DNA of 64,000 nt, taken from positions 1 to 64,000 of the forward strand of contig NZ_JAJNQN010000009.1 in assembly GCF_022227845.1 (NCBI RefSeq), read 5' to 3'. The DNA is from Ectothiorhodospira lacustris (GTDB taxonomy: Bacteria; Pseudomonadota; Gammaproteobacteria; Ectothiorhodospirales; Ectothiorhodospiraceae). How positions within the stretch are numbered: position 1 is the first letter of the stretch; the number at the start of each line of letters is the position of its first letter. Below the pieces are notes generated by a model, which was not told the DNA's origin, ran no database searches, and saw nothing but the letters and a program-made list of their open reading frames with translations. Shown here in pieces: positions 1-64,000 of the stretch. The position numbers were made by a program, and so were the translations under genes.

Positions 1-8
1 AAAATGAT

Positions 9-761
9 ATGTCACTGACAATAGATAAAAAATTTAGCTCCAAAAGAGTTTCAATCGCTTTGGTGGCCGCATGGGTCGTTTCAATTGCTGCCACTCTGTT
101 GATTGGGAATGCCTGGATAGCGCTAGGGTCAATGTTTCTCGGCGGGGCGTTGCCATTTGTACTGTTGGCTATTTGGTTGCCTCAGTCAAGACTGGGGAAA
201 TTCATTAAAGAAGCTGCATCGGTATGGCAGTTGCGGATATTTGGGGTTGGCGCATTGTTCGCGTATTCAATTTACGCCAGCAAATGGGCCCGCGGTGTTA
301 TAAACAAGATTTTCCATGTTGATCCAGGCCACTTCGGGATATCCACGACGCTCCTTGCAGTTCTGTATGCGCCTTTTGGTCTTATATATCGCCAAGATGT
401 TATTGGTTGGCTATGGGTCGGATTTATTCTACTCGGCACGCTTCTGACATATGTGTTGCCTTTGTCCCTTTTAACGCCGAACCGACCCGCTCTCGGATGG
501 AAGGCATGGGTGGGCAGTGTGCTATTTATTCTTGTCGGGGCGTTTTTTTTAACAATGAGTTTTCACCTCGCAAGCTCATTTGAACCGCTTGTAGAGCGAT
601 TCGCTGTATGGGCAGACTTCCACGAAAATCATCTCTGTACTAATGTTTCGGCTCAGGGAGCAGAAGCCGTCGTATTTATTGGCGGAGACCAAGTGCTGGC
701 CTACTTTCCTGACAACCACATGGGTAGTCGCTTTTCTGTGGAGTCGTGCAATTACAGATGA
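9..761 (+). CDS. integron cassette gene: hypothetical multi-pass membrane protein
   Basis: The 250-residue product is not recognised. It has about six hydrophobic segments (roughly residues 15-35, 38-56, 75-92, 108-126, 133-153 and 166-188). A soluble C-terminal tail of about 60 residues with two cysteines may be extracytoplasmic. The ATG is only 8 bases into the window, so the upstream attC or ribosome site cannot be seen. An attC site starts 4 bases after the stop, which makes this the gene of an integron cassette. No function can be assigned. Confidence 0.75.
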   Translation: MSLTIDKKFSSKRVSIALVAAWVVSIAATLLIGNAWIALGSMFLGGALPFVLLAIWLPQSRLGKFIKEAASVWQLRIFGVGALFAYSIYASKWARGVINKIFHVDPGHFGISTTLLAVLYAPFGLIYRQDVIGWLWVGFILLGTLLTYVLPLSLLTPNRPALGWKAWVGSVLFILVGAFFLTMSFHLASSFEPLVERFAVWADFHENHLCTNVSAQGAEAVVFIGGDQVLAYFPDNHMGSRFSVESCNYR

Positions 762-765
762 GATT

Positions 766-837
766 TCTAACAAGTGCAGGTTGTCGGACGTGTACTACGC
801 TGCGCTCCGTACCCGCCGCAACTGCAAGCGTTAGCCC
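766..837 (+). other. attC recombination site
   Basis: The left end reads TCTAACAAG and the right end GCGTTAGCC, giving the R'' and R' core boxes. The inner arms TGCAGGTTG and CAACTGCA pair with one extra unpaired G, the extrahelical base typical of folded attC bottom strands. It separates the cassette at 9-761 from the next one. Confidence 0.9.
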
Positions 838-853
838 ACATGGAGGCCTTTTC

Positions 854-2320
854 ATGAATCCACAGCTTCTGTTTAACGAGTACTTCGAAATCGACCAGAA
901 GGTGGTGGATCGGTATGGGGCACTCAACATATGCGTGGAAGCAGATCTTCCACTTTTTGTTGATCCGTTTCTGTTATTCTCATCTGAGAATCCCCAGTAT
1001 CAGGCCCTGCACGACAAGATAGTCGGACATCTGATTTTTCTCCGCGAACTTGCCACGAATAACCCTTCAATTGGGTCTTCACTTTTTAAGTTCCCAGAAG
1101 TCCCACAGAATTGGCTTGGAATGTGTAAGTGGGGCAACAACGGTAAGGGTCTAGGCCCCAAGTTCGCTCGCAACTTGATAGGCGCATTTAATGGCTTCTA
1201 TCGCAATTTTGGGGCCGAGACAGTCACCGATGCTTCTCACATAGAGAAGTTGACACTCGTTGGGTCAGGAATTGGTCGCGATTTCATCAGCGATTTCACA
1301 ACTAATCTCATGCTGGAATTTCTGCTGAGCTACTCACAGAAATTTGCACAACAGCATCTTTCTCAACAACAACGCAAAACTTTCACGGTGCGCTGTAGCT
1401 TCGATCGTGACCTTATGGTCTGGACTCCGAAGTCTTTCGAGCTTCCATACTTTTACAAGGGAGATCGGGATGAGGATTTCATACTGTTAACACCCGTGGA
1501 TATACTGACAAAAGATGAGGCCTTCATCTGTCACAGCGATTTCACGAGTCAGTTCAGGAACGTTGCAAACTCCTTGGACAACGCGGCGCTCCGAGATGCT
1601 ATAAACCTCTACTTCCAAAAACACCTTCCGACCAACCCTAAAAAGCTAGATATTGAACGGGCAATTGATGCAACGGTTCAGAAATACCCTGAAATTCTCG
1701 ACTACTACATTGCGAAAAAAGAATCGGAGAAGGACAAGGCATCTGTACTTTCTGCTGAGAAAGTTGAGAAATTGCGAATTGAGCTACTAGCCACGCTCAC
1801 AGACTTCTGTAAACACCTGTTTGCGAACAGCGATTTCTACAGTATCGAGCCCACCAGCTATGGTGAGGCTCTGAAGCGGGCACACTTCCTTAAGCAGGTG
1901 ATTGAGGACAACGACGGCTACAGAATTTTCTACAAGGATGGCAAGCCAATCTCAACGGAGGAAACGGTCCAACGAATTTTTCGTCTGACCTGGTTTGCTT
2001 CGCCATACGACGTAAACGCCGAAGTTAACAACGGTCGAGGCCCCGCCGACTACAAGGTTTCGTTTGGGAGTCGGGATTCAACGATAGTTGAATTTAAACT
2101 TGGTGGCTCTAGTTCCCTTAAGAAGAACTTGCAAAATCAGACCGAAATTTACAAAAAAGCATCAAAGTCGATTTCTGATATCAAGGTGGTTCTTTGTTAC
2201 ACGAAGGCTGAAATCGCCAAGGTCCACCGGGCGCTCAAGGCCATTCAGCAGGAAAACGCTGAGAACGTGATTGTCATCGATGCAACGCCAAAAGTCTCGG
2301 CTTCGAAGGTGGGGGGATGA
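854..2320 (+). CDS. integron cassette gene: hypothetical protein with C-terminal PD-(D/E)XK-like nuclease signature
   Basis: The start at ATG 854 follows a GGAGG site 8 bases upstream; a longer upstream reading would run into the attC. The 488-residue product has no family I can name. Near residues 390-425 it reads GPADYKV followed by IVEFKLGG, which fits the D...ExK core of PD-(D/E)XK nucleases, with a following helix that could hold the conserved Q (NQTEIYKKA). Long, charged N-terminal regions are unassigned. A nuclease role, perhaps in phage defence as for many integron cassettes, is inference. Its downstream attC is interrupted by a group II intron. Confidence 0.75.
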   Translation: MNPQLLFNEYFEIDQKVVDRYGALNICVEADLPLFVDPFLLFSSENPQYQALHDKIVGHLIFLRELATNNPSIGSSLFKFPEVPQNWLGMCKWGNNGKGLGPKFARNLIGAFNGFYRNFGAETVTDASHIEKLTLVGSGIGRDFISDFTTNLMLEFLLSYSQKFAQQHLSQQQRKTFTVRCSFDRDLMVWTPKSFELPYFYKGDRDEDFILLTPVDILTKDEAFICHSDFTSQFRNVANSLDNAALRDAINLYFQKHLPTNPKKLDIERAIDATVQKYPEILDYYIAKKESEKDKASVLSAEKVEKLRIELLATLTDFCKHLFANSDFYSIEPTSYGEALKRAHFLKQVIEDNDGYRIFYKDGKPISTEETVQRIFRLTWFASPYDVNAEVNNGRGPADYKVSFGSRDSTIVEFKLGGSSSLKKNLQNQTEIYKKASKSISDIKVVLCYTKAEIAKVHRALKAIQQENAENVIVIDATPKVSASKVGG

Positions 2321-2424
2321 TGAGGGCTAATCGGGTAAGGGCGGGTGTTTAGCCCGCCCTCCCCACACCACCTAGCATGCGGGTCCGCACTAGGCGGTTC
2401 ATAAGAAGGGAGCACACGACGATT

Positions 2425-3780
2425 TCAGGTATAACCATGCGCTTTCATCCATTGATCGCGGATGCTGATCAAGCCTTGGCATTGCAGCCAGTCATTGGTC
2501 ATCCCGGTCTGGGTGCCGAGGGATCGGGACAGGTGCCAGTAGCTTTTGGAGCTCATGCCTGTCCAGATGGCGGCGCGTTTTGGCGTTCCCAGGGCCAGCA
2601 GGTGGCGGATACGGTTTCGCACCCCGCGCCACTGTTTCCAGTAGCACATGCGGATACGTCGTCGCAGCCAGTGGTCCAGCTCGGGAATGGGCCGATAGTA
2701 GTCCGAGATGCCGAAGTAGCCCATCCAACCACGGACATATTCCGTCAGCGTCTTGAGCCGGTGATCCATGGACACGCCCCAGCTCCGGCCGGTGAGCTTT
2801 CGCAGCCGGTGACGGAAGTCCTGATAGGCGCGCTCGGACCATCGCAGCTTGGTTCCCCGGAAGGTGAATCCCAGGAATTGGCAGTCGTTGGTCCTGACCA
2901 CGCGGCTCTTGTGCGGATTGACCACCAGCTTGAGGGTGCCGGTCAGGAAGCGAGACACGCTCGCCATGACTCGTTCCCCGGCGCGGTGGCTCCGCACGAG
3001 GATCAGCAGGTCGTCCGCATACCGGACGAACCGATGCCCTCGCGCTTCCAGTTCCTTGTCCAGGTCATCCAGAAGGATATTGGCCAGCAAGGGCGACAGG
3101 GGACCACCCTGGGGTGTCCCGATCACCGTTGCCTCAAGAGTATCCCCGACCCGCACACCCGCCCGCAGATACTCGCCGATCAACGCCAGCAGCCGTTTAT
3201 CGCGCACCTTGCGGCCCACTCGGGCCATCAGGATGTCGTGCTGGACCGTGTCGAAGAACTTCGCCAGGTCAAGGTCGACGGCGATGCGGTAGCCATCAGT
3301 GATATGGGTTTGTATCCGTCTCAGTGCTCCATGGGCGGAGCGTCCGGGTCGGAAGCCGAAACTCGAATCCGAGAATCCTGGATCGAAGATCGGCCCCAGA
3401 GCTTGCGCCATGGCCTGTTGAATGACCCGATCCGTCACCGTCGGGATGCCAAGCAGTCGCTCGCCCCCATCGGGTTTGGGAAGGGTCACTCGTCGCACCG
3501 GTTGTGGCCGGTAGGTGCCATCACGCAAGGCTTGGCGGATGACCGGCAGGTTCGAACGCGCGAACTCAGGGAAGTCCTCGATGTGCATCCCATCGACACC
3601 GGGGGCGCCCCTGTTGGCTTTCACCCGCTTCCATGCCTGTCGCATGTTCTCGCTTGCCAGCACCCGCTCCATCAGGTCGTCGTGCAAGGCTGGCTGCGTG
3701 GTATCACGCCGCGACGCGTCTCCCCCGGACGGGTTCGACGACGCGTGCGAGCAATCCACGGCTCCGCCTTGTCTTCTCAT
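2425..3780 (-). CDS. ltrA: group II intron reverse transcriptase/maturase
   Basis: This is the intron-encoded protein that reverse-transcribes the intron and assists its splicing. From the ATG at 3780 it has 451 residues, about the size of class C proteins. Blocks in order are the N-terminal RT region with GIPTVTDRVIQQA, the FGFRPGRSAHGAL motif, VDLDLAKFFDTV (first catalytic Asp), GTPQGGPLSPLLANILL, the catalytic YADDLLIL box, and a maturase X domain. The frame stays open upstream to 4065 through a 24-residue repeat, but homology begins only after 3780, so the shorter start is preferred. No EN domain is visible, as expected for class C. It appears intact. Confidence 0.95.
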   Translation of the reverse strand: MRRQGGAVDCSHASSNPSGGDASRRDTTQPALHDDLMERVLASENMRQAWKRVKANRGAPGVDGMHIEDFPEFARSNLPVIRQALRDGTYRPQPVRRVTLPKPDGGERLLGIPTVTDRVIQQAMAQALGPIFDPGFSDSSFGFRPGRSAHGALRRIQTHITDGYRIAVDLDLAKFFDTVQHDILMARVGRKVRDKRLLALIGEYLRAGVRVGDTLEATVIGTPQGGPLSPLLANILLDDLDKELEARGHRFVRYADDLLILVRSHRAGERVMASVSRFLTGTLKLVVNPHKSRVVRTNDCQFLGFTFRGTKLRWSERAYQDFRHRLRKLTGRSWGVSMDHRLKTLTEYVRGWMGYFGISDYYRPIPELDHWLRRRIRMCYWKQWRGVRNRIRHLLALGTPKRAAIWTGMSSKSYWHLSRSLGTQTGMTNDWLQCQGLISIRDQWMKAHGYT

Positions 3781-3890
3781 GTTCGGCCCTTCACCGCGAG
3801 GCCCGTCCACGGGCGTGCGATTACTATGGCTTCGGCTGACCTCTGCTCCGTCACGTCGAACGTTGCCGTTGGACGCGCTGCCCGGGTCGC

Positions 3891-4034
3891 GGTAGGGTCC
3901 GGTGGGATGCCCAGTCCTTTCGGGCTGGCCCTCAGTCCGGCTCCCATGGCGACCACAGCCACGGTAGGGTTCGATGGCGTATCCAGTCCTTTCGGACTGG
4001 GCCTCAGTTCGACTCCCATGGCGGCACGGGCCGC
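3891..4034. repeat. two tandem 72-bp units inside the group II intron
   Basis: Units at about 3891-3962 and 3963-4034 are roughly 80% identical. Each contains a short hairpin around CCAGTCCTTTCGGRCTGG and ends near CTCCCATGGCG. They lie upstream of the maturase start, in the part of the intron expected to be domain III/IV. Read in the maturase frame they encode a repeated 24-residue segment. Confidence 0.8.
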
Positions 4035-4333
4035 ATGCGGAACAGATCTCCCCGGATAAGGACATGAACTTTCAGTGCACAACCGCCGCATTTACCCTAT
4101 CCCCTGCACCTGATGGGCTTTGTCACCTTGTGCTGACTCGCCCGGGGACTGAGCCTTCTATGCGGTTTCTGTCCGTCGGCTCGCACTTTTGCGCTCGGGC
4201 TTCCTCCAGACAGACCCTCACGGGGCTGCCCTTGCCGTCGGCTAGTAGTTACGTTGGTCCACAGTGTGGACATCACAGGTACTCCTACAGGGGACTTTCA
4301 CCCCATCAGTTCATGCCCATGCCGGGCGTACAC

Positions 4334-4425
4334 AAATCGCTGCAGCTGACGTTTAACTCGCCGCTCGGTTTGGCTACGCCAAGCCCTCACGTCGACTCAA
4401 ACGCAGCTGAGCTCAAGCGTTAGGC
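4334..4425 (+). other. attC site, right part (split by the group II intron; left box at 2324-2329)
   Basis: The segment ends in GCGTTAGGC (4417-4425). Inner arms CAGCTGACGTTT and AAACGCAGCTG pair with one extra A, the extrahelical base of attC. Joining it to GGGCTAA at 2324-2330 rebuilds a full attC of about 98 bp for the nuclease-like cassette. The loop region carries a further stem (GGTTTGGC / GCCAAGCC). Confidence 0.88.
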
Positions 4426-4444
4426 CCAAAAAGTTTAATTGATC

Positions 4445-5485
4445 ATGACTCCAGAAAAAGCAAAAGAATTTCAGCGCATTATGAAAAATCGTCCTCATGT
4501 AGTCATTCTTGGAGCGGGCGCAACTGTCGCCGCAATACCGAATGGTGACAAGAATGGAAAAAAGTCATCCGTCATGGATGGCTTTATTGAAAAACTTGGG
4601 ATGACTCAGATAATCCAAGACGCTGGACTTAAAACCAAAAGCAGCAATCTTGAGGATATATACACGGAGCTTCATGAACGGGACGATTGCAACGAAATTA
4701 GGTCGCTTCTAGATCAAAGGATTAGAGGATATTTCTCAGCAATAGAAATTCCTGACGAGCCAAATATATACGATTTACTTTTACTATCTTTACGGAAGAA
4801 GGACTTAGTAGGAACCTTTAACTGGGATCCTCTGCTACTTCAAGCGTATCAACGGGTATCAAAAATAACGAAAGACCTCCCAGATCTTGCGTTCCTCCAT
4901 GGGAATGTTCTCGTCGGGTGTTGCCCAGATCATAAATATGGCGGCATCATTTATGCGAAGTGCCCGCAGTGCGGTAATTACTTTCAGCCTGGTCGTCTAC
5001 TATACCCAATCCGAGAGAAAAACTATGCGGAAGATCCGTATATTAAAGATAACTGGAATGCAATTCGCAACAGGCTTAGGAGTGCTTATCTCGTAACTAT
5101 CTTCGGCTATAGCGCTCCCAAGACTGATTCGGAAGCTATTGCTCTGATGAAAGAGGCTTGGGGCTCAGTCGATGATAGAAATCTTGAAGATTTCGAGTTC
5201 ATCGATATTAGGTCGGAGGATGAACTTACTGACAGTTGGTCTGATTTTGTGCACTCGCATCATTATGAGGTTCATAGCAGCTTCTTTGCATCAAGTCTTG
5301 GGAAGCACCCGCGACGTACCACTGTGGAGCTATTTGATCGCACAATGGAATGCAAATTCACGAGAGCAACTCGTAAGTTTGAACCTGACATGGACTGGAT
5401 AAAGGTAAAGAAGCTTGTCGAAGTCCTGGTCAAAGAAGAAGTCGAGATTGGTGATGACGAGTTTCTTTCCATCGAGTCAGCCTAA
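4445..5485 (+). CDS. integron cassette gene: SIR2-like domain protein
   Basis: The N-terminal part carries SIR2-like signatures for NAD binding: VVILGAGAT (about residues 20-28), TFNWDPLLLQAY (about 120-131), LHGN, a CPQC pair that may be part of a zinc site, and IFGYSAPKTDSEA (about 220-232). SIR2-like domains in bacteria often degrade NAD during abortive phage defence, so a defence role is plausible but inferred. ATG 4445 is chosen; an in-frame TTG lies 6 bases upstream. The product has 346 residues. The stop codon lies within the left box of the following attC. GC content is much lower than in the core genome. Confidence 0.85.
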   Translation: MTPEKAKEFQRIMKNRPHVVILGAGATVAAIPNGDKNGKKSSVMDGFIEKLGMTQIIQDAGLKTKSSNLEDIYTELHERDDCNEIRSLLDQRIRGYFSAIEIPDEPNIYDLLLLSLRKKDLVGTFNWDPLLLQAYQRVSKITKDLPDLAFLHGNVLVGCCPDHKYGGIIYAKCPQCGNYFQPGRLLYPIREKNYAEDPYIKDNWNAIRNRLRSAYLVTIFGYSAPKTDSEAIALMKEAWGSVDDRNLEDFEFIDIRSEDELTDSWSDFVHSHHYEVHSSFFASSLGKHPRRTTVELFDRTMECKFTRATRKFEPDMDWIKVKKLVEVLVKEEVEIGDDEFLSIESA

Positions 5486-5558
5486 CAAAGCGCATCAGTT
5501 CGCGGCCGATGGCCGCCGGACGTCCCTGACGGGCCGCCGCTGTGCTTCGCGTTGGGGC
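5480..5558 (+). other. attC recombination site
   Basis: It starts with GCCTAACAAAG and ends with TTCGCGTTGGGGC. The arms AAGCGCATCAG and CTGTGCTT pair with an extrahelical base, and a GCGGCC / GGGCCGC stem follows. The right core box deviates slightly from GTTRRRY. It overlaps the stop codon of the SIR2-like gene. Confidence 0.82.
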
Positions 5559-5640
5559 AGGAATACGGAATTTTATTTGCATACCGTTTGATGCCATCAA
5601 GAGAAAAATTAAGCAGAAAAATTCGGAAAATCATGCTATT

Positions 5641-5700
5641 CAATGACACAAAAACTTCGCTGGATAACGGAGTTGATCCAGCGAAGTTTTTGTGTCATTG
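5641..5700. repeat. perfect 25-bp inverted repeat with a 10-nt loop
   Basis: The left arm 5641-5665 (starting CAATGACACAAAAACTTCGC) and the right arm 5676-5700 are exact reverse complements. The spacer is AACGGAGTTG. The transcript would form a very stable 25-bp hairpin on either strand. It could be a terminator-like or structured RNA element, or a remnant of a palindromic mobile element. Confidence 0.95.
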
Positions 5701-5784
5701 ATGAGCCCTCATTTTTCTGCCGTTGCGGATCTTGATGGCGCTACCTCGGCTCCAGGCTGCGCGGGCTTTGAGCCACTTATGATA

Positions 5785-5860
5785 GCCCCAACAACTCGCA
5801 AGAGCAGATCTTGGCTGCGCTGCGCTCCGCCAAGACTGCTCAGCTTTATTCGTTACATGC
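5785..5860 (+). other. attC recombination site
   Basis: The left box is CCCCAACAA and the right box TTCGTTACATGC. Arms GAGCAGATCTTGGC and GCCAAGACTGCTC are complementary except for one extra A, the classic extrahelical base. A CTGCGCTGCG loop lies between. Confidence 0.88.
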
Positions 5861-5892
5861 ATCAAATTAAAATAACCAGTCGAGGTTGAGTT

Positions 5893-6159
5893 ATGGCAAA
5901 TGAAGTTGAAGTTGAAATTAAGATCCTCAAAGAAGGCGATGAGATTATAGGCCTTTGGGAGAACAGAATATTAGTAAGACATAAAGATGGAAGTGCGGAG
6001 TTCTTTATTCTAGATATAGATGAAAATGGCTATCCTCGACTGAGTAATAAAACATGGAAAATAACGAAAGGTGACGGTGAGATTCATATCAGCAAAAAGG
6101 TAGAAAAGGAAAAGAAAGGATCTAAAGGTAGTAATCCGCCAAAAGTAATTACATTTTAA
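5893..6159 (+). CDS. first gene of a three-gene integron cassette: small hypothetical protein
   Basis: An 88-residue acidic-to-basic protein of unknown family, preceded by a purine-rich GAGGTTGAG ribosome site. The first 60 residues look like a small beta-rich domain, and the C-terminal 25 residues are a lysine-rich tail (KKVEKEKKGSKGS). It is followed after 10 bases by the zinc-knuckle gene, and the three genes share one attC, so they move and are probably expressed together. Confidence 0.7.
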   Translation: MANEVEVEIKILKEGDEIIGLWENRILVRHKDGSAEFFILDIDENGYPRLSNKTWKITKGDGEIHISKKVEKEKKGSKGSNPPKVITF

Positions 6160-6169
6160 GGCGGTCGTT

Positions 6170-6445
6170 ATGGCATGTTCTAAGTGTGGTAAAACTGGGC
6201 ATAATGCTAGGTCTTGTCCAAATGGCCCGAGTGAAGAAAAGTCTATTGTAGGTGGGCGAGATCGCATGATCATTGCGATTGACAACACAGATGAAGAAAG
6301 TCTACATGAAATAGCCGCGGCAGTTATGAAGGCGAAGCGGAAAATTGCTCCAAATGCCCGTGAAACGATAGTTATTGGCGATGAGAGATCACTTCCTCAT
6401 AAGGTACTTCAGCTTTTAGAAAATAAAGAGGTTGATGATGAGTAA
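6170..6445 (+). CDS. second gene of a three-gene integron cassette: CCHC zinc-knuckle protein
   Basis: The 91-residue product begins with CSKCGKTGHNARSC, an exact C-x2-C-x4-H-x4-C zinc knuckle (Cys3, Cys6, His11, Cys16), a nucleic-acid-binding motif common in retroviral and eukaryotic proteins and uncommon in bacteria. The remainder (about residues 30-91) is a mixed alpha/beta region of unknown family with MIIAIDN near its start. The last 8 bases overlap the start of the HNH gene, which suggests translational coupling. A role binding RNA or single-stranded DNA is inferred from the knuckle only. Confidence 0.75.
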   Translation: MACSKCGKTGHNARSCPNGPSEEKSIVGGRDRMIIAIDNTDEESLHEIAAAVMKAKRKIAPNARETIVIGDERSLPHKVLQLLENKEVDDE

Positions 6446-6668
6446 GAAAAGACCGCCGGGTCATGTCAAAGCTCAGAAAGAAGTTAAAGAACGAGAAGGC
6501 TATATGTGTTTACGCTGTGGTGGTGTTTACAAAGATGCTCATGGGCATCACCTGCTTTACTATAGCGAGGGAGGTCCTGCTAACTATTACACCATGGCAA
6601 CGAAATGTCCTGAATGCCACAGAAAGTATCATGCTAAAAAAGCAAACATAGACATAATTCGCTTCTAG
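6438..6668 (+). CDS. third gene of a three-gene integron cassette: HNH nuclease
   Basis: A 76-residue protein with an HNH endonuclease layout: CLRCG, then HGHHLLYYSEGG, N in PANYY, and CPECHRKYH. Two CxxC pairs would bind the structural zinc, and the HH and distal His would form the beta-beta-alpha metal site. ATG 6438 is chosen because AAAGAGG lies 6 bases upstream; an ATG 3 bases earlier is possible. The gene overlaps the zinc-knuckle gene by 8 bases and is followed directly by an attC. Target and role are unknown. Confidence 0.82.
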   Translation: MSKKRPPGHVKAQKEVKEREGYMCLRCGGVYKDAHGHHLLYYSEGGPANYYTMATKCPECHRKYHAKKANIDIIRF

Positions 6669-6744
6669 CATGTAACAAGTTGCTGCACGCGGAAAAATTA
6701 CTCGCTACGCTCCCAATTTTCCGGTGAGCAAAGCGTTCTACATA
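6669..6744 (+). other. attC recombination site
   Basis: It begins CATGTAACAAG next to the HNH stop codon and ends GCGTTCTACATAG. The arms TTGCTGCACGCGGAAAA and TTTTCCGGTGAGCAA pair with small bulges. The outer boxes ATGTAAC and GTTCTACAT are imperfect. Confidence 0.75.
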
Positions 6745-6760
6745 GTAAATTGAGGATTGT

Positions 6761-8014
6761 ATGGACCCGTTCGATGTTGAGAAAGAAAAAAAGATTCTAA
6801 GTTCTGGCGTAAGAGATATTTTTACCCCTTATCAACCGATAATGAGCCATGGCCTGTTCTATGGTAGGTCCAAGGAAATAACTGCAATAATTCAACAGAT
6901 AAACACCCCAGGCCAGCATTCTGTATTATTTGGAGACCGAGGCGTTGGTAAAAGCTCTTTAGCCAACGTCGTTGCAGAAACACTTAAGCCATTAAAGAAT
7001 GATAATCTTATAAAAAAGAGATGTGATAGTGACGATACTTTTATAACGATTATCGAAAAGTTATTAAATGAGGTTGGGATCGACCTGCAAGTAAGTTCGT
7101 CCCAACAGCAAAAGGCAGAAGGTGGGAAAGCTGGAATAAAAATTCCTGTATTTGATGCAGGAGTAGAGTCAAAGAGCACGGATACAGTTAGCTTAAAGGG
7201 AGTATCAGATCGCGCTAACTCCCCGAGCTGGGTGGCAGAGAAGGTAAAAGATATCAATGCGTTATTTTTACTCGATGAAATCGATGTTATTGGAAAAGAG
7301 GAAAAATGGAAGGTTGCAGAACTAGTTAAACAGCTATCTGACGAAGGATCTCCTTTAAAATTCTTGATCGTGGGAATTGCTGAAACGGCCAGTGAATTGA
7401 CTCATGGTCATAAATCTGTCCAACGTTGTTTGAAGGAGACTCCGCTACCTAAACTGAGCGATTCTGAGGTTAAAGGAATTATTGAGGAAGGCGGAATTCG
7501 GATCGGCGTAAAGTTTTCTCAATCAGCAATTAGGAAGATCGTCAACGTAAGTGCAGGGTACGCTCATTTTACACATCTGCTTTCCTTGAAAGCTTCTGAA
7601 AAAGCTATCGGTGAGGGACGAGGCGAAATAGCCTTGGGGCACATACAAGCAGCAACGGACGATGCGTGCGGTGACGCAGAGGGAGTCTTAAGGACCGCGT
7701 ACAACGAAGCCACTAGATCCTCCAATACTGAAGAGTTTCGGAAAATATTAATAGCAGCCTCGTCTATAACCGATGTGGAATTTAAATCATCATCCCTACG
7801 GCTGGCTTATGAGAGATTATGGGGAGTAGAGATCAATCAAGGCTGGCTAAATAATTACCTCCAAAAGATTGTCTCAGATGGAAATCACACAATTCTGCGC
7901 CGCTTGGCAAAAGGCGTATATAAATTCAATGATCCAAGAATGCCAAGCTACATTAGGCTTGCTAACTTAACGTTACTTCCTGATGTAGAACAAGAAAATG
8001 CAGCCGACCGCTAA
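6761..8014 (+). CDS. integron cassette gene: AAA+/ORC-like ATPase
   Basis: The 417-residue product has a P-loop ATPase domain: an N-terminal GLFYGRSKEI box, Walker A GDRGVGKSS (about residues 58-66), and Walker B LFLLDEID (about 168-175). A sensor-like region and a helical lid follow. The C-terminal third (about 320-400) resembles a winged helix. This architecture is shared by ORC/Cdc6-like and STAND-like ATPases, several of which act in phage defence or transposition. No effector domain or partner gene is visible in the cassette. The role is unknown. Confidence 0.85.
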   Translation: MDPFDVEKEKKILSSGVRDIFTPYQPIMSHGLFYGRSKEITAIIQQINTPGQHSVLFGDRGVGKSSLANVVAETLKPLKNDNLIKKRCDSDDTFITIIEKLLNEVGIDLQVSSSQQQKAEGGKAGIKIPVFDAGVESKSTDTVSLKGVSDRANSPSWVAEKVKDINALFLLDEIDVIGKEEKWKVAELVKQLSDEGSPLKFLIVGIAETASELTHGHKSVQRCLKETPLPKLSDSEVKGIIEEGGIRIGVKFSQSAIRKIVNVSAGYAHFTHLLSLKASEKAIGEGRGEIALGHIQAATDDACGDAEGVLRTAYNEATRSSNTEEFRKILIAASSITDVEFKSSSLRLAYERLWGVEINQGWLNNYLQKIVSDGNHTILRRLAKGVYKFNDPRMPSYIRLANLTLLPDVEQENAADR

Positions 8015-8060
8015 AGCGCCGACTGATTTTGGCGTTAGCGCGCCGCGCAAAGCGCGGCGC
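8009..8060 (+). other. degenerate attC-like hairpin plus GC-rich hairpin
   Basis: CGCTAAAGCGCC (8009-8020) and GGCGTTAGCG (8031-8040) pair around a 10-nt loop, like the outer boxes of a very short or truncated attC overlapping the stop codon of the ATPase gene. A second perfect 9-bp hairpin, GCGCCGCGC-AAA-GCGCGGCGC, follows at 8040-8060. It has no T-run, so it is only weakly terminator-like. Confidence 0.5.
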
Positions 8061-8067
8061 ATCTGGC

Positions 8068-9472
8068 CAATACCGTCAACTTAAAAAAAACAATAACCGT
8101 ATGATTTTGTTAAAATAAAAGCAATTCACGGCAAGGCTGGAGATATTCAAATCATGAAAAACTTGTTGACGGCACTTCAGAAACCCGCTTGCCTTTATGA
8201 GAATAATTCTTAACCGTATCGACTCCTCGGTGAGTGATCCCACGTTCATCCGGGAGCACTGTTACCACCCCCGGGATTTCTCCCGGCAACGCTCGCTGAC
8301 CTTCAAGCGCATGGTGCTGTTCTTCCTCTCCGGCGCGGTCCCTTCTCTCCAGTTCGGCATTGACAAGCTGTTTCGCGACTTGGGAGAGGAGGCCAGTGTC
8401 ACCAAGCAAGCGGTGTCCAAAGCCTGTCAAAAGTTTCCCTATGAAGCCCTGGTCAGCCTGCAGCAGCAGGCCGTGAACACCTTCCATGCGGTGCAGACAC
8501 CCCGCCGCTGGATGGGCTATCGGCTTGTCGCCGTGGATGGCACCAAGATACGACTGCCACTCAACGACGACCTGGCCGATGAGTTTGGCACCCAGGGCAA
8601 CCAGACCCAAACCCGGCGACCGATGGCTCTGTTGGTCAGCCACCATGATGTCCTGACCCGCGTGCCGCTGAGTTGTGAGCTTTCACCGGTGTACATGGGA
8701 GAACGTTTCCTGGCCGAACGCCTGCTCAGTGGTTTGCGAACTGACGATCTGGCCATCTATGACCGTGGTTTCCCCTCATTTGCCCTGTTCGCTGCCCATC
8801 GCCATGCCCAAGTGGCTTTTTGTGCCCGACTGACCCTGAATTTCACTACCCAGGTCACCCAATTCGTTGCCTCCGGCGAGACGGAGACCGTGATTCTGTG
8901 GACACCCAGCGCCACGATGCGCAGTGACTGCGCCGCCCTGGAGGTCTGTGAACAACCCCTGACGCTGCGCCTGATCCGCATCGACCTGGGCAAGGGGCAC
9001 ATCGAGATCCTGGCAACCAACCTGCTTGATACACAGACCCACCCGGCCCATCTGTTCAAATCCCTCTATGCCGAGCGCTGGGGCGTTGAGGAATCCTACA
9101 AAGCCTTCAAAACCTGGCTTCAGGTCGAACGCTTCCGCACCCATAGCCGGTTAGGCGTGTACCAGGAAATCTACGCCCGCTTCCTGACTCTCACGTTGGC
9201 AGCCATCAGCGCCGCCCTGTCTCAGCCGGTGGCAACATTGCGAACGACCGGACGCTCCAGGGAATACCGCATCAACTTCCGGGCCACTCTGCTCAAGCTC
9301 CGTGACCGGTTCTTCTCGCTCTGGTCAGCAGACAATTCAGAAAAATCCATCCTGGATCTGTTCCAATGGATCATCTAAGATCAAGAGATGATCCGGCCAG
9401 GGCGGTCCAACCCTAGAAAATCAAGATATATCAATCCATTGCCGGGGGTGATGGCCTAAATTGACGACATTG
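8068..9472 (+). mobile_element. IS4-family insertion sequence
   Basis: The transposase ORF is bracketed by imperfect 16-bp terminal inverted repeats: CAATACCGTCAACTTA at 8068-8083 and TAAATTGACGACATTG at 9457-9472, which match at 13 of 16 positions. The length of about 1.4 kb is usual for IS4. No target-site duplication is visible: the left flank ends ATCTGGC and the right flank begins AGCCTTG. The right end cuts directly into a group II intron maturase, so a deletion probably accompanied or followed insertion. Confidence 0.8.
8197..9378 (+). CDS. IS4-family DDE transposase
   Basis: Catalyses cut-and-paste movement of the element. The 393 residues carry the DDE triad: D114 in VAVDGTK, D189 in IYDRGF, and E298 in the YAERWGVEESYKAFK box (Y291-x2-R294-x3-E298-x6-K305), the YREK signature of the IS4 family. 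A 9-bp palindrome (GGATCATCT / AGATGATCC, 9368-9394) spans the stop codon. The frame is intact. It lies between the ATPase cassette and the truncated intron. Confidence 0.93.
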   Translation: MRIILNRIDSSVSDPTFIREHCYHPRDFSRQRSLTFKRMVLFFLSGAVPSLQFGIDKLFRDLGEEASVTKQAVSKACQKFPYEALVSLQQQAVNTFHAVQTPRRWMGYRLVAVDGTKIRLPLNDDLADEFGTQGNQTQTRRPMALLVSHHDVLTRVPLSCELSPVYMGERFLAERLLSGLRTDDLAIYDRGFPSFALFAAHRHAQVAFCARLTLNFTTQVTQFVASGETETVILWTPSATMRSDCAALEVCEQPLTLRLIRIDLGKGHIEILATNLLDTQTHPAHLFKSLYAERWGVEESYKAFKTWLQVERFRTHSRLGVYQEIYARFLTLTLAAISAALSQPVATLRTTGRSREYRINFRATLLKLRDRFFSLWSADNSEKSILDLFQWII

Positions 9473-10075
9473 AGCCTTGCCGAGGCGACTGGAGGCCTTT
9501 GGTCTCCAGGCGGCCCCGGAGAAGACGTGCATTCACCGCTTCAGCCGTTTTCACCCAACACGGACCCGGCGATTCACCTTCCTTGGTTTTGAATTTTACT
9601 GGGAAGCGGATAGCAAGGGGACACCGCGGGTATGGCGGCGGACCAGTCGCAAGAAGCTGCGCAGTAGCATCCGGGCCTGCAAGGACTGGCTGAAGACACA
9701 CCGGCATCTTCGTCTGCCGATACTGTTGGCGACGATGAAGCGCAAGGTACGGGGGCACTACAATTACTTCCGTGCCATCGGTAACATCAGCTCACTGCGG
9801 TGTTTTCACACCGCGGCAATCCGGTTGCTCTACAAGTGGCTGAACCGTCGCAGTGAAAGGCGAAGTTTGACCTGGGAAGGTCTCAGGCGGGTGCTGGAGG
9901 CCTACGCGTTTCCGACACCGGTTGAGGCGATGCAGGGGATACGGAATCGGGGGCTTGCGTGAGGGACCGTCCTTCTGCGCGAGTGAGTATGACTGAAGAG
10001 CCCGGTGCGGGAAAACCGCACGCCGGGATCTGTGCAGGGGGCGTCGGGTAACCGGCGTTCCTACTGCGACGGCCC
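9473..10075 (+). mobile_element. group II intron remnant, 3' part, + orientation
   Basis: After the truncated maturase frame comes a domain V hairpin, GAGCCCGGTGCGG and CCGCACGCCGGGATC (9998-10030), then a domain VI-like hairpin (GTCGGGTAACCGGC) ending near 10075. The 5' two thirds of the intron are missing, cut at the IS4 right end. Unlike the other two introns here it points with the cassettes, so it is not a simple IIC-attC insertion, or the segment has been inverted. Confidence 0.8.
9477..9962 (+). pseudogene. truncated group II intron maturase, C-terminal part
   Basis: About 160 codons correspond to the end of the RT thumb and the maturase domain: RLEAFGLQAAPEKT, then FTFLGFEFYWE, RKVRGHYNYFRAIGN and YKWLNRRSERRS. 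The finger and palm domains, including the YADD box, are absent. The frame runs straight out of the IS4 end, so no native start exists. It is distinct in sequence from the intact maturase at 2425-3780. Confidence 0.88.
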
Positions 10076-10107
10076 CCAATCTTGGCGCCGGCTACCTAAG
10101 GAATTAT

Positions 10108-11070
10108 ATGCTGAACATTTTCTTTCTGCTTATCGGTATTGCTTTGCTCACCGTTGGTGGTGAGGCGCTAATTCGAGGCTCGCTGGCAGCGGCAAAGCGA
10201 CTCGGTGTATCGCCGTTGCTAAGCGGTCTCGTAATAGTAGGATTCGGCACCTCGGCCCCTGAGTTGGTGGTCTCAGTCAATGCTGCGGTGGAAGGTCGAC
10301 CAGACATCGCTATTGGCAACGTTGTTGGTAGCAATATCGGCAATATCTTACTGATACTCGGCATTTGCGCTTTGATTTCGCCATTGGCGGTCAAGCCATT
10401 GGCACTGAGGCGAGACGCGGTCACGGTAGTAGCAGCAAGTGTACTGTTTCTCGTTCTGGTTGGAGGAAGTGCGCTAGGGCGCGTAGATGCAGCTATATTC
10501 CTTGTCGCTCTGGGCGCTTACCTAGTCTGGGCTTACTGGAGCGAAAGTTTTCACGCTGCGCCCTCGGGTGAACTACATCAAGCTGAAGCAGATGAGCTTT
10601 CCACCATTCCGAAGTCGGTGTTATGGACTGTAACAGCGGTGGTTTTTGGCTTGCTGCTTTTAATTGCCGGATCACAGGTTCTTCTGATTGGAGCCATTGG
10701 TATTGCAGCGCACTTTGGTGTGCCAGAGGCGGTCATTGGCTTGACGCTGGTGGCCGTGGGTACCTCTCTTCCCGAGCTATCCATATCGGTAATTGCAGCT
10801 ATTCGGCGACATGCAGACGTGGCTGTCGGAAACATACTTGGCAGCAATATCTTTAACTTGCTGGGGATTCTTGGGGTGTCCGCTCTACTTCAGCCACTTC
10901 CGGTTCACGCAAGAATCTTGCAGTTTGATCAATGGGTCATGCTGGGAACATCGTTGCTTTTGCTTGTATTCTTGTACACTGGGCGCCGCCTGAGCCGCAG
11001 GGAAGGTGGAGTGCTATTAATTGGATATGGAATTTACGTCTGGTTGAGTTTCACGGTATTCGGTGGCTGA
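10108..11070 (+). CDS. integron cassette gene: CaCA-family Na+/Ca2+ exchanger (YrbG-like)
   Basis: A 320-residue inner-membrane protein with about ten hydrophobic segments and the two inverted alpha repeats of the CaCA family: GFGTSAPELVVSV with GNVVGSNIGNILLILG (about residues 46-92), and AVGTSLPELSISV with GNILGSNIFNLLGILG (about 210-255). The paired acidic residues in the PEL motifs bind cations. The family exchanges Ca2+ for Na+ or H+. An attC starts 9 bases after the stop, so this gene is a mobile cassette. Its GC content is nearer to the core genome than that of the preceding cassettes. Confidence 0.92.
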   Translation: MLNIFFLLIGIALLTVGGEALIRGSLAAAKRLGVSPLLSGLVIVGFGTSAPELVVSVNAAVEGRPDIAIGNVVGSNIGNILLILGICALISPLAVKPLALRRDAVTVVAASVLFLVLVGGSALGRVDAAIFLVALGAYLVWAYWSESFHAAPSGELHQAEADELSTIPKSVLWTVTAVVFGLLLLIAGSQVLLIGAIGIAAHFGVPEAVIGLTLVAVGTSLPELSISVIAAIRRHADVAVGNILGSNIFNLLGILGVSALLQPLPVHARILQFDQWVMLGTSLLLLVFLYTGRRLSRREGGVLLIGYGIYVWLSFTVFGG

Positions 11071-11078
11071 AATAAAAT

Positions 11079-11163
11079 GGCCTAACAAGGCCAAGCACAG
11101 CGACGGCTTCTCCGTTGCGACTTCGCCTCCACTACGAAGCCGCGCGTGTTGGCGGCGTTAGGC
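11079..11163 (+). other. attC recombination site
   Basis: The outer boxes GGCCTAACAAGGC and GGCGGCGTTAGGC are almost perfectly symmetrical. Internal complementary segments (GGCTTC / GAAGCC) form the rest of the stem. It is the clearest attC in the window. Confidence 0.93.
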
Positions 11164-11207
11164 ATCACCGTTATCTAACTACAACCTGTCGACTAAGAGA
11201 TAGATTG

Positions 11208-11765
11208 ATGCCCAAATTCACAACCGCAGCGATCGGCTCAACAGCCCCGCTTCCTGACGCGTCGGTCGATCCACTCATCGTGGAACGGACAGTCTTTAGC
11301 TGTGACAGAACCCACCGTTTCACGCTCTTCCGGTATTGGGGCAATCCAGACGACTACGCCTGCGGCATTAGCATGAATCCATCTGGTGCAGCTGAGGACG
11401 TTGGCGATCCAACTGTAGATGGGATGGTTCGTCGAGCTCGAGAGCACTGGAGTGTTGGTGCGTATTACCAACTTAACGTCATGTCCATTCGAGGCACTTA
11501 CTCGTCAGATTTGGCCAGAACAGCGGTGGTAAACCTTCCGGATAACGATGAATGGATTCGGCAAATAGCGGCCAGAGCACGAATCGTTGTAGTGAGCTGG
11601 GGAAATCCTGGTCACAATTCAGGCCGTGGTCCTGAGGTAGAGGCGATCTTGCGCGAAGTGTGTGACCCAACGAAGGTCTATTGCTTTGGTAAGAATAAAA
11701 ACGGCTCTCCGGTTCACCCTCTCTATCAACGGATTGACGCGCCGTTGATTCCATTCTTTGTGTAG
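11208..11765 (+). CDS. integron cassette gene: DUF1643 family protein
   Basis: The 185-residue product matches the DUF1643 pattern: a short beta-rich start (FTLFRYWGN), SMNPSGAAEDVGDPTVDGM (about residues 55-73), then YYQLNVMSIRGT and a C-terminal VVVSWGNPG. The biochemical role of DUF1643 is not established; members are common on mobile elements. ATG 11208 starts after the attC; upstream reading would run through the attC stem. The attC following this gene carries a second group IIC intron end. Confidence 0.85.
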   Translation: MPKFTTAAIGSTAPLPDASVDPLIVERTVFSCDRTHRFTLFRYWGNPDDYACGISMNPSGAAEDVGDPTVDGMVRRAREHWSVGAYYQLNVMSIRGTYSSDLARTAVVNLPDNDEWIRQIAARARIVVVSWGNPGHNSGRGPEVEAILREVCDPTKVYCFGKNKNGSPVHPLYQRIDAPLIPFFV

Positions 11766-11793
11766 AGGCCATGTGCCCCAAGCTGGCATATCA

Positions 11794-11885
11794 ATGCCTA
11801 AATCGGATAGCCGGGGGTTTTTCTCCCCCGGCCTCCACAACACCCCGCATGCGGGCCCGCACGGGGCGTTTCCTCCGGAGTTCAA
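11794..11885 (-). mobile_element. group IIC intron 3' end (domains V-VI) in an attC half-site
   Basis: On the minus strand ACGCCCCGTGCGG and CCGCATGCGGGGTGT form a domain V hairpin, followed by GTTGTGGAGGC and a domain VI stem (CCGGGGG / CCCCCGG), ending CCGAT next to TTAGGC. The junction is the same as in the intact intron at 2330 (CCGAT then TAGCCC). GCCTAAATC at 11796-11804 is the left box of the attC belonging to the DUF1643 cassette. No maturase gene or intron 5' end is recognisable up to bluB. Confidence 0.75.
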
Positions 11886-12165
11886 AGGACCATGCAACCA
11901 TGGTGACCTTCAACGCTGGTTACCCAACGAATCGCCAAGGCCGTTTCACCCGGTCGGGCGCATTACGACCGTTGAGACACGTGGGTCTCTCTCGTTGCCG
12001 GAGGTTCGGGCCTTCAGCGTCGGGGGGATGGCTGACCGTCGTACCTCTCGGTGCCGCCCTGGGCGCGCTCGTCTCGGTGCTGGAGCTGGCGTTACTCGGC
12101 TGGTGCGCAGGGTGCGGCATGTTCGTCGCGGGGCTTACCCATATGACGGCACGTCGCTGGCTTCC
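11886..12165. other. non-coding stretch between intron end and bluB
   Basis: No convincing gene. It may contain degraded intron domain IV sequence; a weak minus-strand frame (11920-12120) has no recognisable homology. This is where the integron array gives way to core genome. Confidence 0.5.
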
Positions 12166-12918
12166 TCAAAGAGGGAGGTCCGACTGATCGGCCTTGCTCT
12201 GGCAAGCCTGGATGGCCTCCACCAGCGGGTCGTCGGCGGCGGGGGGCTGGCCCCAGCCGTTCATGTGGATCAGTTGTTCCAGCGGCAGTCTGGGGCGCCA
12301 GCCGGCGGTTTCCAGTTCCGGTTTGTCGTGGAAGTGACTGACGCGACCGATGCAGAGGTAGGCCACGGGCACGATGTCCTCGGGGAGGCTGAGTACCCGT
12401 TTGATGTCCTCGGGCCGGAAAATGCTGACCCAGCCCACGCCCAGCCCTTCACTGCGGGCGGCCAGCCACAGGTTCTGCACGGCGCAGACGACACTGTAGA
12501 GATCCATGCGATGGTCGTGGGTACGGCCGATCACGACGGGGCCGGCGCGATCCCGGTCGCAGGTGATGCACAGGTTGATGGGGGCATCCATGATGCCTTC
12601 CAGTCGCAGGCTGCGGTAGATCTGGCGACGCTCACCCTCGAACATCTCCGCCGCTTCTTCGTTGGCGAGGCTGAAGGCTTCGTGGGCCCGGCGTTTCACC
12701 TCCGGATCCTTGACCACCACGAAACTCCATGGTTGCATGAAACCCACCGAGGGGGCGAAGTGGGCGGCGGTGAGGATGCGGGCCAGCATGGCGTCGGGTA
12801 TCGGGTCGGGGAGGAACTGTCCCCGTACGTCCCGTCGGCACAGGATGTTGCGGTAGATGGCTGTGCGTTCCGTTTCGCTGAAGCGGTGGGTGTCGGGTAT
12901 CGGTTGATCTTTTTGCAT
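12166..12918 (-). CDS. bluB: 5,6-dimethylbenzimidazole synthase BluB
   Basis: A nitroreductase-like flavoenzyme that cleaves FMNH2 with oxygen to make 5,6-dimethylbenzimidazole, the lower ligand of cobalamin. The 250-residue protein shows family features: YRNILCRRDVRGQF near residue 22, AAHFAPSVGFMQPWSFVVV (about 50-68), an internal IGRTHDHRMDLYSVVCAVQN segment, and GLGVGWVSI. It acts in the cytoplasm and needs no partner subunit. It is monocistronic here, with its 3' end facing the integron. No cobalamin riboswitch is evident upstream. Confidence 0.93.
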   Translation of the reverse strand: MQKDQPIPDTHRFSETERTAIYRNILCRRDVRGQFLPDPIPDAMLARILTAAHFAPSVGFMQPWSFVVVKDPEVKRRAHEAFSLANEEAAEMFEGERRQIYRSLRLEGIMDAPINLCITCDRDRAGPVVIGRTHDHRMDLYSVVCAVQNLWLAARSEGLGVGWVSIFRPEDIKRVLSLPEDIVPVAYLCIGRVSHFHDKPELETAGWRPRLPLEQLIHMNGWGQPPAADDPLVEAIQACQSKADQSDLPL

Positions 12919-13050
12919 GACAGTCGGTCTTTGATGGGCGAGATGGGCAGTATAGCCCCCCAGACTGGTCGGGGGCCTGCTGGCGGGTGGTTCCGGTCAT
13001 TTGGGCCGATGCTCCCGCGAAAGTGGATTCTAGGGCTTGAGTCTGTTTCT

Positions 13051-13135
13051 GGGTTCCCGCTTTCGCGGGAACGACGGGTTCTGAACTGATCTGGGCTTGG
13101 AGCTTCCCGCTGGGTTCCCGCTTTTGCGGGGATGG
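13051..13135. repeat. two REP-like palindromic repeats
   Basis: Hairpins built on GTTCCCGC-TTT-CGCGGGAAC (13053-13072) and GGTTCCCGCTTTTGCGGGGA (13112-13131) lie in the same orientation about 60 bases apart in the bluB upstream region. A degenerate CCCGCGAAAG copy is near 13014. The form is that of short dispersed palindromes common between genes of proteobacteria. Confidence 0.75.
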
Positions 13136-13251
13136 CGTATTCATAAACATCCCTGACTTGACCGTTCAGGTGCATAATTTGTTGGTCAGTGCGAAACCGG
13201 CATGGGGATTCTTGTCCCGAGACAGGACTCATGCCCTTGGGAGAAAACGTC

Positions 13252-13815
13252 ATGGATTTTTCGGATCCGGCCGTAGTCGAAACCTGGCAGCCTGTTGATG
13301 ACCGGGTGATGGGTGGGGTTTCGCGCAGTTGCCTGCGCTATGATCCGGCGGGCTTTGCGGTGTTTGAAGGGGTGATGTCCCTGGAGCAGGGGGGCGGTTT
13401 TGCCTCGGTGCGTAGCGATCTGTTTCCGGGATTTGCACCTGGAACCGATGTCCTTGTCCTTGAGGTGTGCGGCGACGGCAAGGCCTACAAGCTGTCGTTG
13501 CGGATGGATGAACAGTTCGACGGCATCAGCTATCAGACCGTGTTTCAACCACCGGCGGGTGTCTGGACGCAGGTCCGGCTGCCTGTCCGGGACTTCGTGC
13601 CCGGTTATCACGGGCGGCCGGTACCCAATGCATCGCCTCTGGTGCTGGAGCGGGTCTGTCGAATCGGTCTCTTGATCGCCCGGCAGACAGATCCGTCAGG
13701 CGGCGCATCGGTGCCCATGGAGGAGGGCGCGGAAGGGGCGGTCGTCGCCATGGGTCGTCCACAGGCAGGATCATTCCGGTTGGCCATCAGGTCGGCCAGG
13801 AGCCTGTCAGGCTGA
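13252..13815 (+). CDS. CIA30 family protein (NDUFAF1-like)
   Basis: The 187-residue product matches the complex I intermediate-associated protein 30 fold: WQPVDDRVMGGVSRS near the N terminus, GFASVRSDL, and a carbohydrate-binding-like beta sandwich ending in IGLLIA. In mitochondria the homologue assists complex I assembly; in bacteria its job is unclear. ATG 13252 is preferred, with GGGAGA about 7 bases upstream; in-frame starts at 13189 and 13231 are possible. The diguanylate cyclase gene begins about 70 bases downstream. Confidence 0.85.
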   Translation: MDFSDPAVVETWQPVDDRVMGGVSRSCLRYDPAGFAVFEGVMSLEQGGGFASVRSDLFPGFAPGTDVLVLEVCGDGKAYKLSLRMDEQFDGISYQTVFQPPAGVWTQVRLPVRDFVPGYHGRPVPNASPLVLERVCRIGLLIARQTDPSGGASVPMEEGAEGAVVAMGRPQAGSFRLAIRSARSLSG

Positions 13816-13887
13816 TGGGGCTTGCGACACCTCCCGCCCCTGCGGCTGCGATTTCTACTTCCCGGACTGAAGACATATACTTACGGA

Positions 13888-15450
13888 ATGTGGCTGCAAG
13901 AGATCCAACAATTCGCCGCCGGGGCCGCCAGGGCGCCGCGTGTGGCGGCAACCATACAGCCCCTGCTGGGCATCCTGCAGCGGGTCACCGGCCTGGAGTC
14001 GGTGTTCCTCACCCGAATTTCCATGGGCACTCAGACGGTGCTCTTCGCCCATAATACCGATGAACTGCAGATCGTTGCAGGTATGTCGAGCCCCTGGGAA
14101 GACACCCTCTGCAGCCGTGTTCTGGCGGATGAGCGCCTGTTGGTCAACGATGTGGATGATCGTTGGCCGGACTCCCCGGCCAGCACCGCCTTGGGCGTGA
14201 AGACCTACCTTACTTTTCCCATCCGTGGTGCCGACGGCGCGGTTCAGGGCACTCTCTGCGGTGCCAGTTGCCGGCCGGTGGAGGTGGCTCCCGAGGCCAT
14301 GGCCATCGTCGGCATGTTTGCCGAAGTCATCTCCGCACAGCTGCTGCGAGAGATCAATCTTGATACAGCCACCGATCGGGCGGAGCGAGCCGAGGCGCTG
14401 GTACACAAGATGGCCATCGCATCAGAGATCGGCAACCTGTGTCTTGAAGCCCGCGACCTTCATCAGACCCTGAAACAGGTGGCCAAACGCTTGGAGGATA
14501 TTCCGGTTTGGCGGTACATCGTCTGTTTTCGTATGCAGGCGGGCCGCCCTGTGGTTGAAGAGGGTCGGGAGCGGGACGTTCAGGAACAACTTATCAGGGC
14601 TGTGTTGGAAGCGTTGGGCGAGTCGGTGCAACACATGCACTCCCGAGACAATCCCCCCTTGCTGGACGAAAACCGGCAAGGGGAGGTGATTCACGAGTTG
14701 CGGGGCAAGTTGGGTCTGGGCGTCAGGGGGGGCGTGGGTGTGCTTACTGCGGCGACGCACAGCGACCTGGAAGGCGGCATCCTGATTTTGGCTGATGAAT
14801 CGGTGGCTCTGGGCGGTGGTGATGGTCAGCTATTGATCGCCCTGTCCAATTATCTTTCCCTGCTGGCCATTCGGCTACGGGACTACGAACAACTCCAGGC
14901 TGCCAATCGTGAACTGACCCGTTTTGCGCTGAACGATCCCCTGACGGGCCTGCCCAATCGCCGCTATCTGTTCGAGACGGCCCAGCGCCTGGTGTCGCAG
15001 GCCGCCCGACTGGGTGAGTCCGTGGTTGTGTTGTTCATCGACCTGGATGGTTTCAAACAGATCAATGATCGCTATGGGCACCGTAGCGGGGATTATTTTC
15101 TGGCACAGTTTGGCCGTCGTCTGAGCGCAGCGCTGCGAGAGGGGGACTTTGCGGCCCGCTATGGAGGCGATGAGTTCGTCGTCCTGGCGGTGACCACGGG
15201 ATCCGGTGACGGCACGGAACCCCCACTTCAGGCGAGGCAATTTGCCGACCGCATCGGCCTTGCCCTGATGGGGGCATTCGACTTGGAGGGTGCAGGCATC
15301 GACTATAAGGGACCCAGTATCGGCGCGGTGGTCTGGGAACCCGATGAGGATGTCGAAGCCTTGCTGCATCGAGCGGACAAGGCCATGTACGCAGAGAAGA
15401 TCCGGCGTCGCGGACCCGCGCCATTCACCGAATTGGAAATTCGAACTTAG
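13888..15450 (+). CDS. GAF-domain diguanylate cyclase
   Basis: Makes cyclic di-GMP from two GTP. The 520-residue protein has an N-terminal GAF domain (about residues 15-165, with SPWEDTLCSRVLADE and TYLTFPIRG), a second GAF-like region (about 190-345), and a C-terminal GGDEF domain (about 360-515). The active loop is intact (YGGDEFV, encoded near 15161-15181), and an RxxD inhibitory site (REGD) lies five residues before it. No membrane segment is seen, so it is probably cytoplasmic. The start is uncertain: an upstream ATG at 13822 is in frame, but homology begins after 13888. Confidence 0.92.
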   Translation: MWLQEIQQFAAGAARAPRVAATIQPLLGILQRVTGLESVFLTRISMGTQTVLFAHNTDELQIVAGMSSPWEDTLCSRVLADERLLVNDVDDRWPDSPASTALGVKTYLTFPIRGADGAVQGTLCGASCRPVEVAPEAMAIVGMFAEVISAQLLREINLDTATDRAERAEALVHKMAIASEIGNLCLEARDLHQTLKQVAKRLEDIPVWRYIVCFRMQAGRPVVEEGRERDVQEQLIRAVLEALGESVQHMHSRDNPPLLDENRQGEVIHELRGKLGLGVRGGVGVLTAATHSDLEGGILILADESVALGGGDGQLLIALSNYLSLLAIRLRDYEQLQAANRELTRFALNDPLTGLPNRRYLFETAQRLVSQAARLGESVVVLFIDLDGFKQINDRYGHRSGDYFLAQFGRRLSAALREGDFAARYGGDEFVVLAVTTGSGDGTEPPLQARQFADRIGLALMGAFDLEGAGIDYKGPSIGAVVWEPDEDVEALLHRADKAMYAEKIRRRGPAPFTELEIRT

Positions 15451-15458
15451 ATGGTTCT

Positions 15459-17621
15459 TTATCCGGAGAGTCGGGAAAGACCGCCAGGTTGCTGCCGTGC
15501 GTTTCTGAGGCGGAACACGGCAACGGCGGCGGCCAGCTGTTCCGCCTGATCCTCCAGGGATTCTGCCGCCGCGGCAGCTTCTTCCACCAGGGCGGCGTTC
15601 TGCTGGGTGACGTCATCCATCTGCGACACCGCTTGGTTGATCTGTTCAATGCCCTGGCTTTGTTCATTCGATGCCGCCGCGATTTCTGCGATGATGTCGC
15701 TGACACGTTTGATCGCCAGTATGATTTCCTCCATGGATGCGCCGGTTTCATGCACCAGTCGAGTGCCGTTTTCAACGATGCCGATATCTTCCCTGATCAG
15801 CGACTGGATCTCCTTTGCAGCGGCTGAAGAGCGCTGTGCCAAGGTGCGGACCTCACTGGCGACAACCGCGAAGCCTCGTCCCTGCTCACCCGCCCGTGCA
15901 GCTTCAACGGCAGCATTGAGTGCCAGGATGTTGGTCTGGAAGGCGATGCCGTCGATGACGCTGATGATGCTGGTCATCTTTTCCGAGCTTGCTGTCAGTT
16001 CGCGCATGTTTTCAATGGCTTGTCTAACTTTACGTCCTCCTGTTTCCGCCACCGTGTTGGCCTGATTGGCCTGTTGACTGGCCAGACGGGCGTTGTCGGC
16101 GTTCTGCCGGACGGTGCTTGTCATCTGCTCCAGGCTGGTGGCGGTTTCTTCCAGGCTGGCGGCCTGTTCCTCGGTCCGCTGCGATAGGTTGGTATTTCCC
16201 GTCGAGATCTGGCCGGCGCCCGTGCTGACGCTGAGCACTGATTCGTTGATCTGATGGATGATGTCGGACAGTTTTTCTGCGGTGTTGTTGGCCGATGTTG
16301 CCAATATCGCCAGGTCACCGGCATAGCGGCCTTCGACCCGCAGGCTCAGGTCGCCACGGGCCTGGGCGATCATGACCGTCTGGATCTCGTGGACCGCCTC
16401 TTCCAGGGCGCTCACGGAGTCGTTGACCATGTGCTTGAGTTTGAGCATCTGTCCGGCGGCTTCGGCCTCGATTCGGTGTCGAAACACCCCGGCCGCCACC
16501 TGCTCCATGACGCTGACGATGCCCTGTGTACTGTCATCCAGCGAATGCATCCCGGTCGAGGCATTTTCCAGCATGCGTCGGAACTCGCCCTGCACTCGAT
16601 TGGGGTCAATGGACACGCTGAATTCCCCGGCCCGCAAGGCTCGCATGACCTTGGCCAGTTCATCCATGGTGAGCTGGATGGTGTCGGCGCTTGCATTAAA
16701 GCCTTTCTTGAGGCTGTCCAGGTCGCCAGCATAATGACCTGTGATTCGCGACCCGAAGTCACCGGTCGCCAGGGCGTGAACTGCCGTGTTGACTTCTTCA
16801 AGGGCGTGTCGCTGGGATTCGAGCAGGGCGTTGAAGGCGGTGATCACGGCGCCGATCTCATCCTTCCCGTGGTAGATGATCCGGTCATTGAAATTACCCG
16901 TGCCGCGTACCCGTTCCACGGAGTCCACCAGCAGTTTCAGCGGTCCGGTGATGCCCCGTGTGATCAGGATGCCCAGCAGGGTGGCGAGCAGTACGCCGAC
17001 AATCACGGCCGCCAGGCTGATGCCTTCCAGCCACCGGGCCTGGGAGAGGCCCTTATCCACCTCCGATGCCGCTGCTCCCATGTTGAGTTGCACCAACTGG
17101 TCCAGTGCTTGAAATGCGGTTTCCTGATGGCGCAGGGTGTCCCCCATGGTGAGCGCGGCAATCTGGCGCCAGTGGGTCGTGAAGTCTCCCTGAGGGTCTG
17201 TGCGTCGCATCTCATCCAGTTCTTGGTGCAGGCTGAGGATGGTATTGTTGGCCTGCAGCCAGTTGGGCAGGGTGGTCTGAAAAGCCTCCCAGGCCGCTGC
17301 CTCGTCGGCGCTCTTGGGCAGTGCGTTATAGCGGTCGACCGCTTGACGGTATTCGGTGCGGGCATTGTCGATGGTCTGGTACTGTACGGCCCGCACCGCC
17401 TGCGTGGCGGTCTGATCCATGAGGGTGCGAAAACTGCTCACCACCTCGCCAAGCGCCACTTGCATCTCCAGTACCGTCTGCACCGCAGGAAGTCGCAAGG
17501 CCCCCAACTCGTTGATGGCGGACTCACTCTTGACCGCCCCCCAGTAGCCCAGGCCTCCCAGCGCAAGGGTGATGAGAGCAACGGTCGCGAAACCGGCGGA
17601 GATTTTTGCTTTGATCGACAT
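15459..17621 (-). CDS. methyl-accepting chemotaxis protein
   Basis: A transmembrane chemoreceptor of 720 residues. After a short cytoplasmic start and a first membrane helix (about 10-30) comes a helical periplasmic sensor of about 170 residues (four-helix-bundle type). A second membrane helix (GVLLATLLGILITRG) precedes a HAMP domain, two further HAMP-like segments, and the signalling domain with the conserved hairpin tip (about 545-565). The C terminus lacks a CheR/CheB-binding pentapeptide. The start MSIKAKIS at 17621 is preferred to a TTG/ATG 7 codons upstream. A 513-bp internal part is duplicated at 33578-34090. Confidence 0.95.
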   Translation of the reverse strand: MSIKAKISAGFATVALITLALGGLGYWGAVKSESAINELGALRLPAVQTVLEMQVALGEVVSSFRTLMDQTATQAVRAVQYQTIDNARTEYRQAVDRYNALPKSADEAAAWEAFQTTLPNWLQANNTILSLHQELDEMRRTDPQGDFTTHWRQIAALTMGDTLRHQETAFQALDQLVQLNMGAAASEVDKGLSQARWLEGISLAAVIVGVLLATLLGILITRGITGPLKLLVDSVERVRGTGNFNDRIIYHGKDEIGAVITAFNALLESQRHALEEVNTAVHALATGDFGSRITGHYAGDLDSLKKGFNASADTIQLTMDELAKVMRALRAGEFSVSIDPNRVQGEFRRMLENASTGMHSLDDSTQGIVSVMEQVAAGVFRHRIEAEAAGQMLKLKHMVNDSVSALEEAVHEIQTVMIAQARGDLSLRVEGRYAGDLAILATSANNTAEKLSDIIHQINESVLSVSTGAGQISTGNTNLSQRTEEQAASLEETATSLEQMTSTVRQNADNARLASQQANQANTVAETGGRKVRQAIENMRELTASSEKMTSIISVIDGIAFQTNILALNAAVEAARAGEQGRGFAVVASEVRTLAQRSSAAAKEIQSLIREDIGIVENGTRLVHETGASMEEIILAIKRVSDIIAEIAAASNEQSQGIEQINQAVSQMDDVTQQNAALVEEAAAAAESLEDQAEQLAAAVAVFRLRNARQQPGGLSRLSG

Positions 17622-17917
17622 CAAGGGCCGTCCTGGTAACAATCCGGGAAATCTGCACTACAGGCCAGAAATAATAGGCTTCAACGCCGTAGGATGCTCG
17701 CCCGCGGCAATCGCTCTTGATAAACCTCAATATGAAGCCGCAGGCTCAGGCTTCCTGCCAGCATATGGTTTTACCATGGAGTGCCGGAGCGACAGCGCAA
17801 TCCCAACCTGCACTTGCTCAGTGACGGGGGTGAGCGCGCTGCCGGCAGCGTGCTGCACCGGAACCGGTCCGGCCATTGCTTCGCTACCGGGCGCATCAAT
17901 TTGTCCCGCGACACGGG

Positions 17918-19075
17918 TCATTGAGGCACGACCTCCGACTCGACCACCAGGTCCAGCACGTAGATCGGCCCGTGCGGCATCTCTGAACCGTCAGCGGGTT
18001 CAAAGCGCTTGACACGCAACACGTTGCGGATGCCGGGTTCGTGCTGAAAACCCTCGATGTCTGCGGTGAAGGCCTGCCATTCGGAGGGTGTACCAGCCCG
18101 CAGTCCCCGCTCATCGAAGGTTTGCTCTCGCACCTGCAGGCACAGGCCGTCGCCTCGCATCGATGCCTCGCACGCCACCGCTTGCGGGGCAACCTCGAGA
18201 AAGACAGTCGTCGGGGCGCCGAACCGAGCCTCCGGGGTGAGTTCTCCCGTTAGCACCAGCGCATCGCCAGCCGGCGTGAGCAGAATCAGCCTGGGTTGCA
18301 CGCCGCGAACCACGACCGTCTCCAGCGGCTCTGCCATCAGCGCCGAAAGTGTCGCATCGGCTTCCATCAAGGGCGTTGCACAGGCCATCAGCGTGCCCAT
18401 CGTACCCGTCACTTCGAGCATGCCGTCGGCATCGGTCGCGAAGGCACCGCGAAATCCGTTGCAGCCGCCTTGCACGTGCAGATGCGATCCGGCGAAGTTG
18501 AACGCAAATGATCGTTCTGCCTCGACGAGCAGGGTGTCGATGCGCTGATTGGCAGCGTCGGTCGCATGGGCGAGTGTCCAGCGATGGTCCTCAAGAATGT
18601 CGCCTAGATTCTGCCGGGTACTGCGCCATTCCGGCCGCGACTGCGCGAGGGTCGCCTCGGCCCTGTCCCAAGCCGGCTGCGTCTGCCCGGTTTCGAGCAG
18701 CAGGAGACGACCCTCGCCTACGGCGTAGCGCTGTCCGGCTCCTTCGGCATCGAGCACAATGGTGTTGCCGTCAGGTTTCCATTCGAATTGTCCTCGTGCG
18801 GACGATGGCTCTGCGGCACGGACAAGTCGCCTTGTAACGATCTCAAAGCGGCCATCTGGTTCGAGTGTCAGTTGAGTGTGGATGCCGGCGCAGTCTGCGC
18901 AGGCCAGAAGGCCCTCGTACATTCCCGCCCAATCCAGCGCAACGCGGCTCGTGTGCATATCGATGACCGGGGCGGGGTCCTGCTCCGGGGACGGCGCTGC
19001 AGGAAGACTGGTGGTCTTGTCGGGTTGGCAACCCGCAACGGTGATCGCGAACAGGGCAAGCAGAAGGTATCGCAT
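17918..19075 (-). CDS. lipoprotein with NlpE-like, META and DUF4377-like domains
   Basis: A 385-residue envelope lipoprotein. The signal peptide ends in VAGC (Cys16). The NlpE-like part (about residues 50-150) has YEGLLACADCAGIHTQLTL, the CADC motif typical of copper-homeostasis/NlpE proteins. A META/HslJ-like domain (about 165-270) follows, with WTLAHATD and GGCNGFRGAF. The C-terminal 100 residues (VCLQVREQ-type pattern, here LCLQVREQTFDERG) resemble DUF4377. It starts 5 bases after the last Mrp-like gene, so it is the final gene of that operon. A role in sensing envelope stress is inferred. Confidence 0.85.
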   Translation of the reverse strand: MRYLLLALFAITVAGCQPDKTTSLPAAPSPEQDPAPVIDMHTSRVALDWAGMYEGLLACADCAGIHTQLTLEPDGRFEIVTRRLVRAAEPSSARGQFEWKPDGNTIVLDAEGAGQRYAVGEGRLLLLETGQTQPAWDRAEATLAQSRPEWRSTRQNLGDILEDHRWTLAHATDAANQRIDTLLVEAERSFAFNFAGSHLHVQGGCNGFRGAFATDADGMLEVTGTMGTLMACATPLMEADATLSALMAEPLETVVVRGVQPRLILLTPAGDALVLTGELTPEARFGAPTTVFLEVAPQAVACEASMRGDGLCLQVREQTFDERGLRAGTPSEWQAFTADIEGFQHEPGIRNVLRVKRFEPADGSEMPHGPIYVLDLVVESEVVPQ

Positions 19076-19080
19076 TGTCG

Positions 19081-20727
19081 TCAGACTCCTCTAAACAGTG
19101 TGGGGCCTGCAAAGAGCGCCGCCCCGATAAGAATGGTCAGCACCAGCAGCGACACACCCGCAGTGGGCCAGTCGCACAGGCGCCGTTCCACCCGCTCGAT
19201 CAGGTTTACGGTGACGCGGCCGGCGCGTGCGGTTCCGCTCCCCAACACCACGATATCACCCTCCGGCACGCGCGGCAGGACCCCACCGAAACGGCGCAGG
19301 GCGAGTACGAGGATGATACCCAGCATCACCGGCCAGGCGGCGACCCAGAGCGCCTTTAAGGTGAGACTCTGCGCAACGGTAACGCCCACAAGTGTGGTGG
19401 CCAACGCCCAGGGCAGGGCCACGGCCAGGAAGGCCATCAGTAGCCAGGGTACCAGCAGACCAGCCTTGGCCCTGGCAGTCGGGGACTCGGCGCGGGTGTC
19501 GGCGAGCCGGAACAGGAAATGCAGCATCAACAGGGTACTGCCTGCCGCCGCCACGGTGACGAGGATCACAACGAGCCCGTCCCCCAGCGGCGTCTTGGCG
19601 GCGAGTTTGGCCAGGGCGCCCCCCGTGAGCGGCAAACCGCCCAACGCGAGCGCCAATAACCCCGCGGGAAGCATCAGCGTCCAGGTGCGCCGCCCCCCCG
19701 AATGGGCGGCGACGCCGATGGCAAGGAACAGCGCCCCTTTCACCAGCACGTGGTGCGCGGCGAGGAAGGCGGCCGCCATGGCGGCCGTGGCATTGCCCGT
19801 CGCTAGACCCATGCCGAGAACCGCCGCCACGCCGCCCATCTGGCTTACGCTGGAGTAGGCCAGCACGGTCTTCGGGTTCTGCTGGGTGATGCCCACGAGC
19901 ACGGCGTAGAAGGCGGTCAGCAGCCCGATCACGGTCAGCGCCGTGCCCCAGCCGCTCAGGCCCGGGTCGAGAGGCAGGAACAGAATCAACCCGATCACGC
20001 CCGCCTTGATGATCGCGCCGCTCAGAACCGCCGAGGCCGGCATCGGGGCGGCTGGGTGTGCGATCGGTAGCCAGACGTGCAGAGGCAGCAGGCCTGCCTT
20101 CAAACCAAAGCCCGTGATCAGCAGCGCGACGATGTAATGCCGGGCGGGGTTTTCGGGCAGTGCCGCGACGACGTCCTGGATGGCAATGCTGTAACCCGGC
20201 GCATATGCGGCGAGCAGCGCGAAGGCGAGCAACAGGCAAACCTCCCCGAAGACCGCGAGGCCGATGTAGAGCACGCCGGCCCGGCGTGCCGCGCGGGTAT
20301 CGTCGTGCGCGACCAGGCCCCAGGCAGCCAGGCTCACGAGGGCAAAGGCGATGTAGAAGGTCAGCAGATCGCCCGCAACGAATACCCCAAGGCTGCCGCC
20401 CAGCGTCAGCAGCCACCACTGGGCAAAACGCCCGGCATTCGGATCCCGGCTCATGTAGCTTCGCGCATAGATCCCCGCGATCATCCAGAGCAGCGAGGCG
20501 GCGCCGAGCAGCACGGCTGCAACGGGATCAAGCGAAAAGGTCAGATTGAGGCGAGAATCGTCCAGCACCAGCGGTGCGGCGTCGTGGGCCAGCAGGGCTG
20601 CGGCCAGGCCGGGCAGCGGAGCCAGTCCGAGCAGCGCCAGCATGCGGGTGCGAACCCGCGGGGACAGGCAGGCCGCCAGCATCGCAAGCGGGACGGCCCA
20701 GGTGGCGATGAGCAGCGGGCCCTTCAC
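19081..20727 (-). CDS. mrpD2: Mrp antiporter subunit, MrpD/NuoN-like
   Basis: A proton-conducting membrane subunit of 548 residues, with about 14 hydrophobic helices and the NuoL/M/N core: LTFYIAFALVSLAAWGLVA, GLKAGLLPLHVWLPIAHPAAP (the conserved lysine and the HVWLP motif), and TVLAYSSVSQMGGV. It is a second, longer D-type subunit and may stand in for the N-terminal part of MrpA. The GTG start at 20727 overlaps the upstream stop as GTGA, implying coupled translation; the frame further upstream only shadows the preceding gene. The lipoprotein gene follows 5 bases after the stop. Confidence 0.88.
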   Translation of the reverse strand: MKGPLLIATWAVPLAMLAACLSPRVRTRMLALLGLAPLPGLAAALLAHDAAPLVLDDSRLNLTFSLDPVAAVLLGAASLLWMIAGIYARSYMSRDPNAGRFAQWWLLTLGGSLGVFVAGDLLTFYIAFALVSLAAWGLVAHDDTRAARRAGVLYIGLAVFGEVCLLLAFALLAAYAPGYSIAIQDVVAALPENPARHYIVALLITGFGLKAGLLPLHVWLPIAHPAAPMPASAVLSGAIIKAGVIGLILFLPLDPGLSGWGTALTVIGLLTAFYAVLVGITQQNPKTVLAYSSVSQMGGVAAVLGMGLATGNATAAMAAAFLAAHHVLVKGALFLAIGVAAHSGGRRTWTLMLPAGLLALALGGLPLTGGALAKLAAKTPLGDGLVVILVTVAAAGSTLLMLHFLFRLADTRAESPTARAKAGLLVPWLLMAFLAVALPWALATTLVGVTVAQSLTLKALWVAAWPVMLGIILVLALRRFGGVLPRVPEGDIVVLGSGTARAGRVTVNLIERVERRLCDWPTAGVSLLVLTILIGAALFAGPTLFRGV

Positions 20728-22208
20728 AGGCCGCGCCCGATGTGGACGATAGACAGGGAGGCCAGCGGCACCAGACCGACGCCGATCGAGAGTAGCGCGA
20801 GGCCGAGCACCAGCCGTTCCCCGCGCCGGTCCAGCGGGGAGCGCAGGCCCGGCGGCTCGTCCGACTGGGCCAGGGCACGGGAAAGCACGCGGAACAGGTA
20901 ACCGCCGGTCAGCAGTCCTCCCGACACGATGACCAGGACCCACCACCACTGCGCGCCCTCAATGGCGGCCCGCAACAACAACCACTTGGCCACGAAGCCG
21001 CCGCTTGGGGGCAGGCCCATGAGCGTGAAGCCGGCCAGCCCGAAGGCGAACACGGTTGTGGGCATTACGCGCCCGATGCTCCCCATATCCAGAATGCGGT
21101 CGTGTCCGATCGCCTTCGTGATCAGACCCGCCGCCAGACACATCGAGGCCTTGGCCAGCGCATGCGATACGGCTTGCAGTATCCCGCCCGTCCAGGCCGC
21201 GGTACCGAGTTGGGTGGCACTTGCCAGCGGGAAGGCCAGAAACAGGTAGCCCACCTGCGCCACCGTTGAATAGGCGATCAGCATCTTCAGTCGCGCCTGC
21301 CGCAGTGCAAGCGCACTTCCCACCAGGATCGCAGCCGCCCCCAGGGCCGCGAGCAGTTGGGCCGCCATCGGCGTCGCCACGCCGGGTAGCGCATCCACCC
21401 ACACTCGGATGATGAGTACGAAGGAGCCCTTCACCACCAGCCCCGAGATCAACGCGCTGGCGGCTGCCGGGGCACCGGCATGGGCGGCGGGCAGCCAGAT
21501 GTGTAGCGGGAACAGGGCGGTCTTCGTGAGCAGCCCCACGGTCATCAATGCGGCTGCCAACTGGGTCGCGGGTTCGACACGGACGCGCTCGGCGAGCAGG
21601 GCGATATCGAGCGTGCCGTAGGACCCGTAGAGCAGCGCCACGCCCAGCAGGAACAGGGCGGAGCCCAGCAGCGAGAAGAGGAGATAACGCAGGGCGGCGG
21701 TTAGGGCCTCCGCGCGTCCGCTCAGACTGACCAGCGGGACGGCACCGAGGGTGAGCAGTTCCAGTGCCACGAACAGGGTGAACAAGTCCGAAGCAAGAAA
21801 GACCGCGTTGAGTCCGGCCCAGACCGTCAGCAACAGAGTCCAGAACACCAGCGGTGCCCGGGTCTCAGGCATTCCACGTGGCACGCCGAAATCGGAACGG
21901 GCATAGAGTCCGGCCGCGCCGATCACGACCGCGGTGGTGGCCAGCATCACGATGGAGAGCCCGTCGGCACGTAGCAGCACACCCAGGGGAGGCGCCCACC
22001 CGCCCAGCACATATTCCAGTGCATCGCCGCGGCGAATCACGGTGGTGGCAATGGCGATGGCGACGCCGAGCCCGAGCGCAAGCAGCACGAGCCCGATCCG
22101 TTCCGCCTGCCGCCCCCCCAGTACCAGCAACAGCGGGATGCCGAGCACCGGCCCGAAGATCGCAAGGACCAGCAGTAAACCCTCGGGTGCCGCCATCACG
22201 GGACTCAT
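20724..22208 (-). CDS. mrpD: Mrp antiporter subunit D
   Basis: A 494-residue NuoN-like membrane subunit with about 14 helices. Core motifs are LFTLFVALELLTLGAVPLV (conserved membrane Glu), GLLTKTALFPLHIWLP, HAGAPAAASALISGLVVK, and MLIAYSTVAQVGYLF. These helices carry the protons exchanged for Na+ by multisubunit Mrp antiporters. ATG 22208 overlaps the mrpC stop as ATGA, and the GTG of the next gene overlaps its own stop as GTGA. Confidence 0.92.
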   Translation of the reverse strand: MSPVMAAPEGLLLVLAIFGPVLGIPLLLVLGGRQAERIGLVLLALGLGVAIAIATTVIRRGDALEYVLGGWAPPLGVLLRADGLSIVMLATTAVVIGAAGLYARSDFGVPRGMPETRAPLVFWTLLLTVWAGLNAVFLASDLFTLFVALELLTLGAVPLVSLSGRAEALTAALRYLLFSLLGSALFLLGVALLYGSYGTLDIALLAERVRVEPATQLAAALMTVGLLTKTALFPLHIWLPAAHAGAPAAASALISGLVVKGSFVLIIRVWVDALPGVATPMAAQLLAALGAAAILVGSALALRQARLKMLIAYSTVAQVGYLFLAFPLASATQLGTAAWTGGILQAVSHALAKASMCLAAGLITKAIGHDRILDMGSIGRVMPTTVFAFGLAGFTLMGLPPSGGFVAKWLLLRAAIEGAQWWWVLVIVSGGLLTGGYLFRVLSRALAQSDEPPGLRSPLDRRGERLVLGLALLSIGVGLVPLASLSIVHIGRGL

Positions 22209-22552
22209 GAATCACCGCCCTGGCCGTCGCTGGAGGCGGGCGGCTCGGGCCGCAGTGTCACCCGACCGGTCTCAGCGAACAGCCGGAGCATGATCGCCAC
22301 GGCGAGCGCGGTGCCCGCAAGGGCCATCATGATCGCGGTGATCACGAAGGCCTGGGGCACCGGATCCGCGGGGAACCAGGCTGCCGCACCCCGGCGGGCG
22401 ACCACGTCGAACACGAGGAACAGGCCACCACCCATAACGTTGAATGCAAGGATCTTGCGCAGCGGATGGGGCTGCACCAGAAGCCCGTAGAGACCCAGGC
22501 CCACCAGCGCGGCGCCGAGCAACCCATACAGAGAGGTGATGGTCAGTGTCAC
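22205..22552 (-). CDS. mrpC: Mrp antiporter subunit C (NuoK-like)
   Basis: A 115-residue protein with three membrane helices, similar in size to MrpC/MnhC and NuoK: SLYGLLGAALVGLGLYGLL, RKILAFNVMGGGLFLVF, and QAFVITAIMMALAGTALAVA. The GTG start at 22552 overlaps the upstream stop as GTGA. A longer upstream reading exists only as an overlap with the preceding gene. It is one of the invariant membrane subunits of the antiporter complex. Confidence 0.9.
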   Translation of the reverse strand: MTLTITSLYGLLGAALVGLGLYGLLVQPHPLRKILAFNVMGGGLFLVFDVVARRGAAAWFPADPVPQAFVITAIMMALAGTALAVAIMLRLFAETGRVTLRPEPPASSDGQGGDS

Positions 22553-23544
22553 CGTTCGCCCCGCTTCGCGTCTTGCGCTGTAGGCATGCCGGCCAGGGGC
22601 GGGGAGGGCGGTCGCGTGGGCGGCCCCTCCAGCAGCATGGCGAGCGTCACCGCCACCGTCAGCGTCATGGCCGAGTTGATCACGATGATGACCGGCCTTT
22701 CCCAGCCGGATGGGTAGGCGAGGAAGCCTTCGGCGAGTGCAAAGCCTGCGAACCCGGCAGTCAGAAACACGACCGGGCCCGACACCAGGGCAAGCCGCAG
22801 GGACAGGCGGCCGATCGCAGGTGCATCCACGAGGCCGGCCATGCGTGCGAGGATCCACATCGCCGCGAGGATCGCGCCGCCCTGGAAGGCGCCGCCCGGC
22901 TCATTGATGTCGTTCCACAGCAGGTAGATGCCGACCCCCACTGCGATCGGTGGCAGTAACCGGGCAAGAAATGTGAGTGCCTCGTTGTCCTGCCTTACGG
23001 GTGTCGGCCCGGGGCGTCCGCCCCACAGGGAATCCGGGGCCATGGACCAGACGGCCACCACCGCAATGAGCAGCACGACGTTCACCAGCAGCGTGTCGAT
23101 TGCCCGGTAGGCCATTAGTACCGCGGTGACCGGGTTGCCCACGCCCGTGGCGTGCAGGTTGTTGGCCGCGGCAGCCGGCGCCAGCGTGGGCGCAGGATCG
23201 GCCGGCATCAGCACCACGAGCGCGATCGCCGCCGAAACCGCGATGCAAAGCACGGCGATCAGCCCACGCAGGGCCGGGCCGGGGCGTTCCAGGATCGCGG
23301 CCCGCTCGCCGGCACGCATGCGCGTGGCGGCAGAGAGCAGCAGCACGCCGGTCATTGCGCCCACCGTTGCTGCGGTCAAGGCCACATCCACTGTGCCCAG
23401 GCGCACCCAGACCAAGCCCAGCAGCAGCCCGTAGGCGATAAAGCCCAGGGCTGCCGCAAAAGTGGCCTGCGCCACATGCGCCCGGATGGCGGCGGCCATG
23501 ATCAACACGACCAATCCGAACTCGATGGGCCCTGGACCGCTCAT
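22549..23544 (-). CDS. mrpB: Mrp antiporter subunit, DUF4040/MrpA C-terminal-MrpB fusion
   Basis: A 331-residue membrane protein joining a DUF4040/MbhD-like segment (residues 1-75, with YGLLLGLVWVRLGTVDVALT), an MbhE-like helix (about 90-115), and an MnhB domain. The MnhB part begins NPVTAVLMAYRAIDTLLVNV and contains the signature LWNDINEPGGAFQGGAILA (about 215-235). In many Mrp and Mbh complexes these are separate proteins or part of MrpA. ATG 23544 overlaps the stop of a 39-codon ORF as ATGA. No mrpE, mrpF or mrpG is found anywhere in the window. Confidence 0.88.
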   Translation of the reverse strand: MSGPGPIEFGLVVLIMAAAIRAHVAQATFAAALGFIAYGLLLGLVWVRLGTVDVALTAATVGAMTGVLLLSAATRMRAGERAAILERPGPALRGLIAVLCIAVSAAIALVVLMPADPAPTLAPAAAANNLHATGVGNPVTAVLMAYRAIDTLLVNVVLLIAVVAVWSMAPDSLWGGRPGPTPVRQDNEALTFLARLLPPIAVGVGIYLLWNDINEPGGAFQGGAILAAMWILARMAGLVDAPAIGRLSLRLALVSGPVVFLTAGFAGFALAEGFLAYPSGWERPVIIVINSAMTLTVAVTLAMLLEGPPTRPPSPPLAGMPTAQDAKRGER

Positions 23545-23660
23545 ACGCCGCCGGACCTCTGCCGCGCGAAACGTGCCGGCAGCTGGGCCACCGTGGCGCC
23601 CGCCAGTTGCACCAGGGACCAGATCACAGGCTTCTGTTGTACGGATAGACCGCGAAGCAT
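23541..23660 (-). CDS. 39-residue ORF coupled to mrpB
   Basis: A short frame starting ATG 23660 with a strong GGGGAGA ribosome site 5 bases upstream. It ends in TGA that overlaps the mrpB start as ATGA. The product begins MLRGLSVQQKPVIWSLVQLA and has a moderately hydrophobic middle and a basic end. No family recognised. It occupies the place where mrpE/F/G stand in related operons, so it may be a remnant, a leader that couples translation, or a small membrane subunit. Confidence 0.55.
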   Translation of the reverse strand: MLRGLSVQQKPVIWSLVQLAGATVAQLPARFARQRSGGV

Positions 23661-23676
23661 GTGAATCTCCCCTGCG

Positions 23677-24750
23677 TTATTGACTCAACATCCCGGTGCG
23701 ATAGGGGCTAATCACCATGCCGGCCTGTAGCCGGCCGACACCCGCGGAGACGATCCTCTGGCCACCGTGCAGCCCCTCCAGTACGACCACCGTGCCGTGG
23801 CTGGCCTCGCCCAGGGTCACCGGCTGGCGCTCGATCGCGTAGGTCTCCGGGTCGACCACCCAGACGAAAGCATCACCCGCCTCGGTTTCGCCCACCGCGC
23901 TCAGGGGAACACGTAATACGGGCCGGAGGTAGACGTTGGGGCGCGCGTAGACGGTCGCGGTCATACCGGGCAGCAGATTGATGTCCTCGGGCCGGTCGAT
24001 CGCCAGGGTCACCCGGAAGCTCTGGGTGACGGCGTCTGCTCGGGTGGCGATCTCGCTGACCCGGGCGGGAAACGCCCGGTCTGGGGCCGCGGTGAAGACG
24101 GCCTCGGCGACAGGCCTATCGCGCGGCAGTTCGCTCAAACGTCCCAACACCCGTTCGGGGAGATCGACGACCACCTCCAGCGCATCGGACGCCTCCAGCA
24201 GCAGCACCGGCTGGTCGGCCCGAACCCTCTGGTGGTTTTCGATCAGTGTGGCGGCGACGATGCCGTCGAAGGGGGCTGTGAGCGTTGCGTCCTCGAGGAT
24301 CTTGCGCGCCTGCGCGGTGCGCAGCGTCGCGATCTCGAACTCCGCCCGCTTCCGGTCCACTTCTGCCGGGGTCACCGGCGATACGGGCGACTCGGCCAGT
24401 CTCGAAAAGCGCAGGAAATCCGCTTTGGCAAGCGCCAGCCGGGCCTCCTCCAGGGCGACGCGATTTTTCAGGTCGCGCGGATCGAGCTGGGCCAGCAGTT
24501 CGCCGGTTGCGACCCGTTGCCCGGCGACCACCGGCCGTTCGCTCAGCAGCCCGGACACGGGAAAGGCCAGTTCCGAACGTCGGGTCGCCTGTACTCGCCC
24601 CGGCAGTTCCAGGATTTCCGCGTCAACCCCCACCACAAGTGTCTGCACCAGCGGTGCTCGCCCGGTCTCATCCAGGATGGTACGGGCGGCGGTCTGCGCC
24701 TGGGCCGTACCGACGTGCAGCAGTACCAACACCAGCAGGATCATTCTCAT
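23677..24750 (-). CDS. RND efflux periplasmic adaptor subunit
   Basis: A 357-residue membrane-fusion protein with a signal peptide (MRMILLVLVLLHVGTAQAQ), a barrel-sandwich hybrid split around a coiled coil (ELAFPVSGLLSERPVVAGQRV near residue 60; ATLTAPFDGIVAATLIENHQ near 150), a beta-barrel domain, and a membrane-proximal domain. It connects the inner-membrane pump to an outer-membrane channel; no TolC-type gene is present here. ATG 24750 has a GAGGAGGG site 4 bases upstream. The 39-codon ORF starts 16 bases after its stop. Confidence 0.9.
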   Translation of the reverse strand: MRMILLVLVLLHVGTAQAQTAARTILDETGRAPLVQTLVVGVDAEILELPGRVQATRRSELAFPVSGLLSERPVVAGQRVATGELLAQLDPRDLKNRVALEEARLALAKADFLRFSRLAESPVSPVTPAEVDRKRAEFEIATLRTAQARKILEDATLTAPFDGIVAATLIENHQRVRADQPVLLLEASDALEVVVDLPERVLGRLSELPRDRPVAEAVFTAAPDRAFPARVSEIATRADAVTQSFRVTLAIDRPEDINLLPGMTATVYARPNVYLRPVLRVPLSAVGETEAGDAFVWVVDPETYAIERQPVTLGEASHGTVVVLEGLHGGQRIVSAGVGRLQAGMVISPYRTGMLSQ

Positions 24751-24760
24751 GTTTCCCTCC

Positions 24761-27700
24761 TCAGGACGCCGGCACTGCGGGACTGGGGTCCGCGGACTCG
24801 TCCTCGGCGCGCGATGGCACCCGGTACAGGGTCGCGTACAGTACCGGCACCACGACCAGCGTGAGTACCGTGGCAAAGCTGAGGCCGCCGATGATCGTCA
24901 CCGCCATACCGACAAAGAAGGGATCCTGGAACAGGGGCAGCATGCCCAGCACCGTGGTGCCCGCGGCCATCACCACCGGTCGGATGCGGCTGACGCCGGC
25001 GTTGAGCACCGCATCCAGGGGGATCCTTCCTTCGCGCAGTTCCAGATTGATCTCGTCCATCAGCACGATGGCGTTCTTGATCAACATGCCGGACAGTGCG
25101 AGGAAGCCCAGCAGCGCCATGAAGCCGAACGGCTCGTTGGCCAGGAGAAGCCCTACGGTGACACCGATCACGGCGAGTGGCACGGTGAGCATGATCGCCA
25201 GCGGCTGGCGCAGGTTGTTGAACAGCAGCACCAGGATCAGGACCATCAGCAGCAGCGGCACCGGGATGCCGGCAGCGATGTAGCTCTGGGCACGGGCCGA
25301 GTCCTCGAACTCGCCGCCCCACTCCAGGCGGTAGTCTGGCGGGAGTTCCAGCGCGTCGATCTTGGGCTTGACCGCCGCCAGCAGGGTACTGGCCAGCTCG
25401 CCCGGAAAGGCATCGGCCCGCACTTCGATGGTGCGCACGCGATCGCGCCGCATGATGATCGGGTTGTCCCACGCCACCTCGAAACCGCTGACGACCTGCC
25501 GCAGTGGGATCGCCTGCTCGGCCACCGGGCTCCAGATCTGCACATCGCCGAGGCTGGCGACGTCTTGACGTTCGTCCTCCGGGGCCCGGGAGATGATGGG
25601 AATCAGGTCGTCGCCCTCACGATAGAAACCCACAGTGGTACCCTCGGTCGCGCGGTGCAGGGCGCGCGCCAGCTGCGGTCGGTCGATGCCCGTGCGCCGT
25701 GCCTGCGCCTCGGAGAACTGCGGCGCGAGTACCATCGTCTGCTGACGCCAGTCCGTGGTCGCGATCTGTGCCAGTCCGGAGTCGACGATGATCTGCTCGG
25801 CCTGAGCCGCCAGGTCGCGCAAGACCTGCGGATCCGGGCCGCTGAACCGCGCGCGGACCTTGAACGTACCGCCGGGCCCCAGCTGGAACAGATTCACGAC
25901 CGGCTCGCCGTTCGGCAGATTGTCCCGGATGAAGTCGTAGACATCGAGTGTGAGGTCATCGATCCTGCGCCGGTCATCCACCTCGACAATCAGCTGGCCG
26001 TAGCTGCGGTTGGGGTCCTCCGGCGTGTAGGTCAACTGGAAGCGCTGCGCGCCGCTGCCCACGAAGCTGGAGACGGCGACCACCTCTTCCCGGGACAGCA
26101 GGTAGTCCTCGATGACCTTCATGTCCCCTGAGGTGGCGTGGATGTCGGCTCCCTGCGGCAGGTAGTAATTGACCATGAATTGGGGCTGGGTCGATGGCGG
26201 GAAGAACCCTTCTCGAAGCATGCCAAAGCCAATGATCGCCAGGACGAGGAGACCAACCGTCGCCGCCAGGGTCAGGTAACGGACCCGGATGCAGAGCATC
26301 ACGAAGTTGCGATAGGTTCGGTAGAACCGGCTCTCGCCTCCGGAGGACACCTTTTCCGGTTTCAGGAACATGTGGCAGAGCAGCGGGGTGAGGGTCAGCG
26401 CCGTGATCCAGCTCAGCAGCAGCGAAACCAGCATCACCACGAACAGGGAGCGGGTGTACTCGCCGGTGTTGTCGGCGGAGAAACCGATCGGGACGAAGGC
26501 CAGCACCGCGATGCCGGTGGCACCGAGCAGGGGCATGGCCGTCTGCGCGATGATTTCCTTTGCAGCCTTGATCCGGTCCATGCCCCGGGTAATACGCACC
26601 AGGATTCCGTCCGTGACGACGATGGCGTTGTCCACCAGCATGCCCAGCGCGATGATCAGCGCACCCAGGGAGATGCGTTGCAGGGTGATGTCCAGCGCGT
26701 ACATCACGACCAGCGTGCCGAGGATGGTCACCAGGAGCACCACGCCGATGATGAGGCCGGAGCGCAGCCCCATGAACACCAGCAACACGACGATGACGAT
26801 GGCCACGGCCTGGGCGAGGCTGACGATGAAGTTGTTGATCGCCTCGGTCACCGCGCGGGCCTGGAAGGCGATCACGCCGATCTCCATGCCGACGGGGGTC
26901 AGCGGCGCAAGCTCCGCGAGCCGCTGTTCCACCAGTTCACCCATCACCACCACGTTCCCGCCCGAGACGGTGGAGATTCCCAGTCCGATCGCCGGCTTGC
27001 CGTTGAAGCGCATCAGGCTCGTGGGCGGATCCCGATAGCCGCGGGTCACCGTCGCCAGGTCGCGTACCCGGATCAGCCGCCCCTGGCCGGTTGGGTCCGG
27101 AATCAGTACATTGGAGATGGCCTCCACGGAATCGAATTCGCCGGTGGGCCGCACCGCGATCCGACTGCCTCCGACGCCGACCCGTCCGGCGTCGGTCACC
27201 GTATTCTGTTCGCCGATGGTCCGGTACACGAGTTCCAGCGGGATGCCTAGTTGGGCCATCCGGGTGCGTGAGACCTCAAGGAAGATGTGCTCGGGCTGAA
27301 CGCCGTTGAGCGCGACGCTCGCAACACCGGGGACTTGCAGCAGCTCGCGGCGCAGCAGGTCGGCGTAATCCTTCAGCGCCGAGTAGGTGTAGCCTTCCCC
27401 GGTGATGGCCAGGTACACGCCAAAGACATCCCCGAAGTTGTCGTTCACGATGGAGGGGAGTACCCCGGGCGGCAGGCGGGACTGAGCGTCGCCGACCTTG
27501 CGTCGGAGTTCGTCCCAGATCTGCGGCATCTCCGCGGCCGTATAGGCCTGCTGGATCTCCGGGGTGATGATGGACAGCCCGTCCGTGGACTGGGAGGTGA
27601 TGCGCCACAGCTGTGGCATCTGCTGGATCGCGGTTTCCAGCACGTCCGTCACCTCGCGCTGGACCTCCTCGGCGCTGGCCCCCGGATACAGGGTCACGAC

Positions 27701-27838
27701 CTTGGCCACCTTGATCGTGAACTCGGGATCCTCCAGCCGCCCCATGTTCTCGTAGGCGAAGATGCCGCCGCCGATGATCAGGAAGGTGATGAAGAGGACG
27801 ATGACCTTCTTGTGGATCGACAGCTCGGCGATGTTCAT
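24761..27838 (-). CDS. RND-family efflux pump, inner-membrane transporter
   Basis: A 1025-residue AcrB/HAE1-like transporter with twelve membrane helices in two halves and two large periplasmic loops. Visible motifs include the N-terminal ELSIHKKVIVLFITFLIIGG, the helix-4 proton-relay region LGMLVDNAIVVTDGI (about residues 400-414), and the matching FLALSGMLIKNAIVLMDEI in the second half (about 925-945). It expels small hydrophobic compounds using the proton gradient. It lies between two adaptor genes, with a 1-base gap after the upstream one. Substrate unknown. Confidence 0.95.
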   Translation of the reverse strand: MNIAELSIHKKVIVLFITFLIIGGGIFAYENMGRLEDPEFTIKVAKVVTLYPGASAEEVQREVTDVLETAIQQMPQLWRITSQSTDGLSIITPEIQQAYTAAEMPQIWDELRRKVGDAQSRLPPGVLPSIVNDNFGDVFGVYLAITGEGYTYSALKDYADLLRRELLQVPGVASVALNGVQPEHIFLEVSRTRMAQLGIPLELVYRTIGEQNTVTDAGRVGVGGSRIAVRPTGEFDSVEAISNVLIPDPTGQGRLIRVRDLATVTRGYRDPPTSLMRFNGKPAIGLGISTVSGGNVVVMGELVEQRLAELAPLTPVGMEIGVIAFQARAVTEAINNFIVSLAQAVAIVIVVLLVFMGLRSGLIIGVVLLVTILGTLVVMYALDITLQRISLGALIIALGMLVDNAIVVTDGILVRITRGMDRIKAAKEIIAQTAMPLLGATGIAVLAFVPIGFSADNTGEYTRSLFVVMLVSLLLSWITALTLTPLLCHMFLKPEKVSSGGESRFYRTYRNFVMLCIRVRYLTLAATVGLLVLAIIGFGMLREGFFPPSTQPQFMVNYYLPQGADIHATSGDMKVIEDYLLSREEVVAVSSFVGSGAQRFQLTYTPEDPNRSYGQLIVEVDDRRRIDDLTLDVYDFIRDNLPNGEPVVNLFQLGPGGTFKVRARFSGPDPQVLRDLAAQAEQIIVDSGLAQIATTDWRQQTMVLAPQFSEAQARRTGIDRPQLARALHRATEGTTVGFYREGDDLIPIISRAPEDERQDVASLGDVQIWSPVAEQAIPLRQVVSGFEVAWDNPIIMRRDRVRTIEVRADAFPGELASTLLAAVKPKIDALELPPDYRLEWGGEFEDSARAQSYIAAGIPVPLLLMVLILVLLFNNLRQPLAIMLTVPLAVIGVTVGLLLANEPFGFMALLGFLALSGMLIKNAIVLMDEINLELREGRIPLDAVLNAGVSRIRPVVMAAGTTVLGMLPLFQDPFFVGMAVTIIGGLSFATVLTLVVVPVLYATLYRVPSRAEDESADPSPAVPAS

Positions 27839-27839
27839 C

Positions 27840-28976
27840 TCAGTCCCTCATCCGCACTTGCTCGCCGTCGGCGAGATAGGCGGCACCCGCGGTGACGACC
27901 CGGTCACCCTCCGACAGGCCCTCCAGTACCTGCACCGTACGGCCGCTCAGGCCCCCGATCCGCACGGACCTTCGCTGCACCGTGGACTGCTCAGGGTCCA
28001 GCAGCCAGACGAAGGCACTGCGATCGGATGTGGCCTGCAGCGCCTCCACCGGGAGAAAGTACATGGAACGGATCCCTACCACCGCGTCATGGGGCACGAA
28101 GCTCGCACTCATGCCGGGGAGGATGTTGGCCCCCTCCGGCGGGGGCAGACTGAGGACCACACGGTAGGTGTTGGTGCGGGGGTCGGCGCGCGTCTCCAAC
28201 TCCTTCACCGAGACCGGGAACCGTCGCCCCGGCAGCACGTCGAAGCTGACCGTGCCGACCTCCGTGCCGAGCAGGGACCGGCCGGCGGGCAGCCGCACCA
28301 CGTCGAGTTCCGGTAGCTGGATTCGAACCTCGAGTCGACTGATGTCTTCGAGTAGCAGCACGGGCTCGCCGGCCTGCACGGTCTGGAAATTTTCGACGAG
28401 GCGGCGGGCAACGCGGCCCGGGAACGGGGCCAGGAGTTCGGTATCCTCCAGGCGCTTTTGCGCCAGCGCCAGCTCGGCATCGGCTACCTGGAAGCGCGCA
28501 CGGGACTGGTCCCGCTCCGCCGCCGTCACCACCCCGGCTGCAAAGGCCCTCTCGATGCGGTCGAACCGGGACCGGGCCTCGTTCCGATCCGCCCGACGCC
28601 CGTCGCGCTCGTTCACGAAATCGCGGGGATCGATCCGGGCCAGCAGTGTTCCCGCCTCCACGAACTGCCCCTCCTGGATGGGGAGGTCGACCAGCGGCCC
28701 GGAGACGATGAAGGCGAGTTCGGCACGCTGATCGGCGCGCACCTCACCGGGAAACTGTCGGCGTGCCGGCAGTTCGGCAGGCCCCAGCAGTACCGAATCC
28801 ACTAATCGCGGAGACAGACCCGTCACATCCTCGGGTCGACCTCCGCAGGCGGCAAGCAAGACCAGTGCCGCGAGCGCTGGAACCAGAGCCCATCTGCCCC
28901 GCCGGGAGGTGCCCGGGACCTGGCCATGGGCCGGAGTGAATCCGACGATTCGCCACCATACCGAACGCAAGCGCAC
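27840..28976 (-). CDS. RND efflux periplasmic adaptor lipoprotein
   Basis: A second adaptor of 378 residues, with a lipobox in ALVLLAACGG. It has a barrel-sandwich hybrid (ELAFIVSGPLVDLPIQEGQFV; ELLAPFPGRVARRLVENFQ), a coiled-coil hairpin rich in Arg/Glu, and beta-barrel and membrane-proximal domains. GTG 28976 is chosen because AAGGAG lies 6 bases upstream. It is the first gene of a probable nine-gene operon running to 17918. Two adaptors for one RND gene suggest a heteromeric adaptor, as in Triclosan/TriABC-type pumps (inference). Confidence 0.9.
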   Translation of the reverse strand: MRLRSVWWRIVGFTPAHGQVPGTSRRGRWALVPALAALVLLAACGGRPEDVTGLSPRLVDSVLLGPAELPARRQFPGEVRADQRAELAFIVSGPLVDLPIQEGQFVEAGTLLARIDPRDFVNERDGRRADRNEARSRFDRIERAFAAGVVTAAERDQSRARFQVADAELALAQKRLEDTELLAPFPGRVARRLVENFQTVQAGEPVLLLEDISRLEVRIQLPELDVVRLPAGRSLLGTEVGTVSFDVLPGRRFPVSVKELETRADPRTNTYRVVLSLPPPEGANILPGMSASFVPHDAVVGIRSMYFLPVEALQATSDRSAFVWLLDPEQSTVQRRSVRIGGLSGRTVQVLEGLSEGDRVVTAGAAYLADGEQVRMRD

Positions 28977-29304
28977 AGCACACTCCTTCGGCCCACCGAG
29001 CGGTTTTTCCCTTTCCGGAATGTCGCACAACCGGTGCCGCAATGGTAGCCACCTGATCCACAAAATTGCCCGTTCTGCGCCACGGTTATACAGCGGTAAA
29101 ACACCAGGGATCTGACCACCTTTATCCCGGTACGATCGCCCTTCGAAAGGGTTTTTCCGCCCCTGGGCAGGGATCGCTCAGCAATGCATCCGGGACATGA
29201 ACCACAGGTGAGTGTCGACCCGGTCCAGTTTTATGTGTTCGACGCTAGACATGGCCCCCATGTTGCGGTATTAGCCGGAACATGGGGGCCAAGGGAGACT
29301 TCGG
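28977..29304. promoter_or_regulatory. divergent intergenic region between RND operon and patatin gene
   Basis: About 330 bases separate divergent genes and must contain both promoters. The patatin start is preceded by AAGGGAGA at 6 bases. No clear repressor operator or adjacent regulator gene is visible. Confidence 0.5.
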
Positions 29305-30399
29305 ATGAATAAGGCCGGGAAGGATGTAAGGACAGTGGATCTCGCCTTGCAGGGAGGCGGCGCTCACGGCGCACTGACCTGGGGGGTGCTGGACCGGCTC
29401 TTGGCGGATGAGCGAATCGAGATCGCCGCCATCAGCGGCACCAGCGCGGGCGCCATGAACGCGGTGGTCATGGCCGATGGCCTGGATCAGGGGGGGCGCG
29501 AGGGCGCGCGGGAGGCCCTTGCCGGGTTCTGGAAGGCGGTCAGCGACGCGGCACGATTCTCTCCGATACAGCGGTCCGCCTGGGACCGGATGACCAACCG
29601 CTATAGCCTGGATCACTCGCCCGGTTACCTGTTCTTCGAGCAGCTCACCCGGCAGTTCTCGCCCTACGAACTGAATCCTCTGAACATTAATCCACTGCGC
29701 GAACTCGTCGCTTCACAGGTGGATTTCGAACGGGTCAACCACTGCAAGGCCCTCAAGGTCTTCGTGACCGCCACCAATGTGCGCACCGGGCGCGGCCGCA
29801 CCTTCACCCAGCCGAATCTCACGGTCGATGCGGTGATGGCATCCGCCTGCTTGCCCTTCATGTACCAGGCCGTGGAGATCGACGGTGAGGCTTATTGGGA
29901 CGGTGGCTATATCGGGAATCCCGCGCTCTATCCGCTGGTCGAGGATCGCGCCACACGCGATCTGATCGTGGTTCAGATCAATCCACTGGTAAGAGAGGAA
30001 CTGCCGCGCACCGGTCGCGAGATCATCAACCGGCTCAACGAGATTACCTTCAACGCCAGCCTGATCAAGGAACTGCGCTCCATCGAGCTCCTGCACCAGT
30101 TGATAGAGGTGGAGCGACTCGAATCCGAGCGTTACCGCGACATCTACCTGCATCTGATCCATGCCCACGAAGAGCTCAAGAATCTGGATGCCTCAAGCAA
30201 GATGAACGCTGAATGGGACTACCTGACGCACCTCAAGGAACGCGGCCAGGCTTGGGCCGAGGGCTTCCTCAAGCGCCATTTCGATGATCTGGGCAAGCGT
30301 TCCACCTTCGATCTGAAGGGCCTTTTTACCGACAGCTTTGCGCCACCTAGCCTCGACGCATCTGCGTCATCCGACCAGCCAACGGAGCCGAAGCCATGA
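29305..30399 (+). CDS. patatin-like phospholipase
   Basis: A 364-residue serine lipid hydrolase. The patatin motifs are all present: the glycine-rich anion hole LQGGGAHGA (about residues 15-23), the nucleophile elbow ISGTSAG (Ser in G-x-S-x-G, about 43-49), and the catalytic Asp in DGGYIGNP (about 198-205). No signal peptide is seen. The stop overlaps the start of the GntP permease as ATGA. Patatins of this group are often placed near polyhydroxybutyrate metabolism genes, and a phasin occurs in this window, so an intracellular polymer or lipid role is possible (inference). Confidence 0.92.
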   Translation: MNKAGKDVRTVDLALQGGGAHGALTWGVLDRLLADERIEIAAISGTSAGAMNAVVMADGLDQGGREGAREALAGFWKAVSDAARFSPIQRSAWDRMTNRYSLDHSPGYLFFEQLTRQFSPYELNPLNINPLRELVASQVDFERVNHCKALKVFVTATNVRTGRGRTFTQPNLTVDAVMASACLPFMYQAVEIDGEAYWDGGYIGNPALYPLVEDRATRDLIVVQINPLVREELPRTGREIINRLNEITFNASLIKELRSIELLHQLIEVERLESERYRDIYLHLIHAHEELKNLDASSKMNAEWDYLTHLKERGQAWAEGFLKRHFDDLGKRSTFDLKGLFTDSFAPPSLDASASSDQPTEPKP

Positions 30400-31841
30400 T
30401 GGGGATCCTGGTTATCGTCATCGCACTGGGCCTGCTGATGTACCTGGCCTACCGGGGCGTCAGCCTCCTGATCCTCGCGCCGGCGCTGGCCACCTTCGCA
30501 GTGGTGGCAACGATGGACGGCCCGGTGCTGGCGAGTTACACACAGATTTTCATGGGTTCGGCCGGTGGCTTCATCACACTGTATTTCCCCGTATTTCTCC
30601 TCGGCGCCGTGTTCGGCAAGTTGATGGAGGACTCGGGCTGCGCCCGGGTCCTCGCCGACGCCATCATCGCCAAGCTGGGCAGCGGCCAGGCGATCCTGGC
30701 CGTGGTCCTGTCCTGCGCCGTCATGACCTACGGCGGGGTGTCCTTGTTCGTGGTGGCCTTTGCGGTTTACCCGATTGCGGCGGCCCTGTTCCGGCAGGCC
30801 GACATCCCCAAACGGTTGATTCCCGCAACCATCGCTTTGGGTGCCTTCACCTTCACCATGACTGCGCTGCCGGGTACGCCCGCCATCCAGAATGCCATCC
30901 CGATGCCTTTCTTCGGCACCTCTCCCTTCGCGGCCCCGGGGCTGGGCATCATCACGGCGCTGGTGATGTTCGTCCTCGGCATGTCCTGGCTCAAGTACCG
31001 CGCGCACAAGCTGGCCTCGGAAGGCTACGGCAACCACCCGGATGCGGAATTCGTCCCGAACAAGGACTTGCGGGAACGCTCGGCGGGTGAGGGTTTCGAC
31101 CTGATGGAGCTCCCGGTGGCGGACCCCCCGGTGAGCCGGCCACCGGTATTCGTCGCCGTCCTGCCGCTGGTGCTGGTGATTGCGATCAACCTGTTGTTCA
31201 CTTTCGTGATCATCCCGAACATGGATACGGACTTCCTGGCCCTGCCGCTGTACGGTGAGACCAGCATTGAGGAGGTGCGTGGGATCTGGTCGGTGGTTGC
31301 GGCCCTGGTGCTGTCCCTGCTGGTGGTGATCGCCATGAACTGGAAGCGGTTGCCCAAGCTCACGCAGTCCGTCGACAACGGTGCCAACGCCTCACTGCTG
31401 CCGATCTTCAATACCGCAAGCCTGGTGGGTTTTGGTGCCGTGATCGCCTCGCTGGGCGCCTTCGTGCTGATTCGTGATGCGGTGGTTGGTCTCGGGGGCG
31501 ACAATCCGCTGATCTCGCTTGCGATTGCGGTGAACGTGCTGGCGGGAATGACCGGGTCGGCCTCGGGGGGGATGAGTATCGCGCTGTCGACCCTCGGCGA
31601 TACCTATCTGGAGATGGCTTACGCCCAGGGGATCAACCCGGAGTTGCTGCATCGTGTCACGGCAGTGGCCACCGGCGGACTGGATACGCTGCCGCACAAC
31701 GGCGCGGTCATCACCCTGCTCGCAATCACCGGGCTCACGCACCGGCAGGCCTATTTCGATCTGGCGATGGCCGCGATGGTGGCGCCCTTCCTCTCGCTGA
31801 TTGTGCTGATTACGTTGGGGACGCTGTTCGGGAGTTTCTGA
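30396..31841 (+). CDS. GntP-family permease
   Basis: A 481-residue inner-membrane transporter with about twelve helices. Features typical of the gluconate:H+ symporter (GntP) family include MTYGGVSLFVVAFAVYPIA, FTMTALPGTPAIQNAIP and LAGMTGSASGGMSIAL. Members import gluconate or 3-hydroxybutyrate-like acids. The 4-base overlap with the patatin gene indicates coupled expression, which points to a hydroxy acid released by that hydrolase as substrate (inference). The stop codon directly abuts that of the convergent hydrolase gene. Confidence 0.9.
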   Translation: MMGILVIVIALGLLMYLAYRGVSLLILAPALATFAVVATMDGPVLASYTQIFMGSAGGFITLYFPVFLLGAVFGKLMEDSGCARVLADAIIAKLGSGQAILAVVLSCAVMTYGGVSLFVVAFAVYPIAAALFRQADIPKRLIPATIALGAFTFTMTALPGTPAIQNAIPMPFFGTSPFAAPGLGIITALVMFVLGMSWLKYRAHKLASEGYGNHPDAEFVPNKDLRERSAGEGFDLMELPVADPPVSRPPVFVAVLPLVLVIAINLLFTFVIIPNMDTDFLALPLYGETSIEEVRGIWSVVAALVLSLLVVIAMNWKRLPKLTQSVDNGANASLLPIFNTASLVGFGAVIASLGAFVLIRDAVVGLGGDNPLISLAIAVNVLAGMTGSASGGMSIALSTLGDTYLEMAYAQGINPELLHRVTAVATGGLDTLPHNGAVITLLAITGLTHRQAYFDLAMAAMVAPFLSLIVLITLGTLFGSF

Positions 31842-33449
31842 TCAATCAAACAGTGCGTGTAGGCGTTCCAGCTCGGATTGGGTCCAGCCCTCGGGCTCGG
31901 TCAGCGCCAGCCAGGCGTGGATGTAGTCACTCGGGGCGTACTCGTGCCCGAATCCCTTGGGTGCGGTGCCCACCATCATGTCGGCGGCCAGTTGCAGCAT
32001 GGTGACGATGGGAAACCAGCGCAGATCGGGGGAGACGTCGGGACCGCGTGGCTCGCGCATCCACTCCGGTTCCTTCCAGGCGGACCCGGGGCTGAAGAAG
32101 GTGATCGGATCGCTGGCATACTGCAGAAAGGCGATTCGGAACGTTCCCCATTCTTCCTTGCCGTGATCGAGCCTGTGTTCCTGATTCATGAACCGCACGA
32201 CTGACCCGCCTCGGAACTCGGGCAGCCAGGCCGGGGAGCCTGGATCACGTTCTGCGGTCGCCCTGCGCCAGGTCTCGTTGCGAAACGGCGGTCCGCTCCA
32301 TAGCGCGCCGTGGAAGGGATCATCAATGATGTCGAAGAGGTCGAAGGAGAGATCGGAGTTGAGCGAACCCAGGCTCAGGCCACGCAGAAAGAGCCGAGGC
32401 CGCGATTCCGGCGGCAAGGTGCGCCAGTGGTCATAGATCTTCGTGAACAGGGCACGTGCATTTTCCGCACCGTAGCCCTGGTCGGTCAGCAAGGTGAGCG
32501 GGCTGTTCAGGTAGGAGTACTGCGCCACGACCGTGGCGATATCGCCACGGTGCAGGTACTCCACCGTGTTCTGTGACGAGGGATCCACCCAGCCCGTGCC
32601 GGTGGGTGTCACCAGTAACAGTATGGAGCGCTCGAAGCCACCCGCACGCTTGAGTTCTTCCAGCGCCAGACGGGCCCGTTGCTCCGGCGTATCCGCTGAG
32701 TTGAGACCCACGTACACCCGAATCGGGGGCGGTACCGGTGTGGCGAAGAAGTCGCTGAGATCCTCGGCGGTGGGGCCGCCGGCAACAAAACTGCGCCCCT
32801 GACGGCCCAGATCCTTCCAGTCGATCAGCGACTCCTCACTGCCCGTCTGCCAGGCGTGTACGGGGTGCGGCAGGTCGGTGTCGATCAGTGCATCAAGCTG
32901 CTGGAAGGAGCGATCCAAGACCCGCAGCGCTGAATTCACCAGTACGCCGTTGATCACGGTCCAGAACAGCAACACGGCGGCAGTGATGCTGATGATCTGG
33001 GATATGCGGTGCGGGACGTGCCGGTGCAGCCTGGTGGCCAGGGTGCGAAAGACCCACTGAAACAGACGAGCCAAACCCAGTATCAGCACGAACACCCCTG
33101 CAGCGATGACGCCCGACAGCACCGGCTGAACACCCGCGAGCTTTTCGATTCCCATCAGCGCGCGGATGGAGTTCTGCCACTCCGCTGCCTGCCAAACGAA
33201 GCTGAACGTGATCAGCACGCAGAGCAGGCCGGCAACGACCTGGAGGATTCGGACCGTCCGCTTGCTCGGGGTGGGCAATTCCAGGTACTTCCAGAGCCAT
33301 ACACCAGCGACACCCAGACCATAACCCGCCGCAAACGAAACCCCCGAGATCACGCCCTGGATCAGGAACGGGCGCGGCAACAGGGAGGGTGTCAGCGAAA
33401 AGGCAAAGAACACGGCTCCGACGAGTAGACCCACGATGCTGAGATACAT
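31842..33449 (-). CDS. Abhydrolase_9 family membrane alpha/beta hydrolase
   Basis: A 535-residue protein with an N-terminal membrane part of about five helices (SLTPSLLPRPFLIQGVISG is typical of the family) and a C-terminal alpha/beta hydrolase domain. The probable nucleophile lies in RGLSLGSL (G-x-S-x-G). The C-terminal part contains LRWFPIVTMLQLAADM and GFGHEYAPSDYIHAW, the latter with the likely catalytic His. The substrate is unknown. The start at 33449 gives the normal N terminus; a longer frame runs through non-homologous sequence. Confidence 0.9.
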   Translation of the reverse strand: MYLSIVGLLVGAVFFAFSLTPSLLPRPFLIQGVISGVSFAAGYGLGVAGVWLWKYLELPTPSKRTVRILQVVAGLLCVLITFSFVWQAAEWQNSIRALMGIEKLAGVQPVLSGVIAAGVFVLILGLARLFQWVFRTLATRLHRHVPHRISQIISITAAVLLFWTVINGVLVNSALRVLDRSFQQLDALIDTDLPHPVHAWQTGSEESLIDWKDLGRQGRSFVAGGPTAEDLSDFFATPVPPPIRVYVGLNSADTPEQRARLALEELKRAGGFERSILLLVTPTGTGWVDPSSQNTVEYLHRGDIATVVAQYSYLNSPLTLLTDQGYGAENARALFTKIYDHWRTLPPESRPRLFLRGLSLGSLNSDLSFDLFDIIDDPFHGALWSGPPFRNETWRRATAERDPGSPAWLPEFRGGSVVRFMNQEHRLDHGKEEWGTFRIAFLQYASDPITFFSPGSAWKEPEWMREPRGPDVSPDLRWFPIVTMLQLAADMMVGTAPKGFGHEYAPSDYIHAWLALTEPEGWTQSELERLHALFD

Positions 33450-33577
33450 TTGCGGTCTCGCTGGATGGCAGGGAAGGGGGCATGCCTCTGTAGCGATAGT
33501 ATGCCGCCGGACCGCAAGCAAGCCAATTTCGGTTCCAGAGGGCACGCAACCCACCAAATGGCGGATTTGGGGGTGAT

Positions 33578-34090
33578 GATGCCCTGTGTACTGTCATCCA
33601 GCGAGTGCATCCCGGTAGAGGCATTTTCTAGCATGCGCCGGAACTCGCCCTCCACGCAATTGGGGGCGATGGACACGCTGAATTCTCCGGCCCGCAAGGC
33701 CTGCATCACCTTGGCCAGTTCATCCATGGTGAGCTGGATGGTGTCAGCGCTTGCATTGAAGCCTTGCTTCAGGCTGTCCAGATCGCCGGCATAATCACCT
33801 TTGATCCGTGAGCCGAAGTCACCGCTCGCCAGGGCATGAACGGCCGTGTTGACCTCTTCAAGGGCATGGCGCTGGGATTCCAGCAGGGCATTGAAGGAGG
33901 CGATCACGGCGCCGATCTCATCCTTCCTGTGGTAGATGATCTGATCATTGAAATTACCTGTGCCGCGTACCCGTTCCACGGAATCCACCAGCAGTCTGAG
34001 CGGCCCGGTGATCCCTCGCGTGATCAGGATGCCCAGCAGGGCGGATAGCAACACGCCGATAATTATGGCCGCCAGACTGATGCCTTCCAG
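33578..34090 (-). pseudogene. internal fragment of a methyl-accepting chemotaxis protein gene
   Basis: These 513 bases match 16518-17030, inside the receptor gene at 15459-17621, without any length difference and with about 90% identity. They encode the second membrane helix, HAMP and following segments (GVLLSALLGILITRG to SLDDSTQG) but neither the sensor nor the signalling tip. Flanks on both sides are unrelated to the receptor, so the fragment cannot be functional. Confidence 0.9.
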
Positions 34091-34154
34091 TGGGAGCAAT
34101 ACTTGATGCAGCGAATGACTCGCGCCTGCGGAGAATGCAGCCGATAATCTCCGC

Positions 34155-34250
34155 ATGAAGAGCGGGGATTACGAGTACATCTGGCAGGCCGGTGACTGGC
34201 CGGACTCGTGCTTCGACCTCACGCCGGCTTCGGGTGGGGGATTCCTGGAT
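34155..34250 (+). pseudogene. Fic-family protein N-terminal remnant (DUF4172-like)
   Basis: The frame begins MKSGDYEYIWQAGDWPDSCF, which resembles the DUF4172 domain found at the start of many Fic proteins (YIWQ..DWP). Similarity stops after about 25-30 residues, and no Fic motif follows. It lies between the receptor fragment and cas3, where other gene debris also accumulates. Confidence 0.55.
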
Positions 34251-34424
34251 GGCATGGTATCGTCGTCGTCACTTGCAGGCATTGCAACACGCTATGTCAG
34301 GCACACCACTTCATTCCTTGCCGCTCCGCAGATCTGGTGCATGGCAATCCGGCCTCGGATCTTGTGACGACACCATCCAGGAGTGCGTGAATGAAAAGCG
34401 TGAATGCCATTGGGAGAGACAGGC
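34251..34424. other. intergenic region upstream of cas3
   Basis: No gene. It must carry the cas3 promoter if cas3 is expressed separately. A GGGAGAGAC purine stretch near 34411-34419 is the likely cas3 ribosome site. Confidence 0.5.
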
Positions 34425-37109
34425 ATGTCGTATTACCTCTACTGGGGCAAGGCGATACCGGCGGACGGAGGCGATAGCTGCCATCTTCTGCCCTATCACA
34501 GTCTGGATGTGGCGGCAGCGGGCTGGCTTTTGTTGGCTCCCGAGCGGCCACTGACCCGGTTGCTGGCGGCGCGGCTCGATTTGCCGCCTGAAGGGCTGCG
34601 TCGATTCCTGGTATTTCTCTTGGGGCTGCATGATCTGGGTAAGTTTGCGCGAGCCTTTCAGGGTGTGGCCCGGCCGCAAGGCGGCGAACTGGTGTCTCCG
34701 ATAGAGCGACTGGCCTATACCGAACGACACGATCGTCTGGGCGCATTGCTGTGGCAGGCGTCCTGGATCGAGTGGCTGCGGGACGGCACGCTGCGTTGGC
34801 CGGACTGCGACCTCGACCGCAAGACACGCCAGCAACTCAGCGAGACCCTTCGCGCCGTGCTGGCACCGATGTTCGGACATCACGGCCAGCCCGTCGGGGC
34901 GGGTCGGCTTGAGCTGGCAGATTTTTTCGGTGATGACTGCAGTGCATCAGATTGTGAGGCTGCGCGCCAGTTTGTCGCGGACTGGGCCACACTGCTCGAT
35001 CCCAACTGGCCGGTTCAGCACCTTGTCTCACCGGAATGGCGGGAAGCCTTTCTCGCACTGAGTTGGACAATCGCTGGCTGGGCCACCCTAAGTGACTGGC
35101 TGGGCTCGAATCGAGATCATTTCGAGTATCGCCAAGATGAGATGCCACTGGATGATTACTGGCCACTGGCCCTCGAACGCGCTCAGCTATCGCTCCAACA
35201 GTCCGGCTTTGCCGATCCTCCCAAGCCGGTGGCCTATACCGGCCTGTCCCATTGGTTCGGCGGCGAGTCGGTGACGCCAACTCCACTGCAGCGCGAAGCC
35301 GAAACCCTGACTATCGGGCAAGGTCCCCAGCTCTTCATCCTTGAGGACGTGACAGGTTCCGGCAAGACAGAGGCGGCCTGCATTCTCAGCCAGCGTCTTC
35401 TTGCGGCGGGACATGGCGAGGGGTTGTACTTCGCCCTGCCGACCATGGCGACCTCCAATGCCATGTACGAGCGACTGGGGAACCTGCATCAACGTTTCTA
35501 TGCCGCGAAGTCTCGCCCTTCCTTCGTGCTGGCTCATGGCGCCCGCGATCTGAACGACACCTTCGTGAATTCCGTGGCCTTGGAGCAGCCTGAAGACCAG
35601 AATTACGCCGCCGATGACATCACGGCGACGACATATTGCAATCGCTGGTTGGCCGATTCGCGCAAGAAGTCTCTGTTGGCCGATGTGGGGGTCGGCACCA
35701 TCGATCAGGCACTGATGGGGCTGTTGCCGTTTCGGCATCAGTCGCTCCGCCTCTATGGTCTGGCGCGCAAGGTGCTGATTGTTGATGAGGTGCATGCCTA
35801 TGACCATTACATGCAGACCCTTTTGCAGCAGTTGCTGACCCATCACGCCCGTCAGGGCGGGAGTGCCATCCTGCTTACGGCCACCCTGCCACACGGCATG
35901 CGCGAGGAACTGGCTGTGGCGTGGCGCCAGGGGTTGGGGCAGCCCCCGGCCTCGATGCGGGAACAGGCGTTCCCGCTGTTGACCCAGATCGATCATGACT
36001 CGGTGCGGGAAGTCCCGCTGTCCACGCGTCCCGAGGTGGCGCGCGAGGTGGGTGTCCGTTGGCTGACAACCGAGGAGCAGGCGTTCGAGACGGTGATGGC
36101 GGCGGTGGAGGCAGGGGAGTGCGTTGCCTGGGTGCGCAACACCGTGGATGACGCCATTCGGGCCTTCGAGCAGCTGCGCGCGCGCCATCCTGACCCAGAG
36201 CGCTGCTTGCTCTTCCACAGCCGTTTCGCGATGACAGACCGTCAGCGAATTGAGTCGGATGTGATCGGGCGGCTGGGCAAGGCATCCAACCCTGATCAGC
36301 GACGCGGCCAGGTGCTGATCAGTACGCAGGTCTTCCAGGAATCACTGGATTGCGATGTTGACTACATGGTCAGTGATCTCGCACCGATCGACCTGCTGAT
36401 TCAGCGGGCCGGGCGTCTTCAGCGCCATACACGTGGCTCGCGTCGTCAACCCTTGCTCGCCATTCTTGCACCGGAATGGAGCGACACGCCGGATGCCCAG
36501 TGGCTGAAGCGTACCTTGCCGGGCACTCAGGCGGTCTATCGCGATACCTCTCTATTGTGGCTGACGCAGCGCGTGTTGCGCGAGCTCGGAGCAATCCGTA
36601 TGCCCGAGGAGGCGCGGACCCTGATCGAGAGCGTCTATGGGTCGGTTGCGGACCTGGTGCCGGATGGTCTGCTGGATGCGCGTTTCGAGCAGCATGGCAT
36701 GAGGCGCCACGCGGTCTCCATGGCGAGCTTCAATGTCCTGTCGCTGGAGCAGGGCTACCTTCGTCATCCCGATTTTGATCAGTGGCAGGAAGAACAGGAG
36801 ATCGGGACGCGCCTAGTCGATGAGCCGACGGTCAACGTCGTTTTGCTCAAGCATCGCGAAGATGGCGAGCTGACGCTCTGGGCAGAGGGGCAGCGTCACG
36901 CCGACATGCTCAGCCAGGTCAAGCTGCGCCAGAGCCAGGCTGAAAAACTGGCGGGCTTGTCCTGCGACTGCCAGCCCCAGTGGGAGGCCCTTCAAGAGCA
37001 ATCCAAGGCGCTGCGCTTTACCCAGCCATGGCTGGTCGAAGCCGATACTGCTTGCACCTATGACGGTGGATGGGGCGTGGTGTTTTCAAAGGACGGGAAT
37101 CCCCGCTGA
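34425..37109 (+). CDS. cas3: CRISPR-associated helicase-nuclease Cas3 (type I-E)
   Basis: Degrades DNA bound by Cascade. The 894-residue protein has an N-terminal HD nuclease domain (YHSLDVAAAG with H25 and D28; GLHDLGKF near residue 66) and an SF2 helicase. The helicase shows Walker A DVTGSGKTEAA (about 307), DEVH box VDEVHAYD (454-457), LTATLP, and motif VI QRAGRLQRH. The start MSYYLYWGK at 34425 follows a purine-rich site; an ATG 7 codons upstream is less likely. It appears intact. The last codons overlap the first pseudo-repeat of the mini-array at 37094-37170. Confidence 0.96.
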   Translation: MSYYLYWGKAIPADGGDSCHLLPYHSLDVAAAGWLLLAPERPLTRLLAARLDLPPEGLRRFLVFLLGLHDLGKFARAFQGVARPQGGELVSPIERLAYTERHDRLGALLWQASWIEWLRDGTLRWPDCDLDRKTRQQLSETLRAVLAPMFGHHGQPVGAGRLELADFFGDDCSASDCEAARQFVADWATLLDPNWPVQHLVSPEWREAFLALSWTIAGWATLSDWLGSNRDHFEYRQDEMPLDDYWPLALERAQLSLQQSGFADPPKPVAYTGLSHWFGGESVTPTPLQREAETLTIGQGPQLFILEDVTGSGKTEAACILSQRLLAAGHGEGLYFALPTMATSNAMYERLGNLHQRFYAAKSRPSFVLAHGARDLNDTFVNSVALEQPEDQNYAADDITATTYCNRWLADSRKKSLLADVGVGTIDQALMGLLPFRHQSLRLYGLARKVLIVDEVHAYDHYMQTLLQQLLTHHARQGGSAILLTATLPHGMREELAVAWRQGLGQPPASMREQAFPLLTQIDHDSVREVPLSTRPEVAREVGVRWLTTEEQAFETVMAAVEAGECVAWVRNTVDDAIRAFEQLRARHPDPERCLLFHSRFAMTDRQRIESDVIGRLGKASNPDQRRGQVLISTQVFQESLDCDVDYMVSDLAPIDLLIQRAGRLQRHTRGSRRQPLLAILAPEWSDTPDAQWLKRTLPGTQAVYRDTSLLWLTQRVLRELGAIRMPEEARTLIESVYGSVADLVPDGLLDARFEQHGMRRHAVSMASFNVLSLEQGYLRHPDFDQWQEEQEIGTRLVDEPTVNVVLLKHREDGELTLWAEGQRHADMLSQVKLRQSQAEKLAGLSCDCQPQWEALQEQSKALRFTQPWLVEADTACTYDGGWGVVFSKDGNPR

Positions 37110-37170
37110 CGCGGGGAACGAGCCAAAGAGTTGCTTTGAACCGGTTCATCACCGCGAAGGCGGTGAACGG
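37094..37170 (-). ncRNA. candidate CreR-type mini-CRISPR RNA (pseudo-repeat, pseudo-spacer, pseudo-repeat)
   Basis: On the minus strand a 29-base pseudo-repeat (37170-37142) matches the array repeat at 23 of 29 positions. It keeps the stem with a compensating change (A-T replacing C-G) and ends in the 8-nt handle ATGAACCG (array: ATGACCCG). A 21-nt pseudo-spacer (37141-37121, GTTCAAAGCAACTCTTTGGC...) follows. The second pseudo-repeat (37120-37094) has the same CCCCGC/GCGGGG stem and overlaps the cas3 stop codon. The form is that of RNAs known to guide type I Cascade to repress cas genes. Function is inferred; processing by Cas6e is expected from the stems. Confidence 0.8.
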
Positions 37171-37177
37171 GGGATTC

Positions 37178-37206
37178 ATTATCGCTCAGGTTGACAGGAT
37201 CCTCCA
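37178..37206 (-). promoter_or_regulatory. candidate promoter of the mini-CRISPR RNA
   Basis: On the minus strand a GATAAT -10 box (37183-37178) lies 17 bases from a weak -35 (TGGAGG, 37206-37201). Transcription would begin near 37171, exactly at the first pseudo-repeat. Confidence 0.5.
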
Positions 37207-37218
37207 GGTGGGTTAAAT
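37191..37218 (+). promoter_or_regulatory. candidate promoter of the cas8e-cas2e operon
   Basis: A consensus -35 TTGACA (37191-37196) and a -10 TTAAAT (37213-37218) are 16 bases apart. The start of transcription would be near 37225, leaving a 5' leader that contains the proposed pseudo-spacer target. It overlaps the divergent candidate promoter of the mini-CRISPR RNA. Confidence 0.65.
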
Positions 37219-37236
37219 GTGACTCTGATGTGTAAT

Positions 37237-37260
37237 GCATGAAGAATTGATATGAACCTT
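37237..37260 (-). promoter_or_regulatory. proposed target of the pseudo-spacer, with AAG PAM
   Basis: Read on the minus strand, AAG (37260-37258) is followed by GTTCATATCAATTCTT. Against the pseudo-spacer GTTCAAAGCAACTCTT this matches at 13 of 16 positions, with mismatches at 6, 8 and 12; positions 6 and 12 are flipped out and tolerated in type I-E seed pairing. The site is between the candidate promoter and the cas8e ribosome site, so bound Cascade would block transcription. Confidence 0.7.
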
Positions 37261-37288
37261 CATGTCTTTTGAGGAGCAAGGAACGACG

Positions 37289-38971
37289 ATGAATCTATTG
37301 ACGGCATGTTGGCTGCCTTTTCGTACTCGGGATGGAACCACAACCTACCGTGCGCCCAGCGCGGTGGCCGACCCGGAGGTGATTGACCTCGCTTTGCCCC
37401 GGGCCGATTTCCAGGGGGCCGCCCATCAGTTCCTGATCGGCCTCTTGCAGACCGCGCTGCCACCGCAGGATCACGGCGACTGGCTGGATCGTTTTATCGA
37501 GCCGCCGAGTATCGCTGAACTGGAGAGCATCTTTGCGCCTTTCAACGCAGCCTTCGAGCTGGATGGTGAGAGAGCGCGGTTCATGCAGGATCTCGATCCA
37601 CTCAAGGACGTCAAGGAGACCACAGTCAGTGGCCTGTTGATCGACTCCCCCGGGGCGAACGGTGTCAAGAACAATACCGACTTCTTCGTGAAGCGCGGGC
37701 GTGTCGATGCGATGTGCGAAGACTGCTCGGCGTTGGCGTTGTTCACCATGCAAATCAATGCACCGGCCGGTGGGGCAGGCATTCGCGTCGGCCTGAGGGG
37801 AGGCGGGCCGCTGACTACGCTGGTGCTGCCCGAATTGCCCGATGCCAGCCTGTGGTCTCGCCTGTGGTTGAACGTGCTGACGCCCAAGGCGCTGACGCGA
37901 TCCGGGCAGACATGGAAGGCGCCACGCGCCGATGACGACACCTTGTTTCTGTGGATGGCATCGACCCGGGTCAGCGACAAGAAAGGCACGGAAGTGCTGC
38001 CCGATAGCATGCATCCGCTCCATCCCTACTGGTCGATGCCCCGTCGCTTCCGGTTGCTTTTCGAGGATGCGTCGTGTCGCTGCGACATCTGCGGACGGGA
38101 AACCACACGCGCCGTACGTCACATCCGCGCCAAGAAGCAAGGCACCAACTACGACGGGCCCTGGCTGCACCCGCTGACTCCTTACCGCCGTGATCCCAAG
38201 AAACCTTCAGAGCCGCCGCTGTCCACCAAGGGGCAGCCGGGCGGCTTGGGTTATCAGCACTGGTCGAACCTGGTATTGCACGATGCCGATACCAGCGGCG
38301 CGCTACCGGCTCTGGTGGTGCAGGATTACATCGCCGGCAAGGTGCCGGTCGTCGACGAGGAGCGCCGCTTCGGTGAAGAGATCGCCGCCCTGCTCAAGCA
38401 TACCCGCTTGTGGGCGTTCGGCCATGACATGGACAACATGAAGCCGCGCGGCTGGTACAGCGTCGAGATGCCGCTGGTGGCCGTGCCCCCTGCCCAGCAG
38501 GAAAGACTGCGTACCTGGGTGCAACAGTGCACTGAATTGGCTCGCCAGGTGGCCTGGATGGTGCGTGCCCAGGTCAAGAACGCCTGGTTCGCCCGCCCTT
38601 CCGATGCCAAGGGCGATATGAGCCATATCGACCTGCAGTTCTATGACGCCACCCAGGGTGCCTTCTTTCATGCATTGCACGCTTTCCAGCAGGCGCTGAC
38701 GGAGGTCGATGACACCCCGCGCCTGCCTTCCGGGGTGGCTGAGGCGTGGTATTTCACGCTGAAACATGAAGCCTTGGCCCTATTCGAGGAGCAAGCGTTG
38801 AGTGGTGCGCTGGAAGCCGTCGACCTGCAGCGGGCCACTGCGGCAAGGCGTCAGTTGCTGAATTTTCTGGCCGGGCGCAGCAAGGGCAGCAAGGTCATCC
38901 GTCAATTTGCCGAGACCGGTGGCTTCGTCTTGAGCGCCAAGCCGGCAACTACCGAAGAGAGTGTGTCATGA
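37289..38971 (+). CDS. cas8e: Cascade large subunit Cas8e (Cse1/CasA)
   Basis: Recognises the PAM and recruits Cas3. The 560-residue protein starts MNLLTACWLPFRTRDG, close to the E. coli Cse1 start, and has a zinc-binding segment CRCDICGRE in the middle and a C-terminal four-helix bundle. ATG 37289 is chosen over an in-frame ATG at 37262 because AAGGA lies about 6 bases upstream and homology starts there. The stop overlaps cas11 as ATGA. The leader region upstream carries the proposed autoregulatory site. Confidence 0.95.
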   Translation: MNLLTACWLPFRTRDGTTTYRAPSAVADPEVIDLALPRADFQGAAHQFLIGLLQTALPPQDHGDWLDRFIEPPSIAELESIFAPFNAAFELDGERARFMQDLDPLKDVKETTVSGLLIDSPGANGVKNNTDFFVKRGRVDAMCEDCSALALFTMQINAPAGGAGIRVGLRGGGPLTTLVLPELPDASLWSRLWLNVLTPKALTRSGQTWKAPRADDDTLFLWMASTRVSDKKGTEVLPDSMHPLHPYWSMPRRFRLLFEDASCRCDICGRETTRAVRHIRAKKQGTNYDGPWLHPLTPYRRDPKKPSEPPLSTKGQPGGLGYQHWSNLVLHDADTSGALPALVVQDYIAGKVPVVDEERRFGEEIAALLKHTRLWAFGHDMDNMKPRGWYSVEMPLVAVPPAQQERLRTWVQQCTELARQVAWMVRAQVKNAWFARPSDAKGDMSHIDLQFYDATQGAFFHALHAFQQALTEVDDTPRLPSGVAEAWYFTLKHEALALFEEQALSGALEAVDLQRATAARRQLLNFLAGRSKGSKVIRQFAETGGFVLSAKPATTEESVS

Positions 38972-39624
38972 GTGAAACGGAACTCGCACCCCCAGCAGAG
39001 CCGCCACCACGCGTGCCCGAGCGGCTGTATGCCATCGAACGTCGAGAAGCCGATGCCTTGCGGCGCTGGTGGCGGCGCTTGACGCTGTCCACCGATGCGT
39101 TGAAGGCCCATACCGACGCTCCCCCCTGGCCCAAAGGGATGCGGGCGGCATTGCGACGTTGCGACACCATTGAGGCGGCCATGCTCACAGAGGCTTTCCG
39201 CCACCTGTGGCGCTGGTTGCCGGCACAAGACGAACAGCCAGACCACCTGCGTGATCAGCGCTTGCAGGTCTGGACCTGTATCGCCCTGGTCGTGGCTGAG
39301 CTTCGCGAGGAACAGCCCAGGATGCCGCTTGGCGCCGGTCTCGGTCGGCATAAGCGCGAAACCGGTAAGCCGTGCATGAGCGAGCTGCGCTTCCAGCAAC
39401 TGATGACCGCGGGCACGCCGGAGGAACTGGTGCAACGCCTGCGCCGTGCCCTGGCGCTGATCGACAAGCGTGGTGTCAGCATTGTGCATCTCGCCGACAA
39501 CATCGCGCTCTGGTGGCGCGAATATCAGGGCGGGGCATCGCCCCAACCTACCCGGCGTCTGGGGTTTGTGTGGGCCAATGACTATTTCGGCGCCACGGCC
39601 GGCTATCGACAAGACAACGAGTGA
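38968..39624 (+). CDS. cas11: Cascade small subunit Cas11 (Cse2/CasB)
   Basis: A 218-residue, mostly helical protein. It carries family features such as ALRRWWRRL near residue 31, a central RLQVWTCIALVVAELRE helix and MSELRFQQLMTAGTPEELVQRLRRAL (about 132-157). Two copies line the belly of Cascade and steady the R-loop. It is about 40 residues longer than the E. coli protein, mainly in the N-terminal proline-rich extension. Translationally coupled to cas8e through ATGA. Confidence 0.93.
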   Translation: MSETELAPPAEPPPRVPERLYAIERREADALRRWWRRLTLSTDALKAHTDAPPWPKGMRAALRRCDTIEAAMLTEAFRHLWRWLPAQDEQPDHLRDQRLQVWTCIALVVAELREEQPRMPLGAGLGRHKRETGKPCMSELRFQQLMTAGTPEELVQRLRRALALIDKRGVSIVHLADNIALWWREYQGGASPQPTRRLGFVWANDYFGATAGYRQDNE

Positions 39625-39651
39625 TCCGTTCACCACACAGGGAGCCAAGTA

Positions 39652-40725
39652 ATGAGCCACTTCATCCAACTGCATCTGTTGACCGCCTATCCGCCGGCGA
39701 ACCTCAACCGTGACGACCTGGGGCGACCCAAGACCGCCATCATGGGCGGTGCCAAGCGACTGCGAGTGTCATCTCAGAGCCTGAAGCGCACCTGGCGCAC
39801 CTCGGCAGTATTCGAGGAGGCGGTAGGGCAGCATCGTGGCATGCGCACCAAGCGCGTGGGTATCGAGGCGGAAAAGCGCTTGAGGGAAAAGGGCGTTAAG
39901 GAGAAAGACGCCCGCGCCTGGGCAACGGACATCGCCAAGGTCTTCGGTGATGTGGCCAAGGGCGAACTGGAAACCAGCCAGCTGGTCCACGTTGGCCCCG
40001 AGGAGCAAGCCGCCGTCGATGCCCTGGTCGAAAAGCTGGCCTATGAGAATCGCGCGCCGGAGCAGGAGGATCTCGACCTGCTCCGCCATAAGCCGTCTGC
40101 CGTGGATATTGCACTGTTTGGCCGCATGCTGGCGGCGTCCCCGGCCTTCAACGTCGATGCAGCCTGCCAAGTCGCCCACGCGATCACCGTGCATGCCGCC
40201 GAGGTGGAGGACGACTACTTCACGGCCGTGGACGATCTGAATGCCGGTGACGAGCATCGAGGTGCAGCTCACGTGGGAGAGGCCGGTTTTGGTGCTGGCC
40301 TGTTTTACAGCTATGTGTGTATCGATCGGCGGCAGCTGATAGAGAATCTCAAGGGGGATGATGTCCTGTCGGATCGCGCCATTGCGGCCCTGGTGGAAGC
40401 TGCCGTGAAGACCTCGCCGAAGGGCAAGCAGAACAGTTTTGGCTCCCGCGCTCATGCCAGCTACGTGCTGGCCGAGAAGGGCGACCAGCAGCCGCGTTCG
40501 CTCTCGGCCGCCTTTCTTCGCCCTATCTCGGGACAGGACCAGGCGCGGGATGCCATCACACGTCTGGAGCGTCAGGCGCAGGCCTTCGACGATGCCTATG
40601 GGCCAGGCGCCGAGCAACGCTTCGTCGTGGCCGCCGACCCCGACTACCGGGAACCATGCCTATCCGGAAAAGTGGCCATGGGGAACCTCCCTGAACTGAT
40701 CGATTTTCTCTCCATCGAGCAGTAA
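39652..40725 (+). CDS. cas7e: Cascade backbone subunit Cas7e (Cse4/CasC)
   Basis: Six copies form the helical backbone that holds the crRNA. The 357-residue protein opens FIQLHLLTAYPPANLNRDD, contains GRPKTAIMGGAKRLRVSSQSLKRTWR (about residues 25-50), and has the RNA-contact region with AFNVDAACQVAHAITVH. An AGGGAGC site precedes the ATG. It is separated from cas11 by 27 bases and from cas5e by 9. Confidence 0.96.
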   Translation: MSHFIQLHLLTAYPPANLNRDDLGRPKTAIMGGAKRLRVSSQSLKRTWRTSAVFEEAVGQHRGMRTKRVGIEAEKRLREKGVKEKDARAWATDIAKVFGDVAKGELETSQLVHVGPEEQAAVDALVEKLAYENRAPEQEDLDLLRHKPSAVDIALFGRMLAASPAFNVDAACQVAHAITVHAAEVEDDYFTAVDDLNAGDEHRGAAHVGEAGFGAGLFYSYVCIDRRQLIENLKGDDVLSDRAIAALVEAAVKTSPKGKQNSFGSRAHASYVLAEKGDQQPRSLSAAFLRPISGQDQARDAITRLERQAQAFDDAYGPGAEQRFVVAADPDYREPCLSGKVAMGNLPELIDFLSIEQ

Positions 40726-40734
40726 GGAGCGGTC

Positions 40735-41490
40735 ATGACGGAGTATCTGGTCTTTCGGCTCTATGCGCCGCTCGCAAGCTGGGGCGAGGCGGCGGTGGGC
40801 GAGTCACGCCCTACAGCCACTTATCCGGGGCGAAGCGCCATCATCGGGCTACTCGGCGCAGCGTTGGGGGTGCGTCGGGATGATGATGAGGGTCAACGCC
40901 AACTGCGCGATAGTGTCGCTATCGCCATCAAGCAGCGCTCTCCCGGCAGCTTGATGCGCGATTACCACACCGTGCAGGTGCCGGCGTCGCAAGCCAAGGT
41001 GACCTACCGCACCCGGCGGGACGAATTGAGCGCACCACGCAGGGTCATCAATACCATCCTCTCCAGCCGTGATTACCGCTGCGACGGGCTCTGGACGGTT
41101 GCCGTCTGGTTGACACCGCAGGCAGAGCTGACGCTCGAACAACTGGAGCAGGCACTCAAGGCACCGCATTTTCCGCTCTACCTGGGGCGCAAGTCGTGCC
41201 CACCGGCGGCTCCACTGGCACCACGTCGGGAAGTCTCCGCCCTGCTGCAAGATGTTCTCGATGCAGGCTTTCCTCCACTATGCGGAACGGATGAGGGTGA
41301 CGAGAGCAGGGCCCTGAGATTGCCGGAAAGCGCGCTCTATGCCTGGGAAGGCGCCGCCGATGCTCTGGACGGCAATGGTCAGGGCGTGGAGTCCAGCGAG
41401 GTATGGGATATGCCTTTGAATCGCCGCCGTTGGCAGTTCGGGCCGCGCGCCGAATACCGCCGTGTGGTACGGGCAAGGGAGGAACGCTGA
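40735..41490 (+). CDS. cas5e: Cascade subunit Cas5e (CasD)
   Basis: Binds the 5' handle of the crRNA. The 251-residue protein begins YLVFRLYAPLASWGEAAVGESRPT, has the conserved Gly-rich GRSAIIGLLGAALGV (about 31-45), and an internal YLGRKSCPPAAPL motif. A strong AAGGAG site lies 5 bases before ATG 40735. Its stop overlaps the cas6e start (TGATG). Confidence 0.95.
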   Translation: MTEYLVFRLYAPLASWGEAAVGESRPTATYPGRSAIIGLLGAALGVRRDDDEGQRQLRDSVAIAIKQRSPGSLMRDYHTVQVPASQAKVTYRTRRDELSAPRRVINTILSSRDYRCDGLWTVAVWLTPQAELTLEQLEQALKAPHFPLYLGRKSCPPAAPLAPRREVSALLQDVLDAGFPPLCGTDEGDESRALRLPESALYAWEGAADALDGNGQGVESSEVWDMPLNRRRWQFGPRAEYRRVVRAREER

Positions 41491-42182
41491 TGTACCTTTC
41501 TCGTGTAGTTGTCGATCTCAACGGCCTCTCTCGGGGGACCTTGTTCGAAATCATGGGGGGCGGCGCCTATGGTGCCCACCAACTGCTCTGGCGGTTATTC
41601 CCGGATCACCAAGGCCCACGGCCCTTCCTGTTCCGCCAGGAAATGGAAGAGCCCGAGGGCGATGGAGCACCGCGAGGTTTGCCGTTGTTCTATGTGCTGT
41701 CCGATCGCGAGCCGGTGCCGGTTTCTGGCTTGCTCGAGGCGCAGTGCAAGCAGTTATCGCCGGCACTGGAAGTCGGTGATCAACTCGCTTTTCGCCTGCG
41801 GGCCAACCCTACCGTGGCCAAGTCGGTGGCAGGTGAGCGGGGGCGGCGTGCCGATGTCTTGATGGCGGCCAAGTACCCCTTTGAGGCTGGCAAGGCTCGG
41901 ACCAGCCAGGCCTGCACTGAGGCGATGGATCATGCCGCGCGTGGGTGGCTGGCCGAGCGCGCCGAATCCTGGGGATTCCGGTTGCCGGCAGAACCCGAAG
42001 TGGGCGCCTATCGTCAGCATGCCTTGCCCAAGGAAAAAGGTCGATCCATCCGCTTTTCCAGCGTCGACTATGAAGGCCTGCTGGAGGTCTCTGACCCGGG
42101 TCGATTGATCGAAACGCTGGCCCAGGGCATTGGACGAGCCAAAGCGTTTGGCTGCGGGTTGCTGCTGTTACGCCGTCCCTGA
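41490..42182 (+). CDS. cas6e: crRNA-processing endoribonuclease Cas6e (CasE)
   Basis: Cuts the precursor at each repeat hairpin and stays bound to the 3' handle. The 230-residue protein begins MYLSRVVVDLNG, has the catalytic-region histidine in GAYGAHQLLWRLFPD (about 22-36), and the C-terminal glycine-rich loop GIGRAKAFGCGLLLL. The start at 41490 overlaps the cas5e stop; a longer frame merely overlaps cas5e. The compensated stems of the mini-array would also be Cas6e substrates. Confidence 0.95.
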   Translation: MYLSRVVVDLNGLSRGTLFEIMGGGAYGAHQLLWRLFPDHQGPRPFLFRQEMEEPEGDGAPRGLPLFYVLSDREPVPVSGLLEAQCKQLSPALEVGDQLAFRLRANPTVAKSVAGERGRRADVLMAAKYPFEAGKARTSQACTEAMDHAARGWLAERAESWGFRLPAEPEVGAYRQHALPKEKGRSIRFSSVDYEGLLEVSDPGRLIETLAQGIGRAKAFGCGLLLLRRP

Positions 42183-42206
42183 TTGTCACCCGGTAAGGAG
42201 GCCGAG

Positions 42207-43425
<1,219 letters not shown>

Positions 43426-43531
43426 TTTGCCTAGATATTTAACAATTCGGTCTGGTTAAAAAGTAAGCTAAATTGCTGGTGGAAATTCCCCCGGCGATTT
43501 TCTTCTTTGTAAACAGGTGGCTACAATTGGT
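43426..43531 (+). promoter_or_regulatory. CRISPR leader
   Basis: About 106 AT-rich bases between cas2 and the first repeat, without an ORF, contrasting with the GC-rich surroundings. Repeat variants gather at the far end of the array, which confirms that the leader is on this side and the array is transcribed rightward. It should hold the array promoter and the integration-factor site. Confidence 0.85.
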
Positions 43532-46500
43532 CCGTTCCCCGCAGGCGCGGGGATGACCCGATGATCCGGTTGGCGGTCATGCCATTGCGCTGCCGTTCCC
43601 CGCAGGCGCGGGGATGACCCCCACTCAGGGCCAGCGCAGCGGCGACACAAAACCCGTTCCCCGCAGGCGCGGGGATGACCCGTAAAAATTTCATCCTCCC
43701 CCCCCAAAAAAAAGCCGTTCCCCGCAGGCGCGGGGATGACCCGGGGCCGCCCAGCGCCATGCCGGCGATGGAGCCCCGTTCCCCGCAGGCGCGGGGATGA
43801 CCCGCCCGTTCGATACGGGTGGACCCTTCTCCTGGGCCGTTCCCCGCAGGCGCGGGGATGACCCGTCCACCGTCACCCGCTGGGGCCAGGCTGGGCTCCG
43901 TTCCCCGCAGGCGCGGGGATGACCCGCCAGTAGATGACTGGCCACCTGGGCACGGAATCCGTTCCCCGCAGGCGCGGGGATGACCCGACCGAGGTGGCCG
44001 AGCCGACGTGCAGCCACTGCCGTTCCCCGCAGGCGCGGGGATGACCCGTTCGGGGCCAGGGCGACGTCGTCTTCCATCTGCCGTTCCCCGCAGGCGCGGG
44101 GATGACCCGGGCACGCCCGGGCCGCCGACGCCCTTGGTCGCCCGTTCCCCGCAGGCGCGGGGATGACCCGCACCAGGTGGTCGGCCCGGCCTCCTCGATC
44201 CTCCGTTCCCCGCAGGCGCGGGGATGACCCGCCCAGTGACACGCCTCTGACCCCGAGCCAGCACCGTTCCCCGCAGGCGCGGGGATGACCCGCCAGCCAG
44301 CCCCTTGGTGCGCAGGGCCGCCAGCCGTTCCCCGCAGGCGCGGGGATGACCCGCGCTCCTTGAAAAGCCAGTAGATGACTGGCCACCGTTCCCCGCAGGC
44401 GCGGGGATGACCCGCTGTTGGGCTGATCCATGGCCATCGCCGACGCCCGTTCCCCGCAGGCGCGGGGATGACCCGGCCTGCTCCCGATGCACGCGGATAT
44501 CACTGGCCCGTTCCCCGCAGGCGCGGGGATGACCCGTTCACCGGTGGCCGCGGGTCCGTGCAGTTCGGCCGTTCCCCGCAGGCGCGGGGATGACCCGTCA
44601 GAGATTCGTTCCGCGGAGCGTTCGATTAACCGTTCCCCGCAGGCGCGGGGATGACCCGGACGCCTCCCAGGCCACGGCGGTCAGTGACGCCCGTTCCCCG
44701 CAGGCGCGGGGATGACCCGGAGGCCAAAAGCCTGAATCTGACCCGATCCAGCCGTTCCCCGCAGGCGCGGGGATGACCCGTCCGGGTAATACTTACACCC
44801 GGACTCTTGAAACCGTTCCCCGCAGGCGCGGGGATGACCCGCACTGGATTCAGGAAAACGCGCTGATGATGGTCCGTTCCCCGCAGGCGCGGGGATGACC
44901 CGGATGCGATCAGTAGCCAACTCAGTTTCAGGCCCCGTTCCCCGCAGGCGCGGGGATGACCCGGTAATCTTTGATAAGACCAATTGAGTACAGAGCCGTT
45001 CCCCGCAGGCGCGGGGATGACCCGACCAAACAACATAGCTTTCATACACGCGCCCCCCGTTCCCCGCAGGCGCGGGGATGACCCGTTCAGGATGCTGAGG
45101 CGGCTCAGGGTCAGAGCCCGTTCCCCGCAGGCGCGGGGATGACCCGTTCCCACATGGGAGGCATCCAGGATTCAGAACCCGTTCCCCGCAGGCGCGGGGA
45201 TGACCCGGTCGCGTCGAGTGGTCCGGGAATCCGTCCAGGCCGTTCCCCGCAGGCGCGGGGATGACCCGGCCTTGCAAAAGCTCCCAATCCCAGGCACCGA
45301 CCGTTCCCCGCAGGCGCGGGGATGACCCGCTCACCGACTTCAACGACCTGCATCAGCACCCCCGTTCCCCGCAGGCGCGGGGATGACCCGCTCTTATGTG
45401 GGTCACGTCCGGGGGTGATCCCCCGTTCCCCGCAGGCGCGGGGATGACCCGCGGGTTGATGATGATGTCGAGGCCCGCCGGCCCCGTTCCCCGCAGGCGC
45501 GGGGATGACCCGACGCTAACAGGGTTTGAGACTCGGGAATTGATCCGTTCCCCGCAGGCGCGGGGATGACCCGCGCCTGAGCGTTGGGCATGTTGGCGAG
45601 AATATCCGTTCCCCGCAGGCGCGGGGATGACCCGATCGCTGTAGTCCTGCTCTAATTGACAGACCGCCGTTCCCCGCAGGCGCGGGGATGACCCGCCCTG
45701 GCCGGATTCGGTGTTACGAACGTCATTCCGTTCCCCGCAGGCGCGGGGATGACCCGTTACGAGTCACGTCCATGCGCGTACAGACAGCCCGTTCCCCGCA
45801 GGCGCGGGGATGACCCGACCCGTTTGCTGGCATCGGTAAATCTGCCGCTCCGTTCCCCGCAGGCGCGGGGATGACCCGTCAATGCTGAGGTTTTTGACCC
45901 TGCTGACCGGCCGTTCCCCGCAGGCGCGGGGATGACCCGCTTGTTCTTGACGTGGAACAGCTCCTGCCTGGCCGTTCCCCGCAGGCGCGGGGATGACCCG
46001 TTTCCGCTTCCGGCCCCACCTGTTGCGCCATTCCGTTCCCCGCAGGCGCGGGGATGACCCGGCCGTCTATGCCCGTCTCGGCGCACGGCCCACCCGTTCC
46101 CCGCAGGCGCGGGGATGACCCAGCTGTGGGGGACGATGTCGCCTTTGTGCGGGTCCGTTCCCCGCAGGCGCGGGGATGACCCGATCCTGAGGCATTGTTG
46201 CCCAGCGCCTGGGATCCGTTCCCCGCAGGCGCGGGGATGACCCGGTGCCCATCCCCGGCTTCACCGTCTGGCCCGACCGTTCCCCGCAGGCGCGGGGATG
46301 ACCCGTCGCGACACAAGAGCCTGATATTTGAGGCTCGCCGTTCCCCGCAGGCGCGGGGATGACCCGGGTCTCGCCTGATAGACCCGCCGGGGGACGAACC
46401 GTTCCCCGCAGGCGCGGGGATGACCCGTGGAGGCATCGAGGGCGCAGAGGCAGCCGACGCCGTTCCCCGCAGGCGCGGGGATGACCCGAGCATGCGCGTT

Positions 46501-48501
46501 GAGCGTGTGGAGTGGGAGCGCCGTTCCCCGCAGGCGCGGGGATGACCCGACCCCTGATGAGATTCTGGAGGATATGAACGCCCGTTCCCCGCAGGCGCGG
46601 GGATGACCCGTACCCACGGTGCAGCTTGACGTGGGGCTTGCTCCGTTCCCCGCAGGCGCGGGGATGACCCGCCCGCGGACGTGATTGCCGCCATCCAGGC
46701 CGCCCGTTCCCCGCAGGCGCGGGGATGACCCGGTGGGGAATTCGACATGGTGTGTTCGGAAGGACCGTTCCCCGCAGGCGCGGGGATGACCCAAATTAAT
46801 CACTGTCATTATCTCCCTGGTTGTCCCGTTCCCCGCAGGCGCGGGGATGACCCGGCCTGATTTACAAGGTCATGGGCGAGTACAGCCCGTTCCCCGCAGG
46901 CGCGGGGATGACCCGCCTTGGCTGAGAACCAGGCAATGCTGGATGCACCGTTCCCCGCAGGCGCGGGGATGACCCGCGGGCGCTAACGCGCTCCTGCAAG
47001 GGTATGAGCCGTTCCCCGCAGGCGCGGGGATGACCCGCAGGGAGCTTTTGTATGCGTGGCTCTAGGCTGCCGTTCCCCGCAGGCGCGGGGATGACCCGTT
47101 GAGATTGATTCTCAGGAATTCGAGGTTTTTCCGTTCCCCGCAGGCGCGGGGATGACCCGCTCCCGCCCATTGAGCTGGGCGCGCAGGGTGGCCGTTCCCC
47201 GCAGGCGCGGGGATGACCCGTCAGTGAAACGATCCTCGCGGGTGTGCCAGGCCCGTTCCCCGCAGGCGCGGGGATGACCCGTTTGGCCAGTTCCAGGAGC
47301 CAGCCGAGCAGATCCGTTCCCCGCAGGCGCGGGGATGACCCGCGGAAAATGTAGGCCCCGTTTCTTGCTGGGGTCCGTTCCCCGCAGGCGCGGGGATGAC
47401 CCGATGTGCGCGCTTAGGCAGCGCACGGCCACTGACCGTTCCCCGCAGGCGCGGGGATGACCCGGCCTTGCCTTGCTTCTGCGCCGGGGGGTATAGCCGT
47501 TCCCCGCAGGCGCGGGGATGACCCGGTCCGCGAAATCCGGCGGCGGTACTGGCACGACCGTTCCCCGCAGGCGCGGGGATGACCCGTTCGGCTGCTCAGG
47601 CAGGAGCAGAGAGCCGCCCCGTTCCCCGCAGGCGCGGGGATGACCCGTCACTGAGCGGGTGGACAGCCAGCTGCATCGCCCGTTCCCCGCAGGCGCGGGG
47701 ATGACCCGCTCCAGCAGATACCCAACTCCCCGAGGTCGACCCGTTCCCCGCAGGCGCGGGGATGACCCGCGTGCGGACCCGGACGTAAATGCCGTTCGTG
47801 TCCGTTCCCCGCAGGCGCGGGGATGACCCGTGCTGGATCCACGAGGGCCGCCTGTTCATCGACCGTTCCCCGCAGGCGCGGGGATGACCCGTGTTGCCCA
47901 TCAGGGCAGCATACCGATCTTCCCCGTTCCCCGCAGGCGCGGGGATGACCCGCTGTCTGCATCTTGACCCGCGATCAGAAGATGCCGTTCCCCGCAGGCG
48001 CGGGGATGACCCGGCATCGGCGTTGACGACGATTGCGTCCTGGATCCGTTCCCCGCAGGCGCGGGGATGACCCGGTGGAATCGTGGCTAGTGGAGGAGTT
48101 TGACCGCCGTTCCCCGCAGGCGCGGGGATGACCCGGCCGTGACCGGCGAGACTGTCAGTATCATGATCCGTTCCCCGCGGGCGCGGGGATGACCCGTGGC
48201 AGAACTACGCCAGCCCGGTATGGATGGACCGTTCCCCGCAGGCGCGGGGATGACCCGCAGAATCCATTATCCAGAATGGACTGCCTGAGCCGTTCCCCGC
48301 AGGCGCGGGGATGACCCGGCCGGCGTGATCATCGCCCGGCTGGCGGAAGTCCGTTCCCCGCAGGCGCGGGGATGACCCAAAACCTCAGTCTCGAAAGTTG
48401 CAGCAAAATACCCGTTCCCCGCAGGCGCGGGGATGACCCACGCCCGAGGCAATCGACCCCAGCACGAAGTACCCGTTCCCCGCAGGCGCGGGGATGACCC
48501 G
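43532..48501 (+). CRISPR. type I-E CRISPR array, 82 repeats and 81 spacers
   Basis: The repeat CCGTTCCCCGCAGGCGCGGGG + ATGACCCG (29 bases) recurs at exact 61-bp spacing from 43532 to 48473, giving 82 copies with 32-base spacers. The hairpin CCCCGC/GCGGGG is intact. Variation is slight: one internal change in repeat 77 (48168-48196), and the last base differs from G in repeats 2, 43, 54, 80 and 81. That last base probably comes from the PAM of each captured spacer, so the true repeat is 28 bases with 33-base spacers. Spacers 7 and 14 overlap in sequence by 18 bases. Confidence 0.99.
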
Positions 48502-48539
48502 TCAGTTGATCCATGACTGACCCCCTTTCACGTCCGCAG

Positions 48540-48561
48540 CCCTCCTCATCCAGGAGGAGGG
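48540..48561. terminator. hairpin between CRISPR array and phasin gene
   Basis: CCCTCCTC (48540-48547) pairs with GAGGAGGG (48554-48561) across a 6-base loop, between the convergent array and phasin gene. There is no T-run after it on either strand, so termination is only probable. Confidence 0.45.
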
Positions 48562-48576
48562 TGGGTGCCGTAAGAC

Positions 48577-49044
48577 CTACGCAGCCTTTTTTTCCGCGAT
48601 TCCATTGAGTTCCTTCAGGCTTTCCCGAAAACGCTCGTCCAGTTTCTGCATGGAAGCTTCCTGGGCTGCGCGCATGCCTTTACTGATCTCCCGCATGTTG
48701 ACACTCATGTGCTCATAAATGGCGGCGATCAGCTCCAGGTGATGAGCGGGCAGGTCTCCGGCCTCAGCCTTGGACAGCTCCCGGGTCTTCTTGTTGACCT
48801 CCTCCATGACATCCTTCACCAGTTCCAGTTGACGCTGCATGAGCTCCCCGGCGTTCTCGACCAGGGTGCAATGAGCGGCCACCATCGCCTCCACGTTCTT
48901 GAGCTGGGCCTTAATCAACGCTTTGGTGTCCATCTGCGGCATCTGGTACTGCTTCAGCATTTGGTTCATCTGTTCCATGTAATAGTTCGGATCGAAAAGC
49001 TTCATCATCTCCGGCGCGTCGAAGAGGTTATTCTGCTCTGCCAT
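48577..49044 (-). CDS. phaP: phasin family protein
   Basis: A 155-residue, almost wholly helical amphipathic protein that coats polyhydroxyalkanoate granules. The phasin pattern is clear: a Met/Gln-rich start (DPNYYMEQMNQMLKQYQMP), a long helix with ALIKAQLKNVEAMVAAHCTL, and an Ala/Lys-rich C terminus (EKKAA). ATG 49044 is chosen with AGGAG 9 bases upstream; an upstream in-frame ATG has no homology. No PHA synthase is in the window. Confidence 0.88.
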   Translation of the reverse strand: MAEQNNLFDAPEMMKLFDPNYYMEQMNQMLKQYQMPQMDTKALIKAQLKNVEAMVAAHCTLVENAGELMQRQLELVKDVMEEVNKKTRELSKAEAGDLPAHHLELIAAIYEHMSVNMREISKGMRAAQEASMQKLDERFRESLKELNGIAEKKAA

Positions 49045-49469
49045 GTGAGCTGACTCCTGTCGGGTGGGTTGTGACGGCGCCGAGCACACTTTCATGCACT
49101 CGACTCTCCGAGAATAGACGGACATCGCCGCATGTCCACACTCACTCTGCGTTTAATCTGTGGCGAACAGCACAGTTTGACCAAAAAATCACCTTAGCGC
49201 CTTCACCCCATCGACCTTTTCCAGAACCCCGCGCAGATGTTCATCCACTTCCGCGATTCATTCGGACCAACCATCGACCGGGGGCGCCGGTTGACGGTGA
49301 TTTGGGGTCCGCCCTCTTCGGGCTGAAACCGTTTGGATACGACTGGACATTCTGGAAACAAGGACTATAAACCAAGCAATAGAGTATGGATTTCCCCTTT
49401 AGTCACCCACAGAAGGAGGTCGCTACGGCCCCATCAAAATGACGTCGCAGCTTCATGAGGAGTACACCC
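49045..49469. other. intergenic region between divergent phasin and peroxidase genes
   Basis: 425 bases without a convincing gene. It must contain promoters for both flanking genes. The peroxidase start is preceded by GAGGAG about 7 bases upstream. No repeat or regulator site was recognised. Confidence 0.5.
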
Positions 49470-50882
49470 ATGCACGGTGAATATCTTCGGGGCCATTGCC
49501 CTCAAAAGGGGGTGTTTGGCCAGCCCGGTCGTTTTGGCCGGATGTTTCCTCATCTGCGCTCCCTCAAGGAGCCGCATCTCCCTCAACCTGCACAACCCCA
49601 TGCCCTGGGGGCCGCCGATGGCCCCATGAAAGATGATCTTGGGGATGAGGGCGACAATCCCGGCATCCCTGCCGGCTTCACCTTTTTCGGTCAGTTTGTC
49701 GACCACGACATCACCTTCGACCCCACCTCCAGCCTGGAATCCCAGAACGATCCCCAGGCATTGCGTAACTTCCGCACCCCCATGCTGGAACTGGATTCCC
49801 TGTACGGCGCAGGGCCGGCGGCCCAGCCCTACCTCTATGATGGCGAGGGCCGGTTCCTGACCTCGGCCGAGGGCGACCATGACCTCCTCAGGAATCACCG
49901 TGGCACTGCCATCATCGGTGACCCACGAAACGATGAGAATCTCATTGTCTCGCAGCTGCACCTGGCCTTTGCCAAATTCCACAACCAGGTGTTTGACGGG
50001 GAGGCAGGCCGGGATTTCGAGGAGGCCCAGAGACTCGTGCGTTGGCACTATCAGTGGATTGTCCTGCACGACTATCTGCCCCGTATCTGTGGTCAGGCGC
50101 GGGTGGAGGAAATCCTGGATCACGGGCGACGCTACTATTGGTTTGATGAAGAGCCCTACATACCGGTGGAGTTCAGCGTGGCCGCCTTCCGCTTCGGGCA
50201 CAGCCAGGTGCGGGCCGGCTACCGCATCAACGCTACCGCGGGTGGGGCGCGACTGTTCCCGACCGAGGCCGATGCGCCGAGGGACGAGGGGCTCAGCGAT
50301 CTTCGGGGCGGTGTGCCTGTTGCCAGGGAGCACACGGTGGACTGGTCGAGTTTTCTGGGAGATGGCCAGGATGTGCAGCCCAGTCGTCTGATCAACACCC
50401 GGCTGAATGAGTCGTTGCTCTTTCTGCCGGACTCGGTGGTACCCCCTGGCATCCCGGATGAGGCACGTTCGCTGGCCACTCGTAATCTCAAACGGGGTGC
50501 TGCCTTCTCCCTGCCGTCGGGGCAATCGGTGGCCGCCTGCATGGGCGCCGATGTGCTGAGTCAGGAGGAACTCTGGGGCCATGTGCCCGGATTGCCGACC
50601 CCCCTGCCGGTACCCGCACCGTTGTGGTACTACATCCTGCGCGAAGCCGAGGTGCGCGAGTCCGGCCAGCATCTGGGCGAGGTGGGCGGCCAGATTGTGG
50701 CTGAAGTGCTAATTGGTCTTCTGGAAGGGGATCGGGCGAGTTTCGTTAACCATGCCCCCCATTGGAGGCCCACCTTGCACTCGAAGGAAGAAGGACACTT
50801 CACACTGGAGGATCTGGTCAATATCGCTCAGCGCAGTCACCAATCCCGGGCCGCCGCCCAATCGGAATGTGCGAGCTTGTAG
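49470..50882 (+). CDS. animal-type heme peroxidase (bacterial)
   Basis: A 470-residue member of the peroxidase-cyclooxygenase superfamily. The distal His lies in FTFFGQFVDHDITFDPTS (about residues 70-87). A second conserved region, EFSVAAFRFGHSQVRAGY, carries the proximal heme His (FGHSQVR). Other family features are LDSLYGAG and NDENLIVSQLHLAFAKFHN. No signal peptide is seen, so export, if any, is non-Sec. It oxidises small substrates with H2O2; the physiological substrate is unknown. The start MHGEYLRG follows GAGGAG. Confidence 0.92.
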   Translation: MHGEYLRGHCPQKGVFGQPGRFGRMFPHLRSLKEPHLPQPAQPHALGAADGPMKDDLGDEGDNPGIPAGFTFFGQFVDHDITFDPTSSLESQNDPQALRNFRTPMLELDSLYGAGPAAQPYLYDGEGRFLTSAEGDHDLLRNHRGTAIIGDPRNDENLIVSQLHLAFAKFHNQVFDGEAGRDFEEAQRLVRWHYQWIVLHDYLPRICGQARVEEILDHGRRYYWFDEEPYIPVEFSVAAFRFGHSQVRAGYRINATAGGARLFPTEADAPRDEGLSDLRGGVPVAREHTVDWSSFLGDGQDVQPSRLINTRLNESLLFLPDSVVPPGIPDEARSLATRNLKRGAAFSLPSGQSVAACMGADVLSQEELWGHVPGLPTPLPVPAPLWYYILREAEVRESGQHLGEVGGQIVAEVLIGLLEGDRASFVNHAPHWRPTLHSKEEGHFTLEDLVNIAQRSHQSRAAAQSECASL

Positions 50883-50978
50883 TCGATCTGAAAGGACACC
50901 ATGGGCATGGAAGCCCGTGGCTTGATTGTCGATTCCAGCCTGTCATGGGTAGGCTCCGCCTTTCAGTTGCCGGCGGCC

Positions 50979-52328
50979 CTAATCCGCCTCGGCTGCTTCG
51001 GTACAGACCTGATTGCGACCGGCCTTCTTGGCTGCGTAGAGCGCCATGTCGGCGCGGCTGACAAAGGCTTCATGGCTGTCGTGTTCTTCAATATGTGAAG
51101 AGGCAAGACCGGCGCTGATGGTAATGCTGAGCGAGTGCTGGGCGATCAGGAAAGGCGTCGTTTCGATCTGCCGGCGCAGGCGCTCAATGAAACCCCGTGC
51201 CTGAGTCAGAGTGGTATCGGGCATCAGGATCAGAAACTCTTCACCGCCCCAGCGCGCGACCCAGTCGGCCTCGCGGGTACCGGCGCTGAGTACCCTGGCG
51301 ACCTCCTGGAGCAGTTGATCGCCGACGAGATGACCATAGGTGTCGTTGACGCATTTGAAAAAATCGAGATCAAGGATCGCAATTGCATTTGGGCGGTGCC
51401 CCCGCTGACCTTGTGCCTGGATGCCACGGATCACATGCCACATGCCGCGTCGATTGAGCAGGTCGGTCAGCGGATCGTGGTCGGCATGGTAGGCGAGGCG
51501 CAACTCGGCCTCCTTGCGACGGTGGATGTCGATCCTCAGTCCGCTGACTGCAACGGCGACTCCCTCTGGATTGCGTTCATAGACGCGCGCGTGGTCCTGT
51601 AGCCAGATCCAGCGCCCATCGCGATGTCGAAAGCGGTACTCAGCGGTGAAGACATTCAGGCCACCATGGATGACTTCACCCGTTTGCTCGGTGAAGCCCG
51701 CCAGGTCCTCGGGATGGACGTTCGCCCGCCACCACTCGTCGGTGATGGCGATCTCTTCGGGTTGATAGCCGATCTGGGCCAGGTAACGCGCGTCTGCGAA
51801 CACCTCACCGGTGGTGAAATCGGCGATATAAGTGCCGATGCCACCGGCCTCAAGGGCAAGTTCGAGCATTCGTTGCGTCTGCAAGAGTTGGAGTTCCGCG
51901 AGCTTGCTGTCATGGATATCACGACCGGCACCGATAATGGCAGTGACTTCTCCCCGCTCGTCCAGCAGGGCGGCGTCGGACCAGCCAAACCAACGCCAGC
52001 CATCCTGGGTCATGGCCCGCTGTTCCAGGTAACAGCGGTGCGGTGGGCGGTAGAGGTTCGCCATCGCAGCTTCGGTCTGGGCCTGATCATCCGGGTGCAC
52101 CAAGGGCATGAAACGTTGGCCGATCAGATCCTCCTCGCGCTTCCCGAAGGTTTTGCAATAACCCGGGCTCACGTAGAGGAAGCGGCCCCCGGTATCGACC
52201 TTGACGATCAAGTCATTCTGCTGCTCGACCAGGAGGCGGTAATGGGCCTCACAGCGGGGCGGGGGGGCAGTGGATTCTTGCGATGTCTTGCCCATGGGCG
52301 GTGGTTGGCTCGGTGGACGCTGATCCAT
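50979..52328 (-). CDS. PAS-PAS-GGDEF diguanylate cyclase
   Basis: A 449-residue cytoplasmic sensor that makes cyclic di-GMP. It has two PAS domains (about residues 28-150, with FLYVSPGYCKTFGK and a HPDD motif; about 155-280, with RHRDGRWIWLQDHARV, a PAC segment). The C-terminal GGDEF domain (about 285-440) has active loop RWGGEEFL and an RxxD inhibitory site (READ) five residues before it. Its neighbour downstream is the peroxidase gene, convergent. The N-terminal 25 residues are proline-rich and unstructured. Confidence 0.93.
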   Translation of the reverse strand: MDQRPPSQPPPMGKTSQESTAPPPRCEAHYRLLVEQQNDLIVKVDTGGRFLYVSPGYCKTFGKREEDLIGQRFMPLVHPDDQAQTEAAMANLYRPPHRCYLEQRAMTQDGWRWFGWSDAALLDERGEVTAIIGAGRDIHDSKLAELQLLQTQRMLELALEAGGIGTYIADFTTGEVFADARYLAQIGYQPEEIAITDEWWRANVHPEDLAGFTEQTGEVIHGGLNVFTAEYRFRHRDGRWIWLQDHARVYERNPEGVAVAVSGLRIDIHRRKEAELRLAYHADHDPLTDLLNRRGMWHVIRGIQAQGQRGHRPNAIAILDLDFFKCVNDTYGHLVGDQLLQEVARVLSAGTREADWVARWGGEEFLILMPDTTLTQARGFIERLRRQIETTPFLIAQHSLSITISAGLASSHIEEHDSHEAFVSRADMALYAAKKAGRNQVCTEAAEAD

Positions 52329-52765
52329 TGTGGCTTGTCCCCACTTTCGGCGCCGGCGGGAGTATGATCAACCCGCCCTTTATCGCATGCCGACAGCCAG
52401 TCTGTACAGTTGGCAGTCTCCAACTCTGCTCGGGCTCCGGGGGCAGTGGCGGCGATTTCCCTGTTCGCGCGCTTCACCCCGCCCGGCCATGAGCACGTGC
52501 CCGCCAGAGCATGAGGCCGTAATCGCCAAGACCTGGAAACGCTTGCGACCATCTGAAGAGTCGATAGCCCGTCTCAGCCCAGAGCGGTCAGTCGATCTCC
52601 ACCGCAAAAAACGATGCCGGCAGCCGGTTGTGGACAACTCACTGCAGGGCACAAAAAAAGCGACCCCGGTTTCCCATTCCTGTGTGGGTGAACGCACAGA
52701 CTGACACCTGGCGGGCGCCGATAGTCGGTCGTGTCGACGATGATGAGGTTGGCACGGGGGCGAGC
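52329..52765. other. intergenic region before the sulfatase operon
   Basis: 437 bases with no convincing gene. It contains the left copy of a 28-bp direct repeat (52648-52675) that recurs in the tRNA-Val terminator, and so marks the probable left edge of an inserted block. Confidence 0.6.
52648..52675. repeat. direct repeat, left copy (att-like)
   Basis: GGCACAAAAAAAGCGACCCC and the following GGTTTCCC equal 59516-59543 at 27 of 28 positions. The right copy is half of a tRNA-Val terminator hairpin; this copy lacks the pairing half (AGTCGCT), as expected of a duplicated attachment site. Confidence 0.7.
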
Positions 52766-54931
52766 GTGAAGACATACCTGAGAACGGCCTGCCTGCTGGT
52801 CCTGCTGATGGGGCTGGGCGCGTGCAGTGATTCGTCAACGCAGCACCAGCGCCAGCCGCCGCCGAACATCCTTTTCATCGTCCTGGACGACGTGGGAATT
52901 GACCAGTTGAACGGCTTCAACTCATCGCCGCTGGCGGTGACGCCACAAACACCCAGCATCGATACGATCGCCGGAAACGGCGTCAGTTTTGCGAGCTTCT
53001 ACACGATGCCCGAGTGTTCACCGAGCCGCGTATCCTTCTTTACCGGTCGTTATCCCTTCCGGACCGGCGTTAACGCGGCGATTCTCCCGGATGATCTGCC
53101 AAGCGCACAGATCTCTCCGTTCGAGGAGACCATCCCGAAGGTGCTTGCGACACGCGGCTACACCAGCGCCATGATCGGCAAGTACCACCTCGGCGGGCCT
53201 GAGCTGAACCCGGACGGTTACCTGGCCCCGTCGGTCATGGGCTGGGACTACTATGCAGGCAATATCTATGGCGGGCCGCCGCCACTGGATACGACCATCG
53301 GCGGTCAATACGACGCCGACACGTTTGGTGGTGATCCCGAGCGCTTTTCCTGTGGCGTGCCACTGGGACCGACCCGCGGCGTGTGTTGGCGGGAGGATCC
53401 CGGTCAGACGCCGCAAATGGATTACCAACATGGCGCCGGCTATACGGGCAAGGAATGCCTGGCGCTGGGTGGGATCCCGGCCCTGGACGCCGACGGCCAG
53501 TTTGCCACGACCCTGGAAGGTGCGGCCGCCGGTTCAGCGGCCCGGGAACTCCTCGGCATGGATCCCTACCCCGATTTCAGCATCATGAACGGTTTCTACG
53601 TTTGGCTCAGGACGGAGGTGGCACAGGGCGTCCTGCAGCAGAGCCTGTCCCGGGAGTACATGACGGTCGCCGAGACCGACGCCTCGATCGACTGGATCCG
53701 GGCGCAAACCGGGCAGGGACCGTGGATGCTCACGGTGAGCTACAGTGCCGCCCATGTCCCCTTCCAGCCGCCCCCCGACAATCTCCTGCCGCACGCAGGC
53801 ATCGAGGCGCCCAATTGTACCGGGGGGCTCGCCCAGCGCTTACTGGGCAACCAGATGATCGAGGCCATGGATAAGGAGATCGGGCGCTTGCTTGTGGGCG
53901 CCGGGCTCGCTGTGCAAGCCGATGACGGCAGTCTTGAATACACCCCTGAGGGCTCCAACACGGTGGTGATCCTGATTGGCGATAATGGTACCTTCATCCC
54001 GATCGTCAAGCCCCCGTACAACCCCACGCGCTCCAAGGGCACCATTTACGAAACCGGCGTGCGCGCGCCGATGATCGTGGCCGGCCCCGGTGTCGTGCAG
54101 CCGGGACGCACCGTGGATGATCTCGTCAGCGTGGTCGACTTGTTCCAGTTGTTTGGCGAGATTGCCGGGATCGACGTGCATGATGCGGTTCCGTCCCGGC
54201 GAACGCTCGATTCGCAACCGGTCCTGCCCTACCTGCGCAATGCCGACCAAGACCCCATCCGCAGCACCGTGTTCATGGAAATCGGCGGTGGTCAGAAACC
54301 GTCGGGGATGACCACCCCACCCTGCGTCTTGTCGTTTTCCGGCGCGAACATCTGCACCGATATCCTCTTTGTGTCCGAGCAGATGTGCCGGGATACGGGT
54401 GGCACGCCCTTCGGACCGGAAGGCGCCCCGCCGGCGGGGCTTGATGGTTGCTGCGCCGTCAGGGATGCGGCGCTGTATGACGACCTGACCATCGTGCCGC
54501 TCTCCGCCTGGGCGATTCGCAATGCCCGCTACAAGCTCATCAGCAATGAACGAGCCCCGTGCGACGGGCCGCCTCTGGAGTTCTACGACCTGCAGGCCAC
54601 CAGCCTGACGAATCCTGCAGGCCTGGACAACCCGGAGGATGAGTTGCTGCAGCAGGGGCCTTTGAACGCCGATGCCCAGGAAAGTTACACGCAGCTCTAC
54701 GACACGGCGCGGGCGCTACTCGCCTCGGAGGTGGATTGCCCCGGCGACGGCAATCTCGACAAGCGGGTTGATCAGCGGGATCTGGACGGCGTCGAGGCCA
54801 ATTTCGGCGGCCCGAGCGTGTTTGACTTCAACAACGATGGGGTGACCGATGAACTGGACCGCAGCATCGTCGAACATCATTTCCTCAGAGACTGCTCCGT
54901 GCCAGGGCCGTTACAGGCTGCCCGGGAGTAG
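52766..54931 (+). CDS. sulfatase lipoprotein with dockerin-like C terminus
   Basis: A 721-residue exported hydrolase. A lipoprotein signal (LLVLLMGLGACSD) precedes the alkaline-phosphatase fold, which begins NILFIVLDDVGIDQLN with metal-binding Asp pair. The formylglycine site is intact as CSPSR (C84). Later metal or active-site motifs are MIGKYHLGG and IGDNGT. The last 60 residues contain two calcium-loop-like repeats (GDGNLDKRVDQRDL and DFNNDGVTDELD), as in dockerin type I modules. GTG 52766 follows a GGGGG stretch. It is the first of three consecutive genes; substrate unknown. Confidence 0.88.
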   Translation: MKTYLRTACLLVLLMGLGACSDSSTQHQRQPPPNILFIVLDDVGIDQLNGFNSSPLAVTPQTPSIDTIAGNGVSFASFYTMPECSPSRVSFFTGRYPFRTGVNAAILPDDLPSAQISPFEETIPKVLATRGYTSAMIGKYHLGGPELNPDGYLAPSVMGWDYYAGNIYGGPPPLDTTIGGQYDADTFGGDPERFSCGVPLGPTRGVCWREDPGQTPQMDYQHGAGYTGKECLALGGIPALDADGQFATTLEGAAAGSAARELLGMDPYPDFSIMNGFYVWLRTEVAQGVLQQSLSREYMTVAETDASIDWIRAQTGQGPWMLTVSYSAAHVPFQPPPDNLLPHAGIEAPNCTGGLAQRLLGNQMIEAMDKEIGRLLVGAGLAVQADDGSLEYTPEGSNTVVILIGDNGTFIPIVKPPYNPTRSKGTIYETGVRAPMIVAGPGVVQPGRTVDDLVSVVDLFQLFGEIAGIDVHDAVPSRRTLDSQPVLPYLRNADQDPIRSTVFMEIGGGQKPSGMTTPPCVLSFSGANICTDILFVSEQMCRDTGGTPFGPEGAPPAGLDGCCAVRDAALYDDLTIVPLSAWAIRNARYKLISNERAPCDGPPLEFYDLQATSLTNPAGLDNPEDELLQQGPLNADAQESYTQLYDTARALLASEVDCPGDGNLDKRVDQRDLDGVEANFGGPSVFDFNNDGVTDELDRSIVEHHFLRDCSVPGPLQAARE

Positions 54932-57137
54932 TTCCATCGGTCCACGGTGGACCTGCTTGATCGTCGGGATCGCTTTGTTGGTGACCATCGGCGGCTGCAG
55001 TTCGAGTTCTTCTGATGACCCGGATCCCGCTGCGCAATCGTCCAACATCCTGTTCCTGGTGTTGGACGATGTGGGCATGGACCAGATGGAGATCTTCGGC
55101 TTTGGTGGCGCCACGCCGCCCGGTACGCCCAATATCGCCGACATTGCCGGGGCGGGCGTAAGCTTCACGGACACCTGGTCGATGCCAGCCTGCTCCACCA
55201 CCCGGGCCACCATGTACGAAGGGCGGTTTCCCCTTCGCACCCACGTGAAGGCGGCGCTCGGTCCCAACGATCTCGCCAACTCGATGACCTCGCCATACGC
55301 AATGACCATCTCGAAGCTGCTGGCCACGCGGGGCTACGAGAGCGCGATGATCGGTAAGTTTCACATCGCGCTGCCGGACATGAATCCCGCAGGCAAGGCC
55401 GTTGTGCATGAGCTGGGCTGGGACTATTTTGCCGGCTGGCTGGACGAAACGGGCGACCCCCCCTCCATTGACACGACCGCCGGTGGCATTGCCCCACCTG
55501 GAACCTACAGTTGTGGTTTCGTACCTGGCGGCCACATGGCCAACGGTGCCGATGTCGGCGCCTGTTACCTGCCCGACGGCAGCTGCAGCGTGCCCGCTGG
55601 CGGCCGTGTTCCGCCCGGACGCAGTTGCCGCGACGACGGTGGTCTTTTCGTTCCGAACACACACTGCCAGGTGGCCGCGCCGGATTACCTGGATTTCGAG
55701 CGCCAGAACGCCCACTCCGTATCACCGGTGACCTACAACTTCGCCGACGGCTCGGTGGAGGAACTACCCTTCACGGATCCGCGGGCACGCCAGTTTCGCG
55801 CCAGCTTCGCGGTCGATGCCGCCGCTGAGTGGATCAATTCGCGCCCGGCGGACCAGCCCTGGATGGCCACTGTCAGCTTTGCGTCCATTCACACGCCCCT
55901 GGTGCAGCCGCCCGTCGATCCCACATCCGCCGCCAACATCGCCAGCAGTCACCTGGACTGCACCAATCCACTGGCCCAGCGCATCCTCTCGAATCTGATG
56001 GTCGAATCCCTCGACCTCGAGATCGGCCGTCTGCTGGTGGCCATCGGCGTCGCCAGCCGCAATGCCCAGGGAGACCTGGTGTACACGCCGGAATCGACCG
56101 ATACGATGGTCGTGATCCTGGGTGACAACGGCACCCTGGGTTCCACCGTCAAGCTGCCCTTCGACCCAAGCCGATCCAAGGGTTCCGCCTACCAGACCGG
56201 TGTCTGGGTACCCCTGATCGTGGCCGGTCCACTGGTGAACGAGCCTGGCCGCATCGTGAGTTCGATGGTGAATGTCGTTGATCTTTTCGCGCTGTTCGCC
56301 GAGATCGCCGGCATCACCGACGTGCAAGCCGAGGTACCGCGGCCGATCGATGCCATGCCCATGCTGCCGTATCTGATCGATCCGGGTGAGCCGGCCGTCC
56401 GCAGTTGGAACTACACGGAGGTGGGCTTGAACCTGCAGGCTGACGGGGCGGTCAACGGCCCATGCTTCATCATCAACAGCTGCACGCAGATCCCCATCGT
56501 CCGCAGCGTCTGTGAAGACAACAACGGCGTCTGGTGGGGTGAGGGCACCGACGCGCAAGTCAACGGGGTCCCGGCGCCCGCGGAGGGCTTCCAGTACTGT
56601 TCGCAGGTGAGGGATTTTGTGGAGCGTAACGGCGGGGAGTCCTTTTACATTCAACCGCTGGTCTCCATCGCCGTGCGCAACGAAGGCTTCAAACTGGTGG
56701 AGAACACCTTCAAGGATTGTGAATCGAACCCGGGTTCGTGTGTCGATGAAACGGTGACCGAGCTGTACGAGATCGACGTGCCGCTGGACACGCCCTGGAT
56801 CGACCGGGAGGACACCAACCTGCCGCTGGATGGGCTGAGCCACGAGCAGCAGGCTGCCTACGTGGAGCTCACCGATCAACTGGCAGCCCTGCGTGCAACG
56901 GTGGTTGCCTGCCCGGGTGACGGCAACATCGATGGGATGGTCGACGAAAGGGATCTGCAGGAATGGGAGCGCTATGCGCAGCCATGGGGAGGCTCCAGTG
57001 TTTACGACCTGAACCTGGATGGCCGCACCGATACGCTGGACCGGGACATCATTCTGGAGCACCTTGGGTTGGACTGCAGGGAGGGTTGGCCTTTGGCGCC
57101 GGCCGGGCCGTTGCCGACCGCAAGTGCGGTGCGTTGA
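54849..57137 (+). CDS. sulfatase-like lipoprotein with dockerin-like C terminus
   Basis: A 762-residue paralogue of the preceding gene. A hydrophobic segment with lipobox VTIGGC (Cys50) precedes ILFLVLDDVGMDQME. The modification site reads CSTTR (C115): the Cys is present but the usual Pro of CxPxR is Thr, so conversion to formylglycine is uncertain. MIGKFHIALP and ILGDNGT are retained. Two calcium-loop-like repeats end the protein (GDGNIDGMVDERDL and DLNLDGRTDTLD). The start is uncertain: the first ATG overlaps the previous gene by 83 bases, and a later non-ATG start is possible. Confidence 0.82.
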   Translation: MNWTAASSNIISSETAPCQGRYRLPGSSSIGPRWTCLIVGIALLVTIGGCSSSSSDDPDPAAQSSNILFLVLDDVGMDQMEIFGFGGATPPGTPNIADIAGAGVSFTDTWSMPACSTTRATMYEGRFPLRTHVKAALGPNDLANSMTSPYAMTISKLLATRGYESAMIGKFHIALPDMNPAGKAVVHELGWDYFAGWLDETGDPPSIDTTAGGIAPPGTYSCGFVPGGHMANGADVGACYLPDGSCSVPAGGRVPPGRSCRDDGGLFVPNTHCQVAAPDYLDFERQNAHSVSPVTYNFADGSVEELPFTDPRARQFRASFAVDAAAEWINSRPADQPWMATVSFASIHTPLVQPPVDPTSAANIASSHLDCTNPLAQRILSNLMVESLDLEIGRLLVAIGVASRNAQGDLVYTPESTDTMVVILGDNGTLGSTVKLPFDPSRSKGSAYQTGVWVPLIVAGPLVNEPGRIVSSMVNVVDLFALFAEIAGITDVQAEVPRPIDAMPMLPYLIDPGEPAVRSWNYTEVGLNLQADGAVNGPCFIINSCTQIPIVRSVCEDNNGVWWGEGTDAQVNGVPAPAEGFQYCSQVRDFVERNGGESFYIQPLVSIAVRNEGFKLVENTFKDCESNPGSCVDETVTELYEIDVPLDTPWIDREDTNLPLDGLSHEQQAAYVELTDQLAALRATVVACPGDGNIDGMVDERDLQEWERYAQPWGGSSVYDLNLDGRTDTLDRDIILEHLGLDCREGWPLAPAGPLPTASAVR

Positions 57138-57153
57138 TGCACAGGGCTGATCA

Positions 57154-59466
57154 GTGAACGGTCTGCGGGCCTGCCTTTTTTGTGTTGCGATTATCGCGAG
57201 CCTCGTGGCTTGTGGTGATAGTCGGAATTCCGTCGGCGCCGTGGCCGAAGGCGAGTCGTCGCCGGCGTTTGTCGGCAGCGCATCATGCGCGGGTTGTCAC
57301 CCCCAGGAGGCTGCCGATTGGCGGGGTTCACATCACGATCTCGCCATGCAGGAAGCCAATGGAAGCACCGTCCTGGGTGATTTTTCCAATGCCACGTTCG
57401 ACTATTTTGGCAGCGAAACGCTCTTCCACCGGCGCGAGGAGGGTTACTTCGTAACAACGGTTGATGGCCATGGGCAATTAGCGGAGTTTCGCATCAAGTA
57501 CACCTTTGGCGTTGAGCCACTGCAGCAGTACCTCGTCGAGTTGCCCCGCGGCCATGTGCAGGCATTGCCCTTCGCCTGGGACACGCGGCCCAGGGGGCAG
57601 GGCGGTCAACGCTGGTTTCACCTCTACCCGGAGGAGAATATTCAACCGGGAGACGCCTTGTTCTGGACCGGCCGTGAGCAGAACTGGAATTACATGTGTG
57701 CGGAATGCCACTCGACACAGGTTGAGCTGGGCTATACGCCAAAGGATGATGCGTTCGACACATCGTATGCCGAAATCAATGTGGGCTGTGAGGCCTGCCA
57801 TGGGCCGGGGTCGCGCCATGTTGCCCAGGTCGAGGGCGATGCATTCGGTGCGAATTCGGGTTTCCCGGTCAATCTCGATGACCGTAGGGGGGCGACCTGG
57901 CAGATGAATCCTGTCAGCGGCATCGCCCGCCGCAGTGAGGTGCGATGGCATCCGCCGCGCCAGCCGGAGGCGTGTGGACGCTGTCATTCACGACGCGGCC
58001 TGCTGGCGCCGGAGTACGAGTTCGGCCGACCGCTGACGGAGACACACCTTCCCGCCTTGCTCGAGGATTCTCTTTATTTTGCCGATGGCCAGATTCATGG
58101 TGAAGTCTTTGAGTATGGTTCGTTCGTGCAAAGTCGCATGTACCAGGCAGGTGTCAGTTGCAGCGATTGCCATAATCCACATTCGTTGGAACTCGTCACA
58201 GGGGGCAGTCCCAATAACGTCTGCGCGCAATGCCATTCACCGGCGCGATTTGCCGATCCGGAGCACCACCGGCACGGGCAGGCGGATGTGGGCTGTGTCG
58301 ATTGTCACATGACTGCGCGCACGTACATGGTGGTCGATGATCGACGTGACCACAGCTTTCGCGTGCCGCGGCCGGACCTGACGGGCTCGATCGGAACCCC
58401 AAACGCCTGCACCGGCTGCCACACCGATCAGGATGCAGACTGGGCTTCCGAGGCAATGCGTGCCTGGTACGGTACGGCGGTATTCGAGCGCCCCGAATTC
58501 GCGACGGCGCTGGTTGCGGCACGAGTCGGCCATGCGAATGCAACATTGCGCGAAGTCATGACTGCGCCTGTCCATGGGGGCATCGTGCGGGCAACCGCCC
58601 TGACGTTGTTGAGCCATCCCCTATCGAGCGAGGACTACAACGTACTCGGCGCAAGCCTGGCAGATCCGGATCCCTTGCTGCGTATTGCCGCGCAACGCGT
58701 CCTGCGTCGCCTGCCGGTTGAATCGCGCGTGCGGTTTGGAACCGCTGGCCTGACGGATTCCGTACGCGCTGTGCGACTCGAGGCAGCGGTGACGTTTGCC
58801 GGCCTGCGCGATCTGCTGACCGAGGAGGATGCCGGAAGCTTTGATCGTGCGGCGGACGAACATCTTGCGGCCTACACCTACATCGCGAACCGGCCGGAGG
58901 CCCTGACCCAACTGGGAGACTTCTCGCTGGCAGCCGGGGAGGTTGAACAGGCTCTGGCGCACTATCGGGCATCGCTGGCGATGGAGCCGGCGGGCACAGT
59001 GACGCGCGTTAATCTGGCCGATCTGTATCGACGCATCGGCAGGGAAGACGCGGCAGAGAGGTTGCTGCGTGAGGGACTCTCGATCGATGGGTCAAACGCC
59101 GCACTGCACCATGCCCTCGGCCTGTTACTCGTCCGCACAGGTCGGCACGGGGAGGGACTGGAGGCATTGCGGGATGCCAAGCGACTGAATCCTGGGGATC
59201 GGCGCTTTGTCTATGTCCTGGGCATCGCGCTGAATTCCATGGGTGAGCAGGAAGACGCCGTGGAGCTCTTGGAGTCGGCACACCATGAATTTCCGGCAGA
59301 CTTCGATATTGCCTGGGCACTGGCGACGATCTATCTGGATCGTGGCGAAATACCAAGGGCACTGTCGATGAGCGCGGGATTACTGGAACGACATCCCGGG
59401 AATCCTGACGTTCTGGCATTACAGGCGTCACTCACTGTCATGTCCTCGGATGTTGGGCACCCTTGA
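57154..59466 (+). CDS. octaheme c-type cytochrome lipoprotein with TPR region
   Basis: A 770-residue envelope protein with a lipobox (SLVACGD). Eight CxxCH heme sites are present: CAGCH, CAECH, CEACH, CGRCH, CSDCH, CAQCH, CVDCH and CTGCH, all in the first 440 residues. A HEAT-like stretch (about 470-560) and tetratricopeptide repeats (about 590-760) follow. The design suits electron transfer combined with protein binding outside the inner membrane. GTG 57154 starts 16 bases after the second sulfatase, so the three genes are likely co-transcribed. The right direct repeat and tRNA-Val lie just downstream. Confidence 0.9.
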   Translation: MNGLRACLFCVAIIASLVACGDSRNSVGAVAEGESSPAFVGSASCAGCHPQEAADWRGSHHDLAMQEANGSTVLGDFSNATFDYFGSETLFHRREEGYFVTTVDGHGQLAEFRIKYTFGVEPLQQYLVELPRGHVQALPFAWDTRPRGQGGQRWFHLYPEENIQPGDALFWTGREQNWNYMCAECHSTQVELGYTPKDDAFDTSYAEINVGCEACHGPGSRHVAQVEGDAFGANSGFPVNLDDRRGATWQMNPVSGIARRSEVRWHPPRQPEACGRCHSRRGLLAPEYEFGRPLTETHLPALLEDSLYFADGQIHGEVFEYGSFVQSRMYQAGVSCSDCHNPHSLELVTGGSPNNVCAQCHSPARFADPEHHRHGQADVGCVDCHMTARTYMVVDDRRDHSFRVPRPDLTGSIGTPNACTGCHTDQDADWASEAMRAWYGTAVFERPEFATALVAARVGHANATLREVMTAPVHGGIVRATALTLLSHPLSSEDYNVLGASLADPDPLLRIAAQRVLRRLPVESRVRFGTAGLTDSVRAVRLEAAVTFAGLRDLLTEEDAGSFDRAADEHLAAYTYIANRPEALTQLGDFSLAAGEVEQALAHYRASLAMEPAGTVTRVNLADLYRRIGREDAAERLLREGLSIDGSNAALHHALGLLLVRTGRHGEGLEALRDAKRLNPGDRRFVYVLGIALNSMGEQEDAVELLESAHHEFPADFDIAWALATIYLDRGEIPRALSMSAGLLERHPGNPDVLALQASLTVMSSDVGHP

Positions 59467-59515
59467 TCCGGAGGTTCGGGCCCTATGGTGACACAAGCCA
59501 TGTTACCTGTGGCCA

Positions 59516-59543
59516 GGCACAAAAAAAGCGACTCCGGTTTCCC
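59516..59543. repeat. direct repeat, right copy (att-like), within the tRNA-Val terminator
   Basis: 27 of 28 bases equal 52648-52675. The pair bounds 6.8 kb holding the two sulfatases and the cytochrome. Confidence 0.7.
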
Positions 59544-59553
59544 GTAAGTCGCT
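59521..59553 (-). terminator. rho-independent terminator of tRNA-Val
   Basis: On the minus strand AGCGACT and AGTCGCT form a 7-bp stem around a 13-base loop, followed by a run of six to seven T. It lies 17 bases after the tRNA 3' end. Confidence 0.85.
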
Positions 59554-59570
59554 GATTTTGTTACTACATT

Positions 59571-59645
59571 TGGTGGGCGGTAGTGGGATCGAACCACTGA
59601 CCCCTGCCGTGTGAAGGCAGTGCTCTACCGCTGAGCTAACCGCCC
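59571..59645 (-). tRNA. tRNA-Val (anticodon CAC)
   Basis: The 75-base gene folds as a cloverleaf: acceptor GGGCGGT / ACCGCCC, D arm AGCTCAGCGGTAGAGC, anticodon stem CTGCC / GGCAG around TTCACAC (anticodon CAC, valine GUG), T arm with GTTCGATCC, and an encoded 3' CCA. Confidence 0.97.
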
Positions 59646-59710
59646 AGGTGCGAAGAAGGCGTGATTATAGGGAGGCACCTTGAGGCTGTCAACACGCCCG
59701 GCGGGGTTTT

Positions 59711-60625
59711 TTAATTGCGCCACTCGGGCGTCTTTAGCAGGTGCCCGGCTTCCTCCAGGGTGAACTTCATGAAGGCCTCGGCCACGCCGGAAAAACGCTT
59801 GCCCCGGGGGTGGACCACATACCACTGACGTTGGATGGGGAACCCCTCCACGTCCAGTACCACTAGACGTTTCAGGATCAGCTCCATCTCCAGCGTATGC
59901 AGGGACAGCAAACCCAGCCCCAGTCCGGCCTCCACCGCCTGCTTGATGGCTTCGCTGCTGTGCATCTGCTGAGTCGCTTGCAGGGTGATGCCGCGGGCTT
60001 CAAAAAAACGCTCCGCGGCACCTCGGGTTCCAGAACCTTCCTCTCGGACCACGAAATGCTCACTGGCCAGACGCGCGACCGGGATATCCCTCTCCCGGGC
60101 CAGCGGATGATCCGGCGGCGCAATGATCACCAGTGGGTTTTCCAGGAACGGGTGGGCGGCCGGCTCCCCCGAGGGAGGTTGTCCCATAATGGCCAGGTCC
60201 ATGGCGTTCATGTCGAGCAGTTTGAGCAGGGACTCTCGGTTGTTGACCTCCAGGGTCACCGAGACGCCCTGGTGGCGCTGATGGAACGCGGCAATCAGAC
60301 GGGGGACAAAGTAGTTGGCCGTGCCGGCAACGGCGATGTTCAGATGTCCGCGCCGCAGGCCTTTCATTTCGTTGAGCACCATCTCCACTTCCGCCAGCTG
60401 ATTGGCAATGGCGCAGCTGTAGTGATAAAGCTCCTTGCCAGCATCGGTAAGATAGATCCGTTTGCCGATTTGCTCAAACAACGGCAGGCCAACATGCTCT
60501 TCCAGCTGTTTGATCTGCATGGAAACGGCAGGTTGCGTAAGATGCAGTTCTTCCGAGGCCCGGGTGTAGCTCAGATGCCGGGCGACCGCCTCGAATGCCT
60601 TGAGTTGTCGAAAGGTAAAATTCAT
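59711..60625 (-). CDS. cbbR: LysR-family regulator, CbbR-like
   Basis: A 304-residue transcription factor with an N-terminal winged helix (FRQLKAFEAVARHLSYTRASEELHLTQPAVSMQIKQLE, residues 5-42) and a two-lobed effector domain (about 90-295). The GHLNIAVAGTANYFVPRLIAAF segment and the overall pattern resemble CbbR, which activates RuBisCO genes. It is transcribed divergently from the carbonic-anhydrase gene, with 171 bases between them, so that gene is a likely target. No cbb genes are in the window. Confidence 0.85.
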   Translation of the reverse strand: MNFTFRQLKAFEAVARHLSYTRASEELHLTQPAVSMQIKQLEEHVGLPLFEQIGKRIYLTDAGKELYHYSCAIANQLAEVEMVLNEMKGLRRGHLNIAVAGTANYFVPRLIAAFHQRHQGVSVTLEVNNRESLLKLLDMNAMDLAIMGQPPSGEPAAHPFLENPLVIIAPPDHPLARERDIPVARLASEHFVVREEGSGTRGAAERFFEARGITLQATQQMHSSEAIKQAVEAGLGLGLLSLHTLEMELILKRLVVLDVEGFPIQRQWYVVHPRGKRFSGVAEAFMKFTLEEAGHLLKTPEWRN

Positions 60626-60796
60626 GTGCCGTTGTCTCCATGGGGCAGGATTGTCCTCGGCCAGACAGAGGAAATGGCTCTGTGTCTGGCCACAGCCACA
60701 TCCTACGAGTATTGCCTAATGCGGACAGGAATAAAAATCGATTATTCCAGTCGAATTTTCAGATGTACGAACAAAGGAACAAGAGGCTGATCAGAC
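60626..60796. promoter_or_regulatory. divergent control region between cbbR-like and csoSCA-like genes
   Basis: AT-rich bases at 60720-60775 contain ATAAAAATCGATTAT, a T-N11-A-like LysR half-site pattern. Both promoters must lie here. A precise operator is not established. Confidence 0.45.
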
Positions 60797-62275
60797 GTGA
60801 GTGAGCGGGATATGACCATGGAACCGGATCCGGAAATCGGCGATGTACCCGGTAGCGTCCATCACCCTCTGGCCGAATCGGCCACCCATGGCAGGCTGCA
60901 TGCCTTTGAGAGGGTGTTTGAAGGCAAGCTGGAAGCCCTGATTCCAGCACTCAGGGAGATGCAGTACCAGGCCATGGGGCCTGATCATGCGCGTCGGATT
61001 CAGGCCATGGCCCAGGACCGGCTGGGCTTTGCATGGCCCGATGAAGTGGTCGAGCGGTCCTGGGTCGGGGGGCTGGATGTGCGTCTGCTCTATGCCCACG
61101 GCATCTTTCGGATCCTGTCACAGATGGTGGAGGGGGCTTGGCGCGACTGTCCGGCCCCCATCATGGATGTGGAAGCGGTGCTGGGGGATTTGCTGGATTG
61201 CGATGTGCATGCCATGGTGGCGAGCGCCTGTCCCGACGGTCGCCTGATGGGCCTCAAGCGTCTGATCCTGCGCCTGCCGGGCCTGCAGGTCCGGCCTTGT
61301 GCCCGAGTGGGAGGGTTCTTCGATGTGGAAAGCCAGGTGGAGCATTGGCGCTATTGCGAGCTGCTCCGGCATCTGGAGGGCGTCCCTGTGCCAGCCAATG
61401 TGCCTTCCCGCTATCTCAAGGTCTGTGTCTATCACTTCAGGTCTTTACAGCCCTCGGATCCCTTCTGTTGCGAGGCTGGCGGCACCGCCGAAAGCCGGGC
61501 ATCCCTGCTACTGGATCGACTCCGGTCCTTCAGGGAATCCAGCGGTAACGGCCTGTCCAGGCCGCCGCCGCTGGACACCTTGCTGATTGGTGTGGATACG
61601 GATACGGACGGGATCCGGGTCCACGTTCCTGATGCACATGGCCGGATGCGCGCCGATGTCTTCGTCGACAGCCTGACCCTCTATCGTCAGACCCTGTCTC
61701 TGGAGCCCCGGATGGCTTCCCTGCGCTTGTACCAGAGCATTCATCATGCGGTGCGTGACCTTGGCGGCGATGGCCCGGGGGGGGAGCCTCCCAGGGAGGG
61801 ACTGGTGCGCCTGATGGCGCTGCTGCTGCAGGGTAATTTGTCACAGCTTGATTATCTGCACCTGTATCGGGGTGGTCGGCATGCGCAGGGGGAGCGGGCG
61901 GAGCGGCTGGTCATCGTCGGTGATGCCCTGGACGAGGTGCAACTGCGCAACCTGGCCTGGTGCATGGGTGCCGCACCCATGGAAGTGATGGGCGAGGCCC
62001 TGGACATCGGCGTGCAGGGGGTGCTGAAGGGCGAGGCTGCGCGACTTGGTTTGCCGGTGCCGGTGTTGGTTCATCGCCTCTATGATGCACATGTGCCGGG
62101 TAGCCGGGAGCGTGAGGCCGCCCGCTGCCTGGAGCTTTGCCGTGCCATTGAGGACCGCCATGCCGCCCTGGTTCACCAGGGTGGCATGGTCTGCCGGGGC
62201 GCATTGCGGGCCCGGGACGCCGGGGGCGCGCTGGAGTTTCTCGGCCCGCAGGGCCGGGAACTGCTCAGGGCGTGA
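60797..62275 (+). CDS. csoS3: carboxysomal-type carbonic anhydrase (CsoSCA-like)
   Basis: Interconverts CO2 and bicarbonate. The 492-residue product resembles CsoSCA of alpha-carboxysomes in length and motifs: ASACPDGRLMGLKRLILRLP, RYLKVCVYHFRS, LLIGVDTDTDGIRVHVPDA, and LYRQTLSLEP. The zinc ligands fit C145, H213 and C224, with D147 in the CxDxR motif; their spacing (68 and 11) almost equals that of the characterised enzyme. No cso shell gene or RuBisCO gene is nearby; instead it sits between a CbbR-like gene and motB, whose 3' end it overlaps by 11 bases. It may work outside a carboxysome, or pair with a distant cso locus. Confidence 0.88.
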   Translation: MSERDMTMEPDPEIGDVPGSVHHPLAESATHGRLHAFERVFEGKLEALIPALREMQYQAMGPDHARRIQAMAQDRLGFAWPDEVVERSWVGGLDVRLLYAHGIFRILSQMVEGAWRDCPAPIMDVEAVLGDLLDCDVHAMVASACPDGRLMGLKRLILRLPGLQVRPCARVGGFFDVESQVEHWRYCELLRHLEGVPVPANVPSRYLKVCVYHFRSLQPSDPFCCEAGGTAESRASLLLDRLRSFRESSGNGLSRPPPLDTLLIGVDTDTDGIRVHVPDAHGRMRADVFVDSLTLYRQTLSLEPRMASLRLYQSIHHAVRDLGGDGPGGEPPREGLVRLMALLLQGNLSQLDYLHLYRGGRHAQGERAERLVIVGDALDEVQLRNLAWCMGAAPMEVMGEALDIGVQGVLKGEAARLGLPVPVLVHRLYDAHVPGSREREAARCLELCRAIEDRHAALVHQGGMVCRGALRARDAGGALEFLGPQGRELLRA

Positions 62276-63119
62276 ACGGCAGGGACTGATCGCCCCGATA
62301 CTCCACCGAGTCCTCCTTGAGGATGGACTGTTCCGTTGCCTGGTTCATGACAATGATGCTGATACGGCGGTTGATGGGGTTTTCAGGGTTCTCCCGATCA
62401 AACAGCACCGTGGAACCCAGGCCGACCACACGTCCTACCTTGCTCTCTTCCATGCCGCCTGCCAGCATGGCGCGTCGTGCGGCGTTGGCCCGGTCGGTGG
62501 ACAGCTCCCAGTTGCTGTAGTTGACCCTGATGAACGGGCGGGCGTCCGTGTGACCGGTGATACTGATTTTGTTGGGCACTTGGTTGATGATGGCGCCCAG
62601 TTCCCGCAGGATGGCCGTGGAGTAGTTCATCAACTGGGAACTGCCCAGGTCGAACATGGGACGGTTTTCCTTGTCGACGATCTGGATGCGCAGGCCCTCC
62701 GGCGTGATGTCCAACAGCAACTGGTCCTTGAAGGGCTCCAGCGCCTGGCTCTGTTCCATGGCCTCTTCCAGCACTTCCTTGAGGTTCTCCAGCCGCTGCT
62801 GGTCCAGTTCCCGGGCCAGTTCTTCGGCCCGCTCCATGTCGATGGCGCCTTCAAAGTCGATGATGGAGGGTGAGGCCCCATCACCTTCGGTCGGGTAGGG
62901 CGGGGTGGGACTGATCCCCATGGCGGCGGAGGGATCCTGGAAATATTGGGAGATCGCTGCCTTCTGCACGTCATCCGTGACCGATAGAATCCACAGCAGG
63001 AGAAAGAAGGCCATCATGGCGATGGCGAAATCCGCAAATGCGATCTTCCAGGCACCGCCATGGTGACCGCCTTTCTTGACGATCCGCTTGATGACGATCG
63101 GCTGTTTTTTCTCATCCAT
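62265..63119 (-). CDS. motB: flagellar motor stator protein MotB
   Basis: A 284-residue stator subunit. It has a cytoplasmic basic start, one membrane helix with the proton-carrying Asp (AFADFAIAMMAFFLLLWILS), a plug and linker, and an OmpA-like peptidoglycan-binding domain (ITGHTDARPF, WELSTDRANAARRAML, NRRISIIV). ATG 63119 is chosen over a TTG 6 bases upstream. It follows motA after 12 bases. Its 3' end overlaps the convergent carbonic-anhydrase gene. Confidence 0.96.
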   Translation of the reverse strand: MDEKKQPIVIKRIVKKGGHHGGAWKIAFADFAIAMMAFFLLLWILSVTDDVQKAAISQYFQDPSAAMGISPTPPYPTEGDGASPSIIDFEGAIDMERAEELARELDQQRLENLKEVLEEAMEQSQALEPFKDQLLLDITPEGLRIQIVDKENRPMFDLGSSQLMNYSTAILRELGAIINQVPNKISITGHTDARPFIRVNYSNWELSTDRANAARRAMLAGGMEESKVGRVVGLGSTVLFDRENPENPINRRISIIVMNQATEQSILKEDSVEYRGDQSLPFTP

Positions 63120-63131
63120 CGCCAAGGCCGC

Positions 63132-63989
63132 TTACTCCTTGTTGCCGCGCAGGTGCTGTTCCAGCTCGATGAAGCTGGGGCGCATGTTGGAAGTCATGGC
63201 CTTGCGCCCGAACTCCACCGCCACCTGCGGGCTGTAGCCCTGTACATTGGCAAGGATGCAAGCCTTGAGGACCGCCAGATATTTGCTTTCTTCGTCGGCG
63301 CGTCGTTCAAGGGCATTGCTCAGAGGACCCACAAAACCGTAGGCCAGGAGGATCCCGGTGAAGGTACCCACCAGTGCGGCGGCCACCAGGCCACCGATCT
63401 TGTCGATGGGGCCGTCCAGGGCGGTCATGGTATTCACGATGCCCAGCACTGCCGCGACGATACCGAAGGCCGGCAGACCGTCGGCCACCCGGCTCACCGC
63501 ATGGGCGGGGTCTGCCGCCTCATGGTGGTGGGTTTCGATATCGATATCCATCAGGTTGTCCAGCTCGAAGGAGTTCATGCTGCCGCTGACCACCAGACGC
63601 ATGTAGTCCGAGATGAATTCCACCGCATGATGATTCTTCAGTACCCGGGGGTATTTTTCGAACAGGGGGCTGTTTTCCGGCTCTTCAACATCCCCTTCGA
63701 TGCCCATCAGCCCTTCCTTGCGCGCCTTGGTGAAGAGGTCATACATCAGGCTCAGCAGCTCCATGTAATCGTCTTTCTTGTAGACGGGGCCGCCCATCAT
63801 TTTGGGAATGAGGGTGATGACCTTCATGATTGTCTTCATGGGGTTGGCAATGACGAAGGCCCCCAAGGCCGCCCCGATGATGATGATGAACTCGTAGGGC
63901 TGCCAGATCAGGATGAGCTGCCCGCCATGAAGGGACCATCCGCCCAGTACGGCAACGATAACGATGATTGAGCCTAGAATGAGATTCAC
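63132..63989 (-). CDS. motA: flagellar motor stator protein MotA
   Basis: A 285-residue protein with four membrane helices that forms the proton channel with MotB. The family pattern is complete: N-terminal GSIIVIVAVLGGWSLHGG, cytoplasmic loop with the basic RKEGLMGIE segment, PAFGIVAAVLGIVNTM (conserved Pro), and VGTFTGILLAYGFVGPL. It is the first gene of the motAB pair; the promoter lies at or beyond the window edge. Confidence 0.96.
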   Translation of the reverse strand: MNLILGSIIVIVAVLGGWSLHGGQLILIWQPYEFIIIIGAALGAFVIANPMKTIMKVITLIPKMMGGPVYKKDDYMELLSLMYDLFTKARKEGLMGIEGDVEEPENSPLFEKYPRVLKNHHAVEFISDYMRLVVSGSMNSFELDNLMDIDIETHHHEAADPAHAVSRVADGLPAFGIVAAVLGIVNTMTALDGPIDKIGGLVAAALVGTFTGILLAYGFVGPLSNALERRADEESKYLAVLKACILANVQGYSPQVAVEFGRKAMTSNMRPSFIELEQHLRGNKE

Positions 63990-64000
63990 GGGCCGTGTTC

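Follow-up and report, generated by a model that had tools for sequence, protein, structure and literature searches.

An RND efflux pump operon joined to a reduced Mrp-like gene set in Ectothiorhodospira lacustris

Ectothiorhodospira is a salt-loving purple bacterium. In E. lacustris (assembly GCF_022227845.1, contig NZ_JAJNQN010000009.1, positions 1-64,000), an RND efflux pump and Mrp-like antiporter genes follow one another in a single run, and the question arises whether pump and antiporter belong together and what the Mrp part, in its present state, may still do. The 64-kb stretch that was analysed is hereafter called the window. A preliminary description of it had proposed that pump and antiporter are coupled, perhaps with sodium cycling.

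Operon organisation and the RND pump

The run consists of nine minus-strand ORFs, i.e. an adaptor, the RND permease, a second adaptor, a 39-aa ORF, the Mrp-like AB, C, D1 and D2 subunits and a lipoprotein, separated in that order by 1, 10 and 16 bases, four 4-base overlaps and 5 bases. Recomputed starts, stops and gaps bear out the tight spacing initially claimed (neighbouring ORFs no more than 16 bases apart, or overlapping by 4), and each of the large genes assigned to the pump, its two adaptors, the AB-like and C subunits and the two D-type subunits is backed by Pfam. The nine ORFs probably form one transcription unit; a consensus scan of the minus strand found no promoter-like site, a result that weighs little either way.

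As for the pump, the permease (24761..27838, minus strand; ACR_tran, 538 bits) is flanked by the periplasmic adaptors MFP1 (27840..28976, minus strand) and MFP2 (23677..24750, minus strand, with an ATG at 24750 among the listed starts), both with HlyD_3 and RND_mfp matches, which provides the operon with two adaptors in the manner of TriABC. Its best PDB sequence matches are MexK (9xwg, 650 bits) and 6vej (601 bits), an entry titled only 'probable RND efflux transporter' that we take to be TriC; they identify it as a MexK/TriC-related HAE-type RND permease, a member of the MexK/TriC superclade. TM4 carries Asp-Asn and TM10 a Lys (AcrB numbering by motif), as in the rest of its clade, where these residues occupy 50/50 (Asp), 49/50 (Asn) and 49/50 (Lys) of the aligned rows, and dN/dS within Ectothiorhodospira is 0.06-0.10. 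In a quick tree, the window permease lies apart from the TriC-like clade of the two-D Mrp loci described below, and thus outside TriABC proper. No outer-membrane channel gene was found on the window's contig, but a channel is available, as 12 OEP domain matches lie in other parts of the genome. The last gene of the run codes for an NlpE-META-DUF4377 lipoprotein (17918..19075, minus strand; Pfam NlpE, META and DUF4377), for which no match was found in the two E. shaposhnikovii loci, L044 and L045.

A conserved neighbourhood of RND pumps and two-D Mrp loci

Among 18 related loci of other Pseudomonadota that carry an Mrp with two D-type subunits (E-F-G-AB-C-D1-D2), 17 have a TriC-like RND within about 20 kb, against about 1.94 expected by chance. 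The family counts include extra flank for five two-D loci, which raised this number from 15 to 17, and none for the Mrp loci with a third D subunit; in the unextended 20-kb stretches, an RND is present at 15/18 two-D loci and at 0/7 three-D loci, and the extra flank of four of the latter is also without one. A patatin family member is found at 13 of the 18 two-D loci and at 1 of the 7 three-D loci, and GntP-like permease homologues occur at 8/18 two-D loci. Both families are represented in the window by a plus-strand pair next to the operon, namely a divergent patatin-like phospholipase gene (29305..30399; Patatin), part of the conserved neighbourhood, and a gene for a GntP-like permease (30396..31841), whose GntP_permease match is weak (21.2 bits for a cut-off of 22.5).

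In the D1 tree, the clade of two-D loci (22 rows, 100/99) includes the window, which is placed next to loci L123 and L065 (96/91). A survey for the same gene order found that of the pump and Mrp genes of the window in both E. shaposhnikovii genomes, so that the arrangement is not confined to one genome. In L165 and L166, adaptor, RND and Mrp genes form a single same-strand run, MFP-RND-E-F-G-AB-C-D1-D2, while at most two-D loci the RND lies outside the Mrp run, either divergent, convergent or kilobases away.

Viewed from the pump, Mrp genes in the vicinity are limited to L044, L045 and L065 among 49 loci with relatives of the window RND. Such a low count is what would be expected if pump and Mrp were chance neighbours in one operon, an explanation that is nevertheless extremely improbable given the 17 of 18 loci counted from the Mrp side. 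A link specific to the RND clade of the window was rejected on the same 3/49 loci, the association following the Mrp side. Concerning L065, its RND and that of the window were considered as sisters and found not to be so in the quick tree (no bootstrap, long branches flagged), so that the pump/Mrp pairing of this locus may be independent or due to chance.

The proposed coupling therefore stands as far as the genes are concerned, which belong together as judged from the 17/18 two-D loci and the L165 and L166 runs; coupling at the functional level is what this neighbourhood suggests rather than an observation. Pump and Mrp could instead simply answer the same stress (pH, salt or membrane) with no energetic or physical link, the patatin and GntP genes being further members of a stress island. 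Across the 18 loci, gene orders and orientations differ widely and it is the proximity that is conserved, and the frequency of patatin fits as well; taken alone, however, co-regulation gives no reason for keeping only the H+ half of an Mrp complex, as described below, and we regard it as possible but somewhat doubtful. It does not conflict with the evolutionary side of the reading preferred here.

Searches of the literature for Mrp together with RND or TriABC, judged partly by titles and abstract openings, returned no description of the link. The conserved RND/two-D-Mrp neighbourhood points to dedicated ion-handling machinery with which certain RND pumps would work.

Lost and retained parts of the Mrp complex

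In the published structure (eLife, PMC7419157), the H+ path of Mrp is assigned to MrpA-N and MrpD, and the Na+ path to MrpB, C, E, F, G and MrpA-C. With proteins of relatives as queries, tblastn detected no credible MrpE or MrpF in the window (best E-value among the matches listed, 0.034), and both are absent from all three Ectothiorhodospira loci; their loss therefore seems older than the split of these genomes. Among the Mrp papers listed by a literature search, none dealt with an E/F/G loss as judged by title or abstract opening.

The 39-aa ORF (23541..23660, minus strand) is a fossil of mrpG, in which only the last transmembrane helix remains. Compared with 27 MrpG proteins, it scores more than 4 standard units (z) above shuffles for 25, the exceptions being L162 (0.6) and L065 (3.4), and none of the 1511 open stretches of 39 aa in the window scores as high. 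Moreover, when MrpG of the relative L122 is searched in six frames by tblastn, this ORF is the best match in the 64 kb (E 4.5e-4, 67% over 21 aa). Two other identities were considered: a new small protein, rejected given the MrpG match, and a piece of E or F, rejected as no score exceeded the shuffles. The remnant has been completely removed in L044. The earlier statement that the operon has no E, F or G thus holds in functional terms, and E and F were indeed not found, but a stump of G persists and had been counted as the ninth gene.

Losses also affect the AB protein (22549..23544, minus strand), in which the C-terminal part of MrpA (MbhD, MbhE-like) is fused to MnhB (Pfam MbhD and MnhB). 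Of the three essential MrpA-C carboxylates (E706, D792 and E796 of A. flavithermus), two are replaced in the window. The E706-equivalent is Glu in 26/26 rows outside Ectothiorhodospira (leaving out L041, with no usable alignment there) vs. Ala in the window and Gln in E. shaposhnikovii. The E796-equivalent, Glu in 27/27 rows outside the genus, is Val in the window, where the D792-equivalent remains Asp; both positions are deleted in E. shaposhnikovii, and their mapping, by R-x-x-D-x-x-x-E spacing and alignment to 6u8y_E, is more indirect than for E706. The whole MnhB domain is missing from both E. shaposhnikovii genomes. A plasmid search with AB gave no match.

Selection on AB is relaxed in Ectothiorhodospira: its dN/dS is 0.58 and 0.66 between the window and the two E. 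shaposhnikovii genomes, compared with 0.10-0.26 in pairs of other loci (pair L150-L156 left out). It is not free of constraint, since the value between the two E. shaposhnikovii genomes is 0.32.

The remaining subunits are C (22205..22552, minus strand; MrpC/NuoK-like, Oxidored_q2), D1 (20724..22208, minus strand; MrpD-type, Proton_antipo_M, 189 bits) and D2 (19081..20727, minus strand, GTG start; Proton_antipo_M, 122 bits), which completes, with AB, the set of MbhD+MnhB, C and D modules in the window. D1 has all the key MrpD residues (Glu in TM5, Lys in TM7, TM8 and TM12). D2, which probably stands in for MrpA-N, does not have the TM5 Glu of the latter: the position is Ala in the window and non-Glu in 28/28 D2 rows (L065, whose row is its D1, left out). 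The C subunits of this subfamily have no paired histidines throughout. Because of these family-wide and subfamily-wide absences, the two-D family may have departed from the canonical Mrp mechanism from the outset.

C is open and intact, with a dN/dS of 0.31-0.45 in Ectothiorhodospira vs. 0.04-0.14 elsewhere. D1 and D2 are open in the three genomes and under purifying selection (D1, 0.26-0.29 vs. 0.09-0.28 elsewhere; D2, 0.21-0.25 in Ectothiorhodospira). An eroding relic would have lost its Mrp function with E, F and G, AB would now be decaying with C, D1 and D2 to follow, and the frames would still be open on account of the pump operon and of a recent loss. The AB values, the partial relaxation of C and the stepwise nature of the losses (G reduced to a fossil and then gone altogether from L044, and the MnhB deletion) agree with this, and because C is somewhat relaxed and D1 is at the high end of its range, slow erosion also fits. 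It is harder to reconcile with D1 and D2 ratios far below 1 in all three pairwise comparisons, with the full set of D1 key residues and with the apparent age of the E/F loss, and we hold it to be unlikely.

Exchange of Na+ could also continue if AB, C, D1 and D2 were to assemble with E, F and G encoded elsewhere, and the same genome does hold a complete paralogous set, E-F-G-B-C-D-D-D, at C33 (L041). This set is, however, of the distant three-D type, with AB, C and D proteins 32-50% identical to those of the window, and such complementation would leave the changes at E706 and E796 and the MnhB loss unexplained; it is very improbable. As the lost parts (E, F, most of G, the E706- and E796-equivalents and, in E. 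shaposhnikovii, MnhB) are all among those that the published structure assigns to the Na+ path, the sodium cycling put forward for this Mrp copy finds no support.

Proposed origin and comparison with known systems

The remnant is best read as a proton path maintained beside an RND pump, and not as an ordinary Na+/H+ antiporter. As a whole, we consider it reasonably probable that the locus is a derived RND/Mrp neighbourhood, with the Na+ half of Mrp dismantled and the H+ half kept as a proton module. An ancestor of the Ectothiorhodospira group would have acquired a two-D Mrp (E-F-G-AB-C-D1-D2), probably by horizontal transfer; while in other Pseudomonadota this Mrp lies beside a TriC-like RND, its partner here is a different RND of the MexK/TriC superclade, with two adaptors. 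E and F have been lost, G cut to one helix and two MrpA-C glutamates replaced, with the additional removal of MnhB in E. shaposhnikovii. Such a remnant would no longer swap Na+ for H+ canonically, and D1, D2 and C, together with the MbhD part, may form a membrane proton module, through which H+ entry would be regulated or H+ relayed locally, for the benefit of either the pump or, when the external pH is high, the pH of the cytoplasm. A stronger version, in which RND and two-D Mrp make up one functional unit and a sodium-independent MbhD-C-D1-D2, comparable to a complex I arm, delivers protons to the RND or gates them in Ectothiorhodospira, is decidedly unlikely; if true, a complex-I-type proton path would have been borrowed to energise an efflux pump.

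It is not yet settled how Mrp and complex I couple Na+ and H+, and the evidence behind the bipartite model consists of structures and point mutants. The present locus offers a natural test, the proposed Na+ half having been removed stepwise and the proposed H+ half kept under selection; whether the H+ half works alone, and for what, therefore becomes directly testable.

Compared with known systems, the operon shares with Mrp (CPA3, MrpABCDEFG) the MrpA C-terminal (MbhD), B, C and D modules, the D1 Glu/Lys axis and a remnant of G, but differs by the absence of E and F, the single helix of G, the replaced MrpA-C glutamates and a separate D2 without the TM5 Glu where Mrp has MrpA-N. With TriABC-OpmH of Pseudomonas aeruginosa it has in common a TriC/MexK superclade RND and two adaptors in one operon, whereas its adaptors flank the RND gene, the operon is joined to Mrp and the RND, at 601 bits to 6vej vs. 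1191 for the L123 RND, belongs to another clade. The two-D Mrp loci beside an RND (L121-L123, L146-L156 and L163-L166) have the same AB-C-D1-D2 subfamily, an RND pump and often patatin or GntP, but retain E, G and usually a detected F, carry a TriC-like RND and mostly do not form one run. Finally, the short MbhD-C-D1-D2 set of E. shaposhnikovii, which has no E, F or G, resembles a J-K-M-L proton module as in the membrane arms of complex I (NuoJ-K-L-M-N) and of the membrane-bound hydrogenase (MbhD-G-H), although the window operon has neither NuoH nor a redox partner.

Gene content and surroundings of the operon

The nine reading frames of the minus-strand run at 17918-28976 were confirmed as closely spaced: 1, 10 and 16 bases separate the first four frames, the next four junctions are 4-base overlaps, and 5 bases precede the last frame. 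In run order, the Pfam names are adaptor (MFP1), RND, adaptor (MFP2), MbhD plus MnhB (AB, the C-terminal part of MrpA fused to MnhB), NuoK-like C, Proton_antipo_M twice (the antiporter-like D1 and D2) and, closing the run at 17918-19075 on the minus strand, a lipoprotein with NlpE, META and DUF4377 domains, for which no match was found in the E. shaposhnikovii loci. Among the ten Ectothiorhodospira genomes searched (own included), AB occurs at high identity only in the window's genome and two E. shaposhnikovii genomes, carrying loci L044 and L045.

Upstream, between MFP1 and the divergent patatin gene, lies a 17-nt inverted repeat (29252-29291; 94%, 6-nt spacer), possibly an operator or terminator, whose conservation in E. 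shaposhnikovii is only partial. The patatin-MFP1 interval is only a short gap in the window and in L045, whereas in L044 (strain beta1) it holds a 687-aa frame (L044:6730-8793) that reads as a lipoprotein-like hydrolase.

Linkage of RND pumps to two-D Mrp clusters

Searches with AB gave 25 related loci in other Pseudomonadota, in hosts that are probably Alphaproteobacteria. Hits came from 4/398 genomes of the phylum (own included), 17/119 in one family, and 6/150 and 7/150 in two overlapping order samples; since the class-wide sample yielded only 1/385, this type is rare. Eighteen of the 25 loci have the order E-F-G-AB-C-D1-D2 with two D subunits, F going undetected at some of them in the search used, and seven have a third D.

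The linkage between RND pumps and two-D Mrp is conserved: an RND gene with its adaptor lies inside the fetched stretch at 15 of the 18 two-D loci and within about 20 kb at 17, the one locus without RND in reach (L148) being truncated by its contig end. About 1.94 of 18 would be expected by chance, although the loci share descent and are thus not independent. No RND gene was found near the three-D loci (0/7). The arrangement varies, the pump lying upstream or downstream of Mrp and in the same, divergent or convergent orientation; a continuous MFP-RND-E-F-G-AB-C-D1-D2 run occurs in L165 and L166, with about 100-130 bases from pump to E. Patatin genes occur near 13 and GntP-like genes near 8 of the 18 two-D loci, and both likewise flank the window's operon. 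Genes for a patatin-like phospholipase and a GntP-like permease (window 29305-31841, plus strand) recur near two-D Mrp/RND in L121, L122, L146, L152-L154, L163 and L164, and a phasin gene adjoins E in L121; a polyhydroxybutyrate link of this neighbourhood would be speculative.

The Ectothiorhodospira form of the locus is derived. In the D1 tree, the window's D1 lies inside the two-D clade (22 rows; support 100/99), its nearest group being L123 and L065 (96/91). The pumps beside two-D Mrp are TriC-like, the L123 RND scoring 1191 bits to 6vej, which we take to be TriC, and 963 to MexK; the window's RND belongs to the same superclade but to a separate branch (650 bits to MexK, 601 to 6vej). In the window's RND clade (loci L044-L091), the TM4 motif is Asp-Asn, not Asp-Asp, and the Asn is found in 49 of 50 aligned RND rows, the sole exception being a TriC-like control. 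As for L065, from an uncultured bacterium, its E-F-G-AB-C-D1 genes run convergently to an RND gene of the same broader type as the window's; in a quick RND tree, without bootstrap and with long branches flagged, this pump and the window's are not sisters. At L065:13057-14880 the convergent frames of D1 and RND overlap; this locus lacks D2, and its D1 has no TM8 lysine.

Dismantling of the sodium half

The preliminary description had listed MrpG, with MrpE and MrpF, as missing; the ninth gene, a 39-aa ORF between MFP2 and AB, is its fossil. It resembles the last helix of MrpG and adjoins AB, as G does in relatives. Against MrpG proteins of related loci, z exceeded 4 over shuffles in 25 of 27 comparisons; none of the window's 1511 open stretches of 39 aa scored as high as this ORF, and a six-frame window search with the MrpG of L122 returned this ORF as top match (E 4.5e-4). 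The stump is also present in L045 (75% over 36 aa) and absent from L044. Concerning E and F, no credible trace was found in the window, and their loss is common to all three Ectothiorhodospira genomes.

According to the A. flavithermus Mrp structure report (PMC7419157), the proton path runs through MrpA-N/MrpD and the sodium path through MrpB, C, E, F, G and MrpA-C, in which E706 (equivalent to MbhD E69), D792 and E796 are essential carboxylates. By alignment, the E706-equivalent is Ala in the window, Gln in E. shaposhnikovii and Glu in the 26 other usable rows; the E796-equivalent is Val in the window, deleted in E. shaposhnikovii and Glu in all 27 others. Both E. shaposhnikovii AB genes have lost about 180 codons in frame, MbhD alone being recognised. 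The D1 of the window has the full set of key Glu/Lys residues. In Ectothiorhodospira, the sodium half of Mrp has been taken apart and the proton half retained.

The TM5 position of D2 is Ala, Ser or Thr, never Glu, in 28/28 rows (window 19081-20727 included), and the paired histidines of C are absent across the subfamily; being common to the whole family or subfamily, both are old features. D2 lacks this glutamate although the same residue is essential in MrpA of B. pseudofirmus, in which replacing MrpA-E140, MrpA-E780 or MrpD-E137 by alanine abolished antiport (PMC5703873); the same paper reports that ion transport in B. subtilis does not require MrpE.

Selection and possible role of the remnant

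For AB, dN/dS is 0.58 and 0.66 in the two comparisons of the window with E. shaposhnikovii and 0.32 when the E. shaposhnikovii loci are compared with each other. Across all three Ectothiorhodospira pairings, C ranges over 0.31-0.45, D1 over 0.26-0.29, D2 over 0.21-0.25 and RND over 0.06-0.10. Pairs of other loci gave 0.10-0.26 for AB (one pair left out), 0.04-0.14 for C, 0.09-0.28 for D1 and 0.10-0.35 for D2. AB is relaxed and C is relaxed to a degree, and the D1 and D2 values indicate continued constraint on both since E and F were lost. Slow erosion of the Mrp remnant is possible, C and D1 being mildly relaxed; the constraint on D1 and D2 speaks for a retained function of these subunits.

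No report of an Mrp/RND operon link or of such a stepwise Mrp loss turned up in the open-access literature searched. RND pumps are described as proton-driven in nearly all studied cases and sodium-driven in one (Chem Rev 2021, PMC8277102). A complete two-D Mrp adjoining such a pump could adjust local ion gradients. The window's genome also carries a complete three-D Mrp elsewhere (site C33), which could cover ordinary antiport, so that the window copy would have been freed. The Ectothiorhodospira remnant is closer to a complex-I-type proton module, with no redox or sodium partner; most likely it would admit protons under regulation or relay them, for the pump or for pH balance.

Follow-up and report, generated by a model that had tools for sequence, protein, structure and literature searches.

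A CreR-like mini-CRISPR beside the type I-E cas operon of Ectothiorhodospira lacustris as a probable guide for Cascade autorepression

Between the cas3 and cas8e genes of Ectothiorhodospira lacustris lies, on the minus strand, a mini-array composed of repeat 1, a pseudo-spacer and repeat 2, which very probably encodes a crRNA-like RNA of the CreR type that directs Cascade to the repression of the operon encoding it and competes with ordinary crRNAs. CreR, a cas-regulating RNA, is reportedly the subject of Liu et al. 2023 in Cell Host & Microbe, 'Widespread RNA-based cas regulation...'. The mechanism as such is already known from published CreR, and the window (the whole stretch of 64,000 nucleotides of contig NZ_JAJNQN010000009.1 that was analyzed) would represent a further example with strong evolutionary evidence. 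Its guide and target are not known to us as reported, and the window locus or its Halomonas relatives may be listed in Liu et al. 2023. Three reviews cover CreR (PMC13131331, PMC12948488, PMC12737573), and two of them describe it for types I-B, I-E and V-A (PMC13131331, PMC12737573).

The window contains a complete type I-E cas set on the plus strand: cas3 (34404-37109), cas8e (cse1/casA, TIGR02547; 37289-38971), which is the first gene of the operon proposed to be repressed, and cse2, cas7e, cas5e, cas6e, cas1e and cas2e (38968-43425). The cas8e start at 37289 is indicated by its ribosome-binding site and by the relatives, the open reading frame listed from 37262 beginning too early, and this leaves a cas3-cas8e gap of 179 nt. 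The main CRISPR array follows on the same strand (43533-48501), with 82 copies of the repeat CGTTCCCCGCAGGCGCGGGGATGACCCG (76 exact, six with one mismatch) at a 61-nt period and with spacers of 33 nt. Two of its spacers (43922-43958 and 44351-44390) have 19 nt in common (CCAGTAGATGACTGGCCAC) and represent overlapping protospacers of one invader, as in primed adaptation. The nearest relatives of Cas8e are found in Ectothiorhodospira (96-97% identity) and then mostly in Halomonas and its family (68-84%). Within the window's own genus, the Cas8e of other genomes shares only 49% or 32-34% identity, and the cas locus has therefore probably moved horizontally.

Read on the minus strand, the mini-array starts with repeat 1 (37142-37169; CGTTCACCGCCTTCGCGGTGATGAACCG), a degenerate copy with six differences to the main repeat that supplies the 5' handle ATGAACCG, one base different from the handle ATGACCCG of the main array. 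The pseudo-spacer (37121-37141; GTTCAAAGCAACTCTTTGGCT) counts 21 nt, 12 nt fewer than the main-array spacers, and is followed by repeat 2 (37093-37120; CGTTCCCCGCGTCAGCGGGGATTCCCGT), which overlaps the end of cas3, differs at eight positions from the main repeat and has lost its handle but retains an intact 6-bp stem. An ordinary immunity array was rejected as an identity for this element, given that its repeats differ at six and eight positions and that its 21-nt spacer matches the host's own leader. The 6-bp stem of repeat 1 varies between lineages and is kept by compensatory changes, with 97% of the cells paired and 18 double changes, a covariation score reached by none of 500 shuffles, whereas slid structures pair at 37-63%; the window itself carries a compensated C-G to A-U pair. 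Stem covariation and a near-identical handle thus suggest that Cas6e should still recognize the hairpins of the mini-array. An Rfam scan of 34000-46000 gave no match.

As originally described, the pseudo-spacer bases GTTCAAAGCAACTCTT (minus strand, 37126-37141) agree with the protospacer-like site GTTCATATCAATTCTT (minus strand, 37242-37257) at 13 of 16 positions, with mismatches only at 6, 8 and 12, and an AAG PAM (37258-37260, minus strand) adjoins the site; the range 37237-37260 corresponds to the PAM plus the full 21-nt spacer length. Matches of this quality beside AAG could have been common in this stretch, which is not the case. At least 13/16 beside AAG was reached in 0/20,000 dinucleotide-preserving shuffles of the stretch from repeat 1 to cas8e (16 when any PAM was allowed), and by one of 20,000 shuffled spacers. 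No second AAG site of such quality is present within the 64-kb window. A pattern search found AAGGTTCANANCAANTCTT exactly once in the whole 3.28-Mb genome, and allowing up to two mismatches added only one unrelated site and the mini-array itself.

The arrangement is not limited to this genome. Among 18 loci gathered by Cas8e similarity, ten hold the same kind of mini-array, with spacers of 21-34 nt, and further loci were added from genus and class searches, bringing the mini-array loci that were tested jointly to 18, the window included; the genomes surveyed lie near one cas8e family, and five loci (L005, L006, L009, L010, L023) were settled by eye. Grouping by inspection distinguishes nine unrelated spacer families among the 18 loci. 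The deciding test looked for the highest-scoring 15-nt match without gaps in the stretch from repeat 1 to cas8e, scored blind to the PAM and to the skipped positions: in 18/18 loci this plain best match falls on the minus strand beside AAG. Spacers of the first 11 loci score 12-14/15 in their own leader vs. 3-8 in leaders of unrelated families, and the cross-test gave mostly 9-14/15 for own or same-family leaders and 3-8 for unrelated ones. Guide and target therefore change together, and their co-evolution bears the imprint of R-loop pairing by Cascade. The matches are individually weak in L009 (equalled by 118/3000 shuffled spacers) and L047 (11/3000). When the Ectothiorhodospira genomes are aligned, the leader flanking the target has diverged while the target block is kept.

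Control PAMs in a survey with looser rules gave background matches in 1-10 loci, and for this reason the matches of L024 and L029, which have no repeat-like handle, and the plus-strand matches of L009 and L010 were rejected as chance. No convincing mini-array pair was found in the loci in which cas3 runs directly into cas8e, either with gaps of 11-40 nt (L017, L019, L025, L026, L029) or by inspection where the automatic gap is unreliable (L015, L024, L028), which means that the element and the internal promoter travel together. Four Ectothiorhodospira loci with a distant Cas8e (32-49%; L005, L006, L009, L010) have mini-arrays of this type as well, with two more unrelated guide/target pairs, guide position 9 being matched in L005 and unmatched in L006. 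More unrelated self-targeting mini-arrays (TGTTAGTCGTTGATTA, CTTAGCTCAACCGCAA, TGTTTAAGCCAGAGTG) occur in distant gammaproteobacterial I-E loci (L008/L052, L045, L040, L047).

The distribution of mismatches corresponds to what is known of this effector. In type I-E Cascade every sixth base goes unread (PMC5904413), and the mismatches at positions 6 and 12, which had been pointed out for the window as non-read positions, recur in 15/18 and 16/18 loci, respectively. Positions 2-5, 7 and 11 are mismatched in none of the 18 loci and the remaining positions of 1-11 rarely. The match decays after about position 15-17 (in a table of 14 loci), with the pair of L047 matching some bases further; in the window pairing ends at position 16. 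E. coli Cascade needs no more than AAG and five seed bases to bind in vivo; its affinity reaches the maximum by 18 bp, and at least 18-25 bp are required for interference (PMC5904413). The conserved pairing would hence fall in a range of binding without cutting, short of what cutting by Cas3 needs, which agrees with the partial-pairing reading initially put forward for the window and seen again in the 17 other loci. In the Ectothiorhodospira pairs one mismatch, at position 8, falls within the classical seed, and binding should be somewhat weaker than with a perfect 16-mer. Several guides measure 21-22 nt, 12 nt less than ordinary spacers and the guides in L022, L023, L027 and L047, which have 33-34 nt. 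Since the length of Cascade changes in six-nucleotide steps, such guides would suit a Cascade with two Cas7 units fewer.

The position of the target bears on the mode of repression. A candidate cas8e promoter, TTGACA-N17-TAAATG (37191-37219, plus strand), is supported by conservation in the alignment, its -10 element being weak here, and the target lies between this promoter and the cas8e start, in agreement with the original prediction. The TTGACA-N17-TA block is conserved in five genomes, namely the window and four loci of the same spacer family; in the same five genomes the sequence separating it from the target has drifted, and conservation resumes at the target block. A promoter/terminator consensus scan called nothing at its threshold, and the assignment of the cas promoter is accordingly not firm. 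A tentative promoter of the mini-array, TGGAGG-N17-GATAAT (37178-37206, minus strand; ATAATG conserved), overlaps the cas promoter back to back, and the two may therefore interfere with each other. In the window the target is probably located just downstream of the transcription start, inside the transcribed leader, and the conserved promoter block upstream, the drifted stretch and the kept target make an early roadblock a few bases past the start site likely. In four Halomonas-type loci (L014, L018, L021, L027), promoter positions assigned by inspection place the target upstream of the likely -35, with the PAM's CTT on the coding strand overlapping its TTG, an arrangement that points to promoter occlusion. 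Of these two modes, the roadblock by Cascade is the weaker (PMC5904413). The initial proposal that bound Cascade blocks cas8e transcription is thus compatible with the location of the target, although the mode predicted for the window would be a weaker block than that of the Halomonas pairs.

From the observed anatomy, uniqueness, PAM, mismatch periodicity, co-evolution and hairpin covariation we infer transcription, processing, binding, repression and competition as follows. The mini-array would be transcribed from the minus strand and cut by Cas6e at both hairpins, and the resulting CreR would load into a type I-E Cascade, probably in a shortened form. This complex would bind the cas8e leader at 37242-37260 through the AAG PAM and some 13 base pairs that are read. 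As pairing would end at 16 nt, which does not suffice to license Cas3, the chromosome would stay uncut, while bound Cascade would block transcription of cas8e-cse2-cas7-cas5-cas6e-cas1-cas2. As soon as array crRNAs fill Cascade, or an anti-CRISPR disables it, repression would ease and the output of Cas proteins would rise.

Explanations that do not involve the guide fail because the arrangement recurs in 17 other loci, mostly with different guide/target pairs. If the mini-array were a fossil of an immunity array and its match a leftover or chance, the degenerate repeat 1 and the lost handle of repeat 2 would be expected, but not the compensatory stem changes, the kept handle of repeat 1, a guide-target pairing maintained in nine families or the outcome of the shuffles, and we regard such decay as most improbable. 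Antisense regulation, in which the transcript of the mini-array would base-pair with the leader of the cas8e mRNA like any small RNA and need no Cascade, also seems very unlikely: the probable position of the window target downstream of the promoter would allow the RNA to pair with the transcript, yet an AAG beside every target and mismatches concentrated at 6 and 12 are unexpected for RNA-RNA pairing, the targets of L014, L018, L021 and L027 would lie outside the mRNA by the promoter positions assigned there, and the repeat hairpins are kept.

A further alternative is an addiction module similar to CreTA, in which the element mainly restrains a toxic leader product (a small RNA or peptide) instead of the cas genes. 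The targeting logic is the same in CreTA (PMC12737573), and six relatives (L016, L018, L020, L021, L022, L027) have an open reading frame of 39-47 codons between target and cas8e. However, no evident reading frame separates target and cas8e in L012, L013, L014, L023 and the window, where no toxin candidate is found either and a tiny RNA toxin is possible, and the small reading frames of the relatives match no family in Pfam or PADLOC and no plasmid. We consider this reading unlikely overall, but it may apply to the relatives with a small reading frame. In L018, L021, L022 (in the last about 131 nt before cas8e) and L027 a conserved reading frame of 43-47 aa (VRNWLEEAFWKIGEWDWVSIVVKTACFSIPRVVVRLIKRREKR in L021) has a stop codon that adjoins the cas8e start or lies near it and is possibly a new CRISPR-controlled small protein. 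L016 and L020, whose spacer family is that of the window, have a different conserved 39-aa reading frame (MIFRRYRRTKNGKVLDAREYGYEAWPITPRRRMKKKPKK) with a strong ribosome-binding site some 190 nt ahead of cas8e and a GC-rich hairpin between the two; the window is without this reading frame. The sequence around the cas8e start (37280-37299 in the window) reads GGCGATGAATC in Ectothiorhodospira and GACGATGAATC in the window; its counterpart in the alignment with L016 and L020, GGCGACGA(A/G)TC, lies a long way upstream of cas8e, as if sequence gained or lost between the target and the gene had moved the cas8e start.

The reading as a CreR-type autorepressor agrees with the known systems in several respects. 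The window combines a repeat-short spacer-repeat unit beside cas genes, a guide partly complementary to the leader next to a PAM, complementarity too limited for interference, a complete I-E effector and the absence of coupling with a toxin gene, no evident reading frame lying between target and cas8e, unlike in the six relatives. It shares with CreR, as described in the reviews, the mini-CRISPR adjoining cas genes, the partial complementarity to the cas promoter or leader, the lack of a toxin gene and the type I-E background, and differs from the CreR examples by its new lineage, its 21-nt guide and a target apparently just downstream of the promoter. CreTA and CrePA, in which a crRNA-like antitoxin represses a toxin RNA or protein, likewise have a degenerate mini-array and Cascade-guided repression by limited pairing, but the window leader shows no toxin gene under the control of a crRNA-like RNA between target and cas8e, and the regulated product would be the cas operon. 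Off-target binding of E. coli type I-E Cascade similarly relies on AAG and partial PAM-proximal pairing in which the sixth position is not read; there it is incidental and inert (PMC5904413), whereas the window has a dedicated, conserved guide and site at an operon leader.

Taken jointly, these observations might be read as repeated replacement of the guide/target pair (nine unrelated pairs in 18 loci, three of them in one genus) under a kept AAG and a ceiling of about 16 bases, with guides 12 nt, i.e., two Cas7 steps, shorter in several families and a small gene between target and cas8e taken over in some lineages. We put this forward tentatively, as a possibility on the unlikely side. If true, Cascade with a short guide and confined to binding would constitute a stable regulatory version of the effector, and the small genes would add new products under CRISPR control. 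More generally, the loci described here make a case, built on sequence alone, for the use of type I-E Cascade by Ectothiorhodospira, Halomonas and further gammaproteobacteria as a self-limiting repressor. With nine guide/target pairs provided by nature, ready-made experiments are at hand on the minimal pairing for Cascade binding and repression and on how a cell adjusts its level of CRISPR immunity.
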